A stretch of 64,000 bases of DNA from an uncultured Acidimicrobiaceae bacterium (GTDB lineage: Bacteria > Actinomycetota > Acidimicrobiia > Acidimicrobiales > RAAP-2): positions 37,147 to 101,146 of the forward strand of contig CAIQOJ010000087.1 in the NCBI GenBank assembly GCA_903873395.1. The letters are read 5' to 3'. The position numbers and the translations under genes are program-made. Within the stretch, counting starts at the first letter, position 1. Every line of letters begins with the position of its first letter. Shown in pieces: positions 1-64,000 of this stretch. Under the pieces are notes generated by a model. That model had not been told where the DNA came from. It saw only the letters and a list, made by a program, of their open reading frames with translations, and did not search any database.

Positions 1-2277
1 GACGACAAGCTCCTTGGACCAGGCACGCGTAAAGGGTCGATCTGCACCTCTGATCTCCACCGGACCAAGGATGGCGACCTCGATCTCACAGTCGAGCAGT
101 GTCGAGAATTCACAGGCAGATTCTCGAATGGCCATCGTGAGCGACCCTTCACCACCACGTTCCCGCAATGCCAGAACGGACCGGGATCCACCCCCATCGG
201 CATCGTGGGGCGATTGATCGAGCAAAACGTCGCTGACTTCGGGATCTTTTCCATCCACCTGGCAGCGGCCGCCATTCGTCGGCTCATTCGACCAAGCCCG
301 CTCGTGATCATTGGTGGCGACGGGTCCCGGACGACTCGACTCGATCAGTGCAATGACAGAAGTCACATCATCGGACGTCACCACCTGTGGTTGGAGGACA
401 GCTCCAAACAGTGCCAACGCGCCCGTGCCGAAGGCAACTTCCCCGTTCGAGGGGCGCGTGATCCTCAACGCCGCGAGGTCCCCCGACTCCGTCGGCCATT
501 CACCACTCCGGCGACTTCCGGCCTCGGTGGAGTCGAAACCCACAACAGTCAGGAACGACTCGGGATTGGAAGCTCGACGGAAGACGGCATCAAGGACGTC
601 ATCGGGAGTGTCAGCCGAGCACAGCAGCACGGTGGGCGTTCGCAACGACCCCGGATCGTCCTCAATGCCGAAAGCTGCCAACTGATCAGCACTGAGCAGT
701 TCAACATGAGGAAAGCGCGTGAGCTCACCTCCGAATCCACAGAGCAGCAACCGGAATCCGGTCCATCCGGGTGAAGTAGCGAGTTCCAGGGCCAGCGCCC
801 TGATGAGACCGTCCGCAACACCTCCGGTCGCTTCGACCACGACGGGCCCCAGGATCCCCATGTCCACGAAGGTGACACCTTCCGAATCACGCCCAATTGC
901 CGCGAGGGCGGAAGGAACAACCTGCCCCTCCACAGCACCACGGGACGTACTGACTGATCGATGCAGGTCAGCGGCACGCAGGTCAGCGCGACGGATCGCA
1001 GCGGTTCCGTCATCGAGTGTGGTGAAGAGTGGGGGAACCGAACCGACGCCTTCGGGACCTCGAAACACGAGCCTCACGTCGAGGTTCGACACACGGATCC
1101 CGATGATTGACCCCGCCCGGGAAGTGGCCACACTTCCTCCCATCCATGCTGCATGGGCGGCTCGAGCAGCTTGAACCTCATCCGCACCGTCACCTAGCCG
1201 GAGGCGTTGTTCGATCTCTCCGGCTGCTGCCGCGGGTTCATCGGACACGAACTTGTCGGATCTTCGCCGCTGCACACGCCGCCAGCGATCCACCAGGTCG
1301 GCCACGCCCACCCCAATGATTCCTGCTCCGAGTGGTGCGATCGGAACAGTCCCGACCAGCGCAGACCCGGTCGACGCAGTCCCGTTTGGCGCAGACCCGG
1401 TTGGCGCCTGTCCTTGGTGCGCCGGCTCAACTGAGGGATCCGACGGCGTTCCGCTGCGGGCGAATGACTCTGTTGGACGGGGTGCGACCGGCAGGACCAG
1501 CGTCCACCCAACGGACAGTGCGTGATCAGATTCCAGTGCACCTCCATCGGCCTGCATCGTCCCGTAGTTGGCAACAGCGATGTCACGCCACCGCCTGCCG
1601 TCCCCAAGGCGATTTTCAGCAATCGACCACAGGGTCTCTCGAGCTTGCACGGTGTGGCTGACCGGACGGTCCTCGTTCTTCGATTCAGCCGCAGGTTCCC
1701 ATGGCGAATCAGGCCCCATGGGGACATGGACTGAGACCGGGGTGGGTCTCGATATCTGCTCGGCCGTCGAGATGTCGGTGGGATCGTGGGCGCCATCGGC
1801 AAGCGATGCCACAACGCCGAGCCCCGGGCGGCCAGGCCCGATCACCGAGGTGGACGTCGCCACGCGTGTCGGAGAAGCATTCGGCACTCGACTCACCAGT
1901 GTGAGAGCAAAGGCTCCGCCGACCAGGATTGCCGCGACGGTATGCACGCTGCCCGATCCCATCAACCGATCTGATGGCTGGCCAGTGATACGAGCCTTGA
2001 CCTCTGCGGCGATGCAACAGACCACCCAGGCCCAACAGATCCACGATGCCGCCAAGCCTGCCTGGATCGCCAGCAGCGTGACCGCGTGGCCTGGAGACCC
2101 GCCGTGAGGCCCGACAGCACCAGAGATCACCGCAGGGACTTCAAGAAATGGAACCAGGCCATGAAGGGCAAGCCACACCGGTACGCCGAGGACCACGACA
2201 GCCAGGGCAACGAGAGATAGCAACCCGGCAATCAGGGACTGACGAGCCGGATCAGGAGGAAGAATCGCAGGCTTCAC
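1..2277 (-). CDS. Membrane LysM protein entering a SARP/OmpR-type winged helix (3' truncated by window edge)
   Basis: I translated the minus strand by hand. One frame stays open from a GTG at 2277 to base 1 (at least 759 residues), so the ORF track omits it. The GTG overlaps the TadG-like stop (GTGA), which fixes the start and makes it the last visible gene of the tad operon. Hydrophobic segments lie near residues 14-38, 64-90, 109-128 and 305-328. A LysM-like domain starts near 206 (VSHTVQARETLWSIAENRLG) between membrane segments. A long soluble part follows, and the last ~25 visible residues (VAILGPVEIRG...) resemble the start of a SARP/OmpR winged helix. Tad-linked LysM proteins with BTAD-type regulator domains are known in Actinobacteria. 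A membrane-anchored regulator sensing the wall is my inference. Confidence 0.75.
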   Translation of the reverse strand, partial: MKPAILPPDPARQSLIAGLLSLVALAVVVLGVPVWLALHGLVPFLEVPAVISGAVGPHGGSPGHAVTLLAIQAGLAASWICWAWVVCCIAAEVKARITGQPSDRLMGSGSVHTVAAILVGGAFALTLVSRVPNASPTRVATSTSVIGPGRPGLGVVASLADGAHDPTDISTAEQISRPTPVSVHVPMGPDSPWEPAAESKNEDRPVSHTVQARETLWSIAENRLGDGRRWRDIAVANYGTMQADGGALESDHALSVGWTLVLPVAPRPTESFARSGTPSDPSVEPAHQGQAPTGSAPNGTASTGSALVGTVPIAPLGAGIIGVGVADLVDRWRRVQRRRSDKFVSDEPAAAAGEIEQRLRLGDGADEVQAARAAHAAWMGGSVATSRAGSIIGIRVSNLDVRLVFRGPEGVGSVPPLFTTLDDGTAAIRRADLRAADLHRSVSTSRGAVEGQVVPSALAAIGRDSEGVTFVDMGILGPVVVEATGGVADGLIRALALELATSPGWTGFRLLLCGFGGELTRFPHVELLSADQLAAFGIEDDPGSLRTPTVLLCSADTPDDVLDAVFRRASNPESFLTVVGFDSTEAGSRRSGEWPTESGDLAALRITRPSNGEVAFGTGALALFGAVLQPQVVTSDDVTSVIALIESSRPGPVATNDHERAWSNEPTNGGRCQVDGKDPEVSDVLLDQSPHDADGGGSRSVLALRERGGEGSLTMAIRESACEFSTLLDCEIEVAILGPVEIRGADRPFTRAWSKELVV

Positions 2278-2720
2278 GATTGCCCGACCGTGACACCGCG
2301 GAGATTCCGAGCCGACGACGACGCGCTGACGTGCAGCCATGCAATGCCGACCATCCCGAGGATCGTCGTCGGCACAGCATACGAGACATGGACCGTCACG
2401 AGCCCGGCCGCCACCGAGGCTGACCCCGGGTGACCCGCCGCCTGAGTGAATCGCTCGGCAGCGGCCACGGCCTGGGTCGGGTCTACACGCACAATGCCGA
2501 GGCGCAGGAATCCAACGTCCACTGCGCCAGCTCCAGCCCGGGCCGCCTGTTCGGCCTCGACCGCTGCAGCCTGATGGGCCACAAAAGCGGCCCCGCCGTC
2601 AATCACAAGGCCCAGCAGAACCATCAGCATCGGCAGCAATAAGACAAGAGCGACGGTGAACGATCCGTTCTCGCTCGAAGTCAGGCTCTTGTCCGACCAT
2701 CGCGTAGACACCGTCATCAT
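2274..2720 (-). CDS. TadG-like pseudopilin-type pilus assembly protein
   Basis: 148 residues from ATG at 2720; the stop of the upstream TadE gene shares its last A with this ATG (TGATG). The N-terminus has a short basic stretch, then NG|SFTVALVLLLP and a 20-residue hydrophobic helix, followed by a small extracytoplasmic domain. This is the class III prepilin/TadG layout. The residue at +5 after the conserved Gly is Ala24, where TadE/F pseudopilins have Glu, so prepilin-peptidase processing is doubtful. The ORF track extends the frame to 3173, but that region is a shadow of the TadE gene. The TadG label rests on operon position and architecture, not on a diagnostic motif. Confidence 0.7.
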   Translation of the reverse strand: MMTVSTRWSDKSLTSSENGSFTVALVLLLPMLMVLLGLVIDGGAAFVAHQAAAVEAEQAARAGAGAVDVGFLRLGIVRVDPTQAVAAAERFTQAAGHPGSASVAAGLVTVHVSYAVPTTILGMVGIAWLHVSASSSARNLRGVTVGQS

Positions 2721-3142
2721 CAGCCCACCGATCGATAGGGGTCGAGCGGGGCAACCGCTGTGGCCGACACCACAGTGGACCCAGGCATTCCCGGCAGCGT
2801 GATGTCTGACAGCAGGACGAGACAGGCGACATGGACGACCGCCTGGCCTCCAGGCACGAATCTGCTCGTATCGATGACGTAGGAGATGCGTGCACATGTG
2901 TGTCTCCGTTCGATGAGATTGATGACCACATTCATGGAGCCAACCCACTGGGCCGTCTGAACGGTGGGGAGCACAGCGGCTGCCTCTGCTCCTGCTCGCG
3001 CCGCTTCGACCACCTGTTGGCGAGCCTCCACTACCCGCCCGAAGGTGAGGGCAGCCAGGAGTAGGAGCAAGATGATCGGCGTCAGGATGACAAGCTCCAC
3101 AGCAGCGAACCCTGACTCGTCTCGATGACGACGAGTGCTCAC
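2720..3142 (-). CDS. TadE-like pseudopilin
   Basis: 140 residues from GTG at 3142, which overlaps the previous stop (GTGA). The ORF-track version starting at 3421 runs through the upstream gene and is rejected. It shows a type IV-like prepilin signal: basic N-terminus, Gly11, then FAAVE with Glu16 at +5, then a hydrophobic helix (LVILTPIILLLLLAALTF). The remainder is a short extracytoplasmic domain with two Cys (in HTCAR and VACLV). TadE proteins are minor pseudopilins processed by a dedicated prepilin peptidase and needed for Flp pilus assembly. No peptidase gene is visible here; it may lie beyond the left edge. Confidence 0.82.
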   Translation of the reverse strand: MSTRRHRDESGFAAVELVILTPIILLLLLAALTFGRVVEARQQVVEAARAGAEAAAVLPTVQTAQWVGSMNVVINLIERRHTCARISYVIDTSRFVPGGQAVVHVACLVLLSDITLPGMPGSTVVSATAVAPLDPYRSVG

Positions 3143-3534
3143 TCTGATCCCCTGAACTTCTGGATCGTTCCATTGGCGCTGCTCGATACCGAGAGCACTA
3201 GGCCGGGCACGATGGTCGGCACATGAGCCGAAACCCTCACGACCAGGGCGTCGCCCGGCAGGACGGCAGCCGTCACAGTCGATGCAGAGACATTGGCTCC
3301 TGGTGCGTGGAGGATTGCCTGGGCCTGGGCAACTCCGACGCCAGCACCTCCGCCGAACGAACGTCCGACTCGATCGCCCTCCGAGGCAGCCAGCTGGGCA
3401 ACCTGGGAAGCGTGCATCCACATGGCACCTTGCACGACAACGAGGATGAGGAACATCACAACCGGGACGAACAAGACCGCTTCGACCAGAACGGTGCCTT
3501 CTTCATCCCGGGTGTGGCGGGGGCCAGCCCCCAT
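3139..3534 (-). CDS. TadE-family pseudopilin (second copy)
   Basis: 131 residues from ATG at 3534; its stop overlaps the GTG of the next TadE gene. DEEG13|TVLVE18 gives the canonical Gly and Glu+5, followed by a ~20-residue hydrophobic segment (AVLFVPVVMFLILVVVQG). A Gly-rich stretch (RSFGGGAGVGVAQAQ) and a beta-rich C-terminal half follow. The long ORF-track version to 3930 reads antisense-like low-quality sequence through the pilin gene and is not used. Two tandem TadE-like genes and one TadG-like gene form the minor pilin cluster. The exact start is uncertain because no strong Shine-Dalgarno is visible. Confidence 0.78.
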   Translation of the reverse strand: MGAGPRHTRDEEGTVLVEAVLFVPVVMFLILVVVQGAMWMHASQVAQLAASEGDRVGRSFGGGAGVGVAQAQAILHAPGANVSASTVTAAVLPGDALVVRVSAHVPTIVPGLVLSVSSSANGTIQKFRGSE

Positions 3535-3638
3535 CAGCCTGCGCCCACATGAAGTTCGCCCCCCGGGGCCAAGGAGGGTGCCACCAAGCAGGAAGCGTCT
3601 CGCTCTCGCCAGCACCCTCCAGGGCGCGCCGTCAGGCT

Positions 3639-3833
3639 TCAGTTGAGGTTGATCGAGTTCGCCTTGGCGGTGACCTTGGCGACGATGATCGCTCCGACCC
3701 CTAGAGCCAGCGCAGCGAAGATGGCCGTCAAGATGACTTTCTCGACCACTGATCCCTCGTCGTTCCATCCTCCAGCACCATGGCAACGCTGACGGGCATA
3801 CGCCCAGAGCATCACGATCTGGATTGGCATCAT
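3639..3833 (-). CDS. Flp-like major pilin candidate
   Basis: 64 residues from ATG at 3833, with an AGGAGG Shine-Dalgarno 7 nt upstream, the strongest ribosome binding site seen in this operon. That would suit an abundantly made pilin. The C-terminal half is Flp-like: DEG27|SVVEKVIL and a hydrophobic helix (ILTAIFAALALGVGAIIVA), ending in a short polar tail. Relative to Gly27 the Glu falls at +4 rather than the usual +5, and the family's following Tyr is Lys. The 27-residue leader with Cys-His (RQRCHG) is longer than many Flp leaders. Position between tadC and the tadE genes supports the pilin role. Confidence 0.68.
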   Translation of the reverse strand: MMPIQIVMLWAYARQRCHGAGGWNDEGSVVEKVILTAIFAALALGVGAIIVAKVTAKANSINLN

Positions 3834-3840
3834 TGGTAGT

Positions 3841-3846
3841 CCTCCT
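3841..3846 (-). promoter_or_regulatory. Strong Shine-Dalgarno of the Flp-like pilin
   Basis: The minus strand reads AGGAGG, then 7 nt (ACTACCA), then ATGATG. It is a perfect anti-16S match, unlike the coupled start/stop overlaps of the neighbouring tad genes, and it decides the pilin start at 3833. Confidence 0.8.
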
Positions 3847-3926
3847 AGTGGTGGTTTCTGTTTCCTGATGGTCAGGCTGTGCGTCGGTGAACCTCTGAGC
3901 TGCACCGAGTGGAAGCGTCGAAGACG

Positions 3927-4829
3927 TCATACAAATCCTCCGATGATCCGCTGGAATGCCGGGTAGCCGATAAAAAGTAAGAAGCCGAGAAGGAGGAGCG
4001 CTCCTGGGACGAAGAGTCGCTCCGTCATCGCATTCGCTGCCGATTCCGCCTCGGCCTGCGCATGGCGACGCATGGCCGAACTCCTTGCCTCCAGCGCTTG
4101 GCGAATTCTCGTCCCCTCAGTTCCAGCCAACTGGACCACCGCTGCGAGTTCGGTCAGTTCGGGTACGCCCAGTTCTCCGCCAAGTCCCGCCAGCGCCGTC
4201 CACGGCGGGCTTCCGCTCTCTCGGGCCGCCAGCAGCACCGAGGCAATCCTGCGTGCCCCCCATGCGGGGCTCACCTGGGCGGCGGCCACAACTGCCCCGT
4301 CAACTCCTACGCCGCCGGCTAACCCCATAACAACTAGGTCGGCGAACGATGCCACTACGGCTCGGAGATGACGGCGACGCTCCCCTGCCGCTCCTCGGAG
4401 GCGGACGACCAGCAGGCTGATGGTCGCTGCCGGAACCAGGAACATCGCGATCAGGACGGCGGCGACAGGGGCGGCGACACCGAGTGCGGTGAGGGCAAGC
4501 CAGCTCACCGGTGGCACGAGAATCCCAGCGGCGCCGGCCACGACAACCTGGCCGACCAGGGTGTCGAACGTCCTGTCGGTTATCGCTAGATCACAGCGCA
4601 GATCGCCCACGAATGGACCTTCGCTCCACCCAGCCTTTTTGCAGGCCTCGAGGGTCATGCGACCGATTTCGCCCATGCTGGCAAGAGTCGGCTGAGAGAC
4701 AAGGGTGCGATCCGTCCGCTCCCATGCGTCCAAGGCGCCGGTCAGGCTGGGCGTTGCTGTTCGCAATCCCCACAGCATCCCCACCAGGCCCACGCCACAG
4801 ATCACGGCCAATAGCACGACGCCGGTCAT
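3927..4829 (-). CDS. tadC: TadC, type II secretion F family platform protein
   Basis: 300 residues; the start overlaps the tadB stop by 4 nt. A hydrophobic N-terminal segment (1-22), a central pair of membrane helices (about 94-145), a cytoplasmic T2SSF domain rich in small residues (GLAGGVGVDGAVVAAAQ) and a C-terminal helix (LLLLGFLLFIGYPAFQ) match the GspF/TadC fold. TadB and TadC form the inner-membrane platform with which the TadA ATPase drives Flp pilus extension. Length and order (tadA-tadB-tadC) are canonical. A 93-nt gap to the pilin gene is the largest break within the operon core. Confidence 0.88.
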   Translation of the reverse strand: MTGVVLLAVICGVGLVGMLWGLRTATPSLTGALDAWERTDRTLVSQPTLASMGEIGRMTLEACKKAGWSEGPFVGDLRCDLAITDRTFDTLVGQVVVAGAAGILVPPVSWLALTALGVAAPVAAVLIAMFLVPAATISLLVVRLRGAAGERRRHLRAVVASFADLVVMGLAGGVGVDGAVVAAAQVSPAWGARRIASVLLAARESGSPPWTALAGLGGELGVPELTELAAVVQLAGTEGTRIRQALEARSSAMRRHAQAEAESAANAMTERLFVPGALLLLGFLLFIGYPAFQRIIGGFV

Positions 4830-5704
4830 CGACCCTCCTGGGTATGAGCCAAGAGCCGAATAGCCCGGGGTGGCTTGGACATCGAGACCATCAAGACGAT
4901 CGCCGTGGCATACAGCCCAGCCACGGCCAGCAGGACGACTTGGCCGGCCGGCGTGGCGAACGGCACAAGATACGAGTGAGCGAACACAGCAAGAAGGGCC
5001 ACGAATCCGAGAGAGAACAGGACGACGGTGCGCACACCGCTGCGCACCGATGCACGGCTGGTTTCGACCCGAAGTTGGAGTGCCACTTCTTGCCTCGTAG
5101 ATTCAGCCAGGGCCCCCAAGAGGTCGCCGAGGCGTTGTGCTCGAGCACTGAATGCCAACAGAAGTGAGCAGACGACTCGATCCGCACATGGATCGTCAAG
5201 GGAATCGGCGAACTCCAGGAGTGCTGCCCGTGGCGCCACGCCAACGCGAATCTGACCGGCCAAACGCTGGAGGGCAGGCCGAAGAGGGGCTGGACTCAGG
5301 TCAGCCGTCACGACAAGTGCCTGACCCAAGCCGGCCGAAGCAGCCAGTGTCCCGTGCAGCATTTCGGTCCATGTGGCGATGGCCTCCAGGCTCTCGACCG
5401 AGGCTGCCGTTCTCGTTTCACGCAGAACCCGAGGCAGACCCCACCCGACAGCCGCAGCAATCGGTCCAGTCACAGGCCATCCCGTGACCACAACGGCCAC
5501 GACGCCAGCCGCAACGGGAAGGCCCATCTGTCGAAGCAGCCGATGGCTCGATCCTGTCGTATCCGATGGTTCTGGGGTTTCCGACCTCTCTTCTGGACGC
5601 TTCTTCCAACCCACGCCGTCGACCAATGTCAGCGCAGCGGCTAGCAGTCCAACTGCCGCGGCGGCCCCGCAGATGGCCACGAGAACCACTGAGCCCGTCA
5701 CCAC
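4826..5704 (-). CDS. tadB: TadB, type II secretion F family platform protein
   Basis: 292 residues from GTG at 5704, overlapping the tadA stop (5700-5698). An in-frame second GTG at 5701 is an alternative start. There are membrane segments at the N-terminus (VVLVAICGAAAAVGLLAAAL) and near residues 58-90, a T2SSF domain (residues ~100-220) with the helix-turn pattern LAASAGLGQALVVTADLSP, and two C-terminal membrane helices. It is the partner of TadC in the Tad platform complex. Overlap with tadA and tadC implies one polycistronic mRNA and translational coupling. Confidence 0.88.
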   Translation of the reverse strand: MVTGSVVLVAICGAAAAVGLLAAALTLVDGVGWKKRPEERSETPEPSDTTGSSHRLLRQMGLPVAAGVVAVVVTGWPVTGPIAAAVGWGLPRVLRETRTAASVESLEAIATWTEMLHGTLAASAGLGQALVVTADLSPAPLRPALQRLAGQIRVGVAPRAALLEFADSLDDPCADRVVCSLLLAFSARAQRLGDLLGALAESTRQEVALQLRVETSRASVRSGVRTVVLFSLGFVALLAVFAHSYLVPFATPAGQVVLLAVAGLYATAIVLMVSMSKPPRAIRLLAHTQEGR

Positions 5705-7083
5705 CGCTCGCCTTCGTTGGTCGCGGTGATGTCGAATCCGAACTGACGGAGCTCTGCGACCGTCTCTGCTCGCAGTGGAGCTGCCGGGCGTGCCCGACGA
5801 TCTGGGCCGGGGCGATAGATCTCGTTCGAGATGATCTGCACGCCTTCGGCGTCGACCACCTCGCGCACCGAGGAGATGAAGCGGTCTCGACGAGGTCGCG
5901 GGGGAAACGAACGGCGACCTGATTCGACATCGGTGGCGTGTTCGACTTCGGGCTCGTCGGAGAAGTCGTGCATCTCCGAGTCGAGGTGCACCACAAAATG
6001 AACGGCTCCGGAAATGAGGAGGTTCGTCGCCTCGACGGCGAGCCTCTCCGGGGACTGCACGGCATAGGAGGCAATCCGCCGGAACGCCCCTGCTGACGAT
6101 TCAGCATGAATTGTGCACATCGAGCCTGAACGCCCCTGGCTCATTGCATTGAGCATCGGCAGGATTTCATCACCGAGCACCTCACCGACAATGACTCGAT
6201 CGGCGTTCATGCGGAGGGCTCGGCGTACAAGGTCGGCCACCGTGATCCTGCCCTCACCCTCGAGATTGGCCGGTCGAGCCTCCATGGCGACAAGGTCTGG
6301 GTGTCGATCAGTTGTCGCATCAAGGCCAAGTTCGAAGGACTGTTCGATCGTCACCACGCGCTCGCGGGGAGGAATCTCCGCGGCCAGTGCTCGAAGCAGC
6401 GTTGTCTTGCCCGAGTTCATTGCTCCGGTGACGATGATGTTCTTCCTCGCCCGGACGGCGGCCCTCAGCAGCGAGCACAGCCCCAGGTCCATCGCTCCCA
6501 TGCCCATCAGGTCGCCAAGGTCGAGATCGCTGAAGCGGTGGCGGCGGATGGAGACCGAGGGGCGCCCTGTCACCGCCATGACGGCCGAGAGTCGACTCCC
6601 GCCAGGGAGTTGCAGGTCGAGTTCGGGACGACCTGCATCAAACCTTCGTTCGGAGAGTCCGAAGCGAGAGGCAGCCGTTCGGATCACATCGACGAGTTCC
6701 TCATCGTCATCAGCAATGGGCTCGGCCATCCGTTTGGATCCGTCAGCGCGAGTCACCCACACGCGATCGCATCCGTTGATGTCGATGTTCTCAACATCAG
6801 AATCATCGATCAGTGGCTGCAGGCGACCAAGTCCGAACAGAGCATCGAGCACCGATCGAGCCAGCTCTTCCTCGTCACTCGGCGTAAGGGCTGGTGCGTG
6901 CCCTCGATCGTCGGCGTCTTCCCCGGGGGACCACGAGGGAGACCCGAGGTGGCGGTCGAGGTGTGCGTAGAGGCGTTGCCTTGCGAACTCGCGTCGATCA
7001 TCACTGTCGAGGCTGGCGAGTTCCGGCCCAGCCAAGTCTTCAGCGACATCCCGGCGCACCAGTGCGACCAGTGCTGTGTTCAT
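5698..7083 (-). CDS. tadA: TadA/CpaF pilus assembly ATPase
   Basis: 461 residues from ATG at 7083, in an ATGA overlap with the upstream stop. It is a GspE/VirB11-superfamily ATPase. It has an N-terminal alpha-helical/N2 region, then Walker A GAMNSGKTT (220-228), an Asp-box-like VTIEQSFELGL with Glu, the Walker B region VIVGEVLGDEILPMLNAMSQ and a His box CTIHAES. This powers Flp pilus polymerisation at the cytoplasmic face of TadB/TadC. The extension past residue ~440 is Arg-rich and may be lineage specific. Confidence 0.93.
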   Translation of the reverse strand: MNTALVALVRRDVAEDLAGPELASLDSDDRREFARQRLYAHLDRHLGSPSWSPGEDADDRGHAPALTPSDEEELARSVLDALFGLGRLQPLIDDSDVENIDINGCDRVWVTRADGSKRMAEPIADDDEELVDVIRTAASRFGLSERRFDAGRPELDLQLPGGSRLSAVMAVTGRPSVSIRRHRFSDLDLGDLMGMGAMDLGLCSLLRAAVRARKNIIVTGAMNSGKTTLLRALAAEIPPRERVVTIEQSFELGLDATTDRHPDLVAMEARPANLEGEGRITVADLVRRALRMNADRVIVGEVLGDEILPMLNAMSQGRSGSMCTIHAESSAGAFRRIASYAVQSPERLAVEATNLLISGAVHFVVHLDSEMHDFSDEPEVEHATDVESGRRSFPPRPRRDRFISSVREVVDAEGVQIISNEIYRPGPDRRARPAAPLRAETVAELRQFGFDITATNEGERW

Positions 7084-8036
7084 GGTGCTCCTTCGACGTT
7101 GCTGGCGGTCTTCTTCTGGAATGCCCCCGCCTCGTGGGCAGCCAGCACCGGGATTGCCGGGCGCACCGCCCGATCGTCAGGTCGCGGTTGGCTCGGAGAC
7201 CCTGTCCGCCTCAACCGCGCACCGGATCGGAGCTTGCGGGTTGTGCGAGGCCGGTTGCTTCGACGGGTCTGGTCGGAGTGAGATCCGGGCGAGTTCGTCG
7301 AATCGGTTTCGTGGGGCATCTCCTCGGCCAACTCCGCCGCCAGCCTGCGAGAGGCGGCAAGGAGAGCCGATCCAGTGAGTCGACGAGCCATGCCGCCCGC
7401 ACCAGCCGCCACAGCTGCAGCCCGACCATCCAGAGGCATCCGGCCCACCAACTCGAGACCCGTGAACTCGAGGAGTTCGTGTGCACTCGGCGCTGGGCCA
7501 ACGGTCACCAAGCCCACCGCTCCGCCCGTCGCGTCCATCAACCACGCAGCGCGCTCACGCACATGAATCAAGTCCGCCGTCCCGCCACGGGTGACGACAA
7601 GAGTTCGGTCGCTTCGGGCCATCCAGGTCTGGATGCCGCCACCACTGGGCGAGAGCCGACCGAGATCAACCACGATGCTTTCGATCCGATCCCACCTCTC
7701 CCCTGGAAGGGCCCACAGGGGCGTACACAACGGATCATCGGCGTCAGGCACGTCGGCTCCACGCCCCGCAGCCAAAACCGGCAGTCCTCCTGGGAGGTAC
7801 TGCAGGTGACCATCGAGCGACCAGCCATCCAGAGAACGGCGTTCCGAGGAGCGCAATGAACTCCAACCGACGTTGCCCGACAGGCCAAAGCGGCCGGCAA
7901 GATCGCCACCTGATGGATCGGCTTCGACTACGACCGTCTGGCCCACGACCCGGTCAGGCCAGGTGCTGGCCAGCAGCGTGGCCAACGTAGTCACGCCTGG
8001 AGAGCCCTTGATCGAGCAGAGCGCGACACACGTCAT
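7080..8036 (-). CDS. TadZ/CpaE-like ParA-family protein with degenerate Walker A
   Basis: 318 residues, with ATGA-type overlaps at both ends. The N-terminus has the deviant P-loop region CSIKGSPGVTTLATLL (from residue 7). The position of the invariant GK[ST] lysine is Val (GVTT), though the upstream Lys of KGSPG is kept. EADPSGGDLAG and VVDLGRL correspond to switch regions. Similar SPGVTT proteins occur in actinobacterial tad loci. TadZ/CpaE proteins localise the pilus machine to a pole. The C-terminal ~75 residues are basic and low complexity. Weak or altered ATP hydrolysis is inferred from the motif. Confidence 0.75.
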   Translation of the reverse strand: MTCVALCSIKGSPGVTTLATLLASTWPDRVVGQTVVVEADPSGGDLAGRFGLSGNVGWSSLRSSERRSLDGWSLDGHLQYLPGGLPVLAAGRGADVPDADDPLCTPLWALPGERWDRIESIVVDLGRLSPSGGGIQTWMARSDRTLVVTRGGTADLIHVRERAAWLMDATGGAVGLVTVGPAPSAHELLEFTGLELVGRMPLDGRAAAVAAGAGGMARRLTGSALLAASRRLAAELAEEMPHETDSTNSPGSHSDQTRRSNRPRTTRKLRSGARLRRTGSPSQPRPDDRAVRPAIPVLAAHEAGAFQKKTASNVEGAP

Positions 8037-8836
8037 GCTCGCCCTCCCGTCGAAGCTCCACCGGAAACCTGCGCCGGAGCGGACCCCTTGGCAGTCGAAG
8101 GGATCAGCACGAGGCTCACCTGCCCGGCTGCCGCAGCTACGGCCACAGGGCCTGCCGTGGCCACGGGTACGGCCAAACCAACGAGAAGGGTCGTGCCACT
8201 CGATGGGCTCACCGGGGACGCAGAGGTCACCACCATTGCCGCCGATGCCAAGGTCACAGACGGAGAACCCGCTGTCGGCTCGACCGATGCACCAGACGCT
8301 GACGAGGAGACGGACGGCAGCGACGCTGACGATCCGAAGGTTTCGACCACGAGGACCTGTTGACCAGGGGCCAGGCCTGCTGGAGGGAACTCCCCGTCCT
8401 TGAGCGCAACCCCCACGATGGCATCGCCTGATGGAACCGAGGAGCCGGTTACAAGGTCGGCCGCCACGAGAAGTGCGCCTGCAGGCACAGTGACGGCGGA
8501 TCGGTGGCCGATCACGGTGTTCGCATCCGCTGTCGGTACCGTCGCAACCGCACTCGGAGTAGCAGCATCCACGGCATGAAGGTCAGCCTTGGCAATCACC
8601 TGGCCTTCCGGGATCGTTCGGGCGGCAACGAGTACGGAGTTCGTGTGTTGAGCCGACGAGTACAGCGACACGAACGCAGCAACGGAGAGGCAGACGAGGC
8701 CTGCTGAGGCTGCGGCCACCAGGGGGCGTCGATTCTTGGCGGGCGGGGTCGGACTCTGAGGCGAGGCAGGCGGCCGGCGTGGCGGTCGCTCTGGGGTCTC
8801 ATTGACCTGTCGACCCGATGAGATTGTGCTGGTCAT
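8033..8836 (-). CDS. SAF-domain CpaB/RcpC-like pilus assembly protein
   Basis: 267 residues from ATG at 8836, with GGAGG 8 nt upstream. This start sits in an ATGA overlap with the preceding gene, so the 316-residue ORF-track version is too long. A Pro-rich cytoplasmic N-terminus is followed by one membrane helix (LVAAASAGLVCLSVAAFVSL, about 38-58) and a SAF domain (VLVAARTIPEGQVIAKADL...). The C-terminal half is Ala/Ser/Val-rich. In Gram-negative Tad systems CpaB/RcpC acts at the periplasmic side near the secretin. In a monoderm it probably acts at the membrane-wall interface (inference). Confidence 0.8.
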   Translation of the reverse strand: MTSTISSGRQVNETPERPPRRPPASPQSPTPPAKNRRPLVAAASAGLVCLSVAAFVSLYSSAQHTNSVLVAARTIPEGQVIAKADLHAVDAATPSAVATVPTADANTVIGHRSAVTVPAGALLVAADLVTGSSVPSGDAIVGVALKDGEFPPAGLAPGQQVLVVETFGSSASLPSVSSSASGASVEPTAGSPSVTLASAAMVVTSASPVSPSSGTTLLVGLAVPVATAGPVAVAAAAGQVSLVLIPSTAKGSAPAQVSGGASTGGRA

Positions 8837-9819
8837 GGGAGAAACCTCCACGTTTGGCGAGAATTTCCAGTTGTCGAAGGCAGGACGCCCACGCTCTCGA
8901 TCTGCGTCACACGCAACGAGGTCGCGCCAGATGTAACGAGGCCTGGGAGCTGACCGCCGCCTGCCACCCCGCGGGAGGTCCACGTCACGGCCCAGTCGAT
9001 AGATGCAGAGATTCGGAAGGCAGCAGCGTCAGAGGAACCGCTGGGGGACCACTGGCCTATCGATGTCCGGAGGTAGCGATGTGTGCACCCCGCGTGCTGC
9101 ACCTGCCCTGGTCGCGTCGGGTCAAAGGGGCGTCCTGGACCTGCGCATCGGAACTGCCCACCATCTCCCGTCGACCACACGACATCGACCGGAGTCGCCA
9201 CCGCGGTAGCCGACACAGAACCGGCAGTGACGGAGACCGAATAGGAGTGCCAGATTGACGGGTCGATCCAGAACCAGGTATCCAGGTTGACGACCGATGC
9301 CCCCAAGGGGTTCGTGCGGAGCAGTGGCCGGGGCAACACCAGTGAATGCTCGGCCTGCAGCGCCACCGTTCGAGGATCGACGGCTGGCACAGGAGCGGAG
9401 ACCGCCGACGAAAGCCACACCGTCTGGGTGACCTGAGACCCGCTGGACTTGTTCGTGCAGGTAACCGAATACCAGGCCCCGGGGAGAGGACCGCCGGGGG
9501 CGGAGCCTCCCTCGTTATTGAGGGCGAGATAGGTCGAGATGCACGCCCATCCGCCACCTTGGCTGGATGGTCCACCTCCACTCCCACCGCCAGCACCAGT
9601 GGAACCCGGACTACCCGCCCCCGAGGAGGCCCCAACGGACACCGTCCCGCCACCGCTTGACGCGCCCGTCGAGTCGGCTCCCGCGGGACCACCAACGAAG
9701 GCTCCGAGCCCCGAAGCGACCATGACTGCACCTGCCGCAGCACGCCGAAAAGTCGGCGTGCCCACCCCAGGGATTCTGAGGAATCGACGGATCTGCTGTG
9801 CATCGGAACGTGCCTCCAT
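8833..9819 (-). CDS. Secreted protein at the head of the tad operon, function unknown
   Basis: 328 residues if ATG 9819 is used; ATG 9858 and GTG/ATG codons up to 9957 are in frame, and no clear Shine-Dalgarno decides. A signal peptide is evident (RRAAAGAVMVASGLGAFVGG... then AGADS). A Gly/Ser-rich linker (SSGGGTVSVGASSGAG...) follows, then a beta-rich domain with four Cys (WACISTYL, SVTCTNK, FRCAGPG, HAGCTH) that could form disulfides outside the cell. The C-terminus overlaps the cpaB-like start by 4 nt. Position as first gene suggests a surface or pilus-associated factor. I recognise no family. Confidence 0.65.
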   Translation of the reverse strand: MEARSDAQQIRRFLRIPGVGTPTFRRAAAGAVMVASGLGAFVGGPAGADSTGASSGGGTVSVGASSGAGSPGSTGAGGGSGGGPSSQGGGWACISTYLALNNEGGSAPGGPLPGAWYSVTCTNKSSGSQVTQTVWLSSAVSAPVPAVDPRTVALQAEHSLVLPRPLLRTNPLGASVVNLDTWFWIDPSIWHSYSVSVTAGSVSATAVATPVDVVWSTGDGGQFRCAGPGRPFDPTRPGQVQHAGCTHRYLRTSIGQWSPSGSSDAAAFRISASIDWAVTWTSRGVAGGGQLPGLVTSGATSLRVTQIESVGVLPSTTGNSRQTWRFLP

Positions 9820-9863
9820 GGGAGGGGAACCATACGAACGAGTAGCCCCGCCGGCCATGAAGG

Positions 9864-9880
9864 TTGCACGGGCAGTGCAA
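9864..9880. promoter_or_regulatory. Inverted repeat TTGCAC-N5-GTGCAA upstream of the tad operon
   Basis: Perfect 6-bp arms around GGGCA, 45 bp upstream of the ATG at 9819 and 6 bp upstream of the alternative ATG at 9858. Size and symmetry fit a dimeric repressor or activator site. No factor can be named. Confidence 0.4.
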
Positions 9881-10080
9881 GTTGTTGGCGAGCGAAAGGG
9901 TTGCAGCATGGAGCGGCGCAATGGCCAACGATGAGGAGTCAGACGAGCGTGAGGCATGGCCGCGAGGATCCAGCCTGCGCCTTGCTCATTCCCTGGCCGG
10001 AGACCTTGCCGGCGAACGGAGCCGGTCGATGCAACGGCTCAACTGAGCGGTGATCCGAGGCTCTCACCAGGGAAACTGGC

Positions 10081-10100
10081 ACATGGGACAGTTCCCATGT
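10081..10100. promoter_or_regulatory. Perfect inverted repeat ACATGGGA-CAGT-TCCCATGT
   Basis: 8-bp arms with a 4-nt centre, lying between two genes that both point left. It could be an operator for the tad operon, or a hairpin in RNA from either strand. It is not followed by a T-run. Confidence 0.4.
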
Positions 10101-10348
10101 CCCGACATCGTCGACGACGTCGCCAGAAGATCCAGCAGTACCGTGGCCCCTCCCTGGAGGGACAACACCAGGTTGTTCTTCGGGGCACCGACGCCGGGAT
10201 CTCCCATTCCGAGGCGTTCCGCGACATGGCGGTTGGTGGTCACGTCTTCACGCCGGGTCACCCTGATGCCGTTGGCATTCGGCGTTCACCATCCGCCTGC
10301 ACCTCGTCGCAGACCCTTCCGGATCTAGATGAGCCCTGAAGTCGTGAC

Positions 10349-11308
10349 CTAGGTGGGCCGAGATCCAGGGCGTTCACCGTCGGATTCCATTCCCGCAACG
10401 ATCTTGGCGCTCATCTTGACGGCCTTGACCGCACTCGTCGCCCCTGCTTGCAAGACGACCGCCACCAGCAGCATCACGAAAGCCACGTAGCGGAGTACGT
10501 GCGACCCGATCATGACGATGGCCACCCGGCCGAGGATGTAGGACGGCGAGCAGATGATGGCCCCGACTGCGCCGCCCACGGCTGATGCCGTCAACTTGTC
10601 CCTCCGACTCTGGTCCGATCGAAGGCCAAGCAGGCGCGAAGGCAGTGCCACGTAGGCGAACATCATGAGACCAATGGTGATGCTCAAGGAAAGTGCGAAC
10701 CAGCCGAGCCCCCATCGGTCGGCAACCACGACGGAGAACCCGAGCAGAAAGCCCACTCCCACGCCCCACGTCAAGATGATCTTTCGGTGCTTTTTGGCCT
10801 CGACGAAGCCTGGCCGGATTTCCGGAGGGCCCTTGCGGGCTACAGCAAAGCCGAAGACGGCGTTCAGATAGAAGCTGGCGGCCGTACCTGCCACAAAGAA
10901 CAGCACCAGAATGATCAAGGTCACTCCACGGAATGCCACGAAACCCCGACCCTTCATGACGTGCACCTTGAGGTCGAGCATCGCCATCCAGATCCACATG
11001 GCGGGCAGCAACTGGACCAGCGTGAGGCGCCAGTTGACGAAGAGAAGTTTCACTCCCTGGAACAGCATCACGAATCCACTGACCAGCAAGGCCAAGGGAG
11101 CCAGCCACCTGCTGCGGGCGCTGAGGTCGAGCACCGCCCGCTCCACCATCTCGTCATCACCCTCATGAATGGCCTCGACAAGGTGTTCGATCAATGTCGT
11201 GACCGCTTCGCGACGCGTCCGTCGCAAAGAGGCATCGTCCCCGAGCGATTCGTTGTCAGATTGAGTCTCCGCAGACGATCGGCCGATCGGCGGCGTGGGG
11301 GTGACCAT
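10349..11308 (-). CDS. Polytopic membrane protein, function unknown
   Basis: 319 residues from ATG/GTG at 11308. A ~65-residue charged cytoplasmic N-terminus (with an acidic helix AIHEGDDEMVERAV) precedes about six or seven hydrophobic helices (near 68-90, 96-112, 124-152, 170-192, 194-215, 240-262, 270-292) and a short polar tail. There is no catalytic motif and no family I recognise. The gene is transcribed away from ettA; the 150-bp gap between them should carry both promoters. Confidence 0.7.
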   Translation of the reverse strand: MVTPTPPIGRSSAETQSDNESLGDDASLRRTRREAVTTLIEHLVEAIHEGDDEMVERAVLDLSARSRWLAPLALLVSGFVMLFQGVKLLFVNWRLTLVQLLPAMWIWMAMLDLKVHVMKGRGFVAFRGVTLIILVLFFVAGTAASFYLNAVFGFAVARKGPPEIRPGFVEAKKHRKIILTWGVGVGFLLGFSVVVADRWGLGWFALSLSITIGLMMFAYVALPSRLLGLRSDQSRRDKLTASAVGGAVGAIICSPSYILGRVAIVMIGSHVLRYVAFVMLLVAVVLQAGATSAVKAVKMSAKIVAGMESDGERPGSRPT

Positions 11309-11458
11309 GAGGCCAGGTTAGTCATCGGAGGCGTTGCGTCTCAGGCGTCCCAAGATGGCGGCGCCACCTCAGAGATGTGCCCTCACGGCGAGACGCAGAG
11401 ATGAACACAATCCTGAACCGGCCCACCACTACGCACGGGGCTGGCACACTGTCACCCC

Positions 11459-13138
11459 ATGGCAGCCCAGTTCATCTACACCATGCGCGACCTGCGTCGC
11501 TTCTATCCACCCGACCGTGAGGTCCTCAAGGGCATCAACCTCTCCTTCTATCCCGGAGCCAAGATCGGCGTCATCGGCGGCAATGGCTCAGGCAAGTCCT
11601 CGCTGTTGCGCATCATGGCCGGCCTTGATGACGGATTCACTGGCGAAGCCCGTCTGACTCCCGGCTTCAGTGTCGGCTTTCTGGCTCAGGAACCAGACCT
11701 CGACCCGACCAAGGACGTCCTTGGCAACATCTCGGACGGCGTGGGAGAGGCCAAGGGATTGGTCGACCGCTTCAACGAGGTCTGCGCCGCCATGGGTGAC
11801 CCCGATGCCGACTTCGACAAGCTCTTGGCCGAGCAAGCCGACCTGCAGGACAAGATCGATGCTGCCGGGGCTTGGGATCTCGAGCGCACCTTCGAGATCG
11901 CCATGGATGCACTGCGTTGCCCACCAGGAGATGCGGATGTGACAACGCTGTCGGGTGGTGAGCGCAGGCGAGTCGCCCTGTGCCGACTGCTGCTCTCCAA
12001 GCCTGACCTTCTCCTGCTCGACGAACCAACCAACCACCTCGATGCCGAATCGGTGGCCTGGCTCGAGCGCACACTTCAGGACTACTCGGGCACTGTGGTG
12101 GCCGTCACCCACGACCGCTACTTCCTCGACAATGTGGCTGGTTGGATTCTGGAGCTCGACCGCGGCGCAGGCATTCCCTGGGAGGGCAACTACACCTCGT
12201 GGCTCGAGCAGAAGCAAGACCGTCTCGACCGAGAGCAGCGGACCGATCGATCGCGCCAAGATGCCCTCCAACGTGAGCTCGAGTGGATCCGCATGTCCCC
12301 CCGGGCCCGCCAATCGAAGGGCAAGGCCCGCATCAACGCCTACAACGACCTGGTCGCCGAAGCCGAAGCCGCCGAACGGCGGGCCGACCGACTGGAGATC
12401 ACGATTCCGGCCGGACCTCGCCTAGGCGACCGAGTCATCGATGCCGAACACCTCACCAAGGGGTTTGGTGATCGCATGCTCTTCGATGACCTGTCGTTCT
12501 TGCTGCCTCCTGGCGGCATCGTGGGTGTCATCGGTCCCAACGGTGCAGGCAAGACCACCCTGTTCCGCATGATGGTGGGCCAAGAACAGCCCGACGGTGG
12601 CAACCTCGAGGTTGGCCCCACGGTCGAGTTGGCCTACGTAGACCAGTCTCGGGACAATCTCGACCCCGAAGCCACCGTCTACGAGGAGGTCACCGGAGGG
12701 GTAGATCACATGGTGGTCGGCGGCCGCGAGATCCATGGTCGTGCCTATGTGGCCAGCTTCGGATTCACCGGTAGTGATCAGCAGAAGAAGGTTGGCCAGC
12801 TCTCCGGTGGCGAACGCAATCGTGTGCAGTTGGCGAAGGTGCTGACCGCAGGAGGGAACGTGCTCCTCCTCGACGAACCCACAAATGACCTTGACGTGGA
12901 CACCTTGCGTGCCCTCGAAGAAGCACTGCTGAGCTTTCCCGGTTGTGCCGTCGTGGTCAGCCACGACCGGTGGTTCCTCGACCGGATCGCAACGCACGTG
13001 CTCGCCTTCGAGGGCGAGTCTGAGGTCCGGTGGTTCGAAGGCAACTTCAGCGACTATGAGGTCGACCGCAAGAAGCGGCTGGGCGTGGATGCCGACCAGC
13101 CACACCGCATCAAATACAAGCCCATCGCCCGGGGCTGA
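11459..13138 (+). CDS. ettA: EttA, energy-dependent translational throttle ABC-F protein
   Basis: 559 residues with two ABC cassettes: Walker A GGNGSGKSS (40-48), signature LSGGERRR (~164), Walker B LLLLDEPTNHLD; then GPNGAGKTT (~358) and LSGGERNR. Between them lies the linker with the EttA-type basic segment (LEWIRMSPRARQSKGKARI). The C-terminus GNFSDYEVDRKKRLG...PHRIKYKP is diagnostic of EttA among ABC-F proteins. EttA binds the ribosomal E site and gates the first peptide bond according to ATP/ADP ratio. There is no membrane domain. Its stop is 5 nt before the next start. Confidence 0.95.
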   Translation: MAAQFIYTMRDLRRFYPPDREVLKGINLSFYPGAKIGVIGGNGSGKSSLLRIMAGLDDGFTGEARLTPGFSVGFLAQEPDLDPTKDVLGNISDGVGEAKGLVDRFNEVCAAMGDPDADFDKLLAEQADLQDKIDAAGAWDLERTFEIAMDALRCPPGDADVTTLSGGERRRVALCRLLLSKPDLLLLDEPTNHLDAESVAWLERTLQDYSGTVVAVTHDRYFLDNVAGWILELDRGAGIPWEGNYTSWLEQKQDRLDREQRTDRSRQDALQRELEWIRMSPRARQSKGKARINAYNDLVAEAEAAERRADRLEITIPAGPRLGDRVIDAEHLTKGFGDRMLFDDLSFLLPPGGIVGVIGPNGAGKTTLFRMMVGQEQPDGGNLEVGPTVELAYVDQSRDNLDPEATVYEEVTGGVDHMVVGGREIHGRAYVASFGFTGSDQQKKVGQLSGGERNRVQLAKVLTAGGNVLLLDEPTNDLDVDTLRALEEALLSFPGCAVVVSHDRWFLDRIATHVLAFEGESEVRWFEGNFSDYEVDRKKRLGVDADQPHRIKYKPIARG

Positions 13139-13143
13139 ACCCC

Positions 13144-14211
13144 ATGTCCTCGCCCGCGACCCCACCGCCGGACCGTCCGCCCCGCACCTTTGCCAGCGAC
13201 AACTGGGCCGGTGTCCACCCACGGGTGATGGATGCGATCGTGGCCGCCAACGTGGACCATGCACCCTCCTATGGTGCGGACGAGATCACCGAGCGGGCGA
13301 TTGCCCTCTTCCAGCAAGAGTTCGGGCCTGAGGCGGAGGTCTACCTGGCATTCAACGGCACCGGCGCCAACGTTGTCGGCCTCCAATCCCTGCTCCGGCC
13401 CCATGAAGCAGTGGTCTGCGTGACGGGAGCGCACATCGCAGTGGATGAGTGCGGCGCTCCAGAACGGTTCCTCGGCTCCAAGCTGCTCTCCGTGCCCGGC
13501 GTGGAGGGCAAACTCACCCCTGATCTCGTTGAAGCCGCGGTAACGGGAATCGGCGATGAGCACCACGTGCAAGCTCGGGTGATCTCCATCACTCAGAGCA
13601 CCGAGGTGGGCACCTGCTACTCGGTCGAGGAGATCCGAGACCTCAGTGCGTGGGCCCACGAACGCCACATGCTTGTCCACCTCGACGGAGCCAGAATCTC
13701 TAATGCGGCTTCCTCGCTGGGAGTGGGCCTAGGTGACTTCGGTCGGTCGGCTGGCGTCGATGTCCTCTCCTTCGGTGGGACCAAAAATGGGGCACTCGGC
13801 GCCGAGGCCGTCATTACGTTCCGACCCGAAGCGAGCACTGGCCTGCGGTTCGTCCGCAAGCAGTCGATGCAGCTCGCTTCCAAAATGCGCTTTGCTGCTG
13901 CTCAGTTCGTGGCCCTGCTCAGCGATGGGCTGTGGGAGCGCAATGCAGCGCATGCCAACGCCATGGCACGCCGTCTCGCTGCAGGTGCAGCTGGCATACC
14001 AGGGGTGGTGCTGGCGCACCCCGTGCAAGCAAATGGCGTCTTTGCCGTGCTGCCGACTGAGGTCACTGCAGCGCTGCAGGCCGTCTATCCCTTCTACGTA
14101 TGGGACGCGGCGGCCGGTGTCGTCCGGTGGATGTGCTCCTTCGACACCACGCCTGGTGATGTCGATGCGTTCGTGGCGCTCCTGGGACAACTGATGGCAA
14201 CGCGAGCCTGA
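13144..14211 (+). CDS. ltaE: Low-specificity L-threonine aldolase (PLP)
   Basis: 355 residues, 5 nt after ettA, so probably co-transcribed. It is a fold type I PLP enzyme of the beta-eliminating lyase/threonine aldolase family. It has an FASDNWAGVHPRV N-terminus, SYGADE (~42-47), NGTGANV, the HLDGARISNA segment (~179-188) whose Asp contacts the PLP ring nitrogen, and SFGGTKNG with Lys214 as the Schiff-base lysine. It cleaves threonine or allo-threonine to glycine and acetaldehyde. Length is near the family norm of 340-360. Substrate stereochemistry cannot be read from sequence. Confidence 0.85.
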   Translation: MSSPATPPPDRPPRTFASDNWAGVHPRVMDAIVAANVDHAPSYGADEITERAIALFQQEFGPEAEVYLAFNGTGANVVGLQSLLRPHEAVVCVTGAHIAVDECGAPERFLGSKLLSVPGVEGKLTPDLVEAAVTGIGDEHHVQARVISITQSTEVGTCYSVEEIRDLSAWAHERHMLVHLDGARISNAASSLGVGLGDFGRSAGVDVLSFGGTKNGALGAEAVITFRPEASTGLRFVRKQSMQLASKMRFAAAQFVALLSDGLWERNAAHANAMARRLAAGAAGIPGVVLAHPVQANGVFAVLPTEVTAALQAVYPFYVWDAAAGVVRWMCSFDTTPGDVDAFVALLGQLMATRA

Positions 14212-14329
14212 ATCTGCGAGCCGCTCAGGAACTGGCCTGACGGGAAGGCTCCCACGTGATTGCAGGGAGATACGCCCCGGCCCGACCTGTGCTCATAACC
14301 GGCGTTGCGGGATGCCCGAAAACTGGAAC

Positions 14330-14781
14330 CTACAGCGAGGACAGGTGGTCGTCGATCTCGACGGAAGCCGTCTCAAGCCCTGCCTGGGCCTCCGGGCTCA
14401 TCAGCATCGGCGGAACGTTGGTCTGAAGGGTGACGGTCCCAATACAGCCGTCGCCGAGGCCATTGAAGGTGATCTTCCTGACCACGCCGCCTTCGGTACC
14501 TGCTTCAGTGAACGAGCACGAGCGGATCGAACTCGATGAACACTCCGTTCAAGGGAACCTCATCACCGGTCGCGTCGAAGACCATCAAGGTCTCAAAGCG
14601 TCCGCCCGGACTTCGTTCGACCGTGATGAGGTCGGGTGCCATACTCGTTCCGATCTGCCTCCGAAAGTGTGTCGCGGGTTCGGGGGCGGGCTCTGGGGAT
14701 GCATGCAAACACCACGTCCGGTGGGGCATCGAAGATGCGAATGATCGTCAGCTCACCCAGATCGGTCCATGCGTCGCTCAT
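14330..14781 (-). pseudogene. Frameshifted SRPBCC (Aha1/polyketide-cyclase-like) gene
   Basis: Three minus-strand frames join into one SRPBCC protein of ~150 residues. ATG 14781 gives MSDAWTDLGELTIIRIFDAPPD... up to ~14702. The frame then shifts to read ...THFRRQIGTSMAPDLITVERSPGGRFETLMVFDATG..., which stops at TGA ~14507. A third frame continues FTEAGTEGGVVRKITFNGLGDG... MSPEAQAGLETASVEIDDHL to TAG 14332-14330. PGGRFETLM and MSPEAQAG are typical motifs of this family. At least two frameshifts make an intact product unlikely unless they are sequencing errors. The ORF track shows only fragments (14593-14781, 14505-14729). Confidence 0.75.
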
Positions 14782-14823
14782 TTCCCGGTGATCAGGGGCA
14801 GACCTGGAAGATACGATCTACAG

Positions 14824-15312
14824 ATGGAGTGGAAGGGAATCAGACGCCTGTTCAACACCATGATCAGGTCGTATTACTTTCCCACCAAGTTGCGACTTCG
14901 AGCGCTGCGCCTCATGGGTGTGAAGGCCGGACGAGGTGAGATCCGAGCAGGAGTTGTCATCTCCGGGCCAAATCTGACCCTAGGGACTGGAGTCTTCGTA
15001 AACGCAGGAACGTCGCTACTTAACCAGGGTGGGATCGTCCTGGAAGATCATGTAGCCATAGCTCCCGAGGCACTGTTGCTTACCACGGGACATGAGATTG
15101 GACCTACGCGGCGCCGACAGGGGAAGTTGATTCGCGAACCGATCAGCGTGGGAGCAGGATCATGGATTGGAACCAGGGCAGTGGTGTTGCCTGGTGTCAC
15201 CATCGGACCAGGTTGTGTGATCGCTGCTGGGGCGCTGGTCAGCCGGGATTGCAGTCCGAATGGCCTCTATGTGGGCATTCCCGCCAAACGAGTTCGCGAT
15301 CTGCCCGGTTAG
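14824..15312 (+). CDS. Hexapeptide-repeat (LbH) acyltransferase, WcaF/maltose-acetyltransferase-like
   Basis: 162 residues from ATG 14824; the ORF-track extension to 14536 overlaps the SRPBCC relic and is rejected. After a basic N-terminus (RLFNTMIRSYYFPTKLRLRALR) come left-handed beta-helix repeats (GVVISG PNLTLG TGVFVN ... GSWIGT RAVVLPGVTIGPGCVIAAGALV). The acetyltransferase loop HEIG contains the probable catalytic His, and the family C-terminus is VGIPAKRV. It O- or N-acetylates a sugar or small acceptor with an acyl-CoA donor; the acceptor is unknown. Base use looks a little more AT-rich than its neighbours, and it sits beside a pseudogene. Confidence 0.82.
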   Translation: MEWKGIRRLFNTMIRSYYFPTKLRLRALRLMGVKAGRGEIRAGVVISGPNLTLGTGVFVNAGTSLLNQGGIVLEDHVAIAPEALLLTTGHEIGPTRRRQGKLIREPISVGAGSWIGTRAVVLPGVTIGPGCVIAAGALVSRDCSPNGLYVGIPAKRVRDLPG

Positions 15313-15377
15313 GCCACATTTGGCATCCCATATATGTGCCGGAGGAGAGCACACGGGTGAGCGAATCCGACACCGGT

Positions 15378-16193
15378 TTACCTGCCCTCATTCACGTGGG
15401 AGCGGCCAGGGCCTGGAGGTCCGGCAAAGGCCTGAGCTACGGAGATCCAGTCCTCCGCCAAGCGTCCAGTGAGGGTGAGTCCCGTGTCGGTCACATTGCG
15501 CCTCTGGGTGACCACCAGGCAGAAATCGAGTGCCGTTCCAGTGATCGAGGCCGCCTCTGATGCTGGTTCCTCGTCACCAATCTCCCAGCGCCAAGGCTCG
15601 CCCGAAGGTGCGATCACCTCCACGACGATCTGGCCATCTGGGACGTCCCTGTCTCGGACGAGGTAGGAGAACGGACGGGCCCGAACTCCCAGGTGAGCGA
15701 TATGGCGCAGGCGATCGGTCGGCTGTCGATCGGCGCCGATGACATCCACGATGTCTTGGCCGTGAGCCCAGGTTTCCATGAGCCGGGCTGAAAGGAAGGA
15801 CATTGCCCCCATCGATGGCCCGAACCACGGGATCCTCGTCGAGGGCTCGACTCCAACGAATGCCTCCGTCATCTGCTCGTGCGCTTGATCCCACCACGCC
15901 AGAAGTTCGGTGCCACCCATCGACCGGCCCTTGATCAGATGGGCGTCCATAGGGTCACCGGTAGCCGCCACGAACTCGGAAGCAGCAGTGGCAAATACAT
16001 CTGGATCGACAACGGCCAACCTGCCGGCATCGTCGAAGAAGGCCAGGTGGCTGATCTGATCACGCACCATCCATCCTTCGGCAGGCGTCAACAGGTCCCA
16101 ACGTGGATCGTCGTCGCCGAGGTCGTCCATGATGGATCGGAGGGCTGTGTACTCAGCGTCGACGTCGGCACGCAGGTCGGTCCATGCACTCAT
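15378..16193 (-). CDS. TIGR03084-type / mycothiol-dependent maleylpyruvate isomerase-like protein
   Basis: 271 residues. The N-terminal DinB/MDMPI four-helix region carries GWMVRDQISHLAFFDD, with the His typical of the metal site, and FLSARLMETWAHGQDIVDVIG supplies the second metal-binding segment. The C-terminal half (VVEVIAPSGEPWRWEIGD... LDFCLVVTQRRNVTDTGL) matches the TIGR03084 architecture common in Actinobacteria. Such proteins are thought to use mycothiol or another thiol with a bound metal; the substrate is unknown. It is convergent with the upstream acetyltransferase. Confidence 0.8.
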   Translation of the reverse strand: MSAWTDLRADVDAEYTALRSIMDDLGDDDPRWDLLTPAEGWMVRDQISHLAFFDDAGRLAVVDPDVFATAASEFVAATGDPMDAHLIKGRSMGGTELLAWWDQAHEQMTEAFVGVEPSTRIPWFGPSMGAMSFLSARLMETWAHGQDIVDVIGADRQPTDRLRHIAHLGVRARPFSYLVRDRDVPDGQIVVEVIAPSGEPWRWEIGDEEPASEAASITGTALDFCLVVTQRRNVTDTGLTLTGRLAEDWISVAQAFAGPPGPGRSHVNEGR

Positions 16194-16233
16194 GGGGCGA
16201 GGCTATGCCCCCGGACGCGCCCTGACCATCGCG

Positions 16234-16530
16234 TCAATGTTCTGCATCGATCCAGGTGCGAACCATCGAGACCACCTCGACCTCGGGATGAGACCATATG
16301 TAGCGCTCAACAGCGTCGAGCACATCATCGACATGGTGGCTTGTACCCGAGACCGCAGCAAAGCCGAGTTCGCTGCGCTGCCACTGGTCCTGGTAACCGG
16401 TCTCCGCTGCAGCCACGCTGAACTTCGATCTCGCCCCTTCGACCAGGTGGCGAATCACCGTCCTCTTGGCCTTGAGTGACTGACTCTCCCGGACCTTGAG
16501 ATCCACGGTCAGCAAGCAAGCATGTGGCAT
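16234..16530 (-). CDS. DUF503 family protein (YlxP-like)
   Basis: 98 residues from ATG 16530, with a GGGGGA Shine-Dalgarno a few nt upstream. The ORF-track start at 16830 lies in the next gene. The ferredoxin-like DUF503 pattern is clear: LLTVDLKVRESQSLKAKRTV, then KFSVAAAETGYQDQWQRSELGFAAVSG, then a helix and a C-terminal strand (VEVVSMVRTWIDAEH). YlxP proteins usually sit in the infB-rbfA region and are linked to ribosome or RNA functions; here the gene stands alone. 37 nt separate it from the preceding gene's stop, so they may share a transcript. Confidence 0.85.
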   Translation of the reverse strand: MPHACLLTVDLKVRESQSLKAKRTVIRHLVEGARSKFSVAAAETGYQDQWQRSELGFAAVSGTSHHVDDVLDAVERYIWSHPEVEVVSMVRTWIDAEH

Positions 16531-16567
16531 TCCCCCAGAATGCTCTCTTCTGGAGGAATCCGCAGAA

Positions 16568-17971
16568 TCAGCGGAAGCTGTTCGGGCTTCCACCGCCCGA
16601 AGGACCCCGCCAGCCCGGACCAGCGGTCTGGCTTGACGTCCCGGTCGAGGTCGACGAGCCACCCTGACTTCCACCGTGACCCGGTCCCCAGGTCCACGGC
16701 TGGCCCGTTGCGTTGTCACCCTGCTGATTGGGAGCTGACGGTGCTGGCTGCTCGGTGGTCGAAGGCGTCGGGGCCGGAGGCGGCGAGGCTGGAGGCGGTC
16801 CCCACATCCCACCGTGACCGTGCGATCCATCCGAGGTGCCCGGTGCTTCCGACGATGCTGACGATTCTGGTGCTTCTGACGTCTCGGGTGCTTCCGGTGC
16901 CTCCACGAACACCTTGGTGGCAGCCACCGTGTTTGCCGTGTTGGTGCCGAAGACCGCTACATGGGTGCCGACCACAATGCTGGAGAACGCCGCCGAAGCA
17001 CCGTCGTGGCCTACGTAGGTGGTGGAGCCATCCACGGTCACGGTCACCGTCGTGCCATGGAACGACGTGACGGTGAAGGCGTCAGTGCCCACCGTGGCGA
17101 CCGTACCCATGGTGGCTGGCACTCCGTTGACCCCATGGGAGCCTTCGGGGGAACCATCACCGGCGGGATCCGTCGTCGTTGCACCCTCGCCACCGGTGGC
17201 CGGCGGGCCATCCCCACTCGGATGAACGGGCAGCACGATCACCTTGGTTGCCGCAACCGTGTTCGAGGTGTCGGTGCCAAAGACAGCCACCAGCGCACCC
17301 ACGGTCACATCGCTGAACGACGGCGAAGGCACTGCCGGATCGAGATACGTCGTCGCTCCGTCGACGTTGGCCGTGACGGTCGTGCCGTCCTTGGTCGTCA
17401 GCGTGAAGGTGTTGGCACCCACTGTCGCCACCTTCCCGAACGCGGCCGGAGGGGTGGTTCCGAATGATGGAGGCCCATGATGACCACCCATGCGGTGATT
17501 GGGTACGCCGATGATCACCTTGGTGGCGGTCACGGTATTTGCGGTGTCCGAACCGACGACGGCCACGATCGAACCGACCACCACATCGCTAAACGAGGGT
17601 GTGGCGACATCATGATCGAGGTAGGTGGTCGAGGCATCGACATTGACCGTCACCGTCGTGCCGTCCTTGGTGGTCAACGTGAAGGAGTTGGTACCTACCG
17701 TCGCCACCTTGCCGAACGCCGCAGGCGGGGTCGACCCGAAGGGCGACATGCCGTGGGGCCCTGGATCGTGGTGGCCCACCGGGGCCGAAGGAGCAGTGAC
17801 GGCATTGGCGATCGCTGCACTACCCACGGTCAGTCCGACCACCGCCGCTACAGCCGATGCCACGCGTACACTCCGGCGACCTGGCGTCTTGGATACGGTG
17901 CTTCCTGCATGGGGTGTTGCGACCTCTGGAACCATCATCGGTTCCGATCCACCCTCGAACCCCTCGCCCAT
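16568..17971 (-). CDS. Secreted protein with three tandem DUF5666-like repeats
   Basis: 467 residues from ATG 17971, with GAGGAG 8 nt upstream. The membrane/signal segment is RVASAVAAVVGLTVGSAAIANAV (~35-58). Three ~75-residue repeats follow, each with the pattern GKVATVGTNSFTLTTKDGTT, TTYLD, FSDV.VG..VAV.G.D, TVTATKV, separated by His/Gly/Pro-rich linkers. A long low-complexity tail (Pro/Ser/Thr/Glu, EAPEAPETSEAPE) ends the protein. The beta-rich repeats resemble DUF5666 modules of exported proteins. A cell-wall or extracellular role is inferred. The repeats are similar enough for recombination to change their number. Confidence 0.75.
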   Translation of the reverse strand: MGEGFEGGSEPMMVPEVATPHAGSTVSKTPGRRSVRVASAVAAVVGLTVGSAAIANAVTAPSAPVGHHDPGPHGMSPFGSTPPAAFGKVATVGTNSFTLTTKDGTTVTVNVDASTTYLDHDVATPSFSDVVVGSIVAVVGSDTANTVTATKVIIGVPNHRMGGHHGPPSFGTTPPAAFGKVATVGANTFTLTTKDGTTVTANVDGATTYLDPAVPSPSFSDVTVGALVAVFGTDTSNTVAATKVIVLPVHPSGDGPPATGGEGATTTDPAGDGSPEGSHGVNGVPATMGTVATVGTDAFTVTSFHGTTVTVTVDGSTTYVGHDGASAAFSSIVVGTHVAVFGTNTANTVAATKVFVEAPEAPETSEAPESSASSEAPGTSDGSHGHGGMWGPPPASPPPAPTPSTTEQPAPSAPNQQGDNATGQPWTWGPGHGGSQGGSSTSTGTSSQTAGPGWRGPSGGGSPNSFR

Positions 17972-18126
17972 CTGATTGCTCCTCGTTAGTCAGCGTTCCC
18001 CAGACGGAGCACGATGCCCCGGGCCGGTATCGGCTCCCCAGTCCTCAAACTTGAGCGCCGACGTACCCGATCCACCTGACCAGACGGCCAGGAGGATCTC
18101 TTTATGCTCATGATGCTTGCATAGCC

Positions 18127-18669
18127 CTAGGGCGCATGCTGGTCATCAGGTGTCGCTTTGGGCAGGATCGCATGCACATCGGACCAGCCCATCCCCACCG
18201 TCTCCGCCAACACGGTGCGGGCCGTCGGATCGACAACGACAAAGAACGGGTAGCCGCTGACCCGATAGTCCGACCACGCTCCTTCGCTCATCACCACAGG
18301 GACTGAGCCCATCTCGACCGACACGGCGGCAACGTCGCCGGGCGCAACATGCTCTGGTCCCTTGGTCACGACCACAGCCCGTACCGAGGAAAGCCCTGGC
18401 TCACAGAGTCCGGAGCCATCCGGGCGATCAGCAAAGCCGACCCAAAACTCGTGACACCCGAGGCAGTCGACAGAAAGGAAGGCCAACAGCAGCGGGCGAT
18501 GATCTGTCTCGTCGACGGCAATCGTCAACGGATTCCCGGTTGGGTCCTTCCCGACGATCGAGGCGGCAGGCCAGCCGATCGCCCCGCCCACACCGCCAGT
18601 CGGCACCGGTCGAAGGCCGCCGAGGAACAGCGGGTCCGTCAGAGGGTTGGGATCCGTGGACTCATGCAC
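18127..18669 (-). CDS. Thioredoxin-fold-like protein
   Basis: 180 residues from GTG 18669, 17 nt after the stop of the zinc-ribbon gene and behind a GAGGGA motif. The ORF-track start at 18753 overlaps that gene and adds Arg-rich shadow sequence. It shows the redoxin layout: IGWPAASIVG, a strand, RPLLLAFLSVDCLGCHEFW with a CxxC after the first long strand, ...VPVVMSEGAWSDYRVSGYPFFVVVDP with a cis-Pro position. No signal peptide is visible, so it is probably cytoplasmic or anchored otherwise. The partner is unknown. It probably forms an operon with the zinc-ribbon gene. Confidence 0.65.
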   Translation of the reverse strand: MHESTDPNPLTDPLFLGGLRPVPTGGVGGAIGWPAASIVGKDPTGNPLTIAVDETDHRPLLLAFLSVDCLGCHEFWVGFADRPDGSGLCEPGLSSVRAVVVTKGPEHVAPGDVAAVSVEMGSVPVVMSEGAWSDYRVSGYPFFVVVDPTARTVLAETVGMGWSDVHAILPKATPDDQHAP

Positions 18670-18686
18670 GGGAGTCCCTCGCCGAC

Positions 18687-18983
18687 TCAGGCTCCGTTGC
18701 CCACTTCCGGCTCGATCGGCTCGACGGCGTTTCCATGGCCACACCACCGACACGACACCTCCCCCACCGACTCCTCGAGCACTTCGACGTCTTCAACGTC
18801 GAGCTCGCCGCCCACCGTGTAGTGGTGAAAGGCTCGTGTCGTCCGGGTTGTTGTCACGTCGAACCGGGTCAAGTTGCCACAGGCGGCACAGCGATAGCGA
18901 ACGGCGCTGTCGGCGGAAGTCGGAGCGGGCACGGCAGTCTCGTCGGCGGTCACGATCAAGACGGTACTCGGTGGCACACGCAC
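18687..18983 (-). CDS. Small zinc-ribbon protein
   Basis: 98 residues from GTG 18983. Two CxxC knuckles (RYRCAACGN and VSCRWCGHG) about 45 residues apart suggest one zinc ribbon; the segment between is polar with an acidic run (DVEDVEVLEES). No family is assigned. The start lies 16 nt from a LexA box shared with the divergent exonuclease gene, so this small operon may also answer to DNA damage (inference). Confidence 0.6.
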   Translation of the reverse strand: MRVPPSTVLIVTADETAVPAPTSADSAVRYRCAACGNLTRFDVTTTRTTRAFHHYTVGGELDVEDVEVLEESVGEVSCRWCGHGNAVEPIEPEVGNGA

Positions 18984-18999
18984 CTGATCGCACGACTCC

Positions 19000-19013
19000 C
19001 GAACATCTGTTCG
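19000..19013. promoter_or_regulatory. LexA (SOS) box CGAACATCTGTTCG
   Basis: Palindromic CGAAC-N4-GTTCG. It matches the actinobacterial/Bacillus LexA consensus CGAACRNRYGTTCG at every position except one of the central four. It lies directly upstream of a -10-like TACAGT (19015-19020) and 13 nt before the ATG of the exonuclease-GIY-YIG gene. A repressor bound here would cover the promoter. Confidence 0.8.
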
Positions 19014-19014
19014 C

Positions 19015-19020
19015 TACAGT
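19015..19020 (+). promoter_or_regulatory. -10 box TACAGT, probably giving a leaderless mRNA
   Basis: TACAGT ends 6 nt before ATG 19027, so transcription would start at or next to the start codon. The same TACAGT-GCAGCC arrangement precedes the epimerase ATG at 29262. Confidence 0.55.
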
Positions 19021-19026
19021 GCAGCC

Positions 19027-20478
19027 ATGGCACTCGTCGTGCAACGGTCGTTCGACGACCTCGGCACCCCATTGTCCGACGTCACCTTCGTGGTGCTCGA
19101 CGTCGAGACAACAGGGGGCTCCCCGGAGAGTGCCTGCCTCACCGAAGTGGCAGCCGCCCGCTACCGAGGGGGCGAACTTCTCGCCACCTACCGGACGTTC
19201 GTGCGACCCGACACCCGGATCCCTCCCTACATCACTGCCCTGACCGGGATCAGTGATGCCATGGTTTCCGACGCTCCACCCGTCGGGGAGATGCTCGCAT
19301 CCTTCCTCGAGTTCTTAGGCGGCGCAGTCGTCGTTGGGCACAACGTTCGCTTCGATCTCTCCTTCATCAATCATGCACTCACGGCCACCGGCCGACCTCG
19401 ACTGACCAATGCCACCGTCGACACCCTGGCCCTAGCTCGCCGCCTTGTGCGCGACATGGTGCCCAACTGCAAGTTGGGCACCCTCGCCTCCTCGCTGCGC
19501 CTCGAGCATCAGCCGTGTCACCGCGCCCTGGACGACGTGCTGGCCACCGGTGATCTCCTCCATGCACTGCTCGAGCGAGCCGGTACGTTTGGGATCGTTG
19601 GACTCGAGGAGCTCCTCAACCTGCCCAAGTTGGTGGGACACCCTCAAGCCGACAAACTCCGCCTCACTACCCGGCTACCGCATCGCCCCGGTGTCTACTG
19701 GTTCTGCGATGCGGCAGGGAATGTGCTCTATGTCGGCAAGGCCACCGATCTCCAGAGTCGTGTCCGGTCATATTTCTCGGGCGATTCCCGGCACAAGATC
19801 GGCCAGCTGCTTCGCCAGCTCGACGCTGTCCATCACCACGTGTGCCCCGGCCCACTTACTGCTGCCGTTCTCGAAGGACGACTGATCCGAGCGTGGGCTC
19901 CTCCCTTCAACCGCCAGGGCAAAGTCCGTCGAAACCTCCCCGGCACACCTGAATCCAAGCCGAAGCGGTCACGGCGCAGACGAGGTGACCCGACGATCGA
20001 CCAGCTTGAGGGGGATCCTGCCGTCCTGCTCGGCCCACTCGCCGAGCGTCTGACCTCACTCTCGCTACACCAGCGCTACGAGGACGCAGGCCGTGTTCGC
20101 GACGAGGCCGAGCGCCTCCGTCACCTGCTGACGCGGCATCGCCGAGTCGAGTCGCTTCGACGCGTGGGGCGGATCGAACTCGTGATCGACGGTGAGGGCC
20201 TGGTGACACTCGACCGTGGTCTGCTCATCGAAACCGCGTCACTCTTCGGGCCCGAAGGCAGCACCGTTGCGACAACGGATCCCGCATTCACGCTGAGTGC
20301 CGATGGTCATGAGAACGAGCGGCTGATCGTGGCCCAGTGGCTCAAAGCGCATCCGGAGAAAGTACGCGTGGTCAAGGTGGAAGGGGGCGAAGGATTGGCC
20401 ATGCCAGCAGACCGGATTCCCAGACTCACCGAGTTGTGCCGCTCCGCTCCCCCAATTGGCGGTCCGTCAGCGCCTTAG
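19027..20478 (+). CDS. DEDDh exonuclease fused to a GIY-YIG (UvrC/Cho-like) nuclease
   Basis: 483 residues. Residues ~18-185 form a DnaQ-like 3'-5' exonuclease: Exo I DVETTG (25-30), Exo II VVGHNVRFD, Exo III HRALDDVLATGD with the DEDDh His. From ~219 comes a GIY-YIG domain: GVYWF...VLYVGKATDLQSRVRSYF, then LEGRLIRAWAPPFN with the catalytic-type Glu. A UVR-like helix pair follows (HQRYEDAGRVRDEAERLRHLL). The architecture is known in Actinobacteria as a DEDD exonuclease-GIY-YIG protein related to Cho/UvrC incision. A LexA box over the promoter supports an SOS repair role. Leu97 uses the rare codon TTA. Confidence 0.9.
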   Translation: MALVVQRSFDDLGTPLSDVTFVVLDVETTGGSPESACLTEVAAARYRGGELLATYRTFVRPDTRIPPYITALTGISDAMVSDAPPVGEMLASFLEFLGGAVVVGHNVRFDLSFINHALTATGRPRLTNATVDTLALARRLVRDMVPNCKLGTLASSLRLEHQPCHRALDDVLATGDLLHALLERAGTFGIVGLEELLNLPKLVGHPQADKLRLTTRLPHRPGVYWFCDAAGNVLYVGKATDLQSRVRSYFSGDSRHKIGQLLRQLDAVHHHVCPGPLTAAVLEGRLIRAWAPPFNRQGKVRRNLPGTPESKPKRSRRRRGDPTIDQLEGDPAVLLGPLAERLTSLSLHQRYEDAGRVRDEAERLRHLLTRHRRVESLRRVGRIELVIDGEGLVTLDRGLLIETASLFGPEGSTVATTDPAFTLSADGHENERLIVAQWLKAHPEKVRVVKVEGGEGLAMPADRIPRLTELCRSAPPIGGPSAP

Positions 20479-20511
20479 TTCTTCTCGGCCGATGTCCTTG
20501 TCCAAGGTGGA

Positions 20512-21624
20512 TCAGCTGACTTCCTCGGATGCTGCTTCGACCGTGATCCGCACAAACGACTCGAGCGCGCTGTGGGCACTCCCATCGTCGAGTGATGCCT
20601 CGGCCAGGGCAACGCCTGCGCCTAGATAAGGGGCGCGGCCAATGACCACCAGTGCAGCAGCCGCATTGAGCACGGCGATGTCCCGATGGGCAGAGCGCTC
20701 ACCGGCCAGGACCGAACGGATGGCGGCGGCATTGACGGCAGCGTTCCCCCCGACGAGGTCTGCGAGGGTGGCCCGGGCAATCCCGAGATCAGATGGATCG
20801 AGTCGCCAGGTCGAAACATCCACCGCACCGTCCTCAGCCACCACGAGCTCATGGACGGTGGACGGACCAGTGGTGGAGAGCTCATCGAGCCCGTCGTCGC
20901 CGTGGACAACCATGGCTCGCCGAGTCCCATTGGCTGCCAGCACCCCCAACATGTTGTCGGCCATCGATGGGTCGCTCACTCCCACCACCTGGTAGCGGGC
21001 CCGGGCCGGATTGGCCAGGGGACCCAGATAGTTGAAGACCGTGGGGATGCCCAACTCCCTTCGCACGGGGCCGGCATGACGCATGGCCGGGTGGAACCGA
21101 GGGGCGAAGCAGAATCCGATACCGATCTCGTCGATGCACCGAGCTACGCCAGCCGGGCCGAGATCGGCCACCGCACCCAGCGCCTCGAGCACGTCGGCTG
21201 CTCCGACCGCCGAGGACGATGCCCGTCCCCCGTGCTTGCACACTTTGGCGCCCGATGCCGCAACGATGAACGAGGCGATCGTCGACACGTTGATGGACTG
21301 GAGCCGGTCACCACCGGTCCCACACGTGTCGACCAACTCGATGCCGTCGGGCAGTTCGAGCGGTAGGGCATGGGCCAACATGGCCCGCACGAACCCGGTC
21401 ATCTCCCCCACCACCGCACCCTTGGCCCGCAGGGCGACGGCCATGCCGGCGATTTGGACCGGCGTTGCCCGCCCGCCTAGGACTTCGGACAGAACGGTCT
21501 CGGCTTCATCGACGGCCAAGGACTGGCCATCGAGCAGACGAGTAAGCACGCCAGGCCAGGACCCGAGAGCCTCGAAGGATGCGGTCGGAGTATCGGTCGT
21601 GCCCGTTCCCGGCGCCATGCTCAT
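20512..21624 (-). CDS. trpD: Anthranilate phosphoribosyltransferase
   Basis: 370 residues from ATG 21624, 2 nt after the acyl-CoA dehydrogenase stop; ATG 21618 is also possible. It has the PRPP-binding DTCGTGGD, NVSTIASFIVAASGAKVCKHG, RASSS..GAADVLEALG and PRFHPAMRHAGPVRRELG, where the two Arg contact anthranilate. NYLGPLANPA follows. It transfers phosphoribose to anthranilate in tryptophan synthesis. No other trp genes are nearby; coupling to a fatty-acid gene is unusual but may be only positional. Confidence 0.93.
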   Translation of the reverse strand: MSMAPGTGTTDTPTASFEALGSWPGVLTRLLDGQSLAVDEAETVLSEVLGGRATPVQIAGMAVALRAKGAVVGEMTGFVRAMLAHALPLELPDGIELVDTCGTGGDRLQSINVSTIASFIVAASGAKVCKHGGRASSSAVGAADVLEALGAVADLGPAGVARCIDEIGIGFCFAPRFHPAMRHAGPVRRELGIPTVFNYLGPLANPARARYQVVGVSDPSMADNMLGVLAANGTRRAMVVHGDDGLDELSTTGPSTVHELVVAEDGAVDVSTWRLDPSDLGIARATLADLVGGNAAVNAAAIRSVLAGERSAHRDIAVLNAAAALVVIGRAPYLGAGVALAEASLDDGSAHSALESFVRITVEAASEEVS

Positions 21625-21626
21625 CT

Positions 21627-22808
21627 TCAGTCCCACCACAGGTCATGGTTGAGCACGCCTCGGCCGATCAAGCCGAGCTGGACCTGGGAGGTTCCCTCCA
21701 CAATCGTCAGTTGGCGGGCATCGCGATACCAGAGCTCGGTCGGATGGTCTTCCATGTAGCCCGCAGCGCCGAGGAGCTGCACGGCGAGTCCCGAAGCCCG
21801 AACGGCCACTTCGGTGGCGTGATACTTCGCCATCGACAACAGGGGGACGTACTCTTTGGTGAACCGACCCTGGTCGGCCATCCATGCCGAGCGATAGGTA
21901 AGCAGTCGCGCTGCCTCGATGTCGACGGCCACCTTGGCGATCTCCCACTGGATGCCCTGGAAGTCGGCGATGGTCTGGCCAAATGCCTCTCGCTGCTTGA
22001 CGTACTCAGTGGCGTACATCAGCGCACCCTCGGCTAAGCCGATGCCGCGGGCCGCCACGATGGGGCGCATGGCATTGAGGCCGAGCATGGCAAGTCGGAA
22101 CCCACCGACTTCGCCGATGACATTCTCTGCAGGGACGTGCACCTGATCGAGCAGGAGTTCGCCAGTGTCGACGCCTCGCACGCCCATCTTGCGGTCGGTC
22201 GAGCCGACGGAGACACCGTCCCACGAACGTTCCACGATGAAGCCGGTGATCGAGTCGTGGGCTCGACTCGACGGATCGCCCGTCTTGGCGAAGACCGTGT
22301 ACCAATCGGCCTGCACCACTCCCGACATCCAGCACTTGGTGCCGGTCAGGATCCAGTCGCCCTCATGGCCGGGGCGGTCATCGGGCACGGCGCGAGTGCG
22401 CATGCCCGCCACGTCGCTACCCGCTTGAGGCTCGGACAGTCCGAATGCGCAGCGCATGTCGCCCGTGGCGATCCCAGGGAGGTAGCGCTGCTTCTGGTCG
22501 TCGTTGCCAGCGATGAGGATCGGACCGGTCGGCAGCCGGGTGAGGAGCAGCATGAGGGCGGCGGTATTGGAGTACTTCGCCACTTCCTCGATGGCGATCG
22601 TCAGGCCGAGGATGCCTGCGCCGGAGCCACCGAGCTCGGTGGGCAGGCAGAGACCGAGGAGGTCGGCATCCCGGAACGCATCGAAGATGTCTTGAGGGTA
22701 GGCGCCGGTGGTGTCGATCTCCCGAGCCCGTGGTTTGATCTTGTCCTGAGCGAGTCGGCGCACCGACTGCTGGAGTTCGGAGAGTTCAGGGGTCAGGTCG
22801 AAGTTCAC
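21627..22808 (-). CDS. Acyl-CoA dehydrogenase
   Basis: 393 residues from GTG 22808 (VNFDLTPELSELQQS...). The ORF-track start at 22877 overlaps the divergent SDR gene. It has the three-domain ACAD fold: helical N-terminus, beta domain with CAFGLSEPQAGSDVAGM (FAD/substrate contact) and KCWMSG, then C-terminal helices with REAFGQTIADFQGIQWEIA, LLGAAGYMEDHPTELWYRDARQLTIVEGTSQ. The Glu in VEGT is at the usual catalytic-base position. It introduces the alpha,beta double bond into an acyl-CoA. The neighbourhood (dienoyl-CoA-reductase-like SDR, enoyl-CoA hydratase) fits beta-oxidation. Confidence 0.92.
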   Translation of the reverse strand: MNFDLTPELSELQQSVRRLAQDKIKPRAREIDTTGAYPQDIFDAFRDADLLGLCLPTELGGSGAGILGLTIAIEEVAKYSNTAALMLLLTRLPTGPILIAGNDDQKQRYLPGIATGDMRCAFGLSEPQAGSDVAGMRTRAVPDDRPGHEGDWILTGTKCWMSGVVQADWYTVFAKTGDPSSRAHDSITGFIVERSWDGVSVGSTDRKMGVRGVDTGELLLDQVHVPAENVIGEVGGFRLAMLGLNAMRPIVAARGIGLAEGALMYATEYVKQREAFGQTIADFQGIQWEIAKVAVDIEAARLLTYRSAWMADQGRFTKEYVPLLSMAKYHATEVAVRASGLAVQLLGAAGYMEDHPTELWYRDARQLTIVEGTSQVQLGLIGRGVLNHDLWWD

Positions 22809-22848
22809 GAACGCTGAGGCTACCTGAGACACCTCGTCGGGTGATCGG

Positions 22849-22854
22849 TAGGAT
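22849..22854 (+). promoter_or_regulatory. -10-like TAGGAT before the SDR gene
   Basis: TAGGAT ends 8 nt before GTG 22863 in the 54-bp divergent gap. Spacing is like the leaderless-type boxes at 19015 and 29293. No clear -35 is seen. Confidence 0.4.
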
Positions 22855-22862
22855 CGAAGTTC

Positions 22863-23762
22863 GTGACCACACCCCATGGACTGCCGCTGCCTCCTCCGGT
22901 GGGTGCATCGGCGCTTCCCAGCGGCACCTACGAGGGCAGCGTCATCATCGTCACCGGTGGAGGCACAGGCTTGGGCAAGGCCATTGCCTGTGAGTTCGGT
23001 CGCCTAGGGGGAGCAGTCGGCGTCCTCAGTCGTGACGAAGCTCATCGCGAAGCTGGCGTGGCCGCCGTCGAGGATGCCGGGGGCCGCGCTCTCGGCGTGC
23101 CGTGCGACATCCGCGATGCCGAGTCGATCACCAGGGCCTTCGACGTCATCGAGGCTGGTTTAGGGCCGATCGATGCGTTGATCAATAATGCGGCGGGCAA
23201 CTTCCCGGTGCCCGCAGAAGACATGAGCCCCAACGCCTGGCGCACCGTCGTCGACATCGTGCTCAATGGCACCTATCTCTGCTCGAGAGAGTTGGCCCGA
23301 CGTCTCATTCCCACCGAACGTGCTGGCTCCATTGTGAACGTCGGCGCTTCCTATGCATGGACGGGCGGGCCTGGATTCGCCCATTCCGCCGCAGCCAAGG
23401 CCGGGGTCAAGAATCTGGTGGAGACACTTTCGGTGGAGTGGGCCCCGTATGGGATCCGGGTGAATGGGCTGGTCCCTGGTCTCATTCCCCACGAGGACGA
23501 GGTGGCGTCCATCGCGGCCGTGCCCGGCAAGTACGAGGGTCAAGACGATCGGGTTCCGGCCGGTCGGGTGGGCACGCCTCGGGAGCTGGCCTGGGCTGCC
23601 ACCTACCTCTGTTCGCCGTATGCCACCTATATCTCAGGGCATTCCCTTGTCGTCGATGGGGCTAACTGGCAGCGCCGCCACACCGTGCAACCTCCGTTCA
23701 CACCTATTCGCGAGCAGTTGGGTCGACCACCGTTCGGCCAGCCAATCCCGCCGCGGCCCTAG
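22863..23762 (+). CDS. SDR oxidoreductase, 2,4-dienoyl-CoA-reductase-like
   Basis: 299 residues from GTG 22863. Rossmann motif VTGGGTGLGKA (31-41), NNAAGNFPVPAEDMSPNAW (~128-146) and HSAAAKAGVKNL. The last aligns with the PSASAKAG of mitochondrial DECR, where the usual SDR YxxxK is altered and an Asn/Tyr plus Lys pair acts instead. The C-terminus GRVGTPRELAWAATYLCSPYATYISG is typical of classical SDRs. Probable role: NADPH reduction of 2,4-dienoyl-CoA during oxidation of unsaturated acyl chains. Divergent from the acyl-CoA dehydrogenase. Confidence 0.85.
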   Translation: MTTPHGLPLPPPVGASALPSGTYEGSVIIVTGGGTGLGKAIACEFGRLGGAVGVLSRDEAHREAGVAAVEDAGGRALGVPCDIRDAESITRAFDVIEAGLGPIDALINNAAGNFPVPAEDMSPNAWRTVVDIVLNGTYLCSRELARRLIPTERAGSIVNVGASYAWTGGPGFAHSAAAKAGVKNLVETLSVEWAPYGIRVNGLVPGLIPHEDEVASIAAVPGKYEGQDDRVPAGRVGTPRELAWAATYLCSPYATYISGHSLVVDGANWQRRHTVQPPFTPIREQLGRPPFGQPIPPRP

Positions 23763-23803
23763 TGACGTCCTGATCGATCCCGCAGAAAGGTCCTCCGCCC
23801 GCC

Positions 23804-24622
23804 ATGAGTCCTCACGATGCCCGACCACCGCTGACTGCCGAAGAGCGAGATCTGGTCCGACTCGAGATCGACGGACCGATCGCCGTCATTACCAACAACA
23901 GGCCGGAGAAGCACAACGCCATGAGCGACGAAATGGACCGTCGCCTCTTCGAGGTCCTCGCCGAGGTCCACGACACCCCAGGGCTTCGGGCCATCGTGTG
24001 GCGGGGCGAGGGGAAGAGTTTCTCCTCTGGACGCGACACCGGTCAGATCGGCGTCCGGGTCGAAGACATCTCCGATCTCGAGTTCATCGAACGCGGACAC
24101 CGGCCCACCCAGCAGTTCTTCTCCATGCCCTGCCCCATCATCTGTGCGCTCAAGGGCTGGGTGATCGGCGGCGCGTTTGAGCGGGCGCTCCTCTGCGACC
24201 TCCGTGTAGCGGCCGAGGGAACGCGGTTGATGCTTCCCGAGGTGGTCCACGGAGTGATCCCCGATACCGGCGGGGTGGCCCGGCTCTTCCAGATGGCCGG
24301 CCACGGAGTGGCGGCCGATCTCGCGCTGACCGGCCGAGTGATGACGGCCGAGGAAGCCCTCTCTCATGGCATCGTCAGCCGCCTCGTGCCGGCCGACGAG
24401 CTCGACGACGTGGTGATGGGCATGGCCGAGACCATCGCTTCAGCGCCGGCGTTCACCGTCAAGATGGCACGGCGAACGATCGCTAGTTTGGGACACGCCG
24501 AGGTGCAGCGCTCGATCTCGGAAGAGGCCCTTGCCCAATCCATGGTCTTCGCTTCGAACGACTACGCCGAAATGAAGGCCGCTCGCGCCGAAGGCCGGGT
24601 CCCCCTCTACCGCCAGCGCTGA
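23804..24622 (+). CDS. Enoyl-CoA hydratase/isomerase family protein
   Basis: 272 residues. Crotonase fold: [13 protein letters not shown], an oxyanion-hole strand [29 protein letters not shown] and [14 protein letters not shown]. Both glutamates used for water activation in hydratases (in GGAFE and LPEVV) are present, which favours hydratase activity. 41 nt from the SDR gene, so likely co-transcribed. Substrate chain length is not readable. Confidence 0.9.
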
Positions 24623-24680
24623 ACCAACCGAAGCGGTTCCGCACCTCATCAATCGCAGCAACAACAGGAGAGAAACCACC

Positions 24681-25577
24681 ATGGCCGACACCGCACGATC
24701 ATCCAAACCCACACGTTCCAGCGGCACCTTCGTGCTCGGGAGCGGGACCCCTGAGGCTCGCACCGTCCACCGGCTGGGCTTTGGCGCCATGCAGATCACC
24801 GGAGCGGGGATCTGGGGCGATCCCGCCGATCGCGACGAGTGCATCCGCACTGTTCGACGAGCCGTTGAGCTCGGCGTCGACTTCATCGACACCGCAGACT
24901 CCTATGGACCCGAGGTGTCCGAGCGCATCCTCCGCGAAGCGCTCCACCCCTATGGCGACGACCTGGTCATCGCCACCAAGGCCGGTCTCACCCGCCAGGG
25001 CCCGGGACAGTGGCTCCCGGTCGGTCGCCCGGAGTACCTCCGTCAGCAGTGCGAACTCAGCCTGCGACGTCTCGGCCTCGAGCGCATCGATCTCTTTCAG
25101 CTCCACCGGATCGACCCCCAGGTGCCGGCAGCCGAACAGTTCGGCGTGCTCGCCGAACTGCGCGACGAAGGCAAGGTGGCCCATGTCGGACTCTCTCAGG
25201 TCACGGTGCCGGAGATCGAAGCCGCACAGGCCATCGTTCCCATCGTGTCAGTGCAGAACCTATTCAATCTGACCAACCGGTCGTCGGCCGACGTTCTTGC
25301 CTACTGCGACGCCCACGGCATCGGATTCATCCCGTGGTTCCCCATCGCATCAGGGGCGCTCACCGGGCCGGAGACACCCATGGGTGCCGTCGTGGCCGAC
25401 ACCGGTGCGACCCCGGCTCAAGTCGCCTTGGCCTGGTTGCTCGCTCGGTCACCGGTGATGCTTCCCATTCCCGGGACCAAGTCCGTTGGCCACGTGGAAG
25501 AGAACTGCGAAGCGGCCACCTTGGTGCTGACCGACGATCAGGTGGCTCTCCTCAACGCCGTCCACGACGCTTCCTAG
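24681..25577 (+). CDS. Aldo/keto reductase
   Basis: 298 residues, with GGAGAG upstream of ATG 24681. A TIM-barrel AKR with the full catalytic tetrad: [10 protein letters not shown] (Asp, Tyr), VIATKAGL (Lys), LFQLHRID (His). [18 protein letters not shown] is the NADP-binding C-terminal segment. The N-terminal ~20 residues are an extra polar tail. It is the last gene of the rightward SDR-ECH-AKR set. Substrate unknown; a short-chain aldehyde or ketone from the same pathway is plausible. Confidence 0.9.
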
Positions 25578-25690
25578 GGGAAACACCAACCACGGGGATC
25601 AGAACGACGCCGAGGGCTGAGCCACCCACGGGCGCGCTCAGTGGCCCAGGCCTGTGCTGTTACTCGGAGGCCTCAGACGTAGGAGGCCAC

Positions 25691-25732
25691 AGAGATCGCA
25701 GGGAAGAGATCGCAGGGAAGAGGTCGCAGGGA
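25691..25732. repeat. Three 14-bp tandem repeats (AGAGATCGCAGGGA)
   Basis: Units at 25691, 25705 and 25719; the third has one change (AGAGGTCG). The array lies in the convergent gap between the aldo/keto reductase and the DUF2510 gene, 9 bp beyond the latter's stop. Confidence 0.85.
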
Positions 25733-25741
25733 TACGAGCCT

Positions 25742-26323
25742 TCAGTAGGGGCCGATGCGCTGGTCCGGGCTCGTATCAGTCCATACCTGCCCACCGGTCG
25801 ATACATACGAGGTCCATTGCGAGCCAGTCCACCAACGGACGTGGAAACGGCCACTTGGGTCGGGGTGCCAGGCCGGTGGGGGGAGGTCGTTGGGGACCGG
25901 CGAGCCGATCAACGCAGGTTGTTCGCTCCCGGCCAGCACGCCTGGACCACCCCCAACCCCCGGGTGGGCTGGTGCTGGAGGTGTGGATGCTGGTGGCGGG
26001 GTACTCACCGCACTGGCCGGCCGCGGATAGGCAGGAAAGTCCGAGGCCGTCGGCACCGAAGGCGCTCTCGATGCAGGGCCCGTTGACCGAGGGGGAACGG
26101 AACCACCTGCCGCCTTGACGCCCGCCCGGTGGGCAATGAGGTAGAGGATGAGGCCGATCAACCAACTGATCAACCAGATGAGCCCCCAGGCCAGCGACGG
26201 AATCCCCCACGGCGTGCGACCCAGGGTGCGCCGATCAGACTCGGACAGCACATAGCCCAGTACCGCTCCAAGGACGCCGATGATGACGGCGACCGCCGTC
26301 TGGGTTCCCGTGAGTTGCAGCAC
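25742..26323 (-). CDS. Membrane protein with C-terminal DUF2510 domain
   Basis: 193 residues from GTG 26323. Two N-terminal membrane helices (VAVIIGVLGAVLGYVL and LAWGLIWLISWLIGLILYLIA) flank a short loop. A Pro/Ala-rich linker of ~65 residues follows. The C-terminus has the aromatic DUF2510 motif PPPAWHPDPSGRFHVRWWTG. DUF2510 occurs in many actinobacterial membrane proteins, with no proven function. The gene ends next to a 14-bp repeat array. Confidence 0.75.
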   Translation of the reverse strand: MLQLTGTQTAVAVIIGVLGAVLGYVLSESDRRTLGRTPWGIPSLAWGLIWLISWLIGLILYLIAHRAGVKAAGGSVPPRSTGPASRAPSVPTASDFPAYPRPASAVSTPPPASTPPAPAHPGVGGGPGVLAGSEQPALIGSPVPNDLPPPAWHPDPSGRFHVRWWTGSQWTSYVSTGGQVWTDTSPDQRIGPY

Positions 26324-26391
26324 AACTAGAGCCTAGGCGTGGGTGGGCTGCACCGTTGCTTCGTCCACTCTGCTCGTCGCCCACGTCATGC

Positions 26392-27144
26392 TCATCGACC
26401 GTGACGCCCGAGGGCAGCCTCGAAAAGGCCCGAGAGTTCGCCGTGAGAGTCGAGCATCGAGGCGACGTCATGCCCTGCGGCATGAGCGATGACGGTAGTG
26501 CCGGGCAGGTCCCGCATCGACTGGGCGTAGCGGCTGTCGCTCAAGTCATGTTCGCCAAAGTGGACAGAAATAGCGGTCCGGTGCACTCGCCCTTCAAGAC
26601 ACTGGACAAGATCGAGGTAGCCGTGATGGCGTGCTGATCGACGAGCCTTGCCGATGTGGCGGCGCCATCGCCGGTCCCTGGCCCGCCACCGTCCAAGCCT
26701 GGTGATCGTGGCCTGGGGAGCGAAGGAAACTACTTCGTCGGCCCCGCAAAGAACACCAAGGAGAATGGCCGCATAGCCGCCGGCGCCGCTTCCCACGAAG
26801 ACCCGACGCCCGCCCCCAAACTCATCGATGACTCGGGTGAGGGCTTCCATCGTCGACGGGATGTCTCGAGAGATGCCGCGTAGGCCCCGCTGATACCAAC
26901 ACTGCTCGACGTCGCGCACGAAGAGACGGGGCACACCGAGCCCGGCTGTCGATCCGACAAAATCAAATGCCGGGGATTCGAGGTCGGCATCGAGGTCGCT
27001 GAAGATCACCAGCACTCCCCGTCGAGTTGCGTCCAGCCCCTCGCTGCCTCGGGACCCTCGCTCGCCTACGGCCTCCCAGGCCAGTGCACACGCCGGATCC
27101 CTGTCGGCGTGCTCAAGGTCCGGGGGGCGAGCGACAGATGTCAT
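26392..27144 (-). CDS. Alpha/beta-hydrolase-like protein lacking the usual nucleophile Ser
   Basis: 250 residues from ATG 27144. The fold can be traced: VLVIFSDLDAD, the helix TMEALTRVIDEF, RRVFVGSGAGGYAAILLG, VVSFAPQATIT, then a late HFGEHDLSD and AHAAGHDVASM with a candidate His. In related hydrolases the elbow reads GSSxGG; here GSGAGG has Gly at the nucleophile position, so activity is doubtful. Relatives of this type often sit with surface-polysaccharide genes, as the nearby epimerase and glycosyltransferase would suggest. Assignment is by pattern only. Confidence 0.5.
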   Translation of the reverse strand: MTSVARPPDLEHADRDPACALAWEAVGERGSRGSEGLDATRRGVLVIFSDLDADLESPAFDFVGSTAGLGVPRLFVRDVEQCWYQRGLRGISRDIPSTMEALTRVIDEFGGGRRVFVGSGAGGYAAILLGVLCGADEVVSFAPQATITRLGRWRARDRRWRRHIGKARRSARHHGYLDLVQCLEGRVHRTAISVHFGEHDLSDSRYAQSMRDLPGTTVIAHAAGHDVASMLDSHGELSGLFEAALGRHGR

Positions 27145-27464
27145 GAGCGCCAGACGCTAGCGGCCAATGAAGGAGTGGATCGGCCCGAGTATCGGGGCGA
27201 GTATCGGGGCGAGGTCGTGTTGGCCGTGACCGTCGCACCCTCTCCTCGGCATGGTGGCGACCAGTGTCGAACTCCAACCCAGAGCCGCGTATTGCGTTGC
27301 TGTGCCTCGTGGAACGACGCATTCCCCTTGCCAACCGTCCCAGCCCCAGTGGACTCGAGATCGGTCAACACTCTGATCGTCGTCTGTGTAGTGAGCTCTC
27401 GAGCAGAGGTGGGATCACCGTTGTTGACCACAACCTGGGAGGCGCATGGCAGCCAGCGAGCCGC
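27145..27464. other. Intergenic region, 320 bp
   Basis: Between two leftward genes. I see a 12-bp direct repeat (CGAGTATCGGGG, twice, near 27186-27209) and no recognisable gene; the ORFs listed across it on both strands have no family-like features. It should hold the promoter of the hydrolase-like gene. Confidence 0.4.
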
Positions 27465-28115
27465 CTAGCGGATATCGCCGAGCGGCACGTTCGGGTCGTG
27501 ATGGGGCAGCGGCAGTCGAACCAAGCGAGCCAGGAATGGAATTGTCCAGGCCAGCACCGGGCCGGTCAGCAGCACAAAGGCGACAGTCACTATCCCTATC
27601 GGCCCTCGAAGCCCGAAGGCAACGGCAAGAAGGACTGCCTCGATTCCCCAGCGCGCTGAGCGAAGTTTGGCTCCACGGGCCACCAAGGCAAGCATGAGCT
27701 CTTCGAGTGCGCCGGCCCCGAGATCAGAGATCACGTAGCCAGTTACTCCTAGATAGAGCACGGCGAGCGAAGCCGCCGCCAGCACAGCTCGCACCACGAT
27801 CCCATGCTGCACGGGCAGAAGGGCCAAACCAAGATTGATGACGAGGCCGATACCCAGGCCGACCACCACCGTGCCCACCCGCGGTCGGCGACCCAAGATC
27901 CACGCCAGCGCCAAGACGAGGCCGACGTTGAGCCACGAGGCGACACCGACCGACAAGCCCGTGATGCGTCCGACGCTGGCATTGATGGCATCGAACGGGT
28001 CGGTGCCGAAGTGAGCCCGCAGCATGCCGGCAATGCCGAGCCCGGTGCAGGTGATGCCTCCGGCCAAGGTGGCAACCCGGCTTATCCTCAGACGCCGAGC
28101 GCTCAGGCCATCCAC
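27465..28115 (-). CDS. YczE/YitT-like integral membrane protein
   Basis: 216 residues with about five hydrophobic helices. The conserved YczE pattern is visible: LRAHFGTDPFDAINASVGRITGLSVGVASWLNVGLVLALAWILGRR, then a second repeat half with GAGALEELMLALVARG. YczE/YyaS/YitT proteins are membrane proteins of uncertain transport function, sometimes next to antibiotic-peptide genes. No such genes are nearby here. The 193-bp gap upstream holds a CTGTCG-ATG-CGACAG hairpin (28159-28173). Confidence 0.8.
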   Translation of the reverse strand: MDGLSARRLRISRVATLAGGITCTGLGIAGMLRAHFGTDPFDAINASVGRITGLSVGVASWLNVGLVLALAWILGRRPRVGTVVVGLGIGLVINLGLALLPVQHGIVVRAVLAAASLAVLYLGVTGYVISDLGAGALEELMLALVARGAKLRSARWGIEAVLLAVAFGLRGPIGIVTVAFVLLTGPVLAWTIPFLARLVRLPLPHHDPNVPLGDIR

Positions 28116-28308
28116 AATGCTCCTCGCCGGCCGATGGCCTCGTGCTGTCTTGGCCTGCCTGTCGATGCGACAGCCTCTCGCCAGTCGATGCTAGACGGCG
28201 GGTCGAACTGAACTTCTCCCACGGGCTGCTCGAAGTAAGGAAGTGCCGACCGCAGAGCAGTCGAAGTCCTGTGTCAGTGCTGTCTGGAGGCTATTCCTGC
28301 AGGTCATG

Positions 28309-29262
28309 TTACGGACCCACTGATCGCTGCCAGCTGATCTGCCTTGCGATGCCCTCGTCGATCTCCATCTGGGGCATCCAGCCACACGCGTTGGTGAGCT
28401 TGGCAATCGCAGCATGGGTCGAGATCTGGAGTCCAACCGGCGTAGGAACCATATGCCGCTCGGCCGTTCGTCCGATCTGCTCGTCGATGATCTCGAGGAC
28501 TCGATCAAGGGAAACTTTCCGTCCGCTGGCAACGTTGTAGATGCCGGCCGGGAACGTCGGGCTGAGCATCGCCCCTAAGGCGGACACCACGTCATCGACA
28601 TAGGTGAAATCTCGCCCAAGGCCGCCATGGTCGTGCACGTCGATCGGGCGCCCTGTGAGCGCGGCATCGATGAAGCGATGAAACCCCATGTCGCTCCGCT
28701 GCCCAGGTCCGTAGACCGAGAAGAGTCGGGCGATCACGAGTGTCGTCGAGGACGCAGCAGCCACACCTGCGAGATGCACCTCTCCGGAAGCCTTGCTCTC
28801 ACCATAAGGAGAGCAAGGGCGGATCTCCTGAAGCTCGTCGCCGTCGACCAGGGTGCCGTACACCGACGATGTGGACGCATGGACGAAGGTCTTCACGCCT
28901 CCTTCGACGCAGCGAGCGAGAAGTGCCGTTGCCGCCAGGTCGTTGACCCGACGGTACTCATCACGGTGCCCCCAACTCTGTGATTGGCCGCTCAATCCAG
29001 CGAGGTTCACCACCCGCCCACAGGAAGCGATCGCCGACTGAGCCTCGCTATCGCCTATGTCGGCTTCGTGGAACGAGAAACCTGGTCGGCTCAACAGGGC
29101 CGACAGCCGCGCCCTGCGGCCCCGCGACGGGGACACGATGTCCGTCAGTGAATCGACCCCGACAACGACTCGCCCCTCGTCGAGCAGATGAGACACCAGG
29201 TTGGTGCCGATGAAACCAGCACAGCCGGTGACAGCGACTGGATCCTGATCTCCGGACGACAT
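28309..29262 (-). CDS. NAD-dependent sugar-nucleotide epimerase/dehydratase
   Basis: 317 residues from ATG 29262; the ORF-track version beginning at 29544 crosses the divergent glycosyltransferase. Extended SDR: GCAGFIGTNL NAD motif, VGVDSLTDIVSP, VVNLAGLSGQ, a catalytic S-Y-K set in ASTSSVYG and SPYGESKASGE, and RLFSVYGPGQRSDMGFHRF and RDFTYVDDVV typical of UDP-glucuronate or UDP-glucose 4-epimerases. Product sugar unknown. A -10 TACAGT lies 7 nt upstream of the ATG. It is divergently paired with a glycosyltransferase, suggesting one glycan pathway. Confidence 0.85.
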   Translation of the reverse strand: MSSGDQDPVAVTGCAGFIGTNLVSHLLDEGRVVVGVDSLTDIVSPSRGRRARLSALLSRPGFSFHEADIGDSEAQSAIASCGRVVNLAGLSGQSQSWGHRDEYRRVNDLAATALLARCVEGGVKTFVHASTSSVYGTLVDGDELQEIRPCSPYGESKASGEVHLAGVAAASSTTLVIARLFSVYGPGQRSDMGFHRFIDAALTGRPIDVHDHGGLGRDFTYVDDVVSALGAMLSPTFPAGIYNVASGRKVSLDRVLEIIDEQIGRTAERHMVPTPVGLQISTHAAIAKLTNACGWMPQMEIDEGIARQISWQRSVGP

Positions 29263-29269
29263 GGGCTGC

Positions 29270-29275
29270 ACTGTA
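29270..29275 (-). promoter_or_regulatory. -10 box TACAGT of the epimerase gene
   Basis: Minus strand TACAGT-GCAGCCC-ATG: 7 nt to the start codon, so a leaderless transcript is likely. It nearly duplicates the 19015 box and its downstream bases. Confidence 0.5.
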
Positions 29276-29305
29276 GGTGTTGGGGTCGGAAGTAGAGTTC
29301 GCCAG

Positions 29306-30220
29306 GTGTCAATACGAAGCCCAGCCCTGGCAGTAGTCATCCCGGCGGGGCCCAACGATGACATCGCCGACACGATTGACAGCGTGGTCACGTTTGTCGA
29401 CAAGCCACGCAGGATCGTCATCATCGACGACACCGGCGGAAGGAACCTTGACGAGATCGCTGCGCGGTCGGCCGACATTGACATCATCGGTCCGATCAAT
29501 CCCCGTGCAACCCGCGGAGGCCGGCTTATGGAGAACATCGCCAACGCCTACCTCCACCTGCTCGCCGACTTCGAGTTCGACGCGCTGCTTCGCATGGATG
29601 CCGACGCGCTGATCGTCGGTCCGGGACTGGCAGCGATGACCATGAGGGGTCTGGCCGAGGATGAGCAGATCGGTCTGCTCGGTGCCAATCGACTGAACCC
29701 TGGCGGTGGTCTCCGAGATTGGTCATGGGCGGCTGGGGAACTGACTCGATCCTGTGGAGTCGCTGGACTTCGCCATCCCCGCACCCGACACCTGCTGCGT
29801 CGGCTCCGAGGCCAGGCAGTGCAGCACGGCTACACCATGGGCGAAGGTCCACAAGGCGGGGGCTACATCCACTCCCCGGCTTTGGTGAGGGCCATGGCCG
29901 ATCAAGGGTTTCTTGATCCATGTGGTTTGAGCCACTGCCTCATGGGCGAGGACCAGATTTTCGGACTACTCGCCTACGCCTGCGGTTTCCGCATCGGCGA
30001 GTTCAGCGGAGCCCATGGTCCGCTGGGTGTTCGCTGGCGGGGTCTACACGCAGCACCACCCGACCTGATCGATCAGGGTTGTCTCGTCGTCCACTCAGTT
30101 CGAAGCTTCGAGACCATGTCCGAAGAGGAGATCCGACGGTGGTTCCGGGATCATCGACATGACGGACGTCACGGACCGTCCGATCCGACCATCGGTCCCG
30201 ATCACCACTCTTCGTCATGA
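29306..30220 (+). CDS. Glycosyltransferase family 2-like (GT-A) protein
   Basis: 304 residues from GTG 29306; the ORF-track start at 29261 overlaps the divergent epimerase ATG. It opens LAVVIPAGPNDDIADTIDSV, then IDDTGG, and LLRMDADALIVGPG, where DAD is the metal/nucleotide-sugar motif. A His-rich hydrophilic C-terminus (DHRHDGRHGPSD) is unusual. A -10-like TAGAGT ends 7 nt before the GTG. Probably transfers a sugar to a surface glycan made with the neighbouring epimerase; substrate unknown. Confidence 0.72.
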   Translation: MSIRSPALAVVIPAGPNDDIADTIDSVVTFVDKPRRIVIIDDTGGRNLDEIAARSADIDIIGPINPRATRGGRLMENIANAYLHLLADFEFDALLRMDADALIVGPGLAAMTMRGLAEDEQIGLLGANRLNPGGGLRDWSWAAGELTRSCGVAGLRHPRTRHLLRRLRGQAVQHGYTMGEGPQGGGYIHSPALVRAMADQGFLDPCGLSHCLMGEDQIFGLLAYACGFRIGEFSGAHGPLGVRWRGLHAAPPDLIDQGCLVVHSVRSFETMSEEEIRRWFRDHRHDGRHGPSDPTIGPDHHSSS

Positions 30221-30431
30221 CTGGAGCCACTAGGTGCCCAAGCGATCGGCTCGAGGCCTCATCTGCGTGCCTGCCAACTCCTGACCCCTGAGTCAGATAC
30301 GTCAATTCTCGAGTCGCAGGGCCTTGAGTCGCTGATGCCCCTGACCGGTTCAGGGCCCTACGGTTGGGTGAAGGGATCACGATGGGTATCCGGAAGTCGG
30401 GGTCTGCTGCACGATCCGGTGACAGTTTCGG
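30221..30431. other. Intergenic region 3' of the glycosyltransferase
   Basis: No gene seen. Two short hairpins, CTGAC-N6-GTCAG (30281-30296) and CCCTGA-N5-TCAGGG (30340-30356), may end the glycosyltransferase transcript; neither has a T-run. The segment leads into an IS remnant and a tRNA. Confidence 0.4.
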
Positions 30432-30540
30432 TTAGGCAGATTCGACGCTCTTCGGGGTCATGATCGTCTCGAACTCCACCGGGGTCAACCGGCCGAGACC
30501 GGCCTGGCGCCGACGGCCCGAGTTCTGGGGGTTCGGCCGG
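30432..30540 (-). pseudogene. IS3-type transposase C-terminal remnant
   Basis: The minus-strand frame ending at TAA 30434-30432 reads ...RPNPQNSGRRRQAGLGRLTPVEFETIMTP KSVESA. RRRxxxLGxLTPVEFE resembles the C-terminus of IS3-family OrfB (rve) transposases. The frame stays open up to the tRNA 3' end but loses resemblance there. No inverted repeats or upstream catalytic DDE region are present, so this is a truncated tail. Too short for the ORF track. Confidence 0.5.
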
Positions 30541-30568
30541 GTCACAGCGAGCCCCTGACGGGCACCCT

Positions 30569-30645
30569 TGGTGGGGACGGAGGGATTCGAACCCTCACTG
30601 GAAGCGGTTTAAGCGCCCTGCCTCTGCCGATTGGGCTACGTCCCC
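30569..30645 (-). tRNA. Class I tRNA with UAA anticodon, CCA encoded
   Basis: The minus strand folds into a complete cloverleaf. Acceptor GGGGACG/CGTCCCC (7 pairs), D arm GCCC...AGGC with C-A at the last pair, anticodon stem GGGCG/CGCTT with loop CTTAAAC (anticodon UAA), 5-nt variable loop CCAGT, T arm GAGGG-TTCGAAT-CCCTC, A73, then CCA. UAA reads the leucine codon UUA, yet bacterial tRNA-Leu normally has a long class II variable arm, absent here. A73 fits leucine charging; amino-acid identity is therefore open. A -10-like TACAGT lies 9 nt upstream. Confidence 0.85.
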
Positions 30646-30654
30646 GAGGACCCG

Positions 30655-30660
30655 ACTGTA
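30655..30660 (-). promoter_or_regulatory. -10-like TACAGT upstream of the tRNA
   Basis: Minus strand TACAGT, 9 nt before the first tRNA base. It supports expression of the tRNA from its own promoter. No good -35 is visible. Confidence 0.45.
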
Positions 30661-30672
30661 GGGCCCAGCGCT

Positions 30673-32274
30673 TCAGGTCGTCCGATGTCCGCTGGAAACG
30701 CTGAGTACTTCGGCTACTGCTTCAAGTTCAGCCGACCGGGGATCGTCGATGGCGTGCACCAGGCCGGATGCACCAGGCCAAGGTCCCAGCACAGTGGTCG
30801 GGCGCCGATCCGGCTGCCAACCTGACCAATCGCCCAGGGGAGGGCACGACGGCACGCCCGTCCGGGCCATCGATGCCCATGCCTCACCCATGGCGTCCGA
30901 GAGAGCCAGTGCGTCATCACCTCCGCCTGAGAATGCCTGCACAACCGGGTGGCGCAGCGAGCCGAAGACGAACGGGATCTCGAGTGCATGACACGAACCC
31001 AACACGCCGCCGAACGCCGGTGATGCCCACGTAAACAGGTACGTAAACGTGCCAACTCCTGGCGCCGCTGCTGATGCATGAGCATCGGCCAATCGCACAC
31101 TGGCGACCCGGAAGATCGATTCGGTAGCAATAGCCGACCACAGAGCGAGTGGGTCGGTGGCTTCACCACGTCCGGCGCGCGCATTGGTGACTGCGGCGAC
31201 CACGGCGTCTGCCTGATCGGATCCGCATCCGAGTCGCTCGACCCAGCGCACCAGGCCAGCGCGATCGAGAGAGGTGAGTGCTGGATTGCCCAGGGCGAAG
31301 AAGGCTGCTTCATCACGAGTCGTCCCGACCAGCAGATCGACGCCAGACGCCGATCCCGCAGCCACGGCGTCTACAGGCACAGCAGGCAGAAGCCCGCCAT
31401 CGACCACCGGCGTCAGCAGCAGGCCGGCCGATGCGCCTCCGTGGCTCGTGGGTGCGTATTCCTGTGCTGCGGCCACCAGGGCCTCCACCGGGACGCGCTC
31501 GAGTGCTTGGCGTGTGCATGCCACTCCCAGATGGTCGGCCAACCGCTCGGTTCGCTCGGCTGCGGCTTCAGCTGAGCACGTATAGGCCGGTCCGCTCTCG
31601 ACCACAGCGCGCCGGAAGAGGCCGGATGCTGCCGGGCTGCCCAGCAAGGCCGACACGCTCATCCCGCCGGCCGACTCACCAACGAGGGTGACGTTGTCTG
31701 GGTTGCCGCCGAAACCAGAGATGTAGTCACGCACCCAGGCCAATGCGGCAACCTGATCGGCGAGACCCCAACTCCCCCAGCCGTTCCATGTCTCATCACC
31801 CAACCACGGCTGTCCGTCATCGGCCAGGGCGGGGTGCGCCAAGAAGCCGAGCAGTCCCAGTCGGTAGTTGATCGTGACCACCACCACGTCTTGTTCTCGA
31901 GCCAACAGGCCGCCTCGGGTCAACGCTCCCGATCCAGAACCCGATTGGAACGATCCCCCGTGGATCCACACCAGCACCGGCCGATTGGCTCCATCGAGGC
32001 CTGGGGTCCACACGTTGAGAGCAAGGCAATCTTCGTCCGTCGGCTCGGGCTTGCCGCCCAGGGCTTGGTCCATCGCCCCCTGAACCTGTGGGGCCGCAGG
32101 CCCGAACCCATCGCAATCCCGCACCCCAGCCCAGGGCATGACCGGTCCAGGCGGTCGCCAACGGCGCCCACCTGCGGGCGAACCAGCGTAGGGAACTCCC
32201 GAAAAGGTCCACACTCCGTCGCGCTGCACGCCGGAGATGCGTCCACCGGCTACCTCGATCACGCCGTCACCCAT
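30673..32274 (-). CDS. Carboxylesterase type B family protein
   Basis: 533 residues from ATG 32274, chosen because GGAGG lies 5 nt upstream; in-frame ATGs at 32301 and 32385 have no such site. Alpha/beta hydrolase with GVPYAGSPAGGRRWRPP, EDCLALNVWTP, the oxyanion-hole HGGSF, a nucleophile elbow LVGESAGGMS, the acid in GTTRDEAAFF and GSCHALEIPFVFG for the His. No signal peptide, so likely cytoplasmic. It hydrolyses esters; substrate unknown. Its stop lies 28 bp from the tRNA start. Confidence 0.9.
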   Translation of the reverse strand: MGDGVIEVAGGRISGVQRDGVWTFSGVPYAGSPAGGRRWRPPGPVMPWAGVRDCDGFGPAAPQVQGAMDQALGGKPEPTDEDCLALNVWTPGLDGANRPVLVWIHGGSFQSGSGSGALTRGGLLAREQDVVVVTINYRLGLLGFLAHPALADDGQPWLGDETWNGWGSWGLADQVAALAWVRDYISGFGGNPDNVTLVGESAGGMSVSALLGSPAASGLFRRAVVESGPAYTCSAEAAAERTERLADHLGVACTRQALERVPVEALVAAAQEYAPTSHGGASAGLLLTPVVDGGLLPAVPVDAVAAGSASGVDLLVGTTRDEAAFFALGNPALTSLDRAGLVRWVERLGCGSDQADAVVAAVTNARAGRGEATDPLALWSAIATESIFRVASVRLADAHASAAAPGVGTFTYLFTWASPAFGGVLGSCHALEIPFVFGSLRHPVVQAFSGGGDDALALSDAMGEAWASMARTGVPSCPPLGDWSGWQPDRRPTTVLGPWPGASGLVHAIDDPRSAELEAVAEVLSVSSGHRTT

Positions 32275-32501
32275 CACACCCTCCAGTCCCGGCCCGAACA
32301 TGCCGATACCAGGGACAACGTAGCCACCAGCGACCGGCCGATGGGCCGGCCAACCGCCGAAGAGATCGCCCACGTCTGATGTCATTGCTGCCAACACCAA
32401 TGTCAACTGTCCAAACAGATGCCGCTGAGGCCCTGCGTCATTCCAGGCCATCGCCCATCGCCTTGCGAGTGGCTGAACAGGTAATTCTTAGCCAGATTGC
32501 A

Positions 32502-32530
32502 TTGTTTGACCCCCACTGGGGCACTACCGT
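32502..32530 (+). promoter_or_regulatory. Promoter TTGTTT-N17-TACCGT of the NlpC/P60 gene
   Basis: -35 TTGTTT at 32502-32507, 17-bp spacer, -10 TACCGT at 32525-32530. The start site should fall near 32537, giving either a leaderless message from ATG 32537 or a 24-nt leader with AGGGAG before ATG 32561. Confidence 0.55.
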
Positions 32531-32560
32531 TCGGGCATGGTCACCGCAGGGAGCAGCACG

Positions 32561-33982
32561 ATGACGCGGCGCGGACGCATCGTCGTCCTTGCTGTCGGAA
32601 TTGGCGCCCTGGCGCTTCCCTTGCTTCCCGTCACGCCAGCCGTCGGCGCGCCGACAGGATCCACGACGACCACCACCACCTCAACTCCGACATCAACGAC
32701 TACAACAACCACGTCGCCAGCGGATGCCCAGATAGCCGCAGGCGAGGCGCTAGCAGTTGCTGCCGGGGCGCAGATCGCCAAAGAACAGCAGACGCTGGAT
32801 GCCGCTGACGAGGCCTACAACCAGGCGGTCATCCGCCTGCAATCGACCCAGACTGCCCTGGCCACCACCGCAGCGTCTCTTGCCGCCCAACGGGCCAAGC
32901 TCGATGCTGCCCAGAACGTGCTGCGCCAAGACGTCATCCGGTCCTACACCGCTGGTGCCACCTCAGTGGCGGCATCCCGACTCTTCGCCTCGCCCACCGG
33001 TGCGTCTCAGACTCGCGACATCTACCAGCACCTCGGTATCGGCAACTTGGCCGCCGAGGTAGCCAAGGTTCGCTCCGGGCAGCAGGAGTTGAACGCCACC
33101 CAAGCGAAACTCCGTTCTCAAGAGCAGGCACAGACGGCCCAGTTGGCCAACCAGGAAAAGACCCGCCAAGACGCCATGGCGGCAGCGGCGCAGGCCCAAG
33201 CCACGCTCGACTCGATCAACGGAAGCCTCGCTCAGGCCATCGCCCAGCAAGCTGCCGCCCAGGCCCAGGCGGCAGCAGAAGCGGCTGCGAATGCCACGTC
33301 CGACTCGGCGAGACAGGCAGCGGCATCGGCTGCGTCCCAGGCAGCCCAAGTTGCATCGACGGTGAGTGGTGGGAGCGCTGCTGCTCAGGCGGCAAACGCC
33401 TCGGCCAACCAGGCAGCAGGTGGACCACCAGCCGGAGGGGGAGGCAGCACCCAGCCACCAGCTCCTGCGCCCGCTCCAACCCCCGCAACCACACCAACCA
33501 CGGCACCGAGGTCTACGCCGGGGACCACGAGGCCTCCGACTCGGACTCCTCCCCCGCCTGGCGTCACCGGGGTAGCGGCCAGCGGATCAGCCAATGCCGC
33601 CGGCCTCGCCGCGGTGCACGCGGCAATGAAGTATCTCGGGGTGCCCTATGTCTGGGGGGGAGCGAGCGCTTCGGGCGTCGACTGCTCAGGTCTAACCATG
33701 GTGGCTTGGGCCCGAGCGGGGGTCTCGCTCTACCACTCGGCCGCCATGCAGTATCAGTTGTCACCACACGTCAGCCTCAAGGCTCTGCAGCCCGGCGACC
33801 TTTTGGCCTACGACCTCGACGGGACGGGTATCGACCACATCGTGATGTACGTAGGACCGACACTTGATGGCCGGCCAACCCCCTACGGCTCGGGAACCAT
33901 CATCCAAGCCGCCCACACCGGCACCGTCGTGTCGTTCAGTCCCTTGTGGTACTACGGGCTCGTCGGCGCGGCCCGCCCCTAA
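32561..33982 (+). CDS. NlpC/P60 cell-wall endopeptidase with coiled-coil N-terminus
   Basis: 473 residues from ATG 32561 (AGGGAG 7 nt upstream; ATG 32537 is the alternative). Signal peptide TRRGRIVVLAVGIGALALPLLP, a Thr-rich stretch, then a long Ala/Gln-rich coiled coil (~55-300) like those of RipA/PcsB-type hydrolases. A Pro/Thr linker leads to the NlpC/P60 domain: YVWGGASASGVDCSGLTMVAW (catalytic Cys), GIDHIVMYVG (His) and IIQAAHTG. It cleaves peptidoglycan stem peptides outside the membrane, probably in cell separation and under FtsEX-like control (inference). Confidence 0.9.
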   Translation: MTRRGRIVVLAVGIGALALPLLPVTPAVGAPTGSTTTTTTSTPTSTTTTTTSPADAQIAAGEALAVAAGAQIAKEQQTLDAADEAYNQAVIRLQSTQTALATTAASLAAQRAKLDAAQNVLRQDVIRSYTAGATSVAASRLFASPTGASQTRDIYQHLGIGNLAAEVAKVRSGQQELNATQAKLRSQEQAQTAQLANQEKTRQDAMAAAAQAQATLDSINGSLAQAIAQQAAAQAQAAAEAAANATSDSARQAAASAASQAAQVASTVSGGSAAAQAANASANQAAGGPPAGGGGSTQPPAPAPAPTPATTPTTAPRSTPGTTRPPTRTPPPPGVTGVAASGSANAAGLAAVHAAMKYLGVPYVWGGASASGVDCSGLTMVAWARAGVSLYHSAAMQYQLSPHVSLKALQPGDLLAYDLDGTGIDHIVMYVGPTLDGRPTPYGSGTIIQAAHTGTVVSFSPLWYYGLVGAARP

Positions 33983-33999
33983 GCGGTCCGATGCCCTCA

Positions 34000-34044
34000 T
34001 TGCCTCAGACCGCGTTGCCTCAGACCGCGTTGCCTCAGACCGCG
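34000..34044. repeat. Three 15-bp tandem repeats (TTGCCTCAGACCGCG)
   Basis: Identical units at 34000, 34015 and 34030, followed by a partial TTGCC. They fill most of the 86-bp gap between the NlpC/P60 and glycosyltransferase genes. Confidence 0.9.
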
Positions 34045-34068
34045 TTGCCACTCAGGCGCTGAACCCTC

Positions 34069-35070
34069 ATGGCCCTTGCGATCACGTTGCTCATCCCCGC
34101 CTACAACGAGGCGGAACGCCTAGGTGATGCCATGGCCCGATTCGACCATGCCGTCGCCAAAGGAGCTGTCGACCTTGAGGTGACCGAGGTCATCGTGGTC
34201 GACGACGGAAGCAATGACGCCACCGCCGAGGTTGCGGAGAGGCTCCTCGATGCCTATCCCCACCACCGCGTGATCCGGCACCAGGTGAACCAGGGTAAGG
34301 GTGCAGCCGTGCGCACGGGCGTGCGAGCCACACGGACACCCGAAGTGGCGTTCTTGGATGCCGATATGAGCCTGGATCCCATCGGACTGCCAGCAATGCG
34401 CGAGGCGCTTTCGGTTTCGCTGGCTGCCGTGGCTTCCCGCACTGTCCCTGGCTCGATCGTCGATGATGCCACCTTCGGACGCATAGCAATGAGCAGAGTC
34501 TTCAACTTCATGGTGACCGCCGGCACCGGCATGGCCATTCGCGACACCCAGTGTGGATTCAAGGCCTTCCGCACCTCGGTGGCCCGCCTCCTCTTCCACC
34601 TGGTGCGCGTGGACGGCTTTGCCTTCGATGTGGAGATCCTCCGGGTAGCGCATCTCCTCGGCATGCCCATCACCGAGGTTCCTGTTCGATGCCACAACGT
34701 CGGAGGAAGCACGGTTCACCCAGCTCGGCACGCGTGGGCGATGCTCTCCGAAGTGCGTCGTTCTCGCAAAGGCGGATTCGACATACCTCCGGTGACGGCG
34801 CTGACCGTCCGTGGTGCCAAAACACCGACGCCCGACATGGTGGCCGCAGCAGTAAGCCCGGCAGTTGCAGGCGCCCCGGTTCCCGTGCTCTCGCGAGTTG
34901 GCGCGATCACGGTGCTCCTACCCCTGATCGGTGACGATGAGGCAGAAGCGGCCCAGGCGGCACTCGTCGCCCTGAGCGGCCCGGTTGAGCGCACTCAACT
35001 CCACCTGGATGACATCATCGCCCTCGGGCCTCTCGCACCCCAGTTGGCAACGACGAACTCCCTCGCCTGA
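34069..35070 (+). CDS. Glycosyltransferase family 2, dolichyl/polyprenyl-phosphate glucosyltransferase-like
   Basis: 333 residues. GT-A fold: LLIPAYNEAERL, VVDDGSNDAT, NQGKGAAVRTGV, AFLDADMSLDP (metal-binding DAD). The segment FNFMVTAGTGMAIRDTQCGFKAFR is characteristic of dolichyl-phosphate beta-glucosyltransferases. The last ~90 residues are an extra domain of unknown function. It lacks a membrane segment. Likely loads a sugar onto a polyprenyl phosphate for envelope glycan assembly. Confidence 0.85.
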   Translation: MALAITLLIPAYNEAERLGDAMARFDHAVAKGAVDLEVTEVIVVDDGSNDATAEVAERLLDAYPHHRVIRHQVNQGKGAAVRTGVRATRTPEVAFLDADMSLDPIGLPAMREALSVSLAAVASRTVPGSIVDDATFGRIAMSRVFNFMVTAGTGMAIRDTQCGFKAFRTSVARLLFHLVRVDGFAFDVEILRVAHLLGMPITEVPVRCHNVGGSTVHPARHAWAMLSEVRRSRKGGFDIPPVTALTVRGAKTPTPDMVAAAVSPAVAGAPVPVLSRVGAITVLLPLIGDDEAEAAQAALVALSGPVERTQLHLDDIIALGPLAPQLATTNSLA

Positions 35071-35151
35071 CGGACACCCGAGCGGCTCCAGCCCGCATAT
35101 CGCCAGGCTCGATGTGACCGTCCGACCTCACGGATCCGTCTCGGGGGTACC

Positions 35152-36156
35152 ATGACCGAGGTGAGCACAGATCCCGGTGGGCCCCAGCCCGGAGCCGACC
35201 CGCGTGCCGTGACCAACGCTCTCCTGCACGAGAGCGGCCGTGCATCCGCTGAACAGATGTCTGAACTCCTCGACGAGGACGCAGTTGCACTCGACGAGGT
35301 CGGGACGGTGTCCTATCTCCCCGTCGTGGCAAGGCCTGAACTCGACGGAGAGATCGAGCCCCTCGAGGATCCCCGGCGCTCAGATGTCGATGGCTGGGGT
35401 CGCTCCGAGCACATGCGGTCACTGGTGCGACGCCTCTACGACCCCCTCTATCGCCACTGGTTCCGGGTCGAGTGGGAGGGACTCGACAAGATCCCGACCG
35501 AGGGCGGTGCACTGCTCATCGCCAATCATGCTGGCGCCATCCCAGCCGATGCCCCGGCAATCATGCACGGCATCGAAACCGAGCTCGGACGAACCGTCTA
35601 TGGCCTTGCGGACACCTTCTTCCGCACCCTTCCTGGCGTAGGAACCATGTGGTCCCGCGCCGGCGGCGTTCCAGCACACCCCGACAATGCCTACCGGATC
35701 CTCCACGATGAGCAGCAGCTCGCCCTGGTGTTCCCCGAGGGAACCAAAGCGACGTCAAAGACCTACACGGATCGCTATCGCCTCCGCCGCTTCGGACGAG
35801 GCGGGTTCGTCGAGATCGCCATGCGAGCCGGCGTCCCCGTCATTCCCATTGCCGTCGTTGGCGCGGAAGAAGCCATGCCGATCGTCTTTCGCAGCACCCT
35901 GATGGCCAAGGCGCTCAACCTGCCCTACTTCCCGATCACGGCCAACTCACTCCTGCTCGGGCCACTTGGCTACGTCACGTACTTCCCCGCCAAGTTCAAG
36001 TTGCGGGTGCTCGATCCGATCACTTTCGATGTCGAGCCCAATCTCGAGCGCTATTCACGCAGCCGCCTCATGGACGAGGCCGAGCGGGTTCGATCCCTCC
36101 TCCAGGACGCGTTGCACGACATGCTCCGTGAGCGTCGCAGCGTCTGGTTCGGTTGA
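35152..36156 (+). CDS. PlsC-like lysophospholipid acyltransferase
   Basis: 334 residues. A ~80-residue acidic N-terminal extension precedes the acyltransferase domain: LLIANHAGAIPADAP (motif I, but His to Asp spacing is two longer than HX4D), the middle block with RAGGVPAHPDNAY, and LVFPEGTKATSK (motif III). The C-terminal block FVEIAMRAGVPVIPIAVVGAEEAMPI is typical. It acylates a glycerophospholipid precursor at the membrane. The next gene begins 4 nt downstream. Confidence 0.85.
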   Translation: MTEVSTDPGGPQPGADPRAVTNALLHESGRASAEQMSELLDEDAVALDEVGTVSYLPVVARPELDGEIEPLEDPRRSDVDGWGRSEHMRSLVRRLYDPLYRHWFRVEWEGLDKIPTEGGALLIANHAGAIPADAPAIMHGIETELGRTVYGLADTFFRTLPGVGTMWSRAGGVPAHPDNAYRILHDEQQLALVFPEGTKATSKTYTDRYRLRRFGRGGFVEIAMRAGVPVIPIAVVGAEEAMPIVFRSTLMAKALNLPYFPITANSLLLGPLGYVTYFPAKFKLRVLDPITFDVEPNLERYSRSRLMDEAERVRSLLQDALHDMLRERRSVWFG

Positions 36157-36159
36157 TGC

Positions 36160-37206
36160 ATGGGTAGTCGCATCCTCGTCACCGGCCTCGACACCTTCTG
36201 GGGTGGTCGCATGGCGCAGGCCCTCGAAGCCAGGCCCGATGTGGACATGATCCTCGGCCTCGGCACCAATGACCCCAAGGTGCCGCTCGAGCGCACCGAG
36301 TTCGTCCGCTCCGATCAGCGCTACTCGATCCTCAACAGAATCGTTCGAGCCACCCAGGTCGACACCATCATCCACACCTTCCTCGAGACCAACTCGATTG
36401 CGGTATCGGCTCGGATGCTGCACGAGATCAACGTCATCGGCACCCTCAACTTGCTGGCCGCCGCTGGTTCGAGTGGATCTTCGGTTCGCCATGTCGTGGT
36501 CAAGTCCTCGACCCACATCTACGGGGCCGGGTCCGAGGACCCCGCCTGGTTCCGCGAGACCGACGCCAGGACATCCCCGGTGCGCACGCGCCTTGAGCGC
36601 TCGCTCATCGAGGTCGAATCACTCGTGCGCGACTTCGCCGATGACAACCCCCACCTCGCCGTCACCGTCCTGCGGTTTGCCAACGTGCTCGGCACCGACA
36701 TCGTCACACCGATCAGCCACAACCTCCGACGGCGCATCCTGCCTTGCATCGCGGGATTTGACCCTCTCGTGCAGTTCGTCGAAGAAGACGACGTCGTGCG
36801 CTCGCTGGAGTTCGTCACCACCAACCGCATCCCGGGAACCTTCAATGTCGCCGGAACCGGCAAGTTGCCCTGGAGCGAAGTTGCATCGTTCGGAGGGGCA
36901 AGACTCATGCCACTGCCCCCCGTGCGCCCGCGGGCGTTCGCCAGCCCACTCGGTCGCATGGGTGTCATCCAGTTCCCACCGGAGATGGAAGGGCTGCTTC
37001 GCTATGGACGAGGCGTAGACACCACCGCACTTCGGGCCATGGGCTTCGACTACCGCTACACCAGCTCAGGGACGGTGCACAGTTTCGCCCGCGCCAACAA
37101 CCTTCGTCGGGCAACCGGCTCGACCGAGCCTGCCTATCGCTACGAGCAAGAGGTCGAGCAGTTCTTCCGCCACTCGCCCACCGTCGTTCGCAGTTCCGAC
37201 AGCTGA
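36160..37206 (+). CDS. NAD-dependent epimerase/dehydratase-like SDR
   Basis: 348 residues, 4 nt after the acyltransferase stop. Extended SDR with ILVTGLDTFWGGRMAQAL in place of the usual GxxGxxG (the middle Gly is replaced). STHIYGAG has the Tyr, but the following Lys of YxxxK is not obvious, so catalysis is uncertain. LRFANVLG and FVEEDDVVRSLEFV are family landmarks. PlsC-SDR pairs are recurrent in Actinobacteria. The function is probably in lipid or glycolipid metabolism; the substrate is unknown. Confidence 0.75.
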   Translation: MGSRILVTGLDTFWGGRMAQALEARPDVDMILGLGTNDPKVPLERTEFVRSDQRYSILNRIVRATQVDTIIHTFLETNSIAVSARMLHEINVIGTLNLLAAAGSSGSSVRHVVVKSSTHIYGAGSEDPAWFRETDARTSPVRTRLERSLIEVESLVRDFADDNPHLAVTVLRFANVLGTDIVTPISHNLRRRILPCIAGFDPLVQFVEEDDVVRSLEFVTTNRIPGTFNVAGTGKLPWSEVASFGGARLMPLPPVRPRAFASPLGRMGVIQFPPEMEGLLRYGRGVDTTALRAMGFDYRYTSSGTVHSFARANNLRRATGSTEPAYRYEQEVEQFFRHSPTVVRSSDS

Positions 37207-37322
37207 CAGTTCACGCCTGACGACCCACGGCGGACAGCCAAGCGAATCCCGCAGTGCGCTGAGGCCTCGAAGAGCCATTCGTCGCTGCTGCATCCTCGCT
37301 GCGCCCCGCACCCACCCGTGCG

Positions 37323-37949
37323 TCAGGCTTGGGCCAGCCATGCCGCCCGAAGCTGAGCACCACGAGCAGCCCACTCCTCGGTGGTCATGGCGTAGCGGAC
37401 GTGGTCTTCCCATTCGCCATTGATCTCCAAGAAGCCGAGTGCTGTTCCCTCTTCGCGCAGCCCCAGTTTGGCCACAACGCGTCGACTCGCAATGTTGCGA
37501 GGGATGATGGCGATCTCCACCCGATGGAGCCGGAGCGTCTCGAAGGCATACTGCAGGACGACGACGACCGCCTCGGGAACTAGACCCAGGCCCGCCATGC
37601 GCTCGTCGATCCAATACCCGATCGACCCGTTCTGAAATGGTCCACGCTGGATCGAGGAAAGGGTGACTTCGCCGGCGAAATGACCATCGACGAAGATGCC
37701 GAAACCGAAACCCGTGCCCAACTGGCGCTCCCGCTCACGCATGCCACAGCGAGCGGTGAAGTTGGCTGCGTCCTCGGGCGGAAGAGGTGAACCCTTGGAG
37801 CGTGGCTCCCAGGGAACAAGCCAGTCACGACAGTGGTTGCGCACCTCGAGCCAGGCCGGGTAATCGGCTTCGACCAGGGTGGAGAGCCGCACCCGGCGTC
37901 CTGGCAACTCCAACGAACGAATGGAGTGGGAGCGCACGGCTCGGCTCAT
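37323..37949 (-). CDS. GNAT N-acetyltransferase, RimJ/RimL type
   Basis: 208 residues from ATG 37949, with GAGGTGG upstream; the ORF-track extension to 38216 crosses the next gene. GNAT fold: RRVRLSTLVEADYPAWLEVRN, the acceptor strand GYWIDERMAGLGLVPEAVVVVL (acetyl-CoA loop is RMAGLG, a weak Q/RxxGxG), ETLRLHRVEIAIIPRNIASRRVVAKLGLREEGT, FLEINGEWEDHVRYAMT. This matches the ribosomal-protein-alanine acetyltransferase group; actual target unknown. Divergent from neither side; likely monocistronic. Confidence 0.88.
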   Translation of the reverse strand: MSRAVRSHSIRSLELPGRRVRLSTLVEADYPAWLEVRNHCRDWLVPWEPRSKGSPLPPEDAANFTARCGMRERERQLGTGFGFGIFVDGHFAGEVTLSSIQRGPFQNGSIGYWIDERMAGLGLVPEAVVVVLQYAFETLRLHRVEIAIIPRNIASRRVVAKLGLREEGTALGFLEINGEWEDHVRYAMTTEEWAARGAQLRAAWLAQA

Positions 37950-38079
37950 CGTCCGCCACCTCGTCCTGCCTGCACCGTCGATTGGTGTTGTGCCGTGATG
38001 GGGCCATGCCAGGTCGAACGTAGTTCCGACACGGGTACTCCCCGACCGAGCATGCGGGCGATCACGGCCGCATCGTAGG

Positions 38080-40080
38080 TCACCGCTCGGCCACCAATGC
38101 CGACCCACGTGCTTCATCGATGCCCTGTGCGATCTCCTGGTCTTCAGCGCTTGCTTCGACCACAGGCGAAGGGTCCTGGGCAACCAGTCCATCGACCATG
38201 GACAACCATTTCGCATCTTCTGTCGGAGGACGCATCGGACACCATGGCTCGAGTCTGCTCAGGTTCGGGTTGTAATACGGGTCGCCAGCCCGCAGAACGT
38301 CGCTCCAGCGCCGGAGGAACTCCTGATAGTCCTGGTAGTAGCCGGACAGCCCCCGACTGATCGACTCGTAGTGCGTGAGTCGGGCATGCGGCGTAAAGAC
38401 GTTGCGGTAGCCCGCTTGGGTCACGCGGATGCAGAAGTCGACGTCGTTGAACCCCACGGCAAAAGCTTCGTCGAATCCCCCTACCTCCTCGAAGACGGCA
38501 CGACGCACCAGCAGACACGCGGCGGTAACCGCGCTGTAGGAGCGAACGACCCGGTCCCACGAGAAGTAGCCGTGGTGGTCATCGGGCATACCGATGAAGA
38601 TGTGGCTGGCCACTCCCCCGAGTCCGAGGACTACACCCGCGTGCTGGAGGCTGCCGTCGGGGTAGACGAGCCGTGCTCCCACTGCGCCGACGTCGGGATC
38701 TTGGGCGCGCTCCACCATGGCTCCCAGCCACCCCTCCGACGTGGCCTCGATGTCGTTGTTGAGGAAGAGCAGCATGTCCGATGTGCAGGTCGCGGCCGCA
38801 GCATCGTTGATCGCCGCCCAGTTGAACGGACCCGGAAACTCGAGCAATCGCGTCCGGGGACGATCGGCCAGCATGCGTCGCAGTGCCCGCGTCTCTGGAT
38901 CCGTACTTCCATTGTCGACCAGCACCACTTCGGTGATCGGGTGCCCGGAAGAGCGCTCGATGGACTCCAGACAGGTCACCGTGAGGGCAGCCTGGTCGCG
39001 GAAGGGAATGATCACGCTGATCGTCGGCGAACCTTGGATCCGGTGACGCACGTGGTAGGCACCGGGAAAGGGGCCCGTCTCCACATGCGCTTCCCACCCT
39101 CGCCGAGATACGGCGTCCTCGACGACGCGACGGCTGGCGTCATGAGCCCACGGCTTGGCATCGCTGGCACCGGCCGCCGAGCCAGCGACCACCCGCCAGT
39201 GGTAGAGGATCTTCGGGATGTGCACGATGCGCCGTGCCTGCTCGGTGGCTCGCAGCATCACGTCGAAGTCTTGACTCCCGTCGAACTCTGATCGGAAGCC
39301 GCCGATGCGATCGAGCACCTCCTTGCGGATCACGGTCAGATGCCCGAGGTAGGGGTAGGACATCAGGAGCTCAGGGTCCCAGTCGGGCTTGAGGTGGGGA
39401 AGGAATGGCCGCCCGAGCTCATCGAATTTGTCCTCGTCGGTGTAGACCACGTCAACGTCGTCGTGGCCGGCGACGGCCAGCGCCACCTCAGCCAAGGCGT
39501 TCGGGTCGAGCTCGTCATCGTGATCGAGCAGTACGACAAACTCGCCCGTGGCCCCGGCCAGGGCTCGATTGGTGGCTTTGGAGATTCCTCCGTTGCTCTC
39601 GAGAGCCATGACGTGGATCCGGGGGTCTGATGCAGCCACCTCGGCCATAGCTGCCGTCAGGTCAGGGTCGCCTGATCCGTCGTCGCACAATCGGAGTTCC
39701 CAATCCTGGTAGCGCTGAGCCACTACTGAAGCCACGCAGGCCCGGAAATACCAGAGCGATGGACGATAGACCGGCACGACGATGCTGAGAAGAGGTCCCT
39801 TCGTGGGCAGCGCAGCGTCGTCGGCCACCGTCTCTTGGGGGTGATCGTGGCGCCACTGCTCTCGAAGATGAATCCAGTGCCAGTAGTTAGGTGGATGCGC
39901 TGCGGCGTTCAAGCCCCACGGATGTCCCTCTGACCCGTCGTCCTCGGGCTCGAGGGCGACAGCCAGGCGGGTGGCCATGACATCCAATGCTGCCGAAAGA
40001 CGCGCACTCTCGTCTGTCTGGCCACTATCTGAGCGACCGAGTCCTTCAGGGGCATCTCCGGTCATGAGCAGGCCATCCAC
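38080..40080 (-). CDS. Glycosyltransferase with two GT2 domains
   Basis: 666 residues from GTG/ATG 40080 (ATG 40065 is an alternative). Domain 1 (~95-320): LSIVVPVYRPSLWYFRAC, LCDDGSGD, VLLDHDDELD, VVYTDEDKFDELGRP. Domain 2 (~355-600): ISVIIPFRDQAALTVTCLESI, LVDNGSTDP, LLFLNNDIEATSEGWLG, GVGFNDVDFC-like FNDVDFC and LTHYES. Two tandem GT-A domains occur in bifunctional O-antigen/rhamnan-type enzymes. No membrane helix is seen. It probably makes an alternating or capping linkage of a surface polysaccharide. Its convergent/divergent partners are glycan genes. Confidence 0.88.
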   Translation of the reverse strand: MDGLLMTGDAPEGLGRSDSGQTDESARLSAALDVMATRLAVALEPEDDGSEGHPWGLNAAAHPPNYWHWIHLREQWRHDHPQETVADDAALPTKGPLLSIVVPVYRPSLWYFRACVASVVAQRYQDWELRLCDDGSGDPDLTAAMAEVAASDPRIHVMALESNGGISKATNRALAGATGEFVVLLDHDDELDPNALAEVALAVAGHDDVDVVYTDEDKFDELGRPFLPHLKPDWDPELLMSYPYLGHLTVIRKEVLDRIGGFRSEFDGSQDFDVMLRATEQARRIVHIPKILYHWRVVAGSAAGASDAKPWAHDASRRVVEDAVSRRGWEAHVETGPFPGAYHVRHRIQGSPTISVIIPFRDQAALTVTCLESIERSSGHPITEVVLVDNGSTDPETRALRRMLADRPRTRLLEFPGPFNWAAINDAAAATCTSDMLLFLNNDIEATSEGWLGAMVERAQDPDVGAVGARLVYPDGSLQHAGVVLGLGGVASHIFIGMPDDHHGYFSWDRVVRSYSAVTAACLLVRRAVFEEVGGFDEAFAVGFNDVDFCIRVTQAGYRNVFTPHARLTHYESISRGLSGYYQDYQEFLRRWSDVLRAGDPYYNPNLSRLEPWCPMRPPTEDAKWLSMVDGLVAQDPSPVVEASAEDQEIAQGIDEARGSALVAER

Positions 40081-40248
40081 AGATGTTTGAGGGCGCCTTC
40101 ATGCGTCGTCATCGGGTTCCGCCGCAGAAAGACCACGTTTCCGAAAGTAGCAGTCGCCGCGACGCAGGCGGGGCACGACGGGACCACTACGGCCGAGACG
40201 GCCAGTTAGTCGCCCCAGGGCCTCCCGAAGCCGTCCGGCCTGTCCAGG

Positions 40249-40254
40249 TACACT
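40249..40254 (+). promoter_or_regulatory. -10-like TACACT upstream of the 40271 gene
   Basis: TACACT ends 16 nt before GTG 40271 in the divergent gap with the two-domain glycosyltransferase. No convincing -35. Confidence 0.35.
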
Positions 40255-40270
40255 CTGGCCGACCCAGGTC

Positions 40271-40345
40271 GTGAAGAGGCAGGTCGTGGAGAGGCAGGGC
40301 GTGGATAGGCAGGGCGTGGAGAGGCAAGGCGTGGAGAAGCAAGGC
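40271..40345 (+). repeat. Five 15-bp in-frame repeats (GTGGAGAGGCAGGGC)
   Basis: Units at 40271, 40286, 40301, 40316 and 40331, with a few substitutions. They encode the repeated pentapeptide at the start of the 40271 gene. Confidence 0.9.
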
Positions 40346-40876
40346 GTGGCACCACCAGCGATCGATCCTGAGGAACTCCTCGAACAACTCAAGAGTCAAC
40401 ACCGTGTGCTGCGTTGGGAGCCTCTGGCGCCAGAGCAGTTGAGCAGCGGTCGCGAACAGGCGAGGGCGGGAGTCAACCTCGAATACCTCCACCATCACTG
40501 GCAGCTGCCCATCACCTTCACCCCAACGCCAGCACCGGGTATCCGTGGCCGACTGCGCAATCGGTTGGGCGCCTTGGTCTTTCGGACCTTGACGCCCTAT
40601 CTGACAGCCGAACAGGAACTCCTGGTCAACATGGTGCGGGCCACCGACGCCCTCGAGAAGCGTTGTGACGAGTTGACCGATCGCATCGACACCTTGCGCA
40701 ACGAAGTCATGCGCCGCCAGGTGGCCGAAGCCAAGAACCAGGCCGAGTTGGCCGCATGGCTTACCTTGGACCGTCCATCCGAACTGCCGATCGACGCAGA
40801 GCCTTCGCCATCTGCCTCCGACTCCGCGAACACCACATCGGCCGGCACGACTTCCGATGCCGCCAACGGCGGGTGA
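40271..40876 (+). CDS. Hypothetical protein with N-terminal pentapeptide repeats
   Basis: 201 residues in the longest frame from GTG 40271. Residues 1-25 are five in-frame repeats V(V/E/D)(R/K)QG, encoded by a 15-bp array. Each unit carries a GTG preceded by GGAG/AGGC, so any of several codons could be the start. A conserved-looking core follows (WEPLAPEQLSSGREQARAGV, WQLPITFTPTPAPGIRGRLRNRL), then a helix (LLVNMVRATDALEKRCDELTDRIDTLRNEVMRRQVAEAK) that looks coiled coil, and an acidic Ser/Thr tail. The stop overlaps the next glycosyltransferase start (GTGA), implying a shared glycan role. No family recognised. Confidence 0.7.
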   Translation: MKRQVVERQGVDRQGVERQGVEKQGVAPPAIDPEELLEQLKSQHRVLRWEPLAPEQLSSGREQARAGVNLEYLHHHWQLPITFTPTPAPGIRGRLRNRLGALVFRTLTPYLTAEQELLVNMVRATDALEKRCDELTDRIDTLRNEVMRRQVAEAKNQAELAAWLTLDRPSELPIDAEPSPSASDSANTTSAGTTSDAANGG

Positions 40877-42162
40877 CCAACTCGATTGACGCCAACCGGG
40901 ACCAGGACTCCGCGGCATTCGCTATCCCCCTGTCCTCGGCATCGGCGACCGGTCCCACCGTGGTCGTGTTGGCCACGCAGTGGGAGACCTCGAGCGAGGC
41001 CGGCTGGATCACCCGTCAGGTAGCTGGAGCACTCGCCTGCCTCGGGACCGTCCACGTCGTGACCCCTGGCGGCGGGATCGCCTCCGTGCGGACCGACGGA
41101 GTCTTCACCGTGCATCACCTTGGTGGCCTCCTCCGCCCGCAGGCTCTCGTGGAAGGCAACGTCGTTGCTGATGCCCTGGCGGCAGTCGACCGAGCGGCAC
41201 GTGAACAGAGTGCGCTCACAGGACCGATGCGGCCCGAAACCACACTGCTCGATCGAGGACTCACCGAGGCGTGGAGTCCGGCAAGCGGCGTGCTCGACGA
41301 TCTACGGCCCGACCTCATCGTGCTGGCCGACCACCGGAACCTCGGAGCATTGGCGGCAATCCAACGTCATTCGCCCACGGCCCCCGTCGCTCTAGTGGCT
41401 CTTGATGACGGCCGCGGCCACCTCGAACTCGCCGAGTTCGCGCCCGTCCTTGATCGAGCCGATGCCGTCTTGGCCATCACCGAGGCCGAGCGGCTTCGAC
41501 TCGAGGCCAGAATGGCCGCCAGAGGGATGTCGGCACCCGTCACCCGGATCGGCGCTCCGATGGTTGCCAACTCCAGCGCCCGGAGCGAACCCAATACCTG
41601 GGTTGGAGACTCCGACTACCTCTTCGTCTTGACCGACACATCGTCCGAGGACGCCAGCGTGCAGACCGAGCTTGCCCGGCTGCTCACACTGCGATTCTGT
41701 GACCGCCCGGTCGGCATCGCCCACACGGACGGATTCTTCGCCTGGCACGAAGGTCGGTTCAACGACGGCTGGGCCATCGAGCGTTCCAGTGACCGAGCCC
41801 GTCTGATGGCATGGGCACGAGTGACCATCGACCTACGCCACGCCTCATTATTCGGACGTGACGTCGTCGAGTCCCTCCTCTTCGGAACCCCGGTGGTCGT
41901 TCCCCACGACAGTCAGGCCCGACAACATGCCCATCTCGGAGGTGGCGGTTTGTGGTTTGAAGGCCCTGCTGATCTCACCTGGGCCACCGAAGCGCTGCTC
42001 GATCCCGCACTGAGCGAACAGCTGTCCCGTCAGGGCAAGGCCTACGCCGAAGAGCTGTTCGGATCCACGGACCGATTCATCGATCGGGTCATCGAGGCCT
42101 GTCAACTGGACGTCTCCGACCTGCCCGAGGTCGTCCGAAGCCCATCAGCTGCCCAAGCCTGA
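40873..42162 (+). CDS. Glycosyltransferase (GT4-like)
   Basis: 429 residues from GTG 40873, which overlaps the preceding stop. The ORF-track start at 40756 reads through that gene. GT-B layout: TVVVLATQWETSSEAGWITRQVAGAL at the N-terminal Rossmann, LDDLRPDLIVLADHRN, LAITEAERLRLE, then the C-terminal half with TIDLRHASLFGRDVVESLLFGTPVVVPHDSQARQHAHLGGGGLWFEGPADL. The last part corresponds to the family E-x7-E region (Glu in VVESLLFG). Codon 326 is the rare TTA. It transfers a sugar in the envelope glycan locus; donor and acceptor unknown. Confidence 0.78.
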   Translation: MTNSIDANRDQDSAAFAIPLSSASATGPTVVVLATQWETSSEAGWITRQVAGALACLGTVHVVTPGGGIASVRTDGVFTVHHLGGLLRPQALVEGNVVADALAAVDRAAREQSALTGPMRPETTLLDRGLTEAWSPASGVLDDLRPDLIVLADHRNLGALAAIQRHSPTAPVALVALDDGRGHLELAEFAPVLDRADAVLAITEAERLRLEARMAARGMSAPVTRIGAPMVANSSARSEPNTWVGDSDYLFVLTDTSSEDASVQTELARLLTLRFCDRPVGIAHTDGFFAWHEGRFNDGWAIERSSDRARLMAWARVTIDLRHASLFGRDVVESLLFGTPVVVPHDSQARQHAHLGGGGLWFEGPADLTWATEALLDPALSEQLSRQGKAYAEELFGSTDRFIDRVIEACQLDVSDLPEVVRSPSAAQA

Positions 42163-42192
42163 CCACACCGTCACCACCGCCTTGGGCGGAAA

Positions 42193-43146
42193 TCATGCCA
42201 GTTGCGAGGCAATCAGGCCGTCGAGGATGTCGGCCTCGGACACCAGGCACTCCGTGAAGCCCAACGCAGACATCACCCCGTCGAGCACGAGCACTCCTCC
42301 TACGATGACATCTTCACGGCCAGGCACCATCCCGGGTCGGGCGAGCCGCTCGGCCGCAGTGTCGCTGGCCAGGACGTCGCGCCAGCGCCGGACGTGATCC
42401 GCGGTTAGTACGACGTGGTGCACCAGGTCGCGGTCGTAGTCCGTCATCTCGACTTCGAGCGAAGCGATCGTGCTGACCGTCCCGGCCAGCCCCACCAGTC
42501 GACGAGCAGTGACGAACTGCGGGTGAGCCGATATCGCCCGCTCGATCTGAGTGGCCACCTCGGCTGCCGCGGCGGCCAGCTCGGAGGCCGCTGGTGGATC
42601 AGTGGCCAAGAAGCGCTCAGCCATCCGAACGCAGCCCATCTGTAGGGAGACCGCGGTCAGATCCGGGTCGTTGGCATCAGCACCGGCCACCAACTCCGTG
42701 GACCCACCGCCGATGTCGACGACCAGGAAGGGGCCATCGACAGGATCGAGATCGGCCACTGCCCCGGCCAGGGACAGGCGGCCCTCCTCGATGCCCGTCA
42801 ACAGCTCGGGTTCGATTCCCGTGACCCGCCCCGCTGCCGCCAAGAACTCTGCCCCGTTGGCCGCATCACGCGCCGCTGAGGTGGCTGCCAACCGACCACG
42901 TTCGACGCCGAGGCGATCCATGACGGATCGATACTCGGTCAAGACGGCCAACGTCCGCTCGATCGCCTCAGGGGCGAGTCGTCCAGTGGCATCTACGCCC
43001 TGGCCGAGCCTTGTGATCTGCATCAGCCGCTCGATCGGTTGTCCCGATGCGTCAGACACCAAGAGTCGGGTGGAGTTGGTTCCACAGTCGATGGCGGCTA
43101 CTGGCGCCGCTGATGAAGCGACAACGGGTGCGGAGGCGGTGCCCAT
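42193..43146 (-). CDS. ppx: Exopolyphosphatase/pppGpp phosphohydrolase (Ppx/GppA)
   Basis: 317 residues from ATG 43146; GTG 43152 is in frame. It has the actin-like ATPase fold: VAAIDCGTNSTRLLV (phosphate 1), TSAARDAAN, GIEEGRLS, VVDIGGGSTELV (phosphate 2). GLAGTVSTIASLE and a C-terminal GVLVLDGVMSALGFTECLVSEADILDGL fit the short actinobacterial form without the extra C-terminal domains of E. coli Ppx. It degrades polyphosphate or pppGpp. Position after DUF501 in the eno-ftsB cluster is standard for the phylum. Confidence 0.92.
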   Translation of the reverse strand: MGTASAPVVASSAAPVAAIDCGTNSTRLLVSDASGQPIERLMQITRLGQGVDATGRLAPEAIERTLAVLTEYRSVMDRLGVERGRLAATSAARDAANGAEFLAAAGRVTGIEPELLTGIEEGRLSLAGAVADLDPVDGPFLVVDIGGGSTELVAGADANDPDLTAVSLQMGCVRMAERFLATDPPAASELAAAAAEVATQIERAISAHPQFVTARRLVGLAGTVSTIASLEVEMTDYDRDLVHHVVLTADHVRRWRDVLASDTAAERLARPGMVPGREDVIVGGVLVLDGVMSALGFTECLVSEADILDGLIASQLA

Positions 43147-43282
43147 ACCCACGTTGCTACCACGCTGGAGATGCCCTCAAGGCCCCGAGAGAACCTCCGA
43201 GACTGACGGGGCCTCGTGCACGTCCCAGACTGGGCGTGTTGGACCTAGCACCACAGGACACACCGGTGATGTCCGGTGATGG

Positions 43283-43812
43283 TCAGGCCGGATGCAACCC
43301 GATCTGTGCCGCCGTCCACGCACCGATGGGATCATCGGCGCCAGTCAGCCACCACGCCAGATGAGCGTGCAGACACTTCGCACCCTCTCGAGTGCCGCCG
43401 ACTCCGCCCGTTGGCGTGGGACCTGTCCATGCTGGATCGATCAAGGCATCTCGCTCCGCCGCGTACCGCTGATGTGCCTCAGCCACTGCCTGCGGCGAGC
43501 AGGCCGCCTCAGCAGCCCGGACGCCTCCTGTGGACTCCAACCGGCTGACTGACTCTCGCAGGAACGGATCGACTAGCCAATAGCGGGTGGGCATTGGCGT
43601 GCCATCGAAGAGAAACGGGGCGTTGGTGATGACCGCTGGCGTGCCATCGGCACTCCTGACGCTGACTTCGAAGGCTCCTGATGGCTCCCGGCCGAGCAGG
43701 CGAGCCACGGCATCGTGGTCGGACTCTGCTGCACCGTTCCCGGCTGCATCGGTCTCGCCTTCCCCGCGGTCACGTCCCCCGGCCGAGCCGGAGTCGCCAC
43801 GATCAGATGGCA

Positions 43813-43816
<4 letters not shown>
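43283..43816 (-). CDS. DUF501 family protein
   Basis: 177 residues; start in a 4-nt overlap with the ftsB stop. An acidic N-terminal tail precedes the DUF501 core (AVARLLGREPSGAFEVSVRSADGTPAVITNAPFLFDGTPMPTRYWLVDP) and the C-terminal GGVGGTREGAKCLHAHLAWWLTGADDPIG with a Cys-x-His-x-His. The family is strongly linked to ftsB/eno/ppx in Actinobacteria but has no established activity. A GTGA-type coupling suggests it is made with FtsB. Confidence 0.9.
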
Positions 43817-45914
<2,098 letters not shown>

Positions 45915-45967
45915 CTAGTGGTGGGCATGACGCTACCACCAGCACCACCGCCCACCAGGGAATTCCT

Positions 45968-45982
45968 CGAGTCGGAGACTCG
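45968..45982. other. Hairpin CGAGTC-GGA-GACTCG between mazG and eno
   Basis: Perfect 6-bp stem with 3-nt loop, 28 bp past the mazG stop reading left. It could attenuate or protect the eno mRNA, or end mazG transcripts; no T-run follows. Confidence 0.3.
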
Positions 45983-46009
45983 TCGAGCGGGTGGAGTCCT
46001 AGGGCGCGA

Positions 46010-47536
46010 TCAGCCGTGATCATCGATGTCGGCACGGAAGTTCCGCGCACGGGCGAGGAGCGCCGTTTCCGGATCCACGCCCAGGGCGCGGGACACACCG
46101 ACCAGATCAAAGAGCAGTGAGCCCACGTCCTCCGCCAGTGCCGCCGATGCACCTTCGCCGTCGGCCACGTCACTTGGCATGCCCTCGACCTCAGATGCCT
46201 GCGGGCCGGCCGCCGTCTCCGCCAAGGCGGCGACGCCTTGGGCAACCCGTGCCGCCTCGTCGGCCAAGGTGGGCAGCACCATGCCGACCGCAGCAGCCTT
46301 GCGCTGGAGTTTGGATGCCAAGGCCAGAGCAGGGAGTGAGGCGGGGATGCCCTCAGTGACCGAGGACCGGCCCTTTTCGGCTCTCTTGATTGCCTCCCAG
46401 TTGGCAGCCACCTCGTCAGCGGTGTCGGCCGTCACGTCACCGAACACATGAGGATGGCGCAGGACCAGCTTGTCGTGGACGCCCCGGGCCACATCGGCCA
46501 AGGTGAACCGCCCCGCCTCGGCAGCCAGGGCTGCGTGGAAGTACACCTGGAAGAGCAGGTCGCCCAGCTCTTCTTCCAGATGGGCCACAGCGTCAAGGGA
46601 CTCGCTACTGTCGCCTTGAAGCGTCGTCACGGCATCGACACTCGTAGCGGCATCGACGCTGGTAGCGGCATCGACACTGGTAACGGCATCGACACTGGTA
46701 ACGGCATCGATGGCCTCGAGTACCTCGTGAGCCTCCTCCAAGAGGTGTCGCCCCAATGACGCATGGGTCTGGCGCTTGTCCCACGGGCATTGCTCCCGCA
46801 AGGTGCGTACAAGTTCGTCCAGGGCCACGAGTTCAGAAGCCACGGGTGCCGCCAAGGCCGGGATCCACAGGGACGTCAGGTGATCCGGCTCAAAGGAGCG
46901 ATCGAGATCTGACCAGTCGACCTGCCAGATCGCCTCGTCATCCAGGCCGAGATGATGCAGGACGGTCACAGGTTCGTCGGGTGGTTCGTCGACCGCGAGT
47001 TTGATCTCGGAGAGCACATCCCTGCTCCAGCACTGAGCAACCAGCAGTGGGCCTCGCTCCCCTGCCGCATCGATGGCGAACCGCTCACCATCGACCAATC
47101 GCAGCCCGGCGGCTACCGGATCGACGCCCAGTCGAGCCAGCGCCAGGTCAAGAAAGGAGACAGCCGGATGCACGGTCAGGACCACGTCGCCGGCCACCAC
47201 AGCCGGGTGCCCAGACAGGAGTACCACCGTGCGCTCGGCCACCGATGGCGATCCGGGCACGACGTAGAGGACTGTGCCGTGCTGATGAGCTTCGGCGATG
47301 AGATCTTCGACGATGCCTTGATAAACCTCGTCAAAGGAGTCAGCCGACTCGTAGCGGTGATCGAACGAGCGTGCCGAAGGTGCCACCGAAGCCGCAGGAT
47401 GGCGACTGGTACGCAGGAGAACGGCCCGAGCCGACCGCATGAGCTCGATGGTCCCGGTCGTCACCAAGTCGGGACCTGATGGACCGAGACCCACGACATC
47501 GATCCGGGCGACCTCGCTCACTGCTTCCTCAGACAT
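46010..47536 (-). CDS. mazG: MazG nucleoside triphosphate pyrophosphohydrolase with TP-methylase-like N-domain
   Basis: 508 residues. N-terminal tetrapyrrole-methylase-like domain (IDVVGLGPSGPDLVTTGTIEL, VLYVVPGSPSVAERTV), as in YabN. MazG domain from ~240: LREQCPWDKRQTHASLGRHLLEEAHEVLEAI with metal-binding EExxE. Then an insertion of repeats DA(V/A)TSV (residues ~279-302), then HLEEELGDLLFQVYFHAALAAEAGRF, and KLVLRHPHVFGDV. It hydrolyses non-canonical or (p)ppGpp-related NTPs to NMP and PPi. In homologues the two acidic helices are joined by a short loop, so the ~40-residue insertion is unusual. The stop is 113 bp from eno. Confidence 0.92.
   Translation of the reverse strand: MSEEAVSEVARIDVVGLGPSGPDLVTTGTIELMRSARAVLLRTSRHPAASVAPSARSFDHRYESADSFDEVYQGIVEDLIAEAHQHGTVLYVVPGSPSVAERTVVLLSGHPAVVAGDVVLTVHPAVSFLDLALARLGVDPVAAGLRLVDGERFAIDAAGERGPLLVAQCWSRDVLSEIKLAVDEPPDEPVTVLHHLGLDDEAIWQVDWSDLDRSFEPDHLTSLWIPALAAPVASELVALDELVRTLREQCPWDKRQTHASLGRHLLEEAHEVLEAIDAVTSVDAVTSVDAATSVDAATSVDAVTTLQGDSSESLDAVAHLEEELGDLLFQVYFHAALAAEAGRFTLADVARGVHDKLVLRHPHVFGDVTADTADEVAANWEAIKRAEKGRSSVTEGIPASLPALALASKLQRKAAAVGMVLPTLADEAARVAQGVAALAETAAGPQASEVEGMPSDVADGEGASAALAEDVGSLLFDLVGVSRALGVDPETALLARARNFRADIDDHG
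46631..46702 (-). repeat. Four 18-bp in-frame repeats inside mazG
   Basis: Units GGCATCGACACTSGTARC (plus-strand reading) at 46631, 46649, 46667 and 46685, with a partial fifth. They encode DAVTSV/DAATSV. Confidence 0.9.
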
Positions 47537-47542
47537 GACGGC

Positions 47543-48700
47543 TCAGTTTGGCAACGTCGTTGCAGTTGTGGAGGTGGCTCCGCCCGACGATGCTCCGCCA
47601 CCACTCGATGCTGTTGTGGTCGGGGCGAGGAACTGCTGAGGTGGCGCGGGCGGTGGCACGACTCGCAAGCGACGCCACGTCCCATAGTGGGGATTGATGG
47701 TGATGGTCGTCTTTCGGGAGTAGTCGATGAGATTCCGACTGACCCGCTGCACGTTCGTCGTGCCTCGCACGATCTGGCTGCGGATCAGCGAGGCCACGGT
47801 TGTCACCGGCTGCTCTGAGGTACTCGTGACTTCGTAGACCGCCCAGATGCCACTGGACGTCTTGATCGGCGTGATCGGCTCACCCGGCGTCAACGAGTTC
47901 AGTTGGAGTGCGGACTTGATCCGGCCGGCGGTGAAGGTGCAACCCAACTGGCCACCTTGGGCACCTGTGGTCTTGTCGACCGACGAACTCGCTGCCAGGT
48001 CGGCGAAGGATGCTCCTTTGTGCAGCTTGTTGCTGACGATGTCAGCATCAGCTTGATTGGCAGCAGCGATCACGCTCACGCACACGGTAGTGAACGAGTC
48101 CCGATTGGCCACGTAGTACGCCAGCACAGCCCGGTCGGACAGATCTGCCCCGTGCGTCAAGAGCGAGGCGTCGACGGCCTGAGCATTGACCTGGGCCGAG
48201 CGCACACCAGGCGGCAGTTGGGCCAGAAGTGAGGTCCCGGTCAGTGGCGTACCGGTCGGACCCACGCAGGGTGAACCGCCGTTCTGCCCGGCCGATTGGA
48301 TGTTGGCCTGGATCTCGCCGTCCAGGATCTTGGCGTACTGCTGAGAGGCCGCCGATCGATCGGCCGCCGTCACCGTCGCACCTGCCTGGTCTGCGTAGTC
48401 CACGGCCAGGGCGTTGCCCACCAGGTTGGAAAGGACGGAGCTGGCGAATGCCGTGGCGTATGTCCCCGAACCTCCCGCTCCGACACCTGAGAATCCCAAG
48501 AGTTGGGGGTTCTGCAGCGCCAGCAGACAGCGACCGGCGGTCGACGTGGTCAACGAGTTCATGGTGTCGTTGAGTTGGGACACCGTGACGGTCTGGCTGC
48601 CCACGGTGGCTGCCCGAGGGGCCACCCCGCACGCCGAAACCGATGCTCCGGCAAGGAGAACGGCGACTGCGGCCACCAGGCCGGCGAGGATGCGCTTCAC
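47543..48700 (-). CDS. Lipoprotein SurA/parvulin-like peptidyl-prolyl isomerase
   Basis: 385 residues from GTG 48700; the ORF-track extension to 49105 is a shadow of mfd. Lipoprotein signal: LAGLVAAVAVLLAGASVSAC with lipobox VSAC. A SurA_N-like chaperone region (TVGSQTVTVSQLNDTMNSL) and a long helical part follow, then a PPIC-like domain (VSVIAAANQADADIVSNKLHKGASFADLA...GAQGGQLGC...ITPIKTSSGIWAVYEV). The tail is Pro/Ser/Gly-rich. It folds or guards exported proteins at the outer face of the membrane. 6 nt from mazG and 56 nt from mfd, so part of this leftward block. Confidence 0.82.
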   Translation of the reverse strand: MKRILAGLVAAVAVLLAGASVSACGVAPRAATVGSQTVTVSQLNDTMNSLTTSTAGRCLLALQNPQLLGFSGVGAGGSGTYATAFASSVLSNLVGNALAVDYADQAGATVTAADRSAASQQYAKILDGEIQANIQSAGQNGGSPCVGPTGTPLTGTSLLAQLPPGVRSAQVNAQAVDASLLTHGADLSDRAVLAYYVANRDSFTTVCVSVIAAANQADADIVSNKLHKGASFADLAASSSVDKTTGAQGGQLGCTFTAGRIKSALQLNSLTPGEPITPIKTSSGIWAVYEVTSTSEQPVTTVASLIRSQIVRGTTNVQRVSRNLIDYSRKTTITINPHYGTWRRLRVVPPPAPPQQFLAPTTTASSGGGASSGGATSTTATTLPN

Positions 48701-48756
48701 GGCCGGGATGCTACCGGGTGCTCGAGGCTGGACCTGAGCGCCTCCGTCGCATGTCG

Positions 48757-51700
48757 TCAGTCGGCCGGGACCAACTCCCGCAAAAACTCGACCAGGCTGG
48801 CCGCGAACCGGCCTGACGAGCCCGGAGTGAACGGCATGCTGAGTCGCTCGGCTGTGTCCTGGTAGGTCGCCCCAGGAGCCAGCCGGCGCAGCCGGACCTC
48901 GGCCGAGGCGGGCAGGGTGATCGGATGCAACTTGGCGACGGCCTTGCCCCCCGGGCCGCCCCGGGGTCCAGCTCCCTCGGCGCCGAAGCGGGGCACAGAG
49001 ACGGAGAGTTCGTTCACGCCGAGGCGCAGGCATTCGACCCGCAAGAGGGCGACATCGAGCAGAGCAGCGGCAGCTTCCGGCGGAGGCCCGAACCGGTCCA
49101 GCCACTCAGCCCGCACGTCCTCTACCTCGGCCAGAGTGCGCACGGCCGACAGGCGGCGATACGCCTCCAGGCGGACGTCCTCGGCCGCGACGTACTCCGC
49201 AGGCAGATGGGCGGCGTCGGGAAGGTCGAGTGAGAGTTCGATGACCTCGGGGCGGGCCTCACCTTTGAGCTCGGCCACTGCCTCGGACACCATCTGGACG
49301 TAGAGGTCGTAGCCGATGGCGGCGATGTGCCCGGATTGGTCTCGACCCAGCAGATTGCCTGCTCCTCGGATCTGCAGGTCGCGTAGGGCGATCTTGAACC
49401 CTGATCCCAGCTCGGTGTGGTCCCCAATGGTGCGCAGCCGCTCATAGGCCGTCTCCGACAGCACCATGTCTGCGGGGTGGAAGAGGTAGGCATAGGCCCG
49501 TTGACCGGCACGGCCCACACGGCCACGCAACTGATGGAGCTGACCGAGGCCGAGAAGATCGGCACGATCCACCACCATGGTGTTGACGGCCGGCATGTCG
49601 ATACCCGACTCGACGATCGTGGTGCAGACCAGGACGTCGTAGCTGCGCTGCCAGAAGTCGAGGACGATCTGTTCGAGGCTCCCCTCGTCCATCTGTCCGT
49701 GAGCGACAGCCACGCGAGCCTCGGGGGCCATGCGGCGCACCCGTTCGGCCACTGCCTCGATGTCTTGCACGCGGTTGTGCACGAAGAACACCTGGCCCTC
49801 GCGCAACAGTTCACGTCGAATCGCCTCGGAAGCGGCGGCCTCATCGAACTCTCCGACATGGGTCAAGATCGGCCGGCGAGCAGCTGGAGGCGTGTTGACC
49901 ATCGACAGGTCTCGGATACCCGTGAGCGCCATCTCCAACGTTCGAGGGATCGGGCTGGCCGTCAAGGTCAAGACATCCACTCCATCCGAGAGCGCTTTGA
50001 TGGCTTCTTTGTGGCTCACCCCGAAGCGCTGCTCCTCATCAACGACGAGGAGGCCCAGGCGCTTGAAGGTCAGGTTCTTGGACAACAATCGATGCGTTCC
50101 GACCACTACATCGATGGTCCCCTCGGCCAGGCCGGTGATCACCTCAGCAGCCTGGGCATCGGTCAAGAACCGGCTGAGCAGAGCCACCGACACGGGATAA
50201 GGGGCATAGCGATCGGTGAAGGTCTGGAAGTGCTGGCTGGCCAGCAGGGTCGTAGGCACCAAGACAGCTGCCTGTCGGCCATCTTGGACGGCCTTGAAGA
50301 CGGCTCGAACAGCGACTTCGGTCTTACCGAAGCCGACATCGCCGCAGACCAGACGATCCATGGGCTGAGGCCGCTCCATGTCGGCCTTGATCTCCTCGAC
50401 GGCCCGGAGTTGGTCGGCCGTCTCGACGAAGGGGAACGACGACTCGAGTTCGGTCTGCCAAGGCGTGTCGGGAGCAAAGGCATGTCCTGGTACCTGCAGG
50501 CGGCGCCGATACAGCTCGACGAGTTCCTCGGCGACTTCGTGGACCGCAGATCGGGCTTTGGCTCGAGCCTTTTGCCACTCGGATCCACCCAGACGGCTGA
50601 CCGATGGAGCGTCACCACCCACGTAGGGCGTGAGGAGATCGATCTGATCGGTCGGCAGATACAGCCGATCGCCACCTCGGTATTCGAGGAGCAGATAGTC
50701 ACGGGTCGATCCGCCCATGGTTCGGGTGACCATGCCCCCGTAGCGGGCCACACCGTGTTGACGGTGGACGACGTAGCTTCCTGGCGCCAAGTCGTCAAAG
50801 AAGCCATCAACCGGACGGGCCCGGGTGCGGGCTTGGCGATGCGGACGGTTCCGGCCGGTGATGTCCGACTCGGCCAGTACGGCCACGCTGGCACCTGAGA
50901 GCACAAAACCCCGGTCGACGGCAGCCACCACGATCCGTGCCCCGGGGAGGGTCAGGTCCTCGTCGGGAGGTGCAACCGATAGCACCAGTCCCTCAGCGGC
51001 CAAGAGTTCGGCCAGCCGATCTGCTCCGCCCGACGTCGGTGTGCACACCACGACTGACGACCCGGCAGCCACCTGGGCTCGGATCTGATCGGCCAGACGA
51101 GTCCCATCGCCAAGGACGGGCTCCCATCCACGACTTTCGATCAGGGGTACGGCAGGACTCTCGGCGGAGGGCGTCATCGACAGGACGGCTGCCCTTGTGG
51201 TCGTAAGTAGGCGATCGAAAGGCAGATGGAGTCGAGGGGCTTCGTCGTCTTCGGCCAATCCCCATGTCCCAGCCAGAGCTTCAGCCAGTGCCGCTTCTTC
51301 GTCGAGCAGGTCCGACGCTCGGTCTCGGATGCGCCGAGGCTCGACGAGGACTACCTGTGCCCCTTCGCCGAGCAGGTCGCAGAGGAGTTCCTCCCCCTCG
51401 ACCAGCCACGGAAGCCACGACTCCATGCCGTCAAAGAGTTCCCCATCTTCGATCTTTGACCACTGATGACGTCCCCAGGGAGCCGAAGCCACCAGGCCGC
51501 CAGCCCGTGCGCGCATGGCGTCATCAGGCACCACCTCTCGGCAGCCGAAGATCTCCACCGCATCGAGCGGGGCCAGCGATCGCTGATCGGCCACGTCGAA
51601 CACCGTGAGGCGGTCGACCTCATCTCCCCAGAGGTCGATACGGACAGGCTCGTCGGCTGTCGACGGGAACACGTCGACGATGCCACCACGCACCGAAAGT

Positions 51701-52269
51701 TCCCCTCGATGTTCGACGACCGGTTCACGGCGGTAGCCGAGGCCGACGAGTTCGGCCACGAGGTCGTCGACGCCCACCTGGTCGCCGGTGGCCAATCGCA
51801 CCGGCCGGGCTGCCTGGCGCCACGGTCCGAGTCGCTGCAGCAGTGCCTTGATCGGCGCGACAACGATGTCGGGCGGCGCCACATGGGCGTCCGCACCCTC
51901 GGTATCCGCACCCTCGGGATCCGCTCCCCCCGACAGACGCCACAACGTGCGCAAGCGCTGACCCATGGTGGCTACCTCAGGACTGACGCGCTCGAACGGG
52001 AGGGTCTCCCAGGCGGGAAACATCTCAATGTCCGCCGGCCCGCCATCGGATGCCGAGGCAAATGCCCCAAGGTCGTGGGCCAACTGCTCGGCGGCCGCAC
52101 CGGTAGGAGTCACGACCACTACCGGACGCCGGCTACCCAGCCGAAGGAGTCCAGCTAGAGCAAAGGCCTGGGCCGGCCCGGACACGGCCAACGTCGCGCC
52201 GCGCACGCCGACCACCTCGGTCATGGCCGGTTCGTTGCGCAGCAGGGCGGGAAGCGAGTGCAGGCTCAC
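48757..52269 (-). CDS. mfd: Mfd transcription-repair coupling factor
   Basis: 1170 residues from GTG 52269. N-terminal UvrB-homology modules (GRRPVVVVTPTGAAAEQLAHDLGAF ... RGGIVDVFP), RNA-polymerase interaction region with PGSYVVHRQHGVARYGGMVTR, then the RecG-like motor: GDVGFGKTEVAVRAVFKA (Walker A ~640), VVDEEQRFGV (DEEQ box), TLTASPIPRTLEMALTGIRD, and the TRG/helicase C half (QLRGRVGRAG). A small 15-bp repeat (EGADTEGAD) occurs near residue 100. It displaces stalled polymerase and recruits UvrA. It neighbours pth, prs and glmU as in many Actinobacteria. Confidence 0.96.
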   Translation of the reverse strand: MSLHSLPALLRNEPAMTEVVGVRGATLAVSGPAQAFALAGLLRLGSRRPVVVVTPTGAAAEQLAHDLGAFASASDGGPADIEMFPAWETLPFERVSPEVATMGQRLRTLWRLSGGADPEGADTEGADAHVAPPDIVVAPIKALLQRLGPWRQAARPVRLATGDQVGVDDLVAELVGLGYRREPVVEHRGELSVRGGIVDVFPSTADEPVRIDLWGDEVDRLTVFDVADQRSLAPLDAVEIFGCREVVPDDAMRARAGGLVASAPWGRHQWSKIEDGELFDGMESWLPWLVEGEELLCDLLGEGAQVVLVEPRRIRDRASDLLDEEAALAEALAGTWGLAEDDEAPRLHLPFDRLLTTTRAAVLSMTPSAESPAVPLIESRGWEPVLGDGTRLADQIRAQVAAGSSVVVCTPTSGGADRLAELLAAEGLVLSVAPPDEDLTLPGARIVVAAVDRGFVLSGASVAVLAESDITGRNRPHRQARTRARPVDGFFDDLAPGSYVVHRQHGVARYGGMVTRTMGGSTRDYLLLEYRGGDRLYLPTDQIDLLTPYVGGDAPSVSRLGGSEWQKARAKARSAVHEVAEELVELYRRRLQVPGHAFAPDTPWQTELESSFPFVETADQLRAVEEIKADMERPQPMDRLVCGDVGFGKTEVAVRAVFKAVQDGRQAAVLVPTTLLASQHFQTFTDRYAPYPVSVALLSRFLTDAQAAEVITGLAEGTIDVVVGTHRLLSKNLTFKRLGLLVVDEEQRFGVSHKEAIKALSDGVDVLTLTASPIPRTLEMALTGIRDLSMVNTPPAARRPILTHVGEFDEAAASEAIRRELLREGQVFFVHNRVQDIEAVAERVRRMAPEARVAVAHGQMDEGSLEQIVLDFWQRSYDVLVCTTIVESGIDMPAVNTMVVDRADLLGLGQLHQLRGRVGRAGQRAYAYLFHPADMVLSETAYERLRTIGDHTELGSGFKIALRDLQIRGAGNLLGRDQSGHIAAIGYDLYVQMVSEAVAELKGEARPEVIELSLDLPDAAHLPAEYVAAEDVRLEAYRRLSAVRTLAEVEDVRAEWLDRFGPPPEAAAALLDVALLRVECLRLGVNELSVSVPRFGAEGAGPRGGPGGKAVAKLHPITLPASAEVRLRRLAPGATYQDTAERLSMPFTPGSSGRFAASLVEFLRELVPAD

Positions 52270-52351
52270 CGGGTCAGGGTACCGGCGCCGAGGACCAGCC
52301 CTGCACGGCAGTCAGGCACGAAAGTCAGGCACGAGCTAGCCACCATGACCG

Positions 52352-53068
52352 TCAGGCTCCCGGGTTGATCTGGTTCATGGCGTGATGGACACCATCGATG
52401 GCGATGTGCTCGACGGCATCGGCGGCCACCTCGGCGGCCACGGACAGCGTCTCGCGTTCGGCTGCGCCCGGACGCTTCAGCACGTAGTCGGCACCGGGCT
52501 GACGGCCCGGAGGCTTGCCGATGCCGATACGCACGCGCAGGTAGTCAGGCGAATGGAGATGGGCGTGGATCGACTTGAGTCCATTGTTTCCCGCCGTGCC
52601 CCCACCGACCTTGATCTTCACCCGACCTGATGGCAGATCGAGTTCGTCGTGGAGGACCACCAAACGATGCAGGCCGCCACGTCGGGCTTGGCCACCAGCT
52701 GGCCGTCCGAGATCAGGGCCTCCGAGATCAGGGCCTCCGAGTTCAGGGACTCCAGGATCCACGCCTTCAGTGTCATCGAGGATGCCGGAACGACGCACAA
52801 GTGACGCCACGGCGAGACCGGACTCGTTCATGTAGGTCAGCGGGACCGAGCAGAGGATCCGCAGTCCGCCGATGGTGACGGTAGCCACGCGGGCCCGCAA
52901 GCCCTTTTCGACGCTGAGGCTGCCGAGATGACGGTCCACCAGCCGCTCGACGGCATCAGCCCCGATGTTGTGACGGGTGCCGGCATACTCAGCACCCGGG
53001 TTTCCCAGGCCAACGACCAGAAAGTCCGCTGGGGTGCCCCGTCGAGGGCCGTCCGTGGCGGGACGCAA
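52352..53068 (-). CDS. pth: Peptidyl-tRNA hydrolase with repeat insertion
   Basis: 238 residues from TTG 53068, the only in-frame start that keeps the N-terminal motif; no clear Shine-Dalgarno. Core motifs: LVVGLGNPGAEYAGTRHNIG with catalytic His, PLTYMNESG (Asn), LVVLHDELDLPSGRVKIK (Asp) and GGGTAGNNGLKSI. Between ~100 and 120 is an added LGGPDLGGPDLG stretch encoded by a 15-bp repeat array; typical Pth is about 190 residues. It recycles peptidyl-tRNA released from ribosomes. 12 nt after rplY, so one transcript. Confidence 0.92.
   Translation of the reverse strand: MRPATDGPRRGTPADFLVVGLGNPGAEYAGTRHNIGADAVERLVDRHLGSLSVEKGLRARVATVTIGGLRILCSVPLTYMNESGLAVASLVRRSGILDDTEGVDPGVPELGGPDLGGPDLGRPAGGQARRGGLHRLVVLHDELDLPSGRVKIKVGGGTAGNNGLKSIHAHLHSPDYLRVRIGIGKPPGRQPGADYVLKRPGAAERETLSVAAEVAADAVEHIAIDGVHHAMNQINPGA
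52708..52752 (-). repeat. Three 15-bp in-frame repeats inside pth
   Basis: Plus-strand units CGAGATCAGGGCCTC at 52708 and 52723, and CGAGTTCAGGGACTC at 52738. They encode the GGPDL/ELGGP stretch that lengthens Pth. Confidence 0.9.
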
Positions 53069-53080
53069 CTGCGACAGTGC

Positions 53081-53719
53081 CTAGCCCTCGGCGTCGCCGG
53101 ACGCGTCGCCAGCCGATGCGCCCTCGGCACCTTCGCCAGCCTCGTCCTCATCTTCGCCCTTGACTCGCGGCGCCAGACCCGTGGCAGCAAGAACGGTGCC
53201 TTCGGTCTCCAACTCAACGCCGTCGGGCACCGTGATGTCCGAGACATGGAGGGAAGCGCCGATGGTCAGCGACGTGATGTCGAGTTCCATCGTGGAAGGG
53301 ATCGCTCCGGGCTTGGCCTTGACCTGCACGGAGAAGACCAACTGGTCGACGATGCCACCGCGACCGGTGACCTCGGTGGCCTCGCCCACCAGGGAGACCG
53401 GCACCTCGGCACCGACCTGCTGATCGGCATCAACGACGAGGAAGTCCACGTGAGTCACCACGTTCCGCACAGGGTGGTGCTGGACGTCACGTGCCAGCGT
53501 CAGGTGCTTGGTGCCATCGACATCAAGGGTCAGCACCGTGTTGAGGCCACCATCACCCGACATGGCGATCTGGAACTCTCGGGCAACCACGGCAACCGAC
53601 ACGGGGTCAATGCCATGGCCGTAGACGACACCGGGGATCTTGCCCTCACCGCGCAGGCGGCGGGTGGCGGCCGAGCCGATCTCGCGGCCGGTATGGGCGG
53701 TGAGCGTGGTCACGGACAT
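53081..53719 (-). CDS. rplY: Ribosomal protein bL25 / general stress protein CTC
   Basis: 212 residues. N-terminal L25 5S-rRNA-binding domain (GREIGSAATRRLRGEGKIPGVVYGHG), TL5-type C-terminal domain (VDFLVVDADQQVGAEVPVSLVGEATEV...). An acidic Ala/Gly/Asp/Glu tail (GEDEDEAGEGAEG) follows. Binds 5S rRNA in the large subunit. The rplY-pth order is conserved in bacteria. The 198-bp gap to prs shows no further gene. Confidence 0.95.
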   Translation of the reverse strand: MSVTTLTAHTGREIGSAATRRLRGEGKIPGVVYGHGIDPVSVAVVAREFQIAMSGDGGLNTVLTLDVDGTKHLTLARDVQHHPVRNVVTHVDFLVVDADQQVGAEVPVSLVGEATEVTGRGGIVDQLVFSVQVKAKPGAIPSTMELDITSLTIGASLHVSDITVPDGVELETEGTVLAATGLAPRVKGEDEDEAGEGAEGASAGDASGDAEG

Positions 53720-53917
53720 GCGGGGGACTCCTCAGTCAGGCGGTGGTGGATGCGGCGGACTGCCGCTGGTCAAACGATCGAGTGACGAACTGACCCGCTC
53801 GGACAACTGAGAAGCCGACCCGAGGGGAGCAATTCGTGCGACCCGTCATGCTAGTGCGCTCTGGGCGTGTCGGCCACACGCCCGCCAAATGGCTCAGGAG
53901 AGCGTGGCCACGCAGGA

Positions 53918-54889
53918 TCAGGCGAGGTTTTCGCCACCGAAGATCTCGCTGACCGACGAGTCCTCGAACACTGCATCGATTGCATCGGAGATCAACTTGG
54001 CCACCGACAGCACCTCGAGCTTGTCGAACCGGCTCTCGGGAGCGATGGGCAGCGTATTGGTCACAACGACCTTGGTAAGCGCCGAGTTCTTGAGGCGGTC
54101 CACGGCAGGGTCGGACAACACCGCATGGGTGGCCATGCACCACACTTCGGCTGCTCCACGTTCAGCGAGGAGTTCGGCCGCAGCCACGATGGTTCCCGCC
54201 GTGTCGATCATGTCGTCGATCAGGACACATTGGCGGCCCTCGACTTCACCGACGACGTGGAGTGCCTCGACCTGATTGGCCACGCCCCGGAGACGGCGCT
54301 TATGGACGACGGCGAGGTCGGCGGTCAGGTGCTGGCTGAAGCGCTCAGCCACCTTCACGCGACCCGCATCCGGAGCTACGACGACCAGGTCGTCCTTGAG
54401 GTGGGCTCGGAGGTAGTCAATCATCACCGGGGCGGCAGTGAGATGGTCGAAGGGGATGTCGAAGAACCCCTGGATCTGCCCCGAATGGAGGTCCACGCTG
54501 ACCACTCGGTCTGCGCCTGCCACCGACAGCATGTCAGCGACCAACTTGGCCGTGATCGGCTCGCGCCCGGTGGCCTTGCGATCCTGCCGCGAGTACCCGT
54601 AGTAGGGGCACACAGCGGTGATGCGCTTGGCTGAGGCGCGCTTGGCGGCATCGATCATGATCATCTGTTCCATGAGCGAGTCGTTCACCGGACCGCAGTG
54701 GGTCTGGACGATGAAGACGTCGCTTCCCCGGATCGAGCTGTCGAACCGGCAATGGATTTCGCCGTTGGCAAACTCGCGCAGGTTGGCCTCTCCCAGGTCG
54801 ACGCCGAGATGTTGTGCAATCTCCAAGGCAAGCTCAGGGTGCGATCGACCCGAGACGAGATCCAGACGGCGACGAGGGGTGAACTCCAT
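53918..54889 (-). CDS. prs: Ribose-phosphate pyrophosphokinase
   Basis: 323 residues from ATG 54889; the track's longer form overlaps glmU. Motifs: FANGEIHCRFDSSIRGSDVF, RKATGREPITAKLVADML, VVSVDLHSGQIQGFFDIPFDHL (Mg site), VVAPDAGRVKVAERF and the PRPP-binding loop VLIDDMIDTAGTI. Makes PRPP from ribose-5-phosphate and ATP, feeding purine, pyrimidine, His and Trp synthesis (trpD is in the same window). 10 nt downstream of glmU, as in many Gram-positives. Confidence 0.96.
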   Translation of the reverse strand: MEFTPRRRLDLVSGRSHPELALEIAQHLGVDLGEANLREFANGEIHCRFDSSIRGSDVFIVQTHCGPVNDSLMEQMIMIDAAKRASAKRITAVCPYYGYSRQDRKATGREPITAKLVADMLSVAGADRVVSVDLHSGQIQGFFDIPFDHLTAAPVMIDYLRAHLKDDLVVVAPDAGRVKVAERFSQHLTADLAVVHKRRLRGVANQVEALHVVGEVEGRQCVLIDDMIDTAGTIVAAAELLAERGAAEVWCMATHAVLSDPAVDRLKNSALTKVVVTNTLPIAPESRFDKLEVLSVAKLISDAIDAVFEDSSVSEIFGGENLA

Positions 54890-54899
54890 GGCCTGGAAC

Positions 54900-56072
54900 C
54901 TACCGCGCTTGAGCCGGGGGTTCCCACGGTGCGGGTGCGGCAACGACCCCGGGTGGTACCTCGGTCCCTTCGGCCAGGGCAACGAACGGGCCAACCTGTG
55001 CGTTGGCGCCGATGACCGCGCGCTTTGCCACCGAGGACGTGATGCGCGCCCCCTCGCCCACCTCGGTATCGACCAGGTGCACGTCGGGACCGATCTCGGC
55101 ATGCTCGCCGATCGTGCACGCCCCCTGCAGGATCACACCGGGGAGTAGAACGACATCGGCGGCCAGGTCAACGTCGACGTCGATATAGGTGGTCTGGGGA
55201 TCCCACATCGTGACGCCACGACGCATCCATCGCTCGTTGATGCGGTCCCGCAACTCAGCTTCGGCTACCGCCAACTGCGCCCGATCGTTGACTCCTGCGG
55301 CCTCCATCGTGTCGTCAATCACCACTGATCCGACCCGATGGCCCGCCTCGTAGAGGACACCAATGACGTCGGTCAGGTAGTACTCGCCTTGTGCGTTGGC
55401 CGGGCTGACCCGCCGCAGCGACGGTGCCAACACGCTGCGCTTGAATACGTACATCGAGGTATTGACCTCACGAACCTCGCGCTCGTCTGCTGTGGCATCC
55501 CCGTGCTCGACCACCCGCGCCACGGCGTCGTCTCGTCCTCGAACCACTCGGCCGTAGCCAGTCGGATCGTCAAGTTCCGCGGTCAGAAGTGTGGCGGCGT
55601 CGTCGCTCTCGCGATGCACCCGGACGAGGCGAGCAACGGTGGCGGGCCGCAGTAGCGGCGTGTCACCGGGCAGGACCAGGACATCGCCCTCCTCGCCGCC
55701 CACCTCTTCGGGCAAGCCGGTGAGGGCCACCGACATGGCGTCGCCGGTCCCCCGCTGCTCCACCTGTTCTACGAACTCGATGACCATGCCCGGTGGAGCG
55801 TGCTCAATGAGCGTCTTGGTCACCCACTCGGCTCGGTGACCCACGACGACGACGACCCGAGCAACGGACAACTCGGCCAGTGCATCGAGTACGTGAAGGA
55901 CCATGGGCCGACCACACAGCCGGTGCAGTGGCTTGGGGCGCTCCGAGCGCATCCTCGTGCCGGCTCCAGCGGCGAGGACAACGACCGACAGAGGTCGCGC
56001 GTCAGAGGCACCGTCCGATGCAGGCTCGTCCCATTCGTCCAGGGGAACCTGGGGATAGGTGCGGATCACCAC
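54900..56072 (-). CDS. glmU: GlmU-like uridyltransferase lacking the acetyltransferase catalytic half
   Basis: 390 residues from GTG 56072 (GTG 56069 also possible). N-terminal nucleotidyltransferase: VVLAAGAGTRMRSERPKPLHRLCG (33-), EQRGTGDAM, VLPGDTPLL, EVNTSMYVF, then ANAQGEYYLTDVI and MEAAGVNDRAQL. The left-handed beta-helix starts (VLLPGVILQGACTIGEHAEIG, IGANAQVGPFVAL) but ends at ~365 with a Pro/Ala tail. The ~70-100 residues bearing the acetyltransferase His and GAGTITxNYDG loop of normal GlmU (450-495 residues) are missing. UTP transfer is likely retained; acetylation must come from elsewhere. prs follows. Confidence 0.88.
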   Translation of the reverse strand: MVIRTYPQVPLDEWDEPASDGASDARPLSVVVLAAGAGTRMRSERPKPLHRLCGRPMVLHVLDALAELSVARVVVVVGHRAEWVTKTLIEHAPPGMVIEFVEQVEQRGTGDAMSVALTGLPEEVGGEEGDVLVLPGDTPLLRPATVARLVRVHRESDDAATLLTAELDDPTGYGRVVRGRDDAVARVVEHGDATADEREVREVNTSMYVFKRSVLAPSLRRVSPANAQGEYYLTDVIGVLYEAGHRVGSVVIDDTMEAAGVNDRAQLAVAEAELRDRINERWMRRGVTMWDPQTTYIDVDVDLAADVVLLPGVILQGACTIGEHAEIGPDVHLVDTEVGEGARITSSVAKRAVIGANAQVGPFVALAEGTEVPPGVVAAPAPWEPPAQAR

Positions 56073-56191
56073 GAGAGCACGTCCGAAGCAGGCGGAGAAA
56101 CGGTCATGGGCCTAGTCTTGCCACGTCGGCGCACCTCGTGCGAACGATCCCCACGATCGCCCGCGCTCAACTCGCCAACCAACCACCGCCC

Positions 56192-57790
56192 ATGCCCACG
56201 CTGCCCACCGCAATCGATCCTGCATCCGACACGTTCCGTGCCAATGCGCGCGCCATGAGCGAAGGTCTCGATCTCGTCCAAGCCGAGCTCGAAGTGTCCC
56301 GTGCTGGCGGCGGAGCCCACTACGTAGAGCGGCACCGCAGCCGAGGCAAGCTCACCGCCCGAGAGCGCGTCGAGCTGCTGGTCGACCGAGATACGCCCTT
56401 TCTCGAGATCTGCCCCTTTGCCGCTTGGGGAACGGACTTCACCGTGGGGGCCTCGATGCTGTTGGGGATCGGTGTGGTCGAAGGAACCGAGTGCCTGGTG
56501 TCGGCCCATGACCCCACCGTCCGAGGCGGGGCCATGAACCCCTGGTCGTTCCGTAAGGGCGCTCGGGGTTCGGACATTGCACTCGCCAACCGGTTGCCCG
56601 TCATCAACCTGGTCGAGTCCGGTGGAGCCGACCTGCCGAGCCAAGCTGAACTCTTTATCCCCGGAGGCCGGGCGTTCCGAGACCTGACCCGGTCATCGGC
56701 CGCAGCCGTGCCGACGGTGGCCCTCGTCTTCGGCAACTCGACCGCAGGCGGAGCCTATGTGCCCGGCATGAGCGACTACATCGTCATGATCGAGCAACGC
56801 TCCAAGGTCTTCTTGGGTGGCCCGCCCCTGGTGAAGATGGCCACCGGTGAAGAGTCGACCGACGAAGAACTCGGTGGCGCATCGATGCACGCCCGCATCT
56901 CCGGCCTGGCCGACGAACTCGCCGTCGACGAGGTCGACGCCATCCGTCTGGGCCGCCAGATCGTCTCCCGCCTGAACTGGCGCAAGCAGGGTCCGGGTCC
57001 GTCGATGCCCGCCGATGAGCCGGTGCACGACCCAGACGAACTCTTGGGCATCGCTTCGGCCGATCCCAAGGTGCCCTTCGACCCCCGTGAAGTCCTGGCC
57101 CGGGTGGTGGACGGATCACGCTTTGACGAGTTCAAGCCCCACTACGGCACCAGCCTGGTCACCGGGTGGGCCTCGATCCACGGGTTCCCGGTCGGCATCT
57201 TGGCCAACCAGCGGGGGGTCCTCTTCTCAGAGGAGGCCCACAAGGCCACCCAGTTCATCCAACTGGCCAATCAGATCGACACCCCGTTGATCTTCTTGCA
57301 GAACACCACGGGATACATGGTGGGCAAGGAGTACGAACAGGGAGGAATCATCAAGCACGGGGCGATGATGATCAATGCGGTCTCTAACTCATCGGTCCCG
57401 CATCTGACACTCAACATCGGCGCCTCATATGGAGCCGGGAACTACGGCATGTGCGGTCGGGCCTATGACCCCCGCTTTCTCTTCGCCTGGCCCAACGCCC
57501 GTTCGGCCGTCATGGGTCCAGCCCAACTCGCAGGCGTGCTCTCCATCGTCGGTCGGGCCTCGGCCGAGTCCAAGGGCCTGCCGTTCGACGAGGAGGGGGA
57601 CGCCGCCATGCGGGCAATGGTCGAAGCCCAGATCGAGTCCGAGTCCCTACCCCTGCACCTGTCATCTCGCCTCTACGACGACGGGATCATCGACCCCCGC
57701 GATACTCGCACCGTGCTTGGCATGTGCCTGTCGGTCATCCACGGGTCCCCGATTGCCGGGACCCGGGGCTACGGCGTGTTCCGGATGTGA
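56192..57790 (+). CDS. Acyl-CoA carboxylase carboxyltransferase (MCC/GCC beta type)
   Basis: 532 residues from ATG 56192; the ORF-track start at 55880 lies inside glmU antisense. Crotonase-like N-half with RHRSRGKLTARERVELLVD, NLVESGGADLP, FGNSTAGGAYVPGMSDYIVMIE, FLGGPPLVKMATGE. C-half: PKVPFDPREVLARVVD, FLQNTTGYMVGKEYEQGG, GAGNYGMCGRAYDPRFLFAWPNA, SAVMGPAQLAGVL. The motif set and ~535-residue length match methylcrotonyl/geranyl-CoA carboxylase beta subunits. Divergent from glmU; next gene begins 2 nt later. Confidence 0.92.
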   Translation: MPTLPTAIDPASDTFRANARAMSEGLDLVQAELEVSRAGGGAHYVERHRSRGKLTARERVELLVDRDTPFLEICPFAAWGTDFTVGASMLLGIGVVEGTECLVSAHDPTVRGGAMNPWSFRKGARGSDIALANRLPVINLVESGGADLPSQAELFIPGGRAFRDLTRSSAAAVPTVALVFGNSTAGGAYVPGMSDYIVMIEQRSKVFLGGPPLVKMATGEESTDEELGGASMHARISGLADELAVDEVDAIRLGRQIVSRLNWRKQGPGPSMPADEPVHDPDELLGIASADPKVPFDPREVLARVVDGSRFDEFKPHYGTSLVTGWASIHGFPVGILANQRGVLFSEEAHKATQFIQLANQIDTPLIFLQNTTGYMVGKEYEQGGIIKHGAMMINAVSNSSVPHLTLNIGASYGAGNYGMCGRAYDPRFLFAWPNARSAVMGPAQLAGVLSIVGRASAESKGLPFDEEGDAAMRAMVEAQIESESLPLHLSSRLYDDGIIDPRDTRTVLGMCLSVIHGSPIAGTRGYGVFRM

Positions 57791-57792
57791 CC

Positions 57793-59931
57793 ATGGACAC
57801 CTCACACGCCCCCCAATCTCTGCCGAATACCTCGTCTCCGCCCACTCACTCGACGTCGGCGCGGCCCATTACCCGCCTGTTGGTGGCGAACCGAGGCGAG
57901 ATCGCCCGACGCATCTTCTCCACGGCCTCGCACATGGGAATCACCACGGTGGCCGTCTATTCGGATCCGGACGCTCATAGCCCACACGTGCTCGAAGCGG
58001 ACCTGTCGGTGCGCCTGCCTGGAAGCACGCCCACAGAGACATACCTGCGGGCCGACCTCCTCCTTGAGGCCGCCCGGGCCAGCGGGGCTGACGCCATCCA
58101 CCCTGGCTACGGGTTCTTGTCAGAGTCGGCCGAGTTCGCCCGGGCCGTCGTCGACGCCGGATACACCTGGGTTGGTCCGCCCGCCCCAGCGATCGAAGCC
58201 ATGGGTTCGAAGATCGGATCCAAGGATCGCATGCGATCCGCTGGCGTGCCCACGTTGGATTCCATCACCGTCGACGGCGATGCCTATCCAGCGATCGAAG
58301 CAGTGGATGCTCTCGGGTGGCCCGTGTTGGTCAAAGCATCTGCCGGCGGTGGCGGTCGAGGGATGCGCATCGTTGAGGGGCCCGGGGATCTCGCCGAAGC
58401 GCTGGACAGCGCCCGTCGCGAGGCAGCCTCGGCCTTCGGTGATGCCACCGTCTTCCTCGAGCGCTACGTCACCTCGCCTCGCCACATCGAAGTCCAGGTA
58501 CTTGCCGACACGCACGGCTCAGTAGTCGCCCTGTTCGAACGAGAGTGCTCGATCCAGCGACGTCACCAGAAGATCATCGAAGAGGCACCGTCCCCGGCTG
58601 TGGGACCTGAGCTTCGAGCGCGTCTTTCTGAGGCGGCCGTAGCGGCCGCCCGGGCCGTGGGCTACGTGAACGCGGGAACCGTCGAATTCGTTGTTGATGC
58701 CGCTGGCGAACCAGCCTTCTTGGAGATGAATACCCGGTTGCAAGTGGAGCACCCGGTGACCGAGGAGGTCAGTGGTCTCGATCTCGTGCGCCTTCAGCTG
58801 CTGGTCGCCAGCGGAGCACCACTTCCCGACGAGGTCCATGCTGCCGTGGCTCGGGGGCCGGTGGGTCACGCAATCGAGGTACGGCTCTATGCCGAGGACC
58901 CTGGAGCAGGATGGCGCCCTTCCACCGGGCGTCTCGAGCGCTTCGAGATCGACCGTGGCCGACCTGGGATCCGCGTCGACTCTGGCGTGCGGACCGGCGA
59001 CATCGTGAGTCCGCACTATGACCCCATGCTGGCCAAGGTCATCGTCCACGCGCCGACGAGGAGCGAGGCTGGCGCACGGCTGGCTGCCGCCCTCGCCGGT
59101 GCCCACATCCATGGGGTCACCACCAACCGCGACCTGCTCGTGCGCACCCTCCGACATCCGGACTTCGTATCCGGGCATACCGATACTGGATTCTTGGAAC
59201 GCCACGGACTCACGGGTCCCCAAGGGCTGGCCTCTTCCCTCGCCGATGCATCTGCCATCGGCCGGCACGCACTGGCTGCCGCCTTGGCCGCGCAGGCGGC
59301 TCGACGTCGAGAAGCAACGGTGTTGGCCGGACTTCCTTCGGGGTGGCGGGGCAATCCCTGGGACCACCAAGAGGTGTCCTTTGCGGTGGGTGACCGGACC
59401 GTGTCCATCGCCTATCGACTGGACCGTCGCCGTCACCGATCCCCCGACGGAGACCCTCGCCAAGAGGTGACCGAGGCCCTGGTGGATGGCGTGCCCGCCG
59501 ACCTCACGGTCCTTTCGTTCGAACCCGACAATGTGGTGATCGAAGCGTCCGGGGTGACCCGTTCCTATGCCGTCCACCTGGTGGGCACGACCGCCTACGT
59601 GGACGGGCCCGATGGAAGTTCGCGCCTCGAGCACATCGACCGGTTGCCCGAGCCCGCCGAGCTGGTGGTGGAAGGCTCCTCGCTCGCCCCCATGCCGGGC
59701 AACGTGGTCCGGGTGGCAGTCGCGTTAGGCGACACGGTGGCGACCGGAGCCACCCTGGTGGTACTCGAGGCCATGAAGATGGCGCACGCCGTGCGTGCGC
59801 CGTCGGGCGGCACGGTGTCCGAGATTGCCGTATCCGAAGGTGACCAGGTCGAGACGGGTCAGATCCTCGTGGTCGTTGACGTCGATGGCGATGCCACTGA
59901 CGCAACCACGGAAGTCGATACCGGGGCATGA
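57793..59931 (+). CDS. Biotin carboxylase-BCCP subunit of acyl-CoA carboxylase
   Basis: 712 residues from ATG 57793 (GTG 57787 overlaps the previous stop and is an alternative). Biotin carboxylase domain: LLVANRGEIARRIFSTA, ATP-grasp KASAGGGGRGMRIV, RECSIQRRHQKIIEEAPS, FLEMNTRLQVEHPVTE. A ~150-residue linker domain leads to the BCCP domain with LAPMPGNVV and the biotinylation site EAMKMAH (Lys near 662). With the carboxyltransferase it forms an MCC/GCC/PCC-type complex. The C-terminal acidic tail overlaps the AtuA-like ATG by 4 nt. Confidence 0.93.
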   Translation: MDTSHAPQSLPNTSSPPTHSTSARPITRLLVANRGEIARRIFSTASHMGITTVAVYSDPDAHSPHVLEADLSVRLPGSTPTETYLRADLLLEAARASGADAIHPGYGFLSESAEFARAVVDAGYTWVGPPAPAIEAMGSKIGSKDRMRSAGVPTLDSITVDGDAYPAIEAVDALGWPVLVKASAGGGGRGMRIVEGPGDLAEALDSARREAASAFGDATVFLERYVTSPRHIEVQVLADTHGSVVALFERECSIQRRHQKIIEEAPSPAVGPELRARLSEAAVAAARAVGYVNAGTVEFVVDAAGEPAFLEMNTRLQVEHPVTEEVSGLDLVRLQLLVASGAPLPDEVHAAVARGPVGHAIEVRLYAEDPGAGWRPSTGRLERFEIDRGRPGIRVDSGVRTGDIVSPHYDPMLAKVIVHAPTRSEAGARLAAALAGAHIHGVTTNRDLLVRTLRHPDFVSGHTDTGFLERHGLTGPQGLASSLADASAIGRHALAAALAAQAARRREATVLAGLPSGWRGNPWDHQEVSFAVGDRTVSIAYRLDRRRHRSPDGDPRQEVTEALVDGVPADLTVLSFEPDNVVIEASGVTRSYAVHLVGTTAYVDGPDGSSRLEHIDRLPEPAELVVEGSSLAPMPGNVVRVAVALGDTVATGATLVVLEAMKMAHAVRAPSGGTVSEIAVSEGDQVETGQILVVVDVDGDATDATTEVDTGA

Positions 59932-61772
59932 CTGAGCCCCTTCGGATCGCCAACTGCTCCGGCTTCTATGGCGATCGACTGTCAGCAGCTCGCGAGATGG
60001 TCGAAGGTGGGCCCATCGACGTACTTACCGGTGATTGGCTGGCCGAGCTCACCATGCTCATCCTCTGGAAGGGCATGCAACGCGATGCGTCCCGTGGTTG
60101 GGCGCACACGTTCTTGACGCAGATGGAAGACGTACTGGGCACCTGTGTCGACCGAGGCATCAAGGTGGTGACCAATGCCGGGGGCTTGAACCCCGCCGGT
60201 CTGGCCGATCAGATCCGCGTACTGGCTCAGAACCTGGGCATCAACGTCTCGGTCGCGCACATCGAAGGCGACGACGTGCTGGCCCGTATGGAATCACTCA
60301 CCGAGTCCGGACATCCATTCACCCACCTCGACACGGGACAACCACTCGACCAAGCCAGCGGGCCCGTGGTGTCGTCCAACGCGTATCTCGGCGCGTGGCC
60401 CATCGTCGAAGCCCTGTCGGGCGGAGCCGACGTTGTCGTCTGCCCTCGGGTCACCGACGCGTCGCTGGTGGTGGGCCCGGCAGCCTGGCACCACGGATGG
60501 AGTCCAGACGACCTCGATGCCCTGGCCGGAGCCGTGGTGGCCGGGCACGTGATCGAGTGTGGGCCACAAGCCACCGGGGGCAACTACGCCTTCTTTCACG
60601 AAGTACCCGGCCTCGAGCACCCCGGTTTCCCTCTAGCCGAGGTAGCTGCCGATGGTTCGGCGGTCATCACCAAGCACCCCGGCACCGGAGGCCTGGTATC
60701 GGTGGGGACCGTCACCGCCCAGCTCCTCTACGAGATCGGCGGCCACCGCTACCCCAACACCGACGTCGTAGCGCGTTTCGAGACCATCGAGATCGACCAG
60801 GTGGGGACGGACCGGGTTCGCCTGTCAGGCACCCGTGGCCTTGCGGCCCCGGCTGACGTCAAGGTCTGCATCAACCTGCTCGGCGGGTGGCGCAACTCGA
60901 TGACCTTTGTACTCACCGGCCTCGACATCGAAGCCAAAGCCGACCTGACCGTCCGGTCCCTCATCCACGCTCTGGGCGGGACGGATCAGTTCGCCGAGTT
61001 CGACGTCCGACTGATCCGCTCGGACAAAGAGGATGCCCCGACCAATGCCGAGGCAACTGCCCAACTGAGGATCACCGTCAAAGATGACGATGCTGAACGG
61101 GTAGGACGGCGCTTCTCCTCGGCCGCCACCGAGTTGGCGCTCGCCGGCTACCCGGGCTTGCACCTCACCGCGCCGCCAGGAGCGGCCACGGCCTACGGCG
61201 TCTACTGGCCAGCGCTGCTGCCTGCCGGATTGATCACGCCCGTCGTCATCCACCAAGACGGTCGCCGAGTCGATGTTCCCCATGCTGCAAACGTGGCTGC
61301 CAGTGACGCGGCGGTGGGGTCGAGAGAGTCTGTGGCGGACGTGGACGAGCAGGTAGCTACACGTTCGACGTCGGGCGAACCGAGTGCGTCGAGCATCCTT
61401 GAAGGAGACACCGTCAGAGAGAAGACGGACGGAGGTGAGACGGCGAGGCTTCCGCTTGGGACGATCATCGGGGCCCGCTCGGGCGACAAGGGCGGAAATG
61501 CCAACGTCGGCCTGTGGGCCCGGGATGACCAAGGGTGGGCCTGGCTCGAAAGCGAACTCACCTTGGAGCGATTCCGACAACTCCTTCCCGAAGCTGGCGA
61601 CTTGGACATCGAGCGCCATGTCTTCCCTAATCTGCGGGCACTCAACTTCGTCGTCATCGGGCTCCTAGGTGAAGGTGTGGCTTCGTCGACCCGACCCGAC
61701 CCTCAGGCCAAGGGACTCGGTGAGTACCTCCGCAGCCGGTTCGTCGACCTTCCGGTAGCTCTGATCCGCTGA
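59928..61772 (+). CDS. AtuA-like (DUF1446) protein
   Basis: 614 residues, ATGA overlap with the biotin carboxylase gene. AtuA/DUF1446 core: IANCSGFYGDRLSAAREMVEGG, VLTGDWLAELTM, TNAGGLNPAGLADQI, CPRVTDASLVVGPAAWHHGW, HVIECGPQATGGNYAFF. A C-terminal domain (LGTIIGARSGDKGGNANVGLWARD... HVFPNLRALNFVVIGLLGEGV) is the companion AtuA C-terminal module, here fused through an acidic linker. AtuA is required for acyclic-terpene use together with geranyl-CoA carboxylase in Pseudomonas, but its activity is not established. Here it caps an MCC/GCC-type operon, suggesting branched acyl-CoA or terpenoid breakdown. Confidence 0.88.
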   Translation: MTEPLRIANCSGFYGDRLSAAREMVEGGPIDVLTGDWLAELTMLILWKGMQRDASRGWAHTFLTQMEDVLGTCVDRGIKVVTNAGGLNPAGLADQIRVLAQNLGINVSVAHIEGDDVLARMESLTESGHPFTHLDTGQPLDQASGPVVSSNAYLGAWPIVEALSGGADVVVCPRVTDASLVVGPAAWHHGWSPDDLDALAGAVVAGHVIECGPQATGGNYAFFHEVPGLEHPGFPLAEVAADGSAVITKHPGTGGLVSVGTVTAQLLYEIGGHRYPNTDVVARFETIEIDQVGTDRVRLSGTRGLAAPADVKVCINLLGGWRNSMTFVLTGLDIEAKADLTVRSLIHALGGTDQFAEFDVRLIRSDKEDAPTNAEATAQLRITVKDDDAERVGRRFSSAATELALAGYPGLHLTAPPGAATAYGVYWPALLPAGLITPVVIHQDGRRVDVPHAANVAASDAAVGSRESVADVDEQVATRSTSGEPSASSILEGDTVREKTDGGETARLPLGTIIGARSGDKGGNANVGLWARDDQGWAWLESELTLERFRQLLPEAGDLDIERHVFPNLRALNFVVIGLLGEGVASSTRPDPQAKGLGEYLRSRFVDLPVALIR

Positions 61773-61815
61773 ACTTCTGCGCCGGCGGACCAGTTCCCAC
61801 GGCTTGCCCCGATGC

Positions 61816-61843
61816 CACACTCGCTCCATCTTGCGCGAGTGTG
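61816..61843 (+). terminator. Possible terminator hairpin after the AtuA-like gene
   Basis: CACACTCGC and GCGAGTGTG form a perfect 9-bp stem with a 10-nt loop, 43 nt after the stop. No T-tract follows, so intrinsic termination is uncertain. Confidence 0.4.
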
Positions 61844-61875
61844 CCCCGAAGCAGATCCACTTCGTTCCTTGATCG

Positions 61876-61893
61876 AACTGCTGATTCGCAGTT
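61876..61893. promoter_or_regulatory. Operator-like palindrome AACTGC-N6-GCAGTT over the -35
   Basis: Perfect 6-bp arms; the right arm overlaps the first two bases of the TTGACG -35. A further GCAGTT half-site is at 61921-61926, just past the -10. Confidence 0.5.
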
Positions 61894-61920
61894 GACGAGA
61901 AAAGGTTGCAACTCTATGGT
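61892..61920 (+). promoter_or_regulatory. Consensus sigma-70-type promoter TTGACG-N17-TATGGT
   Basis: -35 TTGACG 61892-61897, a 17-nt spacer, -10 TATGGT 61915-61920. This is the best housekeeping-type promoter I see in the window. Transcription would start near 61927, leaving a leader of about 150 nt before GTG 62081. Confidence 0.7.
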
Positions 61921-61930
61921 GCAGTTCAGT

Positions 61931-61996
61931 CGCCAACTGGTAGCAGTGAAGGTGCTACTCAGTTTCTGAACGCTGGGTCGCCAGTTTCAGTTGGCG
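61931..61996 (+). promoter_or_regulatory. Structured 5' leader with alternative stems
   Basis: CGCCAACTG (61931-61939) is perfectly complementary to CAGTTGGCG (61988-61996). Inside lies a GTAGCA-N7-TGCTAC hairpin (61940-61958). A competing local pair CGCCA/TGGCG (61979-61996) uses the same 3' arm. The two folds exclude each other, as in attenuators. No known riboswitch class is recognised. Confidence 0.5.
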
Positions 61997-62080
61997 CCTG
62001 GGTGGACGTCTCGGTGGACGTTTCGGTGGGGGTGCCTGTGGGGAGTCCGCTCCTTCCAGGCCACGACAAAGGGGGTGGGG

Positions 62081-64000
62081 GTGGCAGACGATCAACGTGG
62101 CGCCCAGTCCCATCTCGGAGCCAAGCGTGCACCGGCCCCTGAACAAGCAGCACACACGCTGGGGGCTCTCGGATCGCACGGCATGGCCAGCCTGGATGGC
62201 ACCGACGTAGCCGCCCACCGGGATCAGGCCAGGAACCGACGCCTGCGGTGGCTTGCCTTCCTGTTGTCTCTCGTTGCCGGAACACTGATTGTCCGCGACC
62301 TGCTGGCCCCAGGGGCCTCGTTGCCGATGCCCACGGTGCCAGCCGCCCTTCACCCGTTCCTCGTACCCCTGGCCCTCATCGTCGTTCTGGGTCTGGTGAT
62401 GGTGGTGCCGATGCTCGGTGCCGGACGTTCGCCGCACATCCTCTTCCGACCAGACGAACTCCACATGGGCTTTAACGACGTCCGAGGTGCCGACGCCCTT
62501 GTCGAGGAAGTCACCAAGACCCTGAACCTCTTCTTGGCCCACCGAACGTTCGCCGAGCAGATGGGCGGCTCTCCACGTAAAGCCATCCTGTTCGAAGGGC
62601 CGCCAGGCACGGGCAAGACCTACATGGCCAAGGCCATGGCCGCCGAGGCCGGTGTGCCCTTCCTCTTCGTCTCCTCGTCGGCCTTCCAGTCGATGTTCTA
62701 CGGCCAGACCAACCGCAAGATTCGGTCCTACTTCACTGCCCTGCGCAAGCACGCGCGGCGTGAGGGCGGGGCCATCGGGTTCATCGAAGAGCTCGATGCC
62801 ATCGGCGCTCGACGCAGTTCCAACGGCGGTCAGGGTGAAGGAGTTCCTGGAGTCGTCAATGAACTCCTCATCCAACTCCAATCGTTTGAACAGGTTCCTC
62901 GGATCCAACGCTTGAACGCGCGGTTGATCGACGCCGTCAATTCATGGCTCCCCGTCGATCGCCGAATCGCCAAGCCTGTCCATCGTCCGGCCAACATCTT
63001 GATCATCGGGGCCACCAATCGGGCCGAGGACCTCGATCCTGCGCTGCTTCGACCAGGCCGATTCGACCGGAACATCTACTTCGGCATTCCCGGTCGCGCA
63101 GGACGCCGCGACATCATCGACTACTACCTTTCCAAGAAGGCTCACGAGCCCGAACTCGACCTCGAGGCACGCCGTGACACCCTTGCCGCCATGACGGCCG
63201 GGTACTCGCCGGTGATGATCGAGCACGTCCTTGACGAAGCCTTGGTCTGGGCGCTCCGCCGAGGAGCCACCCGCCTGTCGTGGCGAGACATTCAGCAAGC
63301 CAAGATGACCGAGGAGATCGGCCTCACCCAGCCCGTTGACTACACGCCCGCTGAACGAAGGACCATCGCCACCCACGAGGCGGGCCACGCCACCATTGCC
63401 TGGTTGGTCGGCGAAGGCCGAACGCTCGAGGTGCTGAGCATCGTCAAGCGTCGAGAGGCCCTGGGTCTTCTCAGTCATTCCGAAACCGAAGAGCGTTTCA
63501 CCAAGACCCGATCCGAGCTGCGTGCCCTCATCGAGATCGCCTTCGGCGGCATGGTGGCCGAGGAACTCTCCTTCGGGGAGGCCACCACCGGCGTCGCCGG
63601 TGACCTGCAAGCGGCGACGGTGAGCGCCTGTCAGATGATCGGCCTCTTGGGCATGGGCAACACCCTCATTTCGGCGGGAGCCATCGAGCACCCGGGAGGA
63701 CTCGTGACCAAAGTGCTGTCCAACGACGCATCCCGAGACGAGGTCGAAGGACTCCTGCGGTCGGCCAAGCACGCGGTCAAAGGTCACCTTGAAGCGAATC
63801 GCCGAGTACTCCATGCCTTGCGTGACGCTCTGCTGGTTCGCAGTGAGCTGGTGGGTGAAGAGATTCTCGAGGTCATCGACAGAGCCCAGGCCGACCCGAA
63901 CATCTTGCCCCGCTCCCTGCGGGCCGTGAGGTCGACCGACGCGACGCCAGGACCCTTCGGCACCAGGGCGACTCGCCTTGCTCCGCCCGCCGAGGTCTGA
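62081..64000 (+). CDS. FtsH-like membrane AAA+ zinc protease, divergent
   Basis: 639 residues from GTG 62081 with a G-rich site upstream; the frame's earlier GTG/ATG codons lie in repeats. Two membrane helices (RWLAFLLSLVAGTLIV, FLVPLALIVVLGLVMVVPML). AAA+ module: Walker A GPPGTGKT (173-180), pore loop MFYG, Walker B IGFIEELD where Glu replaces the usual Asp, then a ~40-residue insertion (~264-303), IIGATNRAEDLDPALLRPGRFDR. Protease: HEAGH (432-436) and GVAGDLQAAT with the third zinc ligand. A divergent FtsH-family member, not a standard FtsH; substrates unknown. Stop coincides with the window end. Confidence 0.85.
   Translation: MADDQRGAQSHLGAKRAPAPEQAAHTLGALGSHGMASLDGTDVAAHRDQARNRRLRWLAFLLSLVAGTLIVRDLLAPGASLPMPTVPAALHPFLVPLALIVVLGLVMVVPMLGAGRSPHILFRPDELHMGFNDVRGADALVEEVTKTLNLFLAHRTFAEQMGGSPRKAILFEGPPGTGKTYMAKAMAAEAGVPFLFVSSSAFQSMFYGQTNRKIRSYFTALRKHARREGGAIGFIEELDAIGARRSSNGGQGEGVPGVVNELLIQLQSFEQVPRIQRLNARLIDAVNSWLPVDRRIAKPVHRPANILIIGATNRAEDLDPALLRPGRFDRNIYFGIPGRAGRRDIIDYYLSKKAHEPELDLEARRDTLAAMTAGYSPVMIEHVLDEALVWALRRGATRLSWRDIQQAKMTEEIGLTQPVDYTPAERRTIATHEAGHATIAWLVGEGRTLEVLSIVKRREALGLLSHSETEERFTKTRSELRALIEIAFGGMVAEELSFGEATTGVAGDLQAATVSACQMIGLLGMGNTLISAGAIEHPGGLVTKVLSNDASRDEVEGLLRSAKHAVKGHLEANRRVLHALRDALLVRSELVGEEILEVIDRAQADPNILPRSLRAVRSTDATPGPFGTRATRLAPPAEV

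Follow-up and report, generated by a model that had tools for sequence, protein, structure and literature searches.

A LexA-type box in the promoter spacer of an exonuclease-Cho-like fusion nuclease of Acidimicrobiales and its predicted place in the SOS response

In Escherichia coli, cho is under SOS control, and Cho (YdjQ) is an SOS-regulated extra GIY-YIG nuclease beside UvrC from which 3′ incision is expected. UvrC contains a GIY-YIG domain and a UVR motif, together with an RNase H-like/EndoV domain, an HhH and a four-cysteine cluster. An actinobacterial architecture named 'Cho-like+Exo' was described in 2006 by Dunin-Horkawicz et al. (PMC1564403); it was reported to contain an N-terminal exonuclease, a GIY-YIG domain, a C4 (four-cysteine) region and a UvrB-binding motif (Table 1 of that paper), and incision plus 3′ digestion was proposed as its role. 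An iron-sulfur loop downstream of the GIY-YIG domain of UvrC was reported to act in DNA binding, as cited in PMC9426483 and PMC8837605. The LexA consensus of Streptomyces venezuelae obtained by ChIP-seq is tCGAAC-N4-GNNCGa (PMC9380542). No paper tying the exonuclease-Cho fusion to LexA was found in a literature search.

The window analysed here is the whole stretch of 64,000 nucleotides from an uncultured Acidimicrobiaceae bacterium, and was found to contain a fusion nuclease of this kind with the following features at and around its promoter:

18127..18753, minus strand: 208-aa protein of predicted thioredoxin fold with the motif C97-x-G-C100 (AlphaFold model, Foldseek)
18687..18983, minus strand: 98-aa Zn-ribbon protein with two CxxC motifs (open reading frame), a neighbour and not a conserved LexA target
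18992..18997, plus strand: ACGACT, putative weak -35 element (sequence)
19000..19013, no strand: CGAACATCTGTTCG, LexA operator (SOS box) as judged by sequence, same-genome regulon motif and conservation across the order
19015..19020, plus strand: TACAGT, putative -10 element of the nuclease promoter (sequence)
19027..20478, plus strand: 483-aa nuclease (Pfam, alignments, AlphaFold model), with a DEDDh exonuclease at residues 22-177, a GIY-YIG domain at 221-289, an Arg-rich linker at about 297-325 and a UVR-like helix at about 337-365, followed by a small C-terminal domain
20512..21639, minus strand: trpD-like gene, convergent neighbour (open reading frame)

The box at 19000-19013 was the only perfect copy found by a sequence scan of the window. 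Between it and the nuclease ATG at 19027 lie 13 nt; the GTG that opens the divergent Zn-ribbon reading frame, at 18983, is 16 nt away on the other side. These positions confirmed the first-pass annotation, which had placed a LexA box before the nuclease and 16 nt from the divergent start. The whole source genome (2.82 Mb, 94% complete) was found to contain ten sites of the form CGAAC-N4-GTTCG against three of the reversed control pattern. Inspection of the flanks of all ten sites placed two perfect boxes before lexA and one each before recA, ruvC, imuA (with imuB and dnaE2 behind it), the window nuclease and a PcfJ-like gene; the other three lie within coding frames, probably by chance. A third, near-perfect box of lexA, CAAACATCTGTTCG, has the same core as the window box. 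The form found at the nuclease is identical to the operators at lexA and recA, the motif equals the Streptomyces LexA ChIP-seq consensus (PMC9380542), and a LexA with DNA-binding and S24 domains is encoded in the source genome. As far as sequence can tell, CGAACATCTGTTCG is a real box that matches the actinobacterial LexA operator, and the earlier proposal of the nuclease as a plausible SOS gene gained strong support from this regulon context and from conservation.

Two further observations concern other sites of the source genome. The PcfJ-like gene is an open reading frame of about 508 aa (L311:941-2495; G000:C108:17440 onward) with a perfect LexA-type box, CGAACGCATGTTCG, 11 nt upstream; it contains a C-terminal PcfJ-like domain (PF14284, E=4.1e-6), is divergent from an alpha-galactosidase-like gene and is a possible further SOS gene. 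At ruvC (L010:~1501-1514) and imuA (L009:~1501-1514) the box was found to include the likely ATG start codon, and TACTAT or TACCAT occurs 7 nt ahead of it. This suggests that these promoters are leaderless and that the operator covers their start site.

In the nuclease promoter, the putative -35 and -10 elements were found to be separated by a spacer of 17 nt that is filled by the box. As TACAGT lies 6 nt before the nuclease ATG, the +1 position is predicted at this ATG and the mRNA is probably leaderless. Relatives outside the family contained TTGAC(G/T) at the same -35 place, and most same-family relatives contained CTACAGTG after the box; in nearly all members of the family the box-to-ATG distance was 27-28 nt and a -10 element came after the box. 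The operator thus overlaps the predicted promoter and is conserved in orthologues, and a box in the promoter spacer is, by this predicted geometry, the layout expected where a repressor keeps RNA polymerase off the promoter. In several relatives (L033, L190, L196, L207, L213, L218 and L221-L223), two perfect boxes 15-120 bp apart were found upstream of the nuclease, and these pairs suggest tandem operators.

The distribution of the box was followed by three protein searches over 198 relatives, with the box scored in 150+30-bp windows. The Zn-ribbon homologue was found to be common (143 of the 198) and the nuclease patchy. Among the 44 nuclease genes, including two incomplete ones (G173, at a contig end, and G123, in which the box is kept although the GIY-YIG domain appears lost), 43 contained an upstream box with at most one mismatch and 38 of these were perfect; Zn-ribbon genes without a neighbouring nuclease contained a box at one mismatch in 2 of 52 cases and a perfect box in none (Fisher p=1e-23 for the two groups of genes, shared ancestry being ignored). 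A second collection, of named genomes, which partly overlaps the first and whose best hits were all from Acidimicrobiia or unclassified actinobacterial assemblies, contained the box at 79 of 80 nuclease loci, 68 of them perfect, and the search in relatives suggested with the first-pass annotation thus came out in favour of the nuclease side. Two genomes of the same genus (G008 and G002), in which trpD adjoins the Zn-ribbon gene, contained lexA, no nuclease and no box, and four genomes with unlinked nuclease and Zn-ribbon genes (G126, G128, G133 and G184) contained the box at the nuclease only. In linked genomes, the conserved parts of the two genes were found to lie from 44 to more than 500 bp apart, the distance of the box being fixed to the nuclease start and widely variable to the Zn-ribbon gene. 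Four homologues with the DEDDh domain only, the GIY-YIG domain being lost, contained no box, and a nuclease without a good box was found in a few relatives of the order (L029, L238, G307 and G339). Absence of lexA as the cause of missing boxes was ruled out, since lexA was found in 189 of the 198 relatives, including most of those without the nuclease; three genomes (G003, G123 and G131) contained the box with lexA undetected, perhaps because of assembly gaps. The box and the nuclease are thus coupled in evolution, and because the box tracks the nuclease and is missing where the nuclease is absent, it belongs, on these sequence comparisons, to the nuclease. As a separate observation, DEDDh-only versions (L315, L316, L317, L319 and L320) were found beside trpD and/or the Zn-ribbon gene in some relatives; four of them have no box, and L320 has kept one together with a residual C-terminal part.

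Two other readings of the palindrome were weighed against this assignment. It is extremely improbable that the palindrome arose by chance or serves a regulator other than LexA: the three copies inside coding frames, among the ten in the genome, would speak for this, but the same motif stands at lexA, recA, ruvC and imuA, it is kept with the nuclease across the order and in part of the phylum, and shuffled 180-bp upstream windows contained a perfect site at a frequency of only 0.0001 (0.011 with at most one mismatch). A chance palindrome was ruled out by these frequencies together with the genome-wide site counts. The other reading is a bidirectional SOS promoter, at which LexA would also repress the Zn-ribbon and thioredoxin-like genes and both would be damage-inducible; the end of the box lies 16 nt from the annotated GTG, bound LexA could hinder a Zn-ribbon promoter there, and many relatives show this divergent layout of the two genes. 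This reading is nevertheless improbable, because none of the 52 nuclease-less Zn-ribbon genes has a perfect box while lexA is mostly kept in their genomes, the box stays by the nuclease start over the whole range of intergene distances and goes with the nuclease alone in the unlinked genomes, and the vicinity of the box shows no good -10 element that could serve the Zn-ribbon gene. The earlier claim of a box shared with the Zn-ribbon/thioredoxin-like pair was not borne out by the 52 genes, nor was the naming of the two proteins as damage-linked candidates by the nuclease-less genomes of the same genus; a shared operator was ruled out by the nuclease-less genomes without a box. Under the preferred assignment of the box to the nuclease, the Zn-ribbon and thioredoxin-like genes appear to be bystanders that would at most be affected incidentally, for example if LexA could exert a steric effect on the Zn-ribbon promoter in the source genome. 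A box in a divergent promoter should be credited to both genes only after relatives have been checked.

The neighbours are tied to the damage response by nothing beyond adjacency. The Zn-ribbon protein showed a weak match to an RNA polymerase subunit P-type ribbon, and neither it nor the CxxC protein gave a significant match in the Pfam search. The AlphaFold model of the 208-aa protein was confident at residues ~60-200 (pLDDT 84-97), its best Foldseek hits were to ResA (E=4e-7), and its Cys pair (CxGC) was invariant in 20 homologues. A ResA/TlpA-type thioredoxin fold is therefore a model-based prediction; the CxxC motif is common to ResA/TlpA thioredoxin-like proteins, whereas the neighbour has no significant Pfam family and contains the motif CDGC/CLGC. 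The Zn-ribbon and thioredoxin-like genes were found to stay paired in several genomes without the nuclease, and in relatives without the nuclease the Zn-ribbon gene is directly adjoined by trpD. The window gene at 20512..21639 is presumably this trpD, a name given by recognition of its sequence rather than by a family search. Elsewhere in the window, a 467-aa reading frame (16568-17971, minus strand) was found to contain three repeats of about 90 aa rich in TVATVGT...TTVTV...TTY, followed by a Pro/Ser/Gly-rich tail; it had no match in Pfam or NCBIfam and is possibly a surface protein.

The nuclease was found to contain RNase_T/DEDDh (E=1.6e-30) and GIY-YIG (E=6.9e-7, over the cut-off) matches in Pfam, and its AlphaFold model (pLDDT 82) was confident over both domains. 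Across 29 relatives, the catalytic residues D25, E27, D110, H165 and D170 of the DEDDh domain and G222/Y224, Y235/G237, E283 and N295 of the GIY-YIG domain were invariant. For the UVR motif the window protein scored 14.9 bits, under the Pfam cut-off of 21.5, and 16 of 29 family members had a UVR match at E<=0.01. The best NCBIfam model, of the PRK07883 type, scored 393 bits, below its curated cut-off of 454. Among the Foldseek matches listed for the nuclease model only DEDDh exonuclease structures were found, and none for the C-terminal part.

Compared with the described systems, the nuclease shares the N-terminal DEDDh/ExoIII-type exonuclease, the UvrC/Cho-type GIY-YIG domain and, putatively, the UVR-type (UvrB-binding) helix with Cho-like+Exo proteins, including the mycobacterial fusion, and its identity to out-of-family members is 54%; it is placed in the actinobacterial Cho-like+Exo lineage by descent. 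Cho, in contrast, lacks the exonuclease part, and its C-terminal domain is of another kind (PMC1564403). Unlike UvrC, with which it shares the GIY-YIG domain and a putative UVR motif, the window nuclease contains no RNase H-like/EndoV domain, HhH or four-cysteine cluster. The window family differs from other Cho-like+Exo proteins in the segment between the GIY-YIG and UVR parts: in the alignment, the C4 segment of about 100 aa was absent in 18 of 18 same-family nucleases, with an Arg-rich linker in its place, and all 12 proteins sampled beyond the family contained it. We infer that the missing segment corresponds to the iron-sulfur loop of UvrC. The Cho-like+Exo fusion itself is already known; its C4-less form with the Arg-rich linker is new. 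The source genome contains uvrA, uvrB and uvrC as a uvrB-uvrA-uvrC cluster; its separate full UvrC keeps its cysteines, and no perfect box was found in the scanned stretches around the cluster.

Taken as a whole, the locus very probably carries a LexA operator in the promoter spacer of the nuclease, which would be an SOS-induced enzyme that is recruited by UvrB and combines Cho/UvrC-like incision with 3′-5′ exonuclease action. In undamaged cells, LexA on the box would block RNA polymerase; after damage, RecA-triggered cleavage of LexA would free the promoter, and the nuclease would be made from a probably leaderless mRNA beginning at the ATG. The UVR-like helix would dock the nuclease on UvrB at the lesion, the GIY-YIG domain would cut one side in the manner of the Cho/UvrC 3′-incision enzyme, and the DEDDh (3′-5′ exonuclease) domain would trim from the nick or from nearby 3′ ends. 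It is unlikely that LexA binds the box but that the C4-less nuclease of this family no longer takes part in nucleotide excision repair and serves the damage response as a general 3′ exonuclease or a processor of flaps. The loss of the C4 segment in all 18 members, set against its retention in the UvrC of the source genome, and the sub-threshold UVR score of the window protein, would fit such an enzyme; against it, all or most members keep the active-site residues of GIY-YIG and the UVR-like helix, and the four relatives without GIY-YIG are also without the box, a joint loss which suggests that the function under regulation involves the endonuclease domain. Returning to the incision reading, an enzyme without the C4 segment may differ in its incision chemistry or in its choice of partner. 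Tentatively, and as a possibility with only slightly more in its favour, this one family of Acidimicrobiales may hold a C4-less, SOS-induced, one-protein incision-and-resection enzyme, UvrB-dependent or independent, that works without a [4Fe-4S]-type loop and in which LexA control and GIY-YIG are gained and lost together.

Outside the class, about half of the nuclease loci (24 of 52 by our count in a phylum-level sample) contained the box, in a family-wise pattern: it was present in families such as f66, f72, f74, f75, f78, f89 and f103 and absent in f76, f88 and other families, whose LexA motif may differ. Because of this family-wise presence at about half of the loci, LexA control of the fusion nuclease looks old and not universal in the phylum. 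Since about 2006 the fusion of exonuclease and Cho has stood as a curious domain combination in actinobacteria, with a role that was only proposed (PMC1564403). A LexA operator that is near-universal in Acidimicrobiia would place the fusion in the SOS response and make that proposed role directly testable, and the loss of the C4 segment in one family would provide a natural test of the function of this segment.
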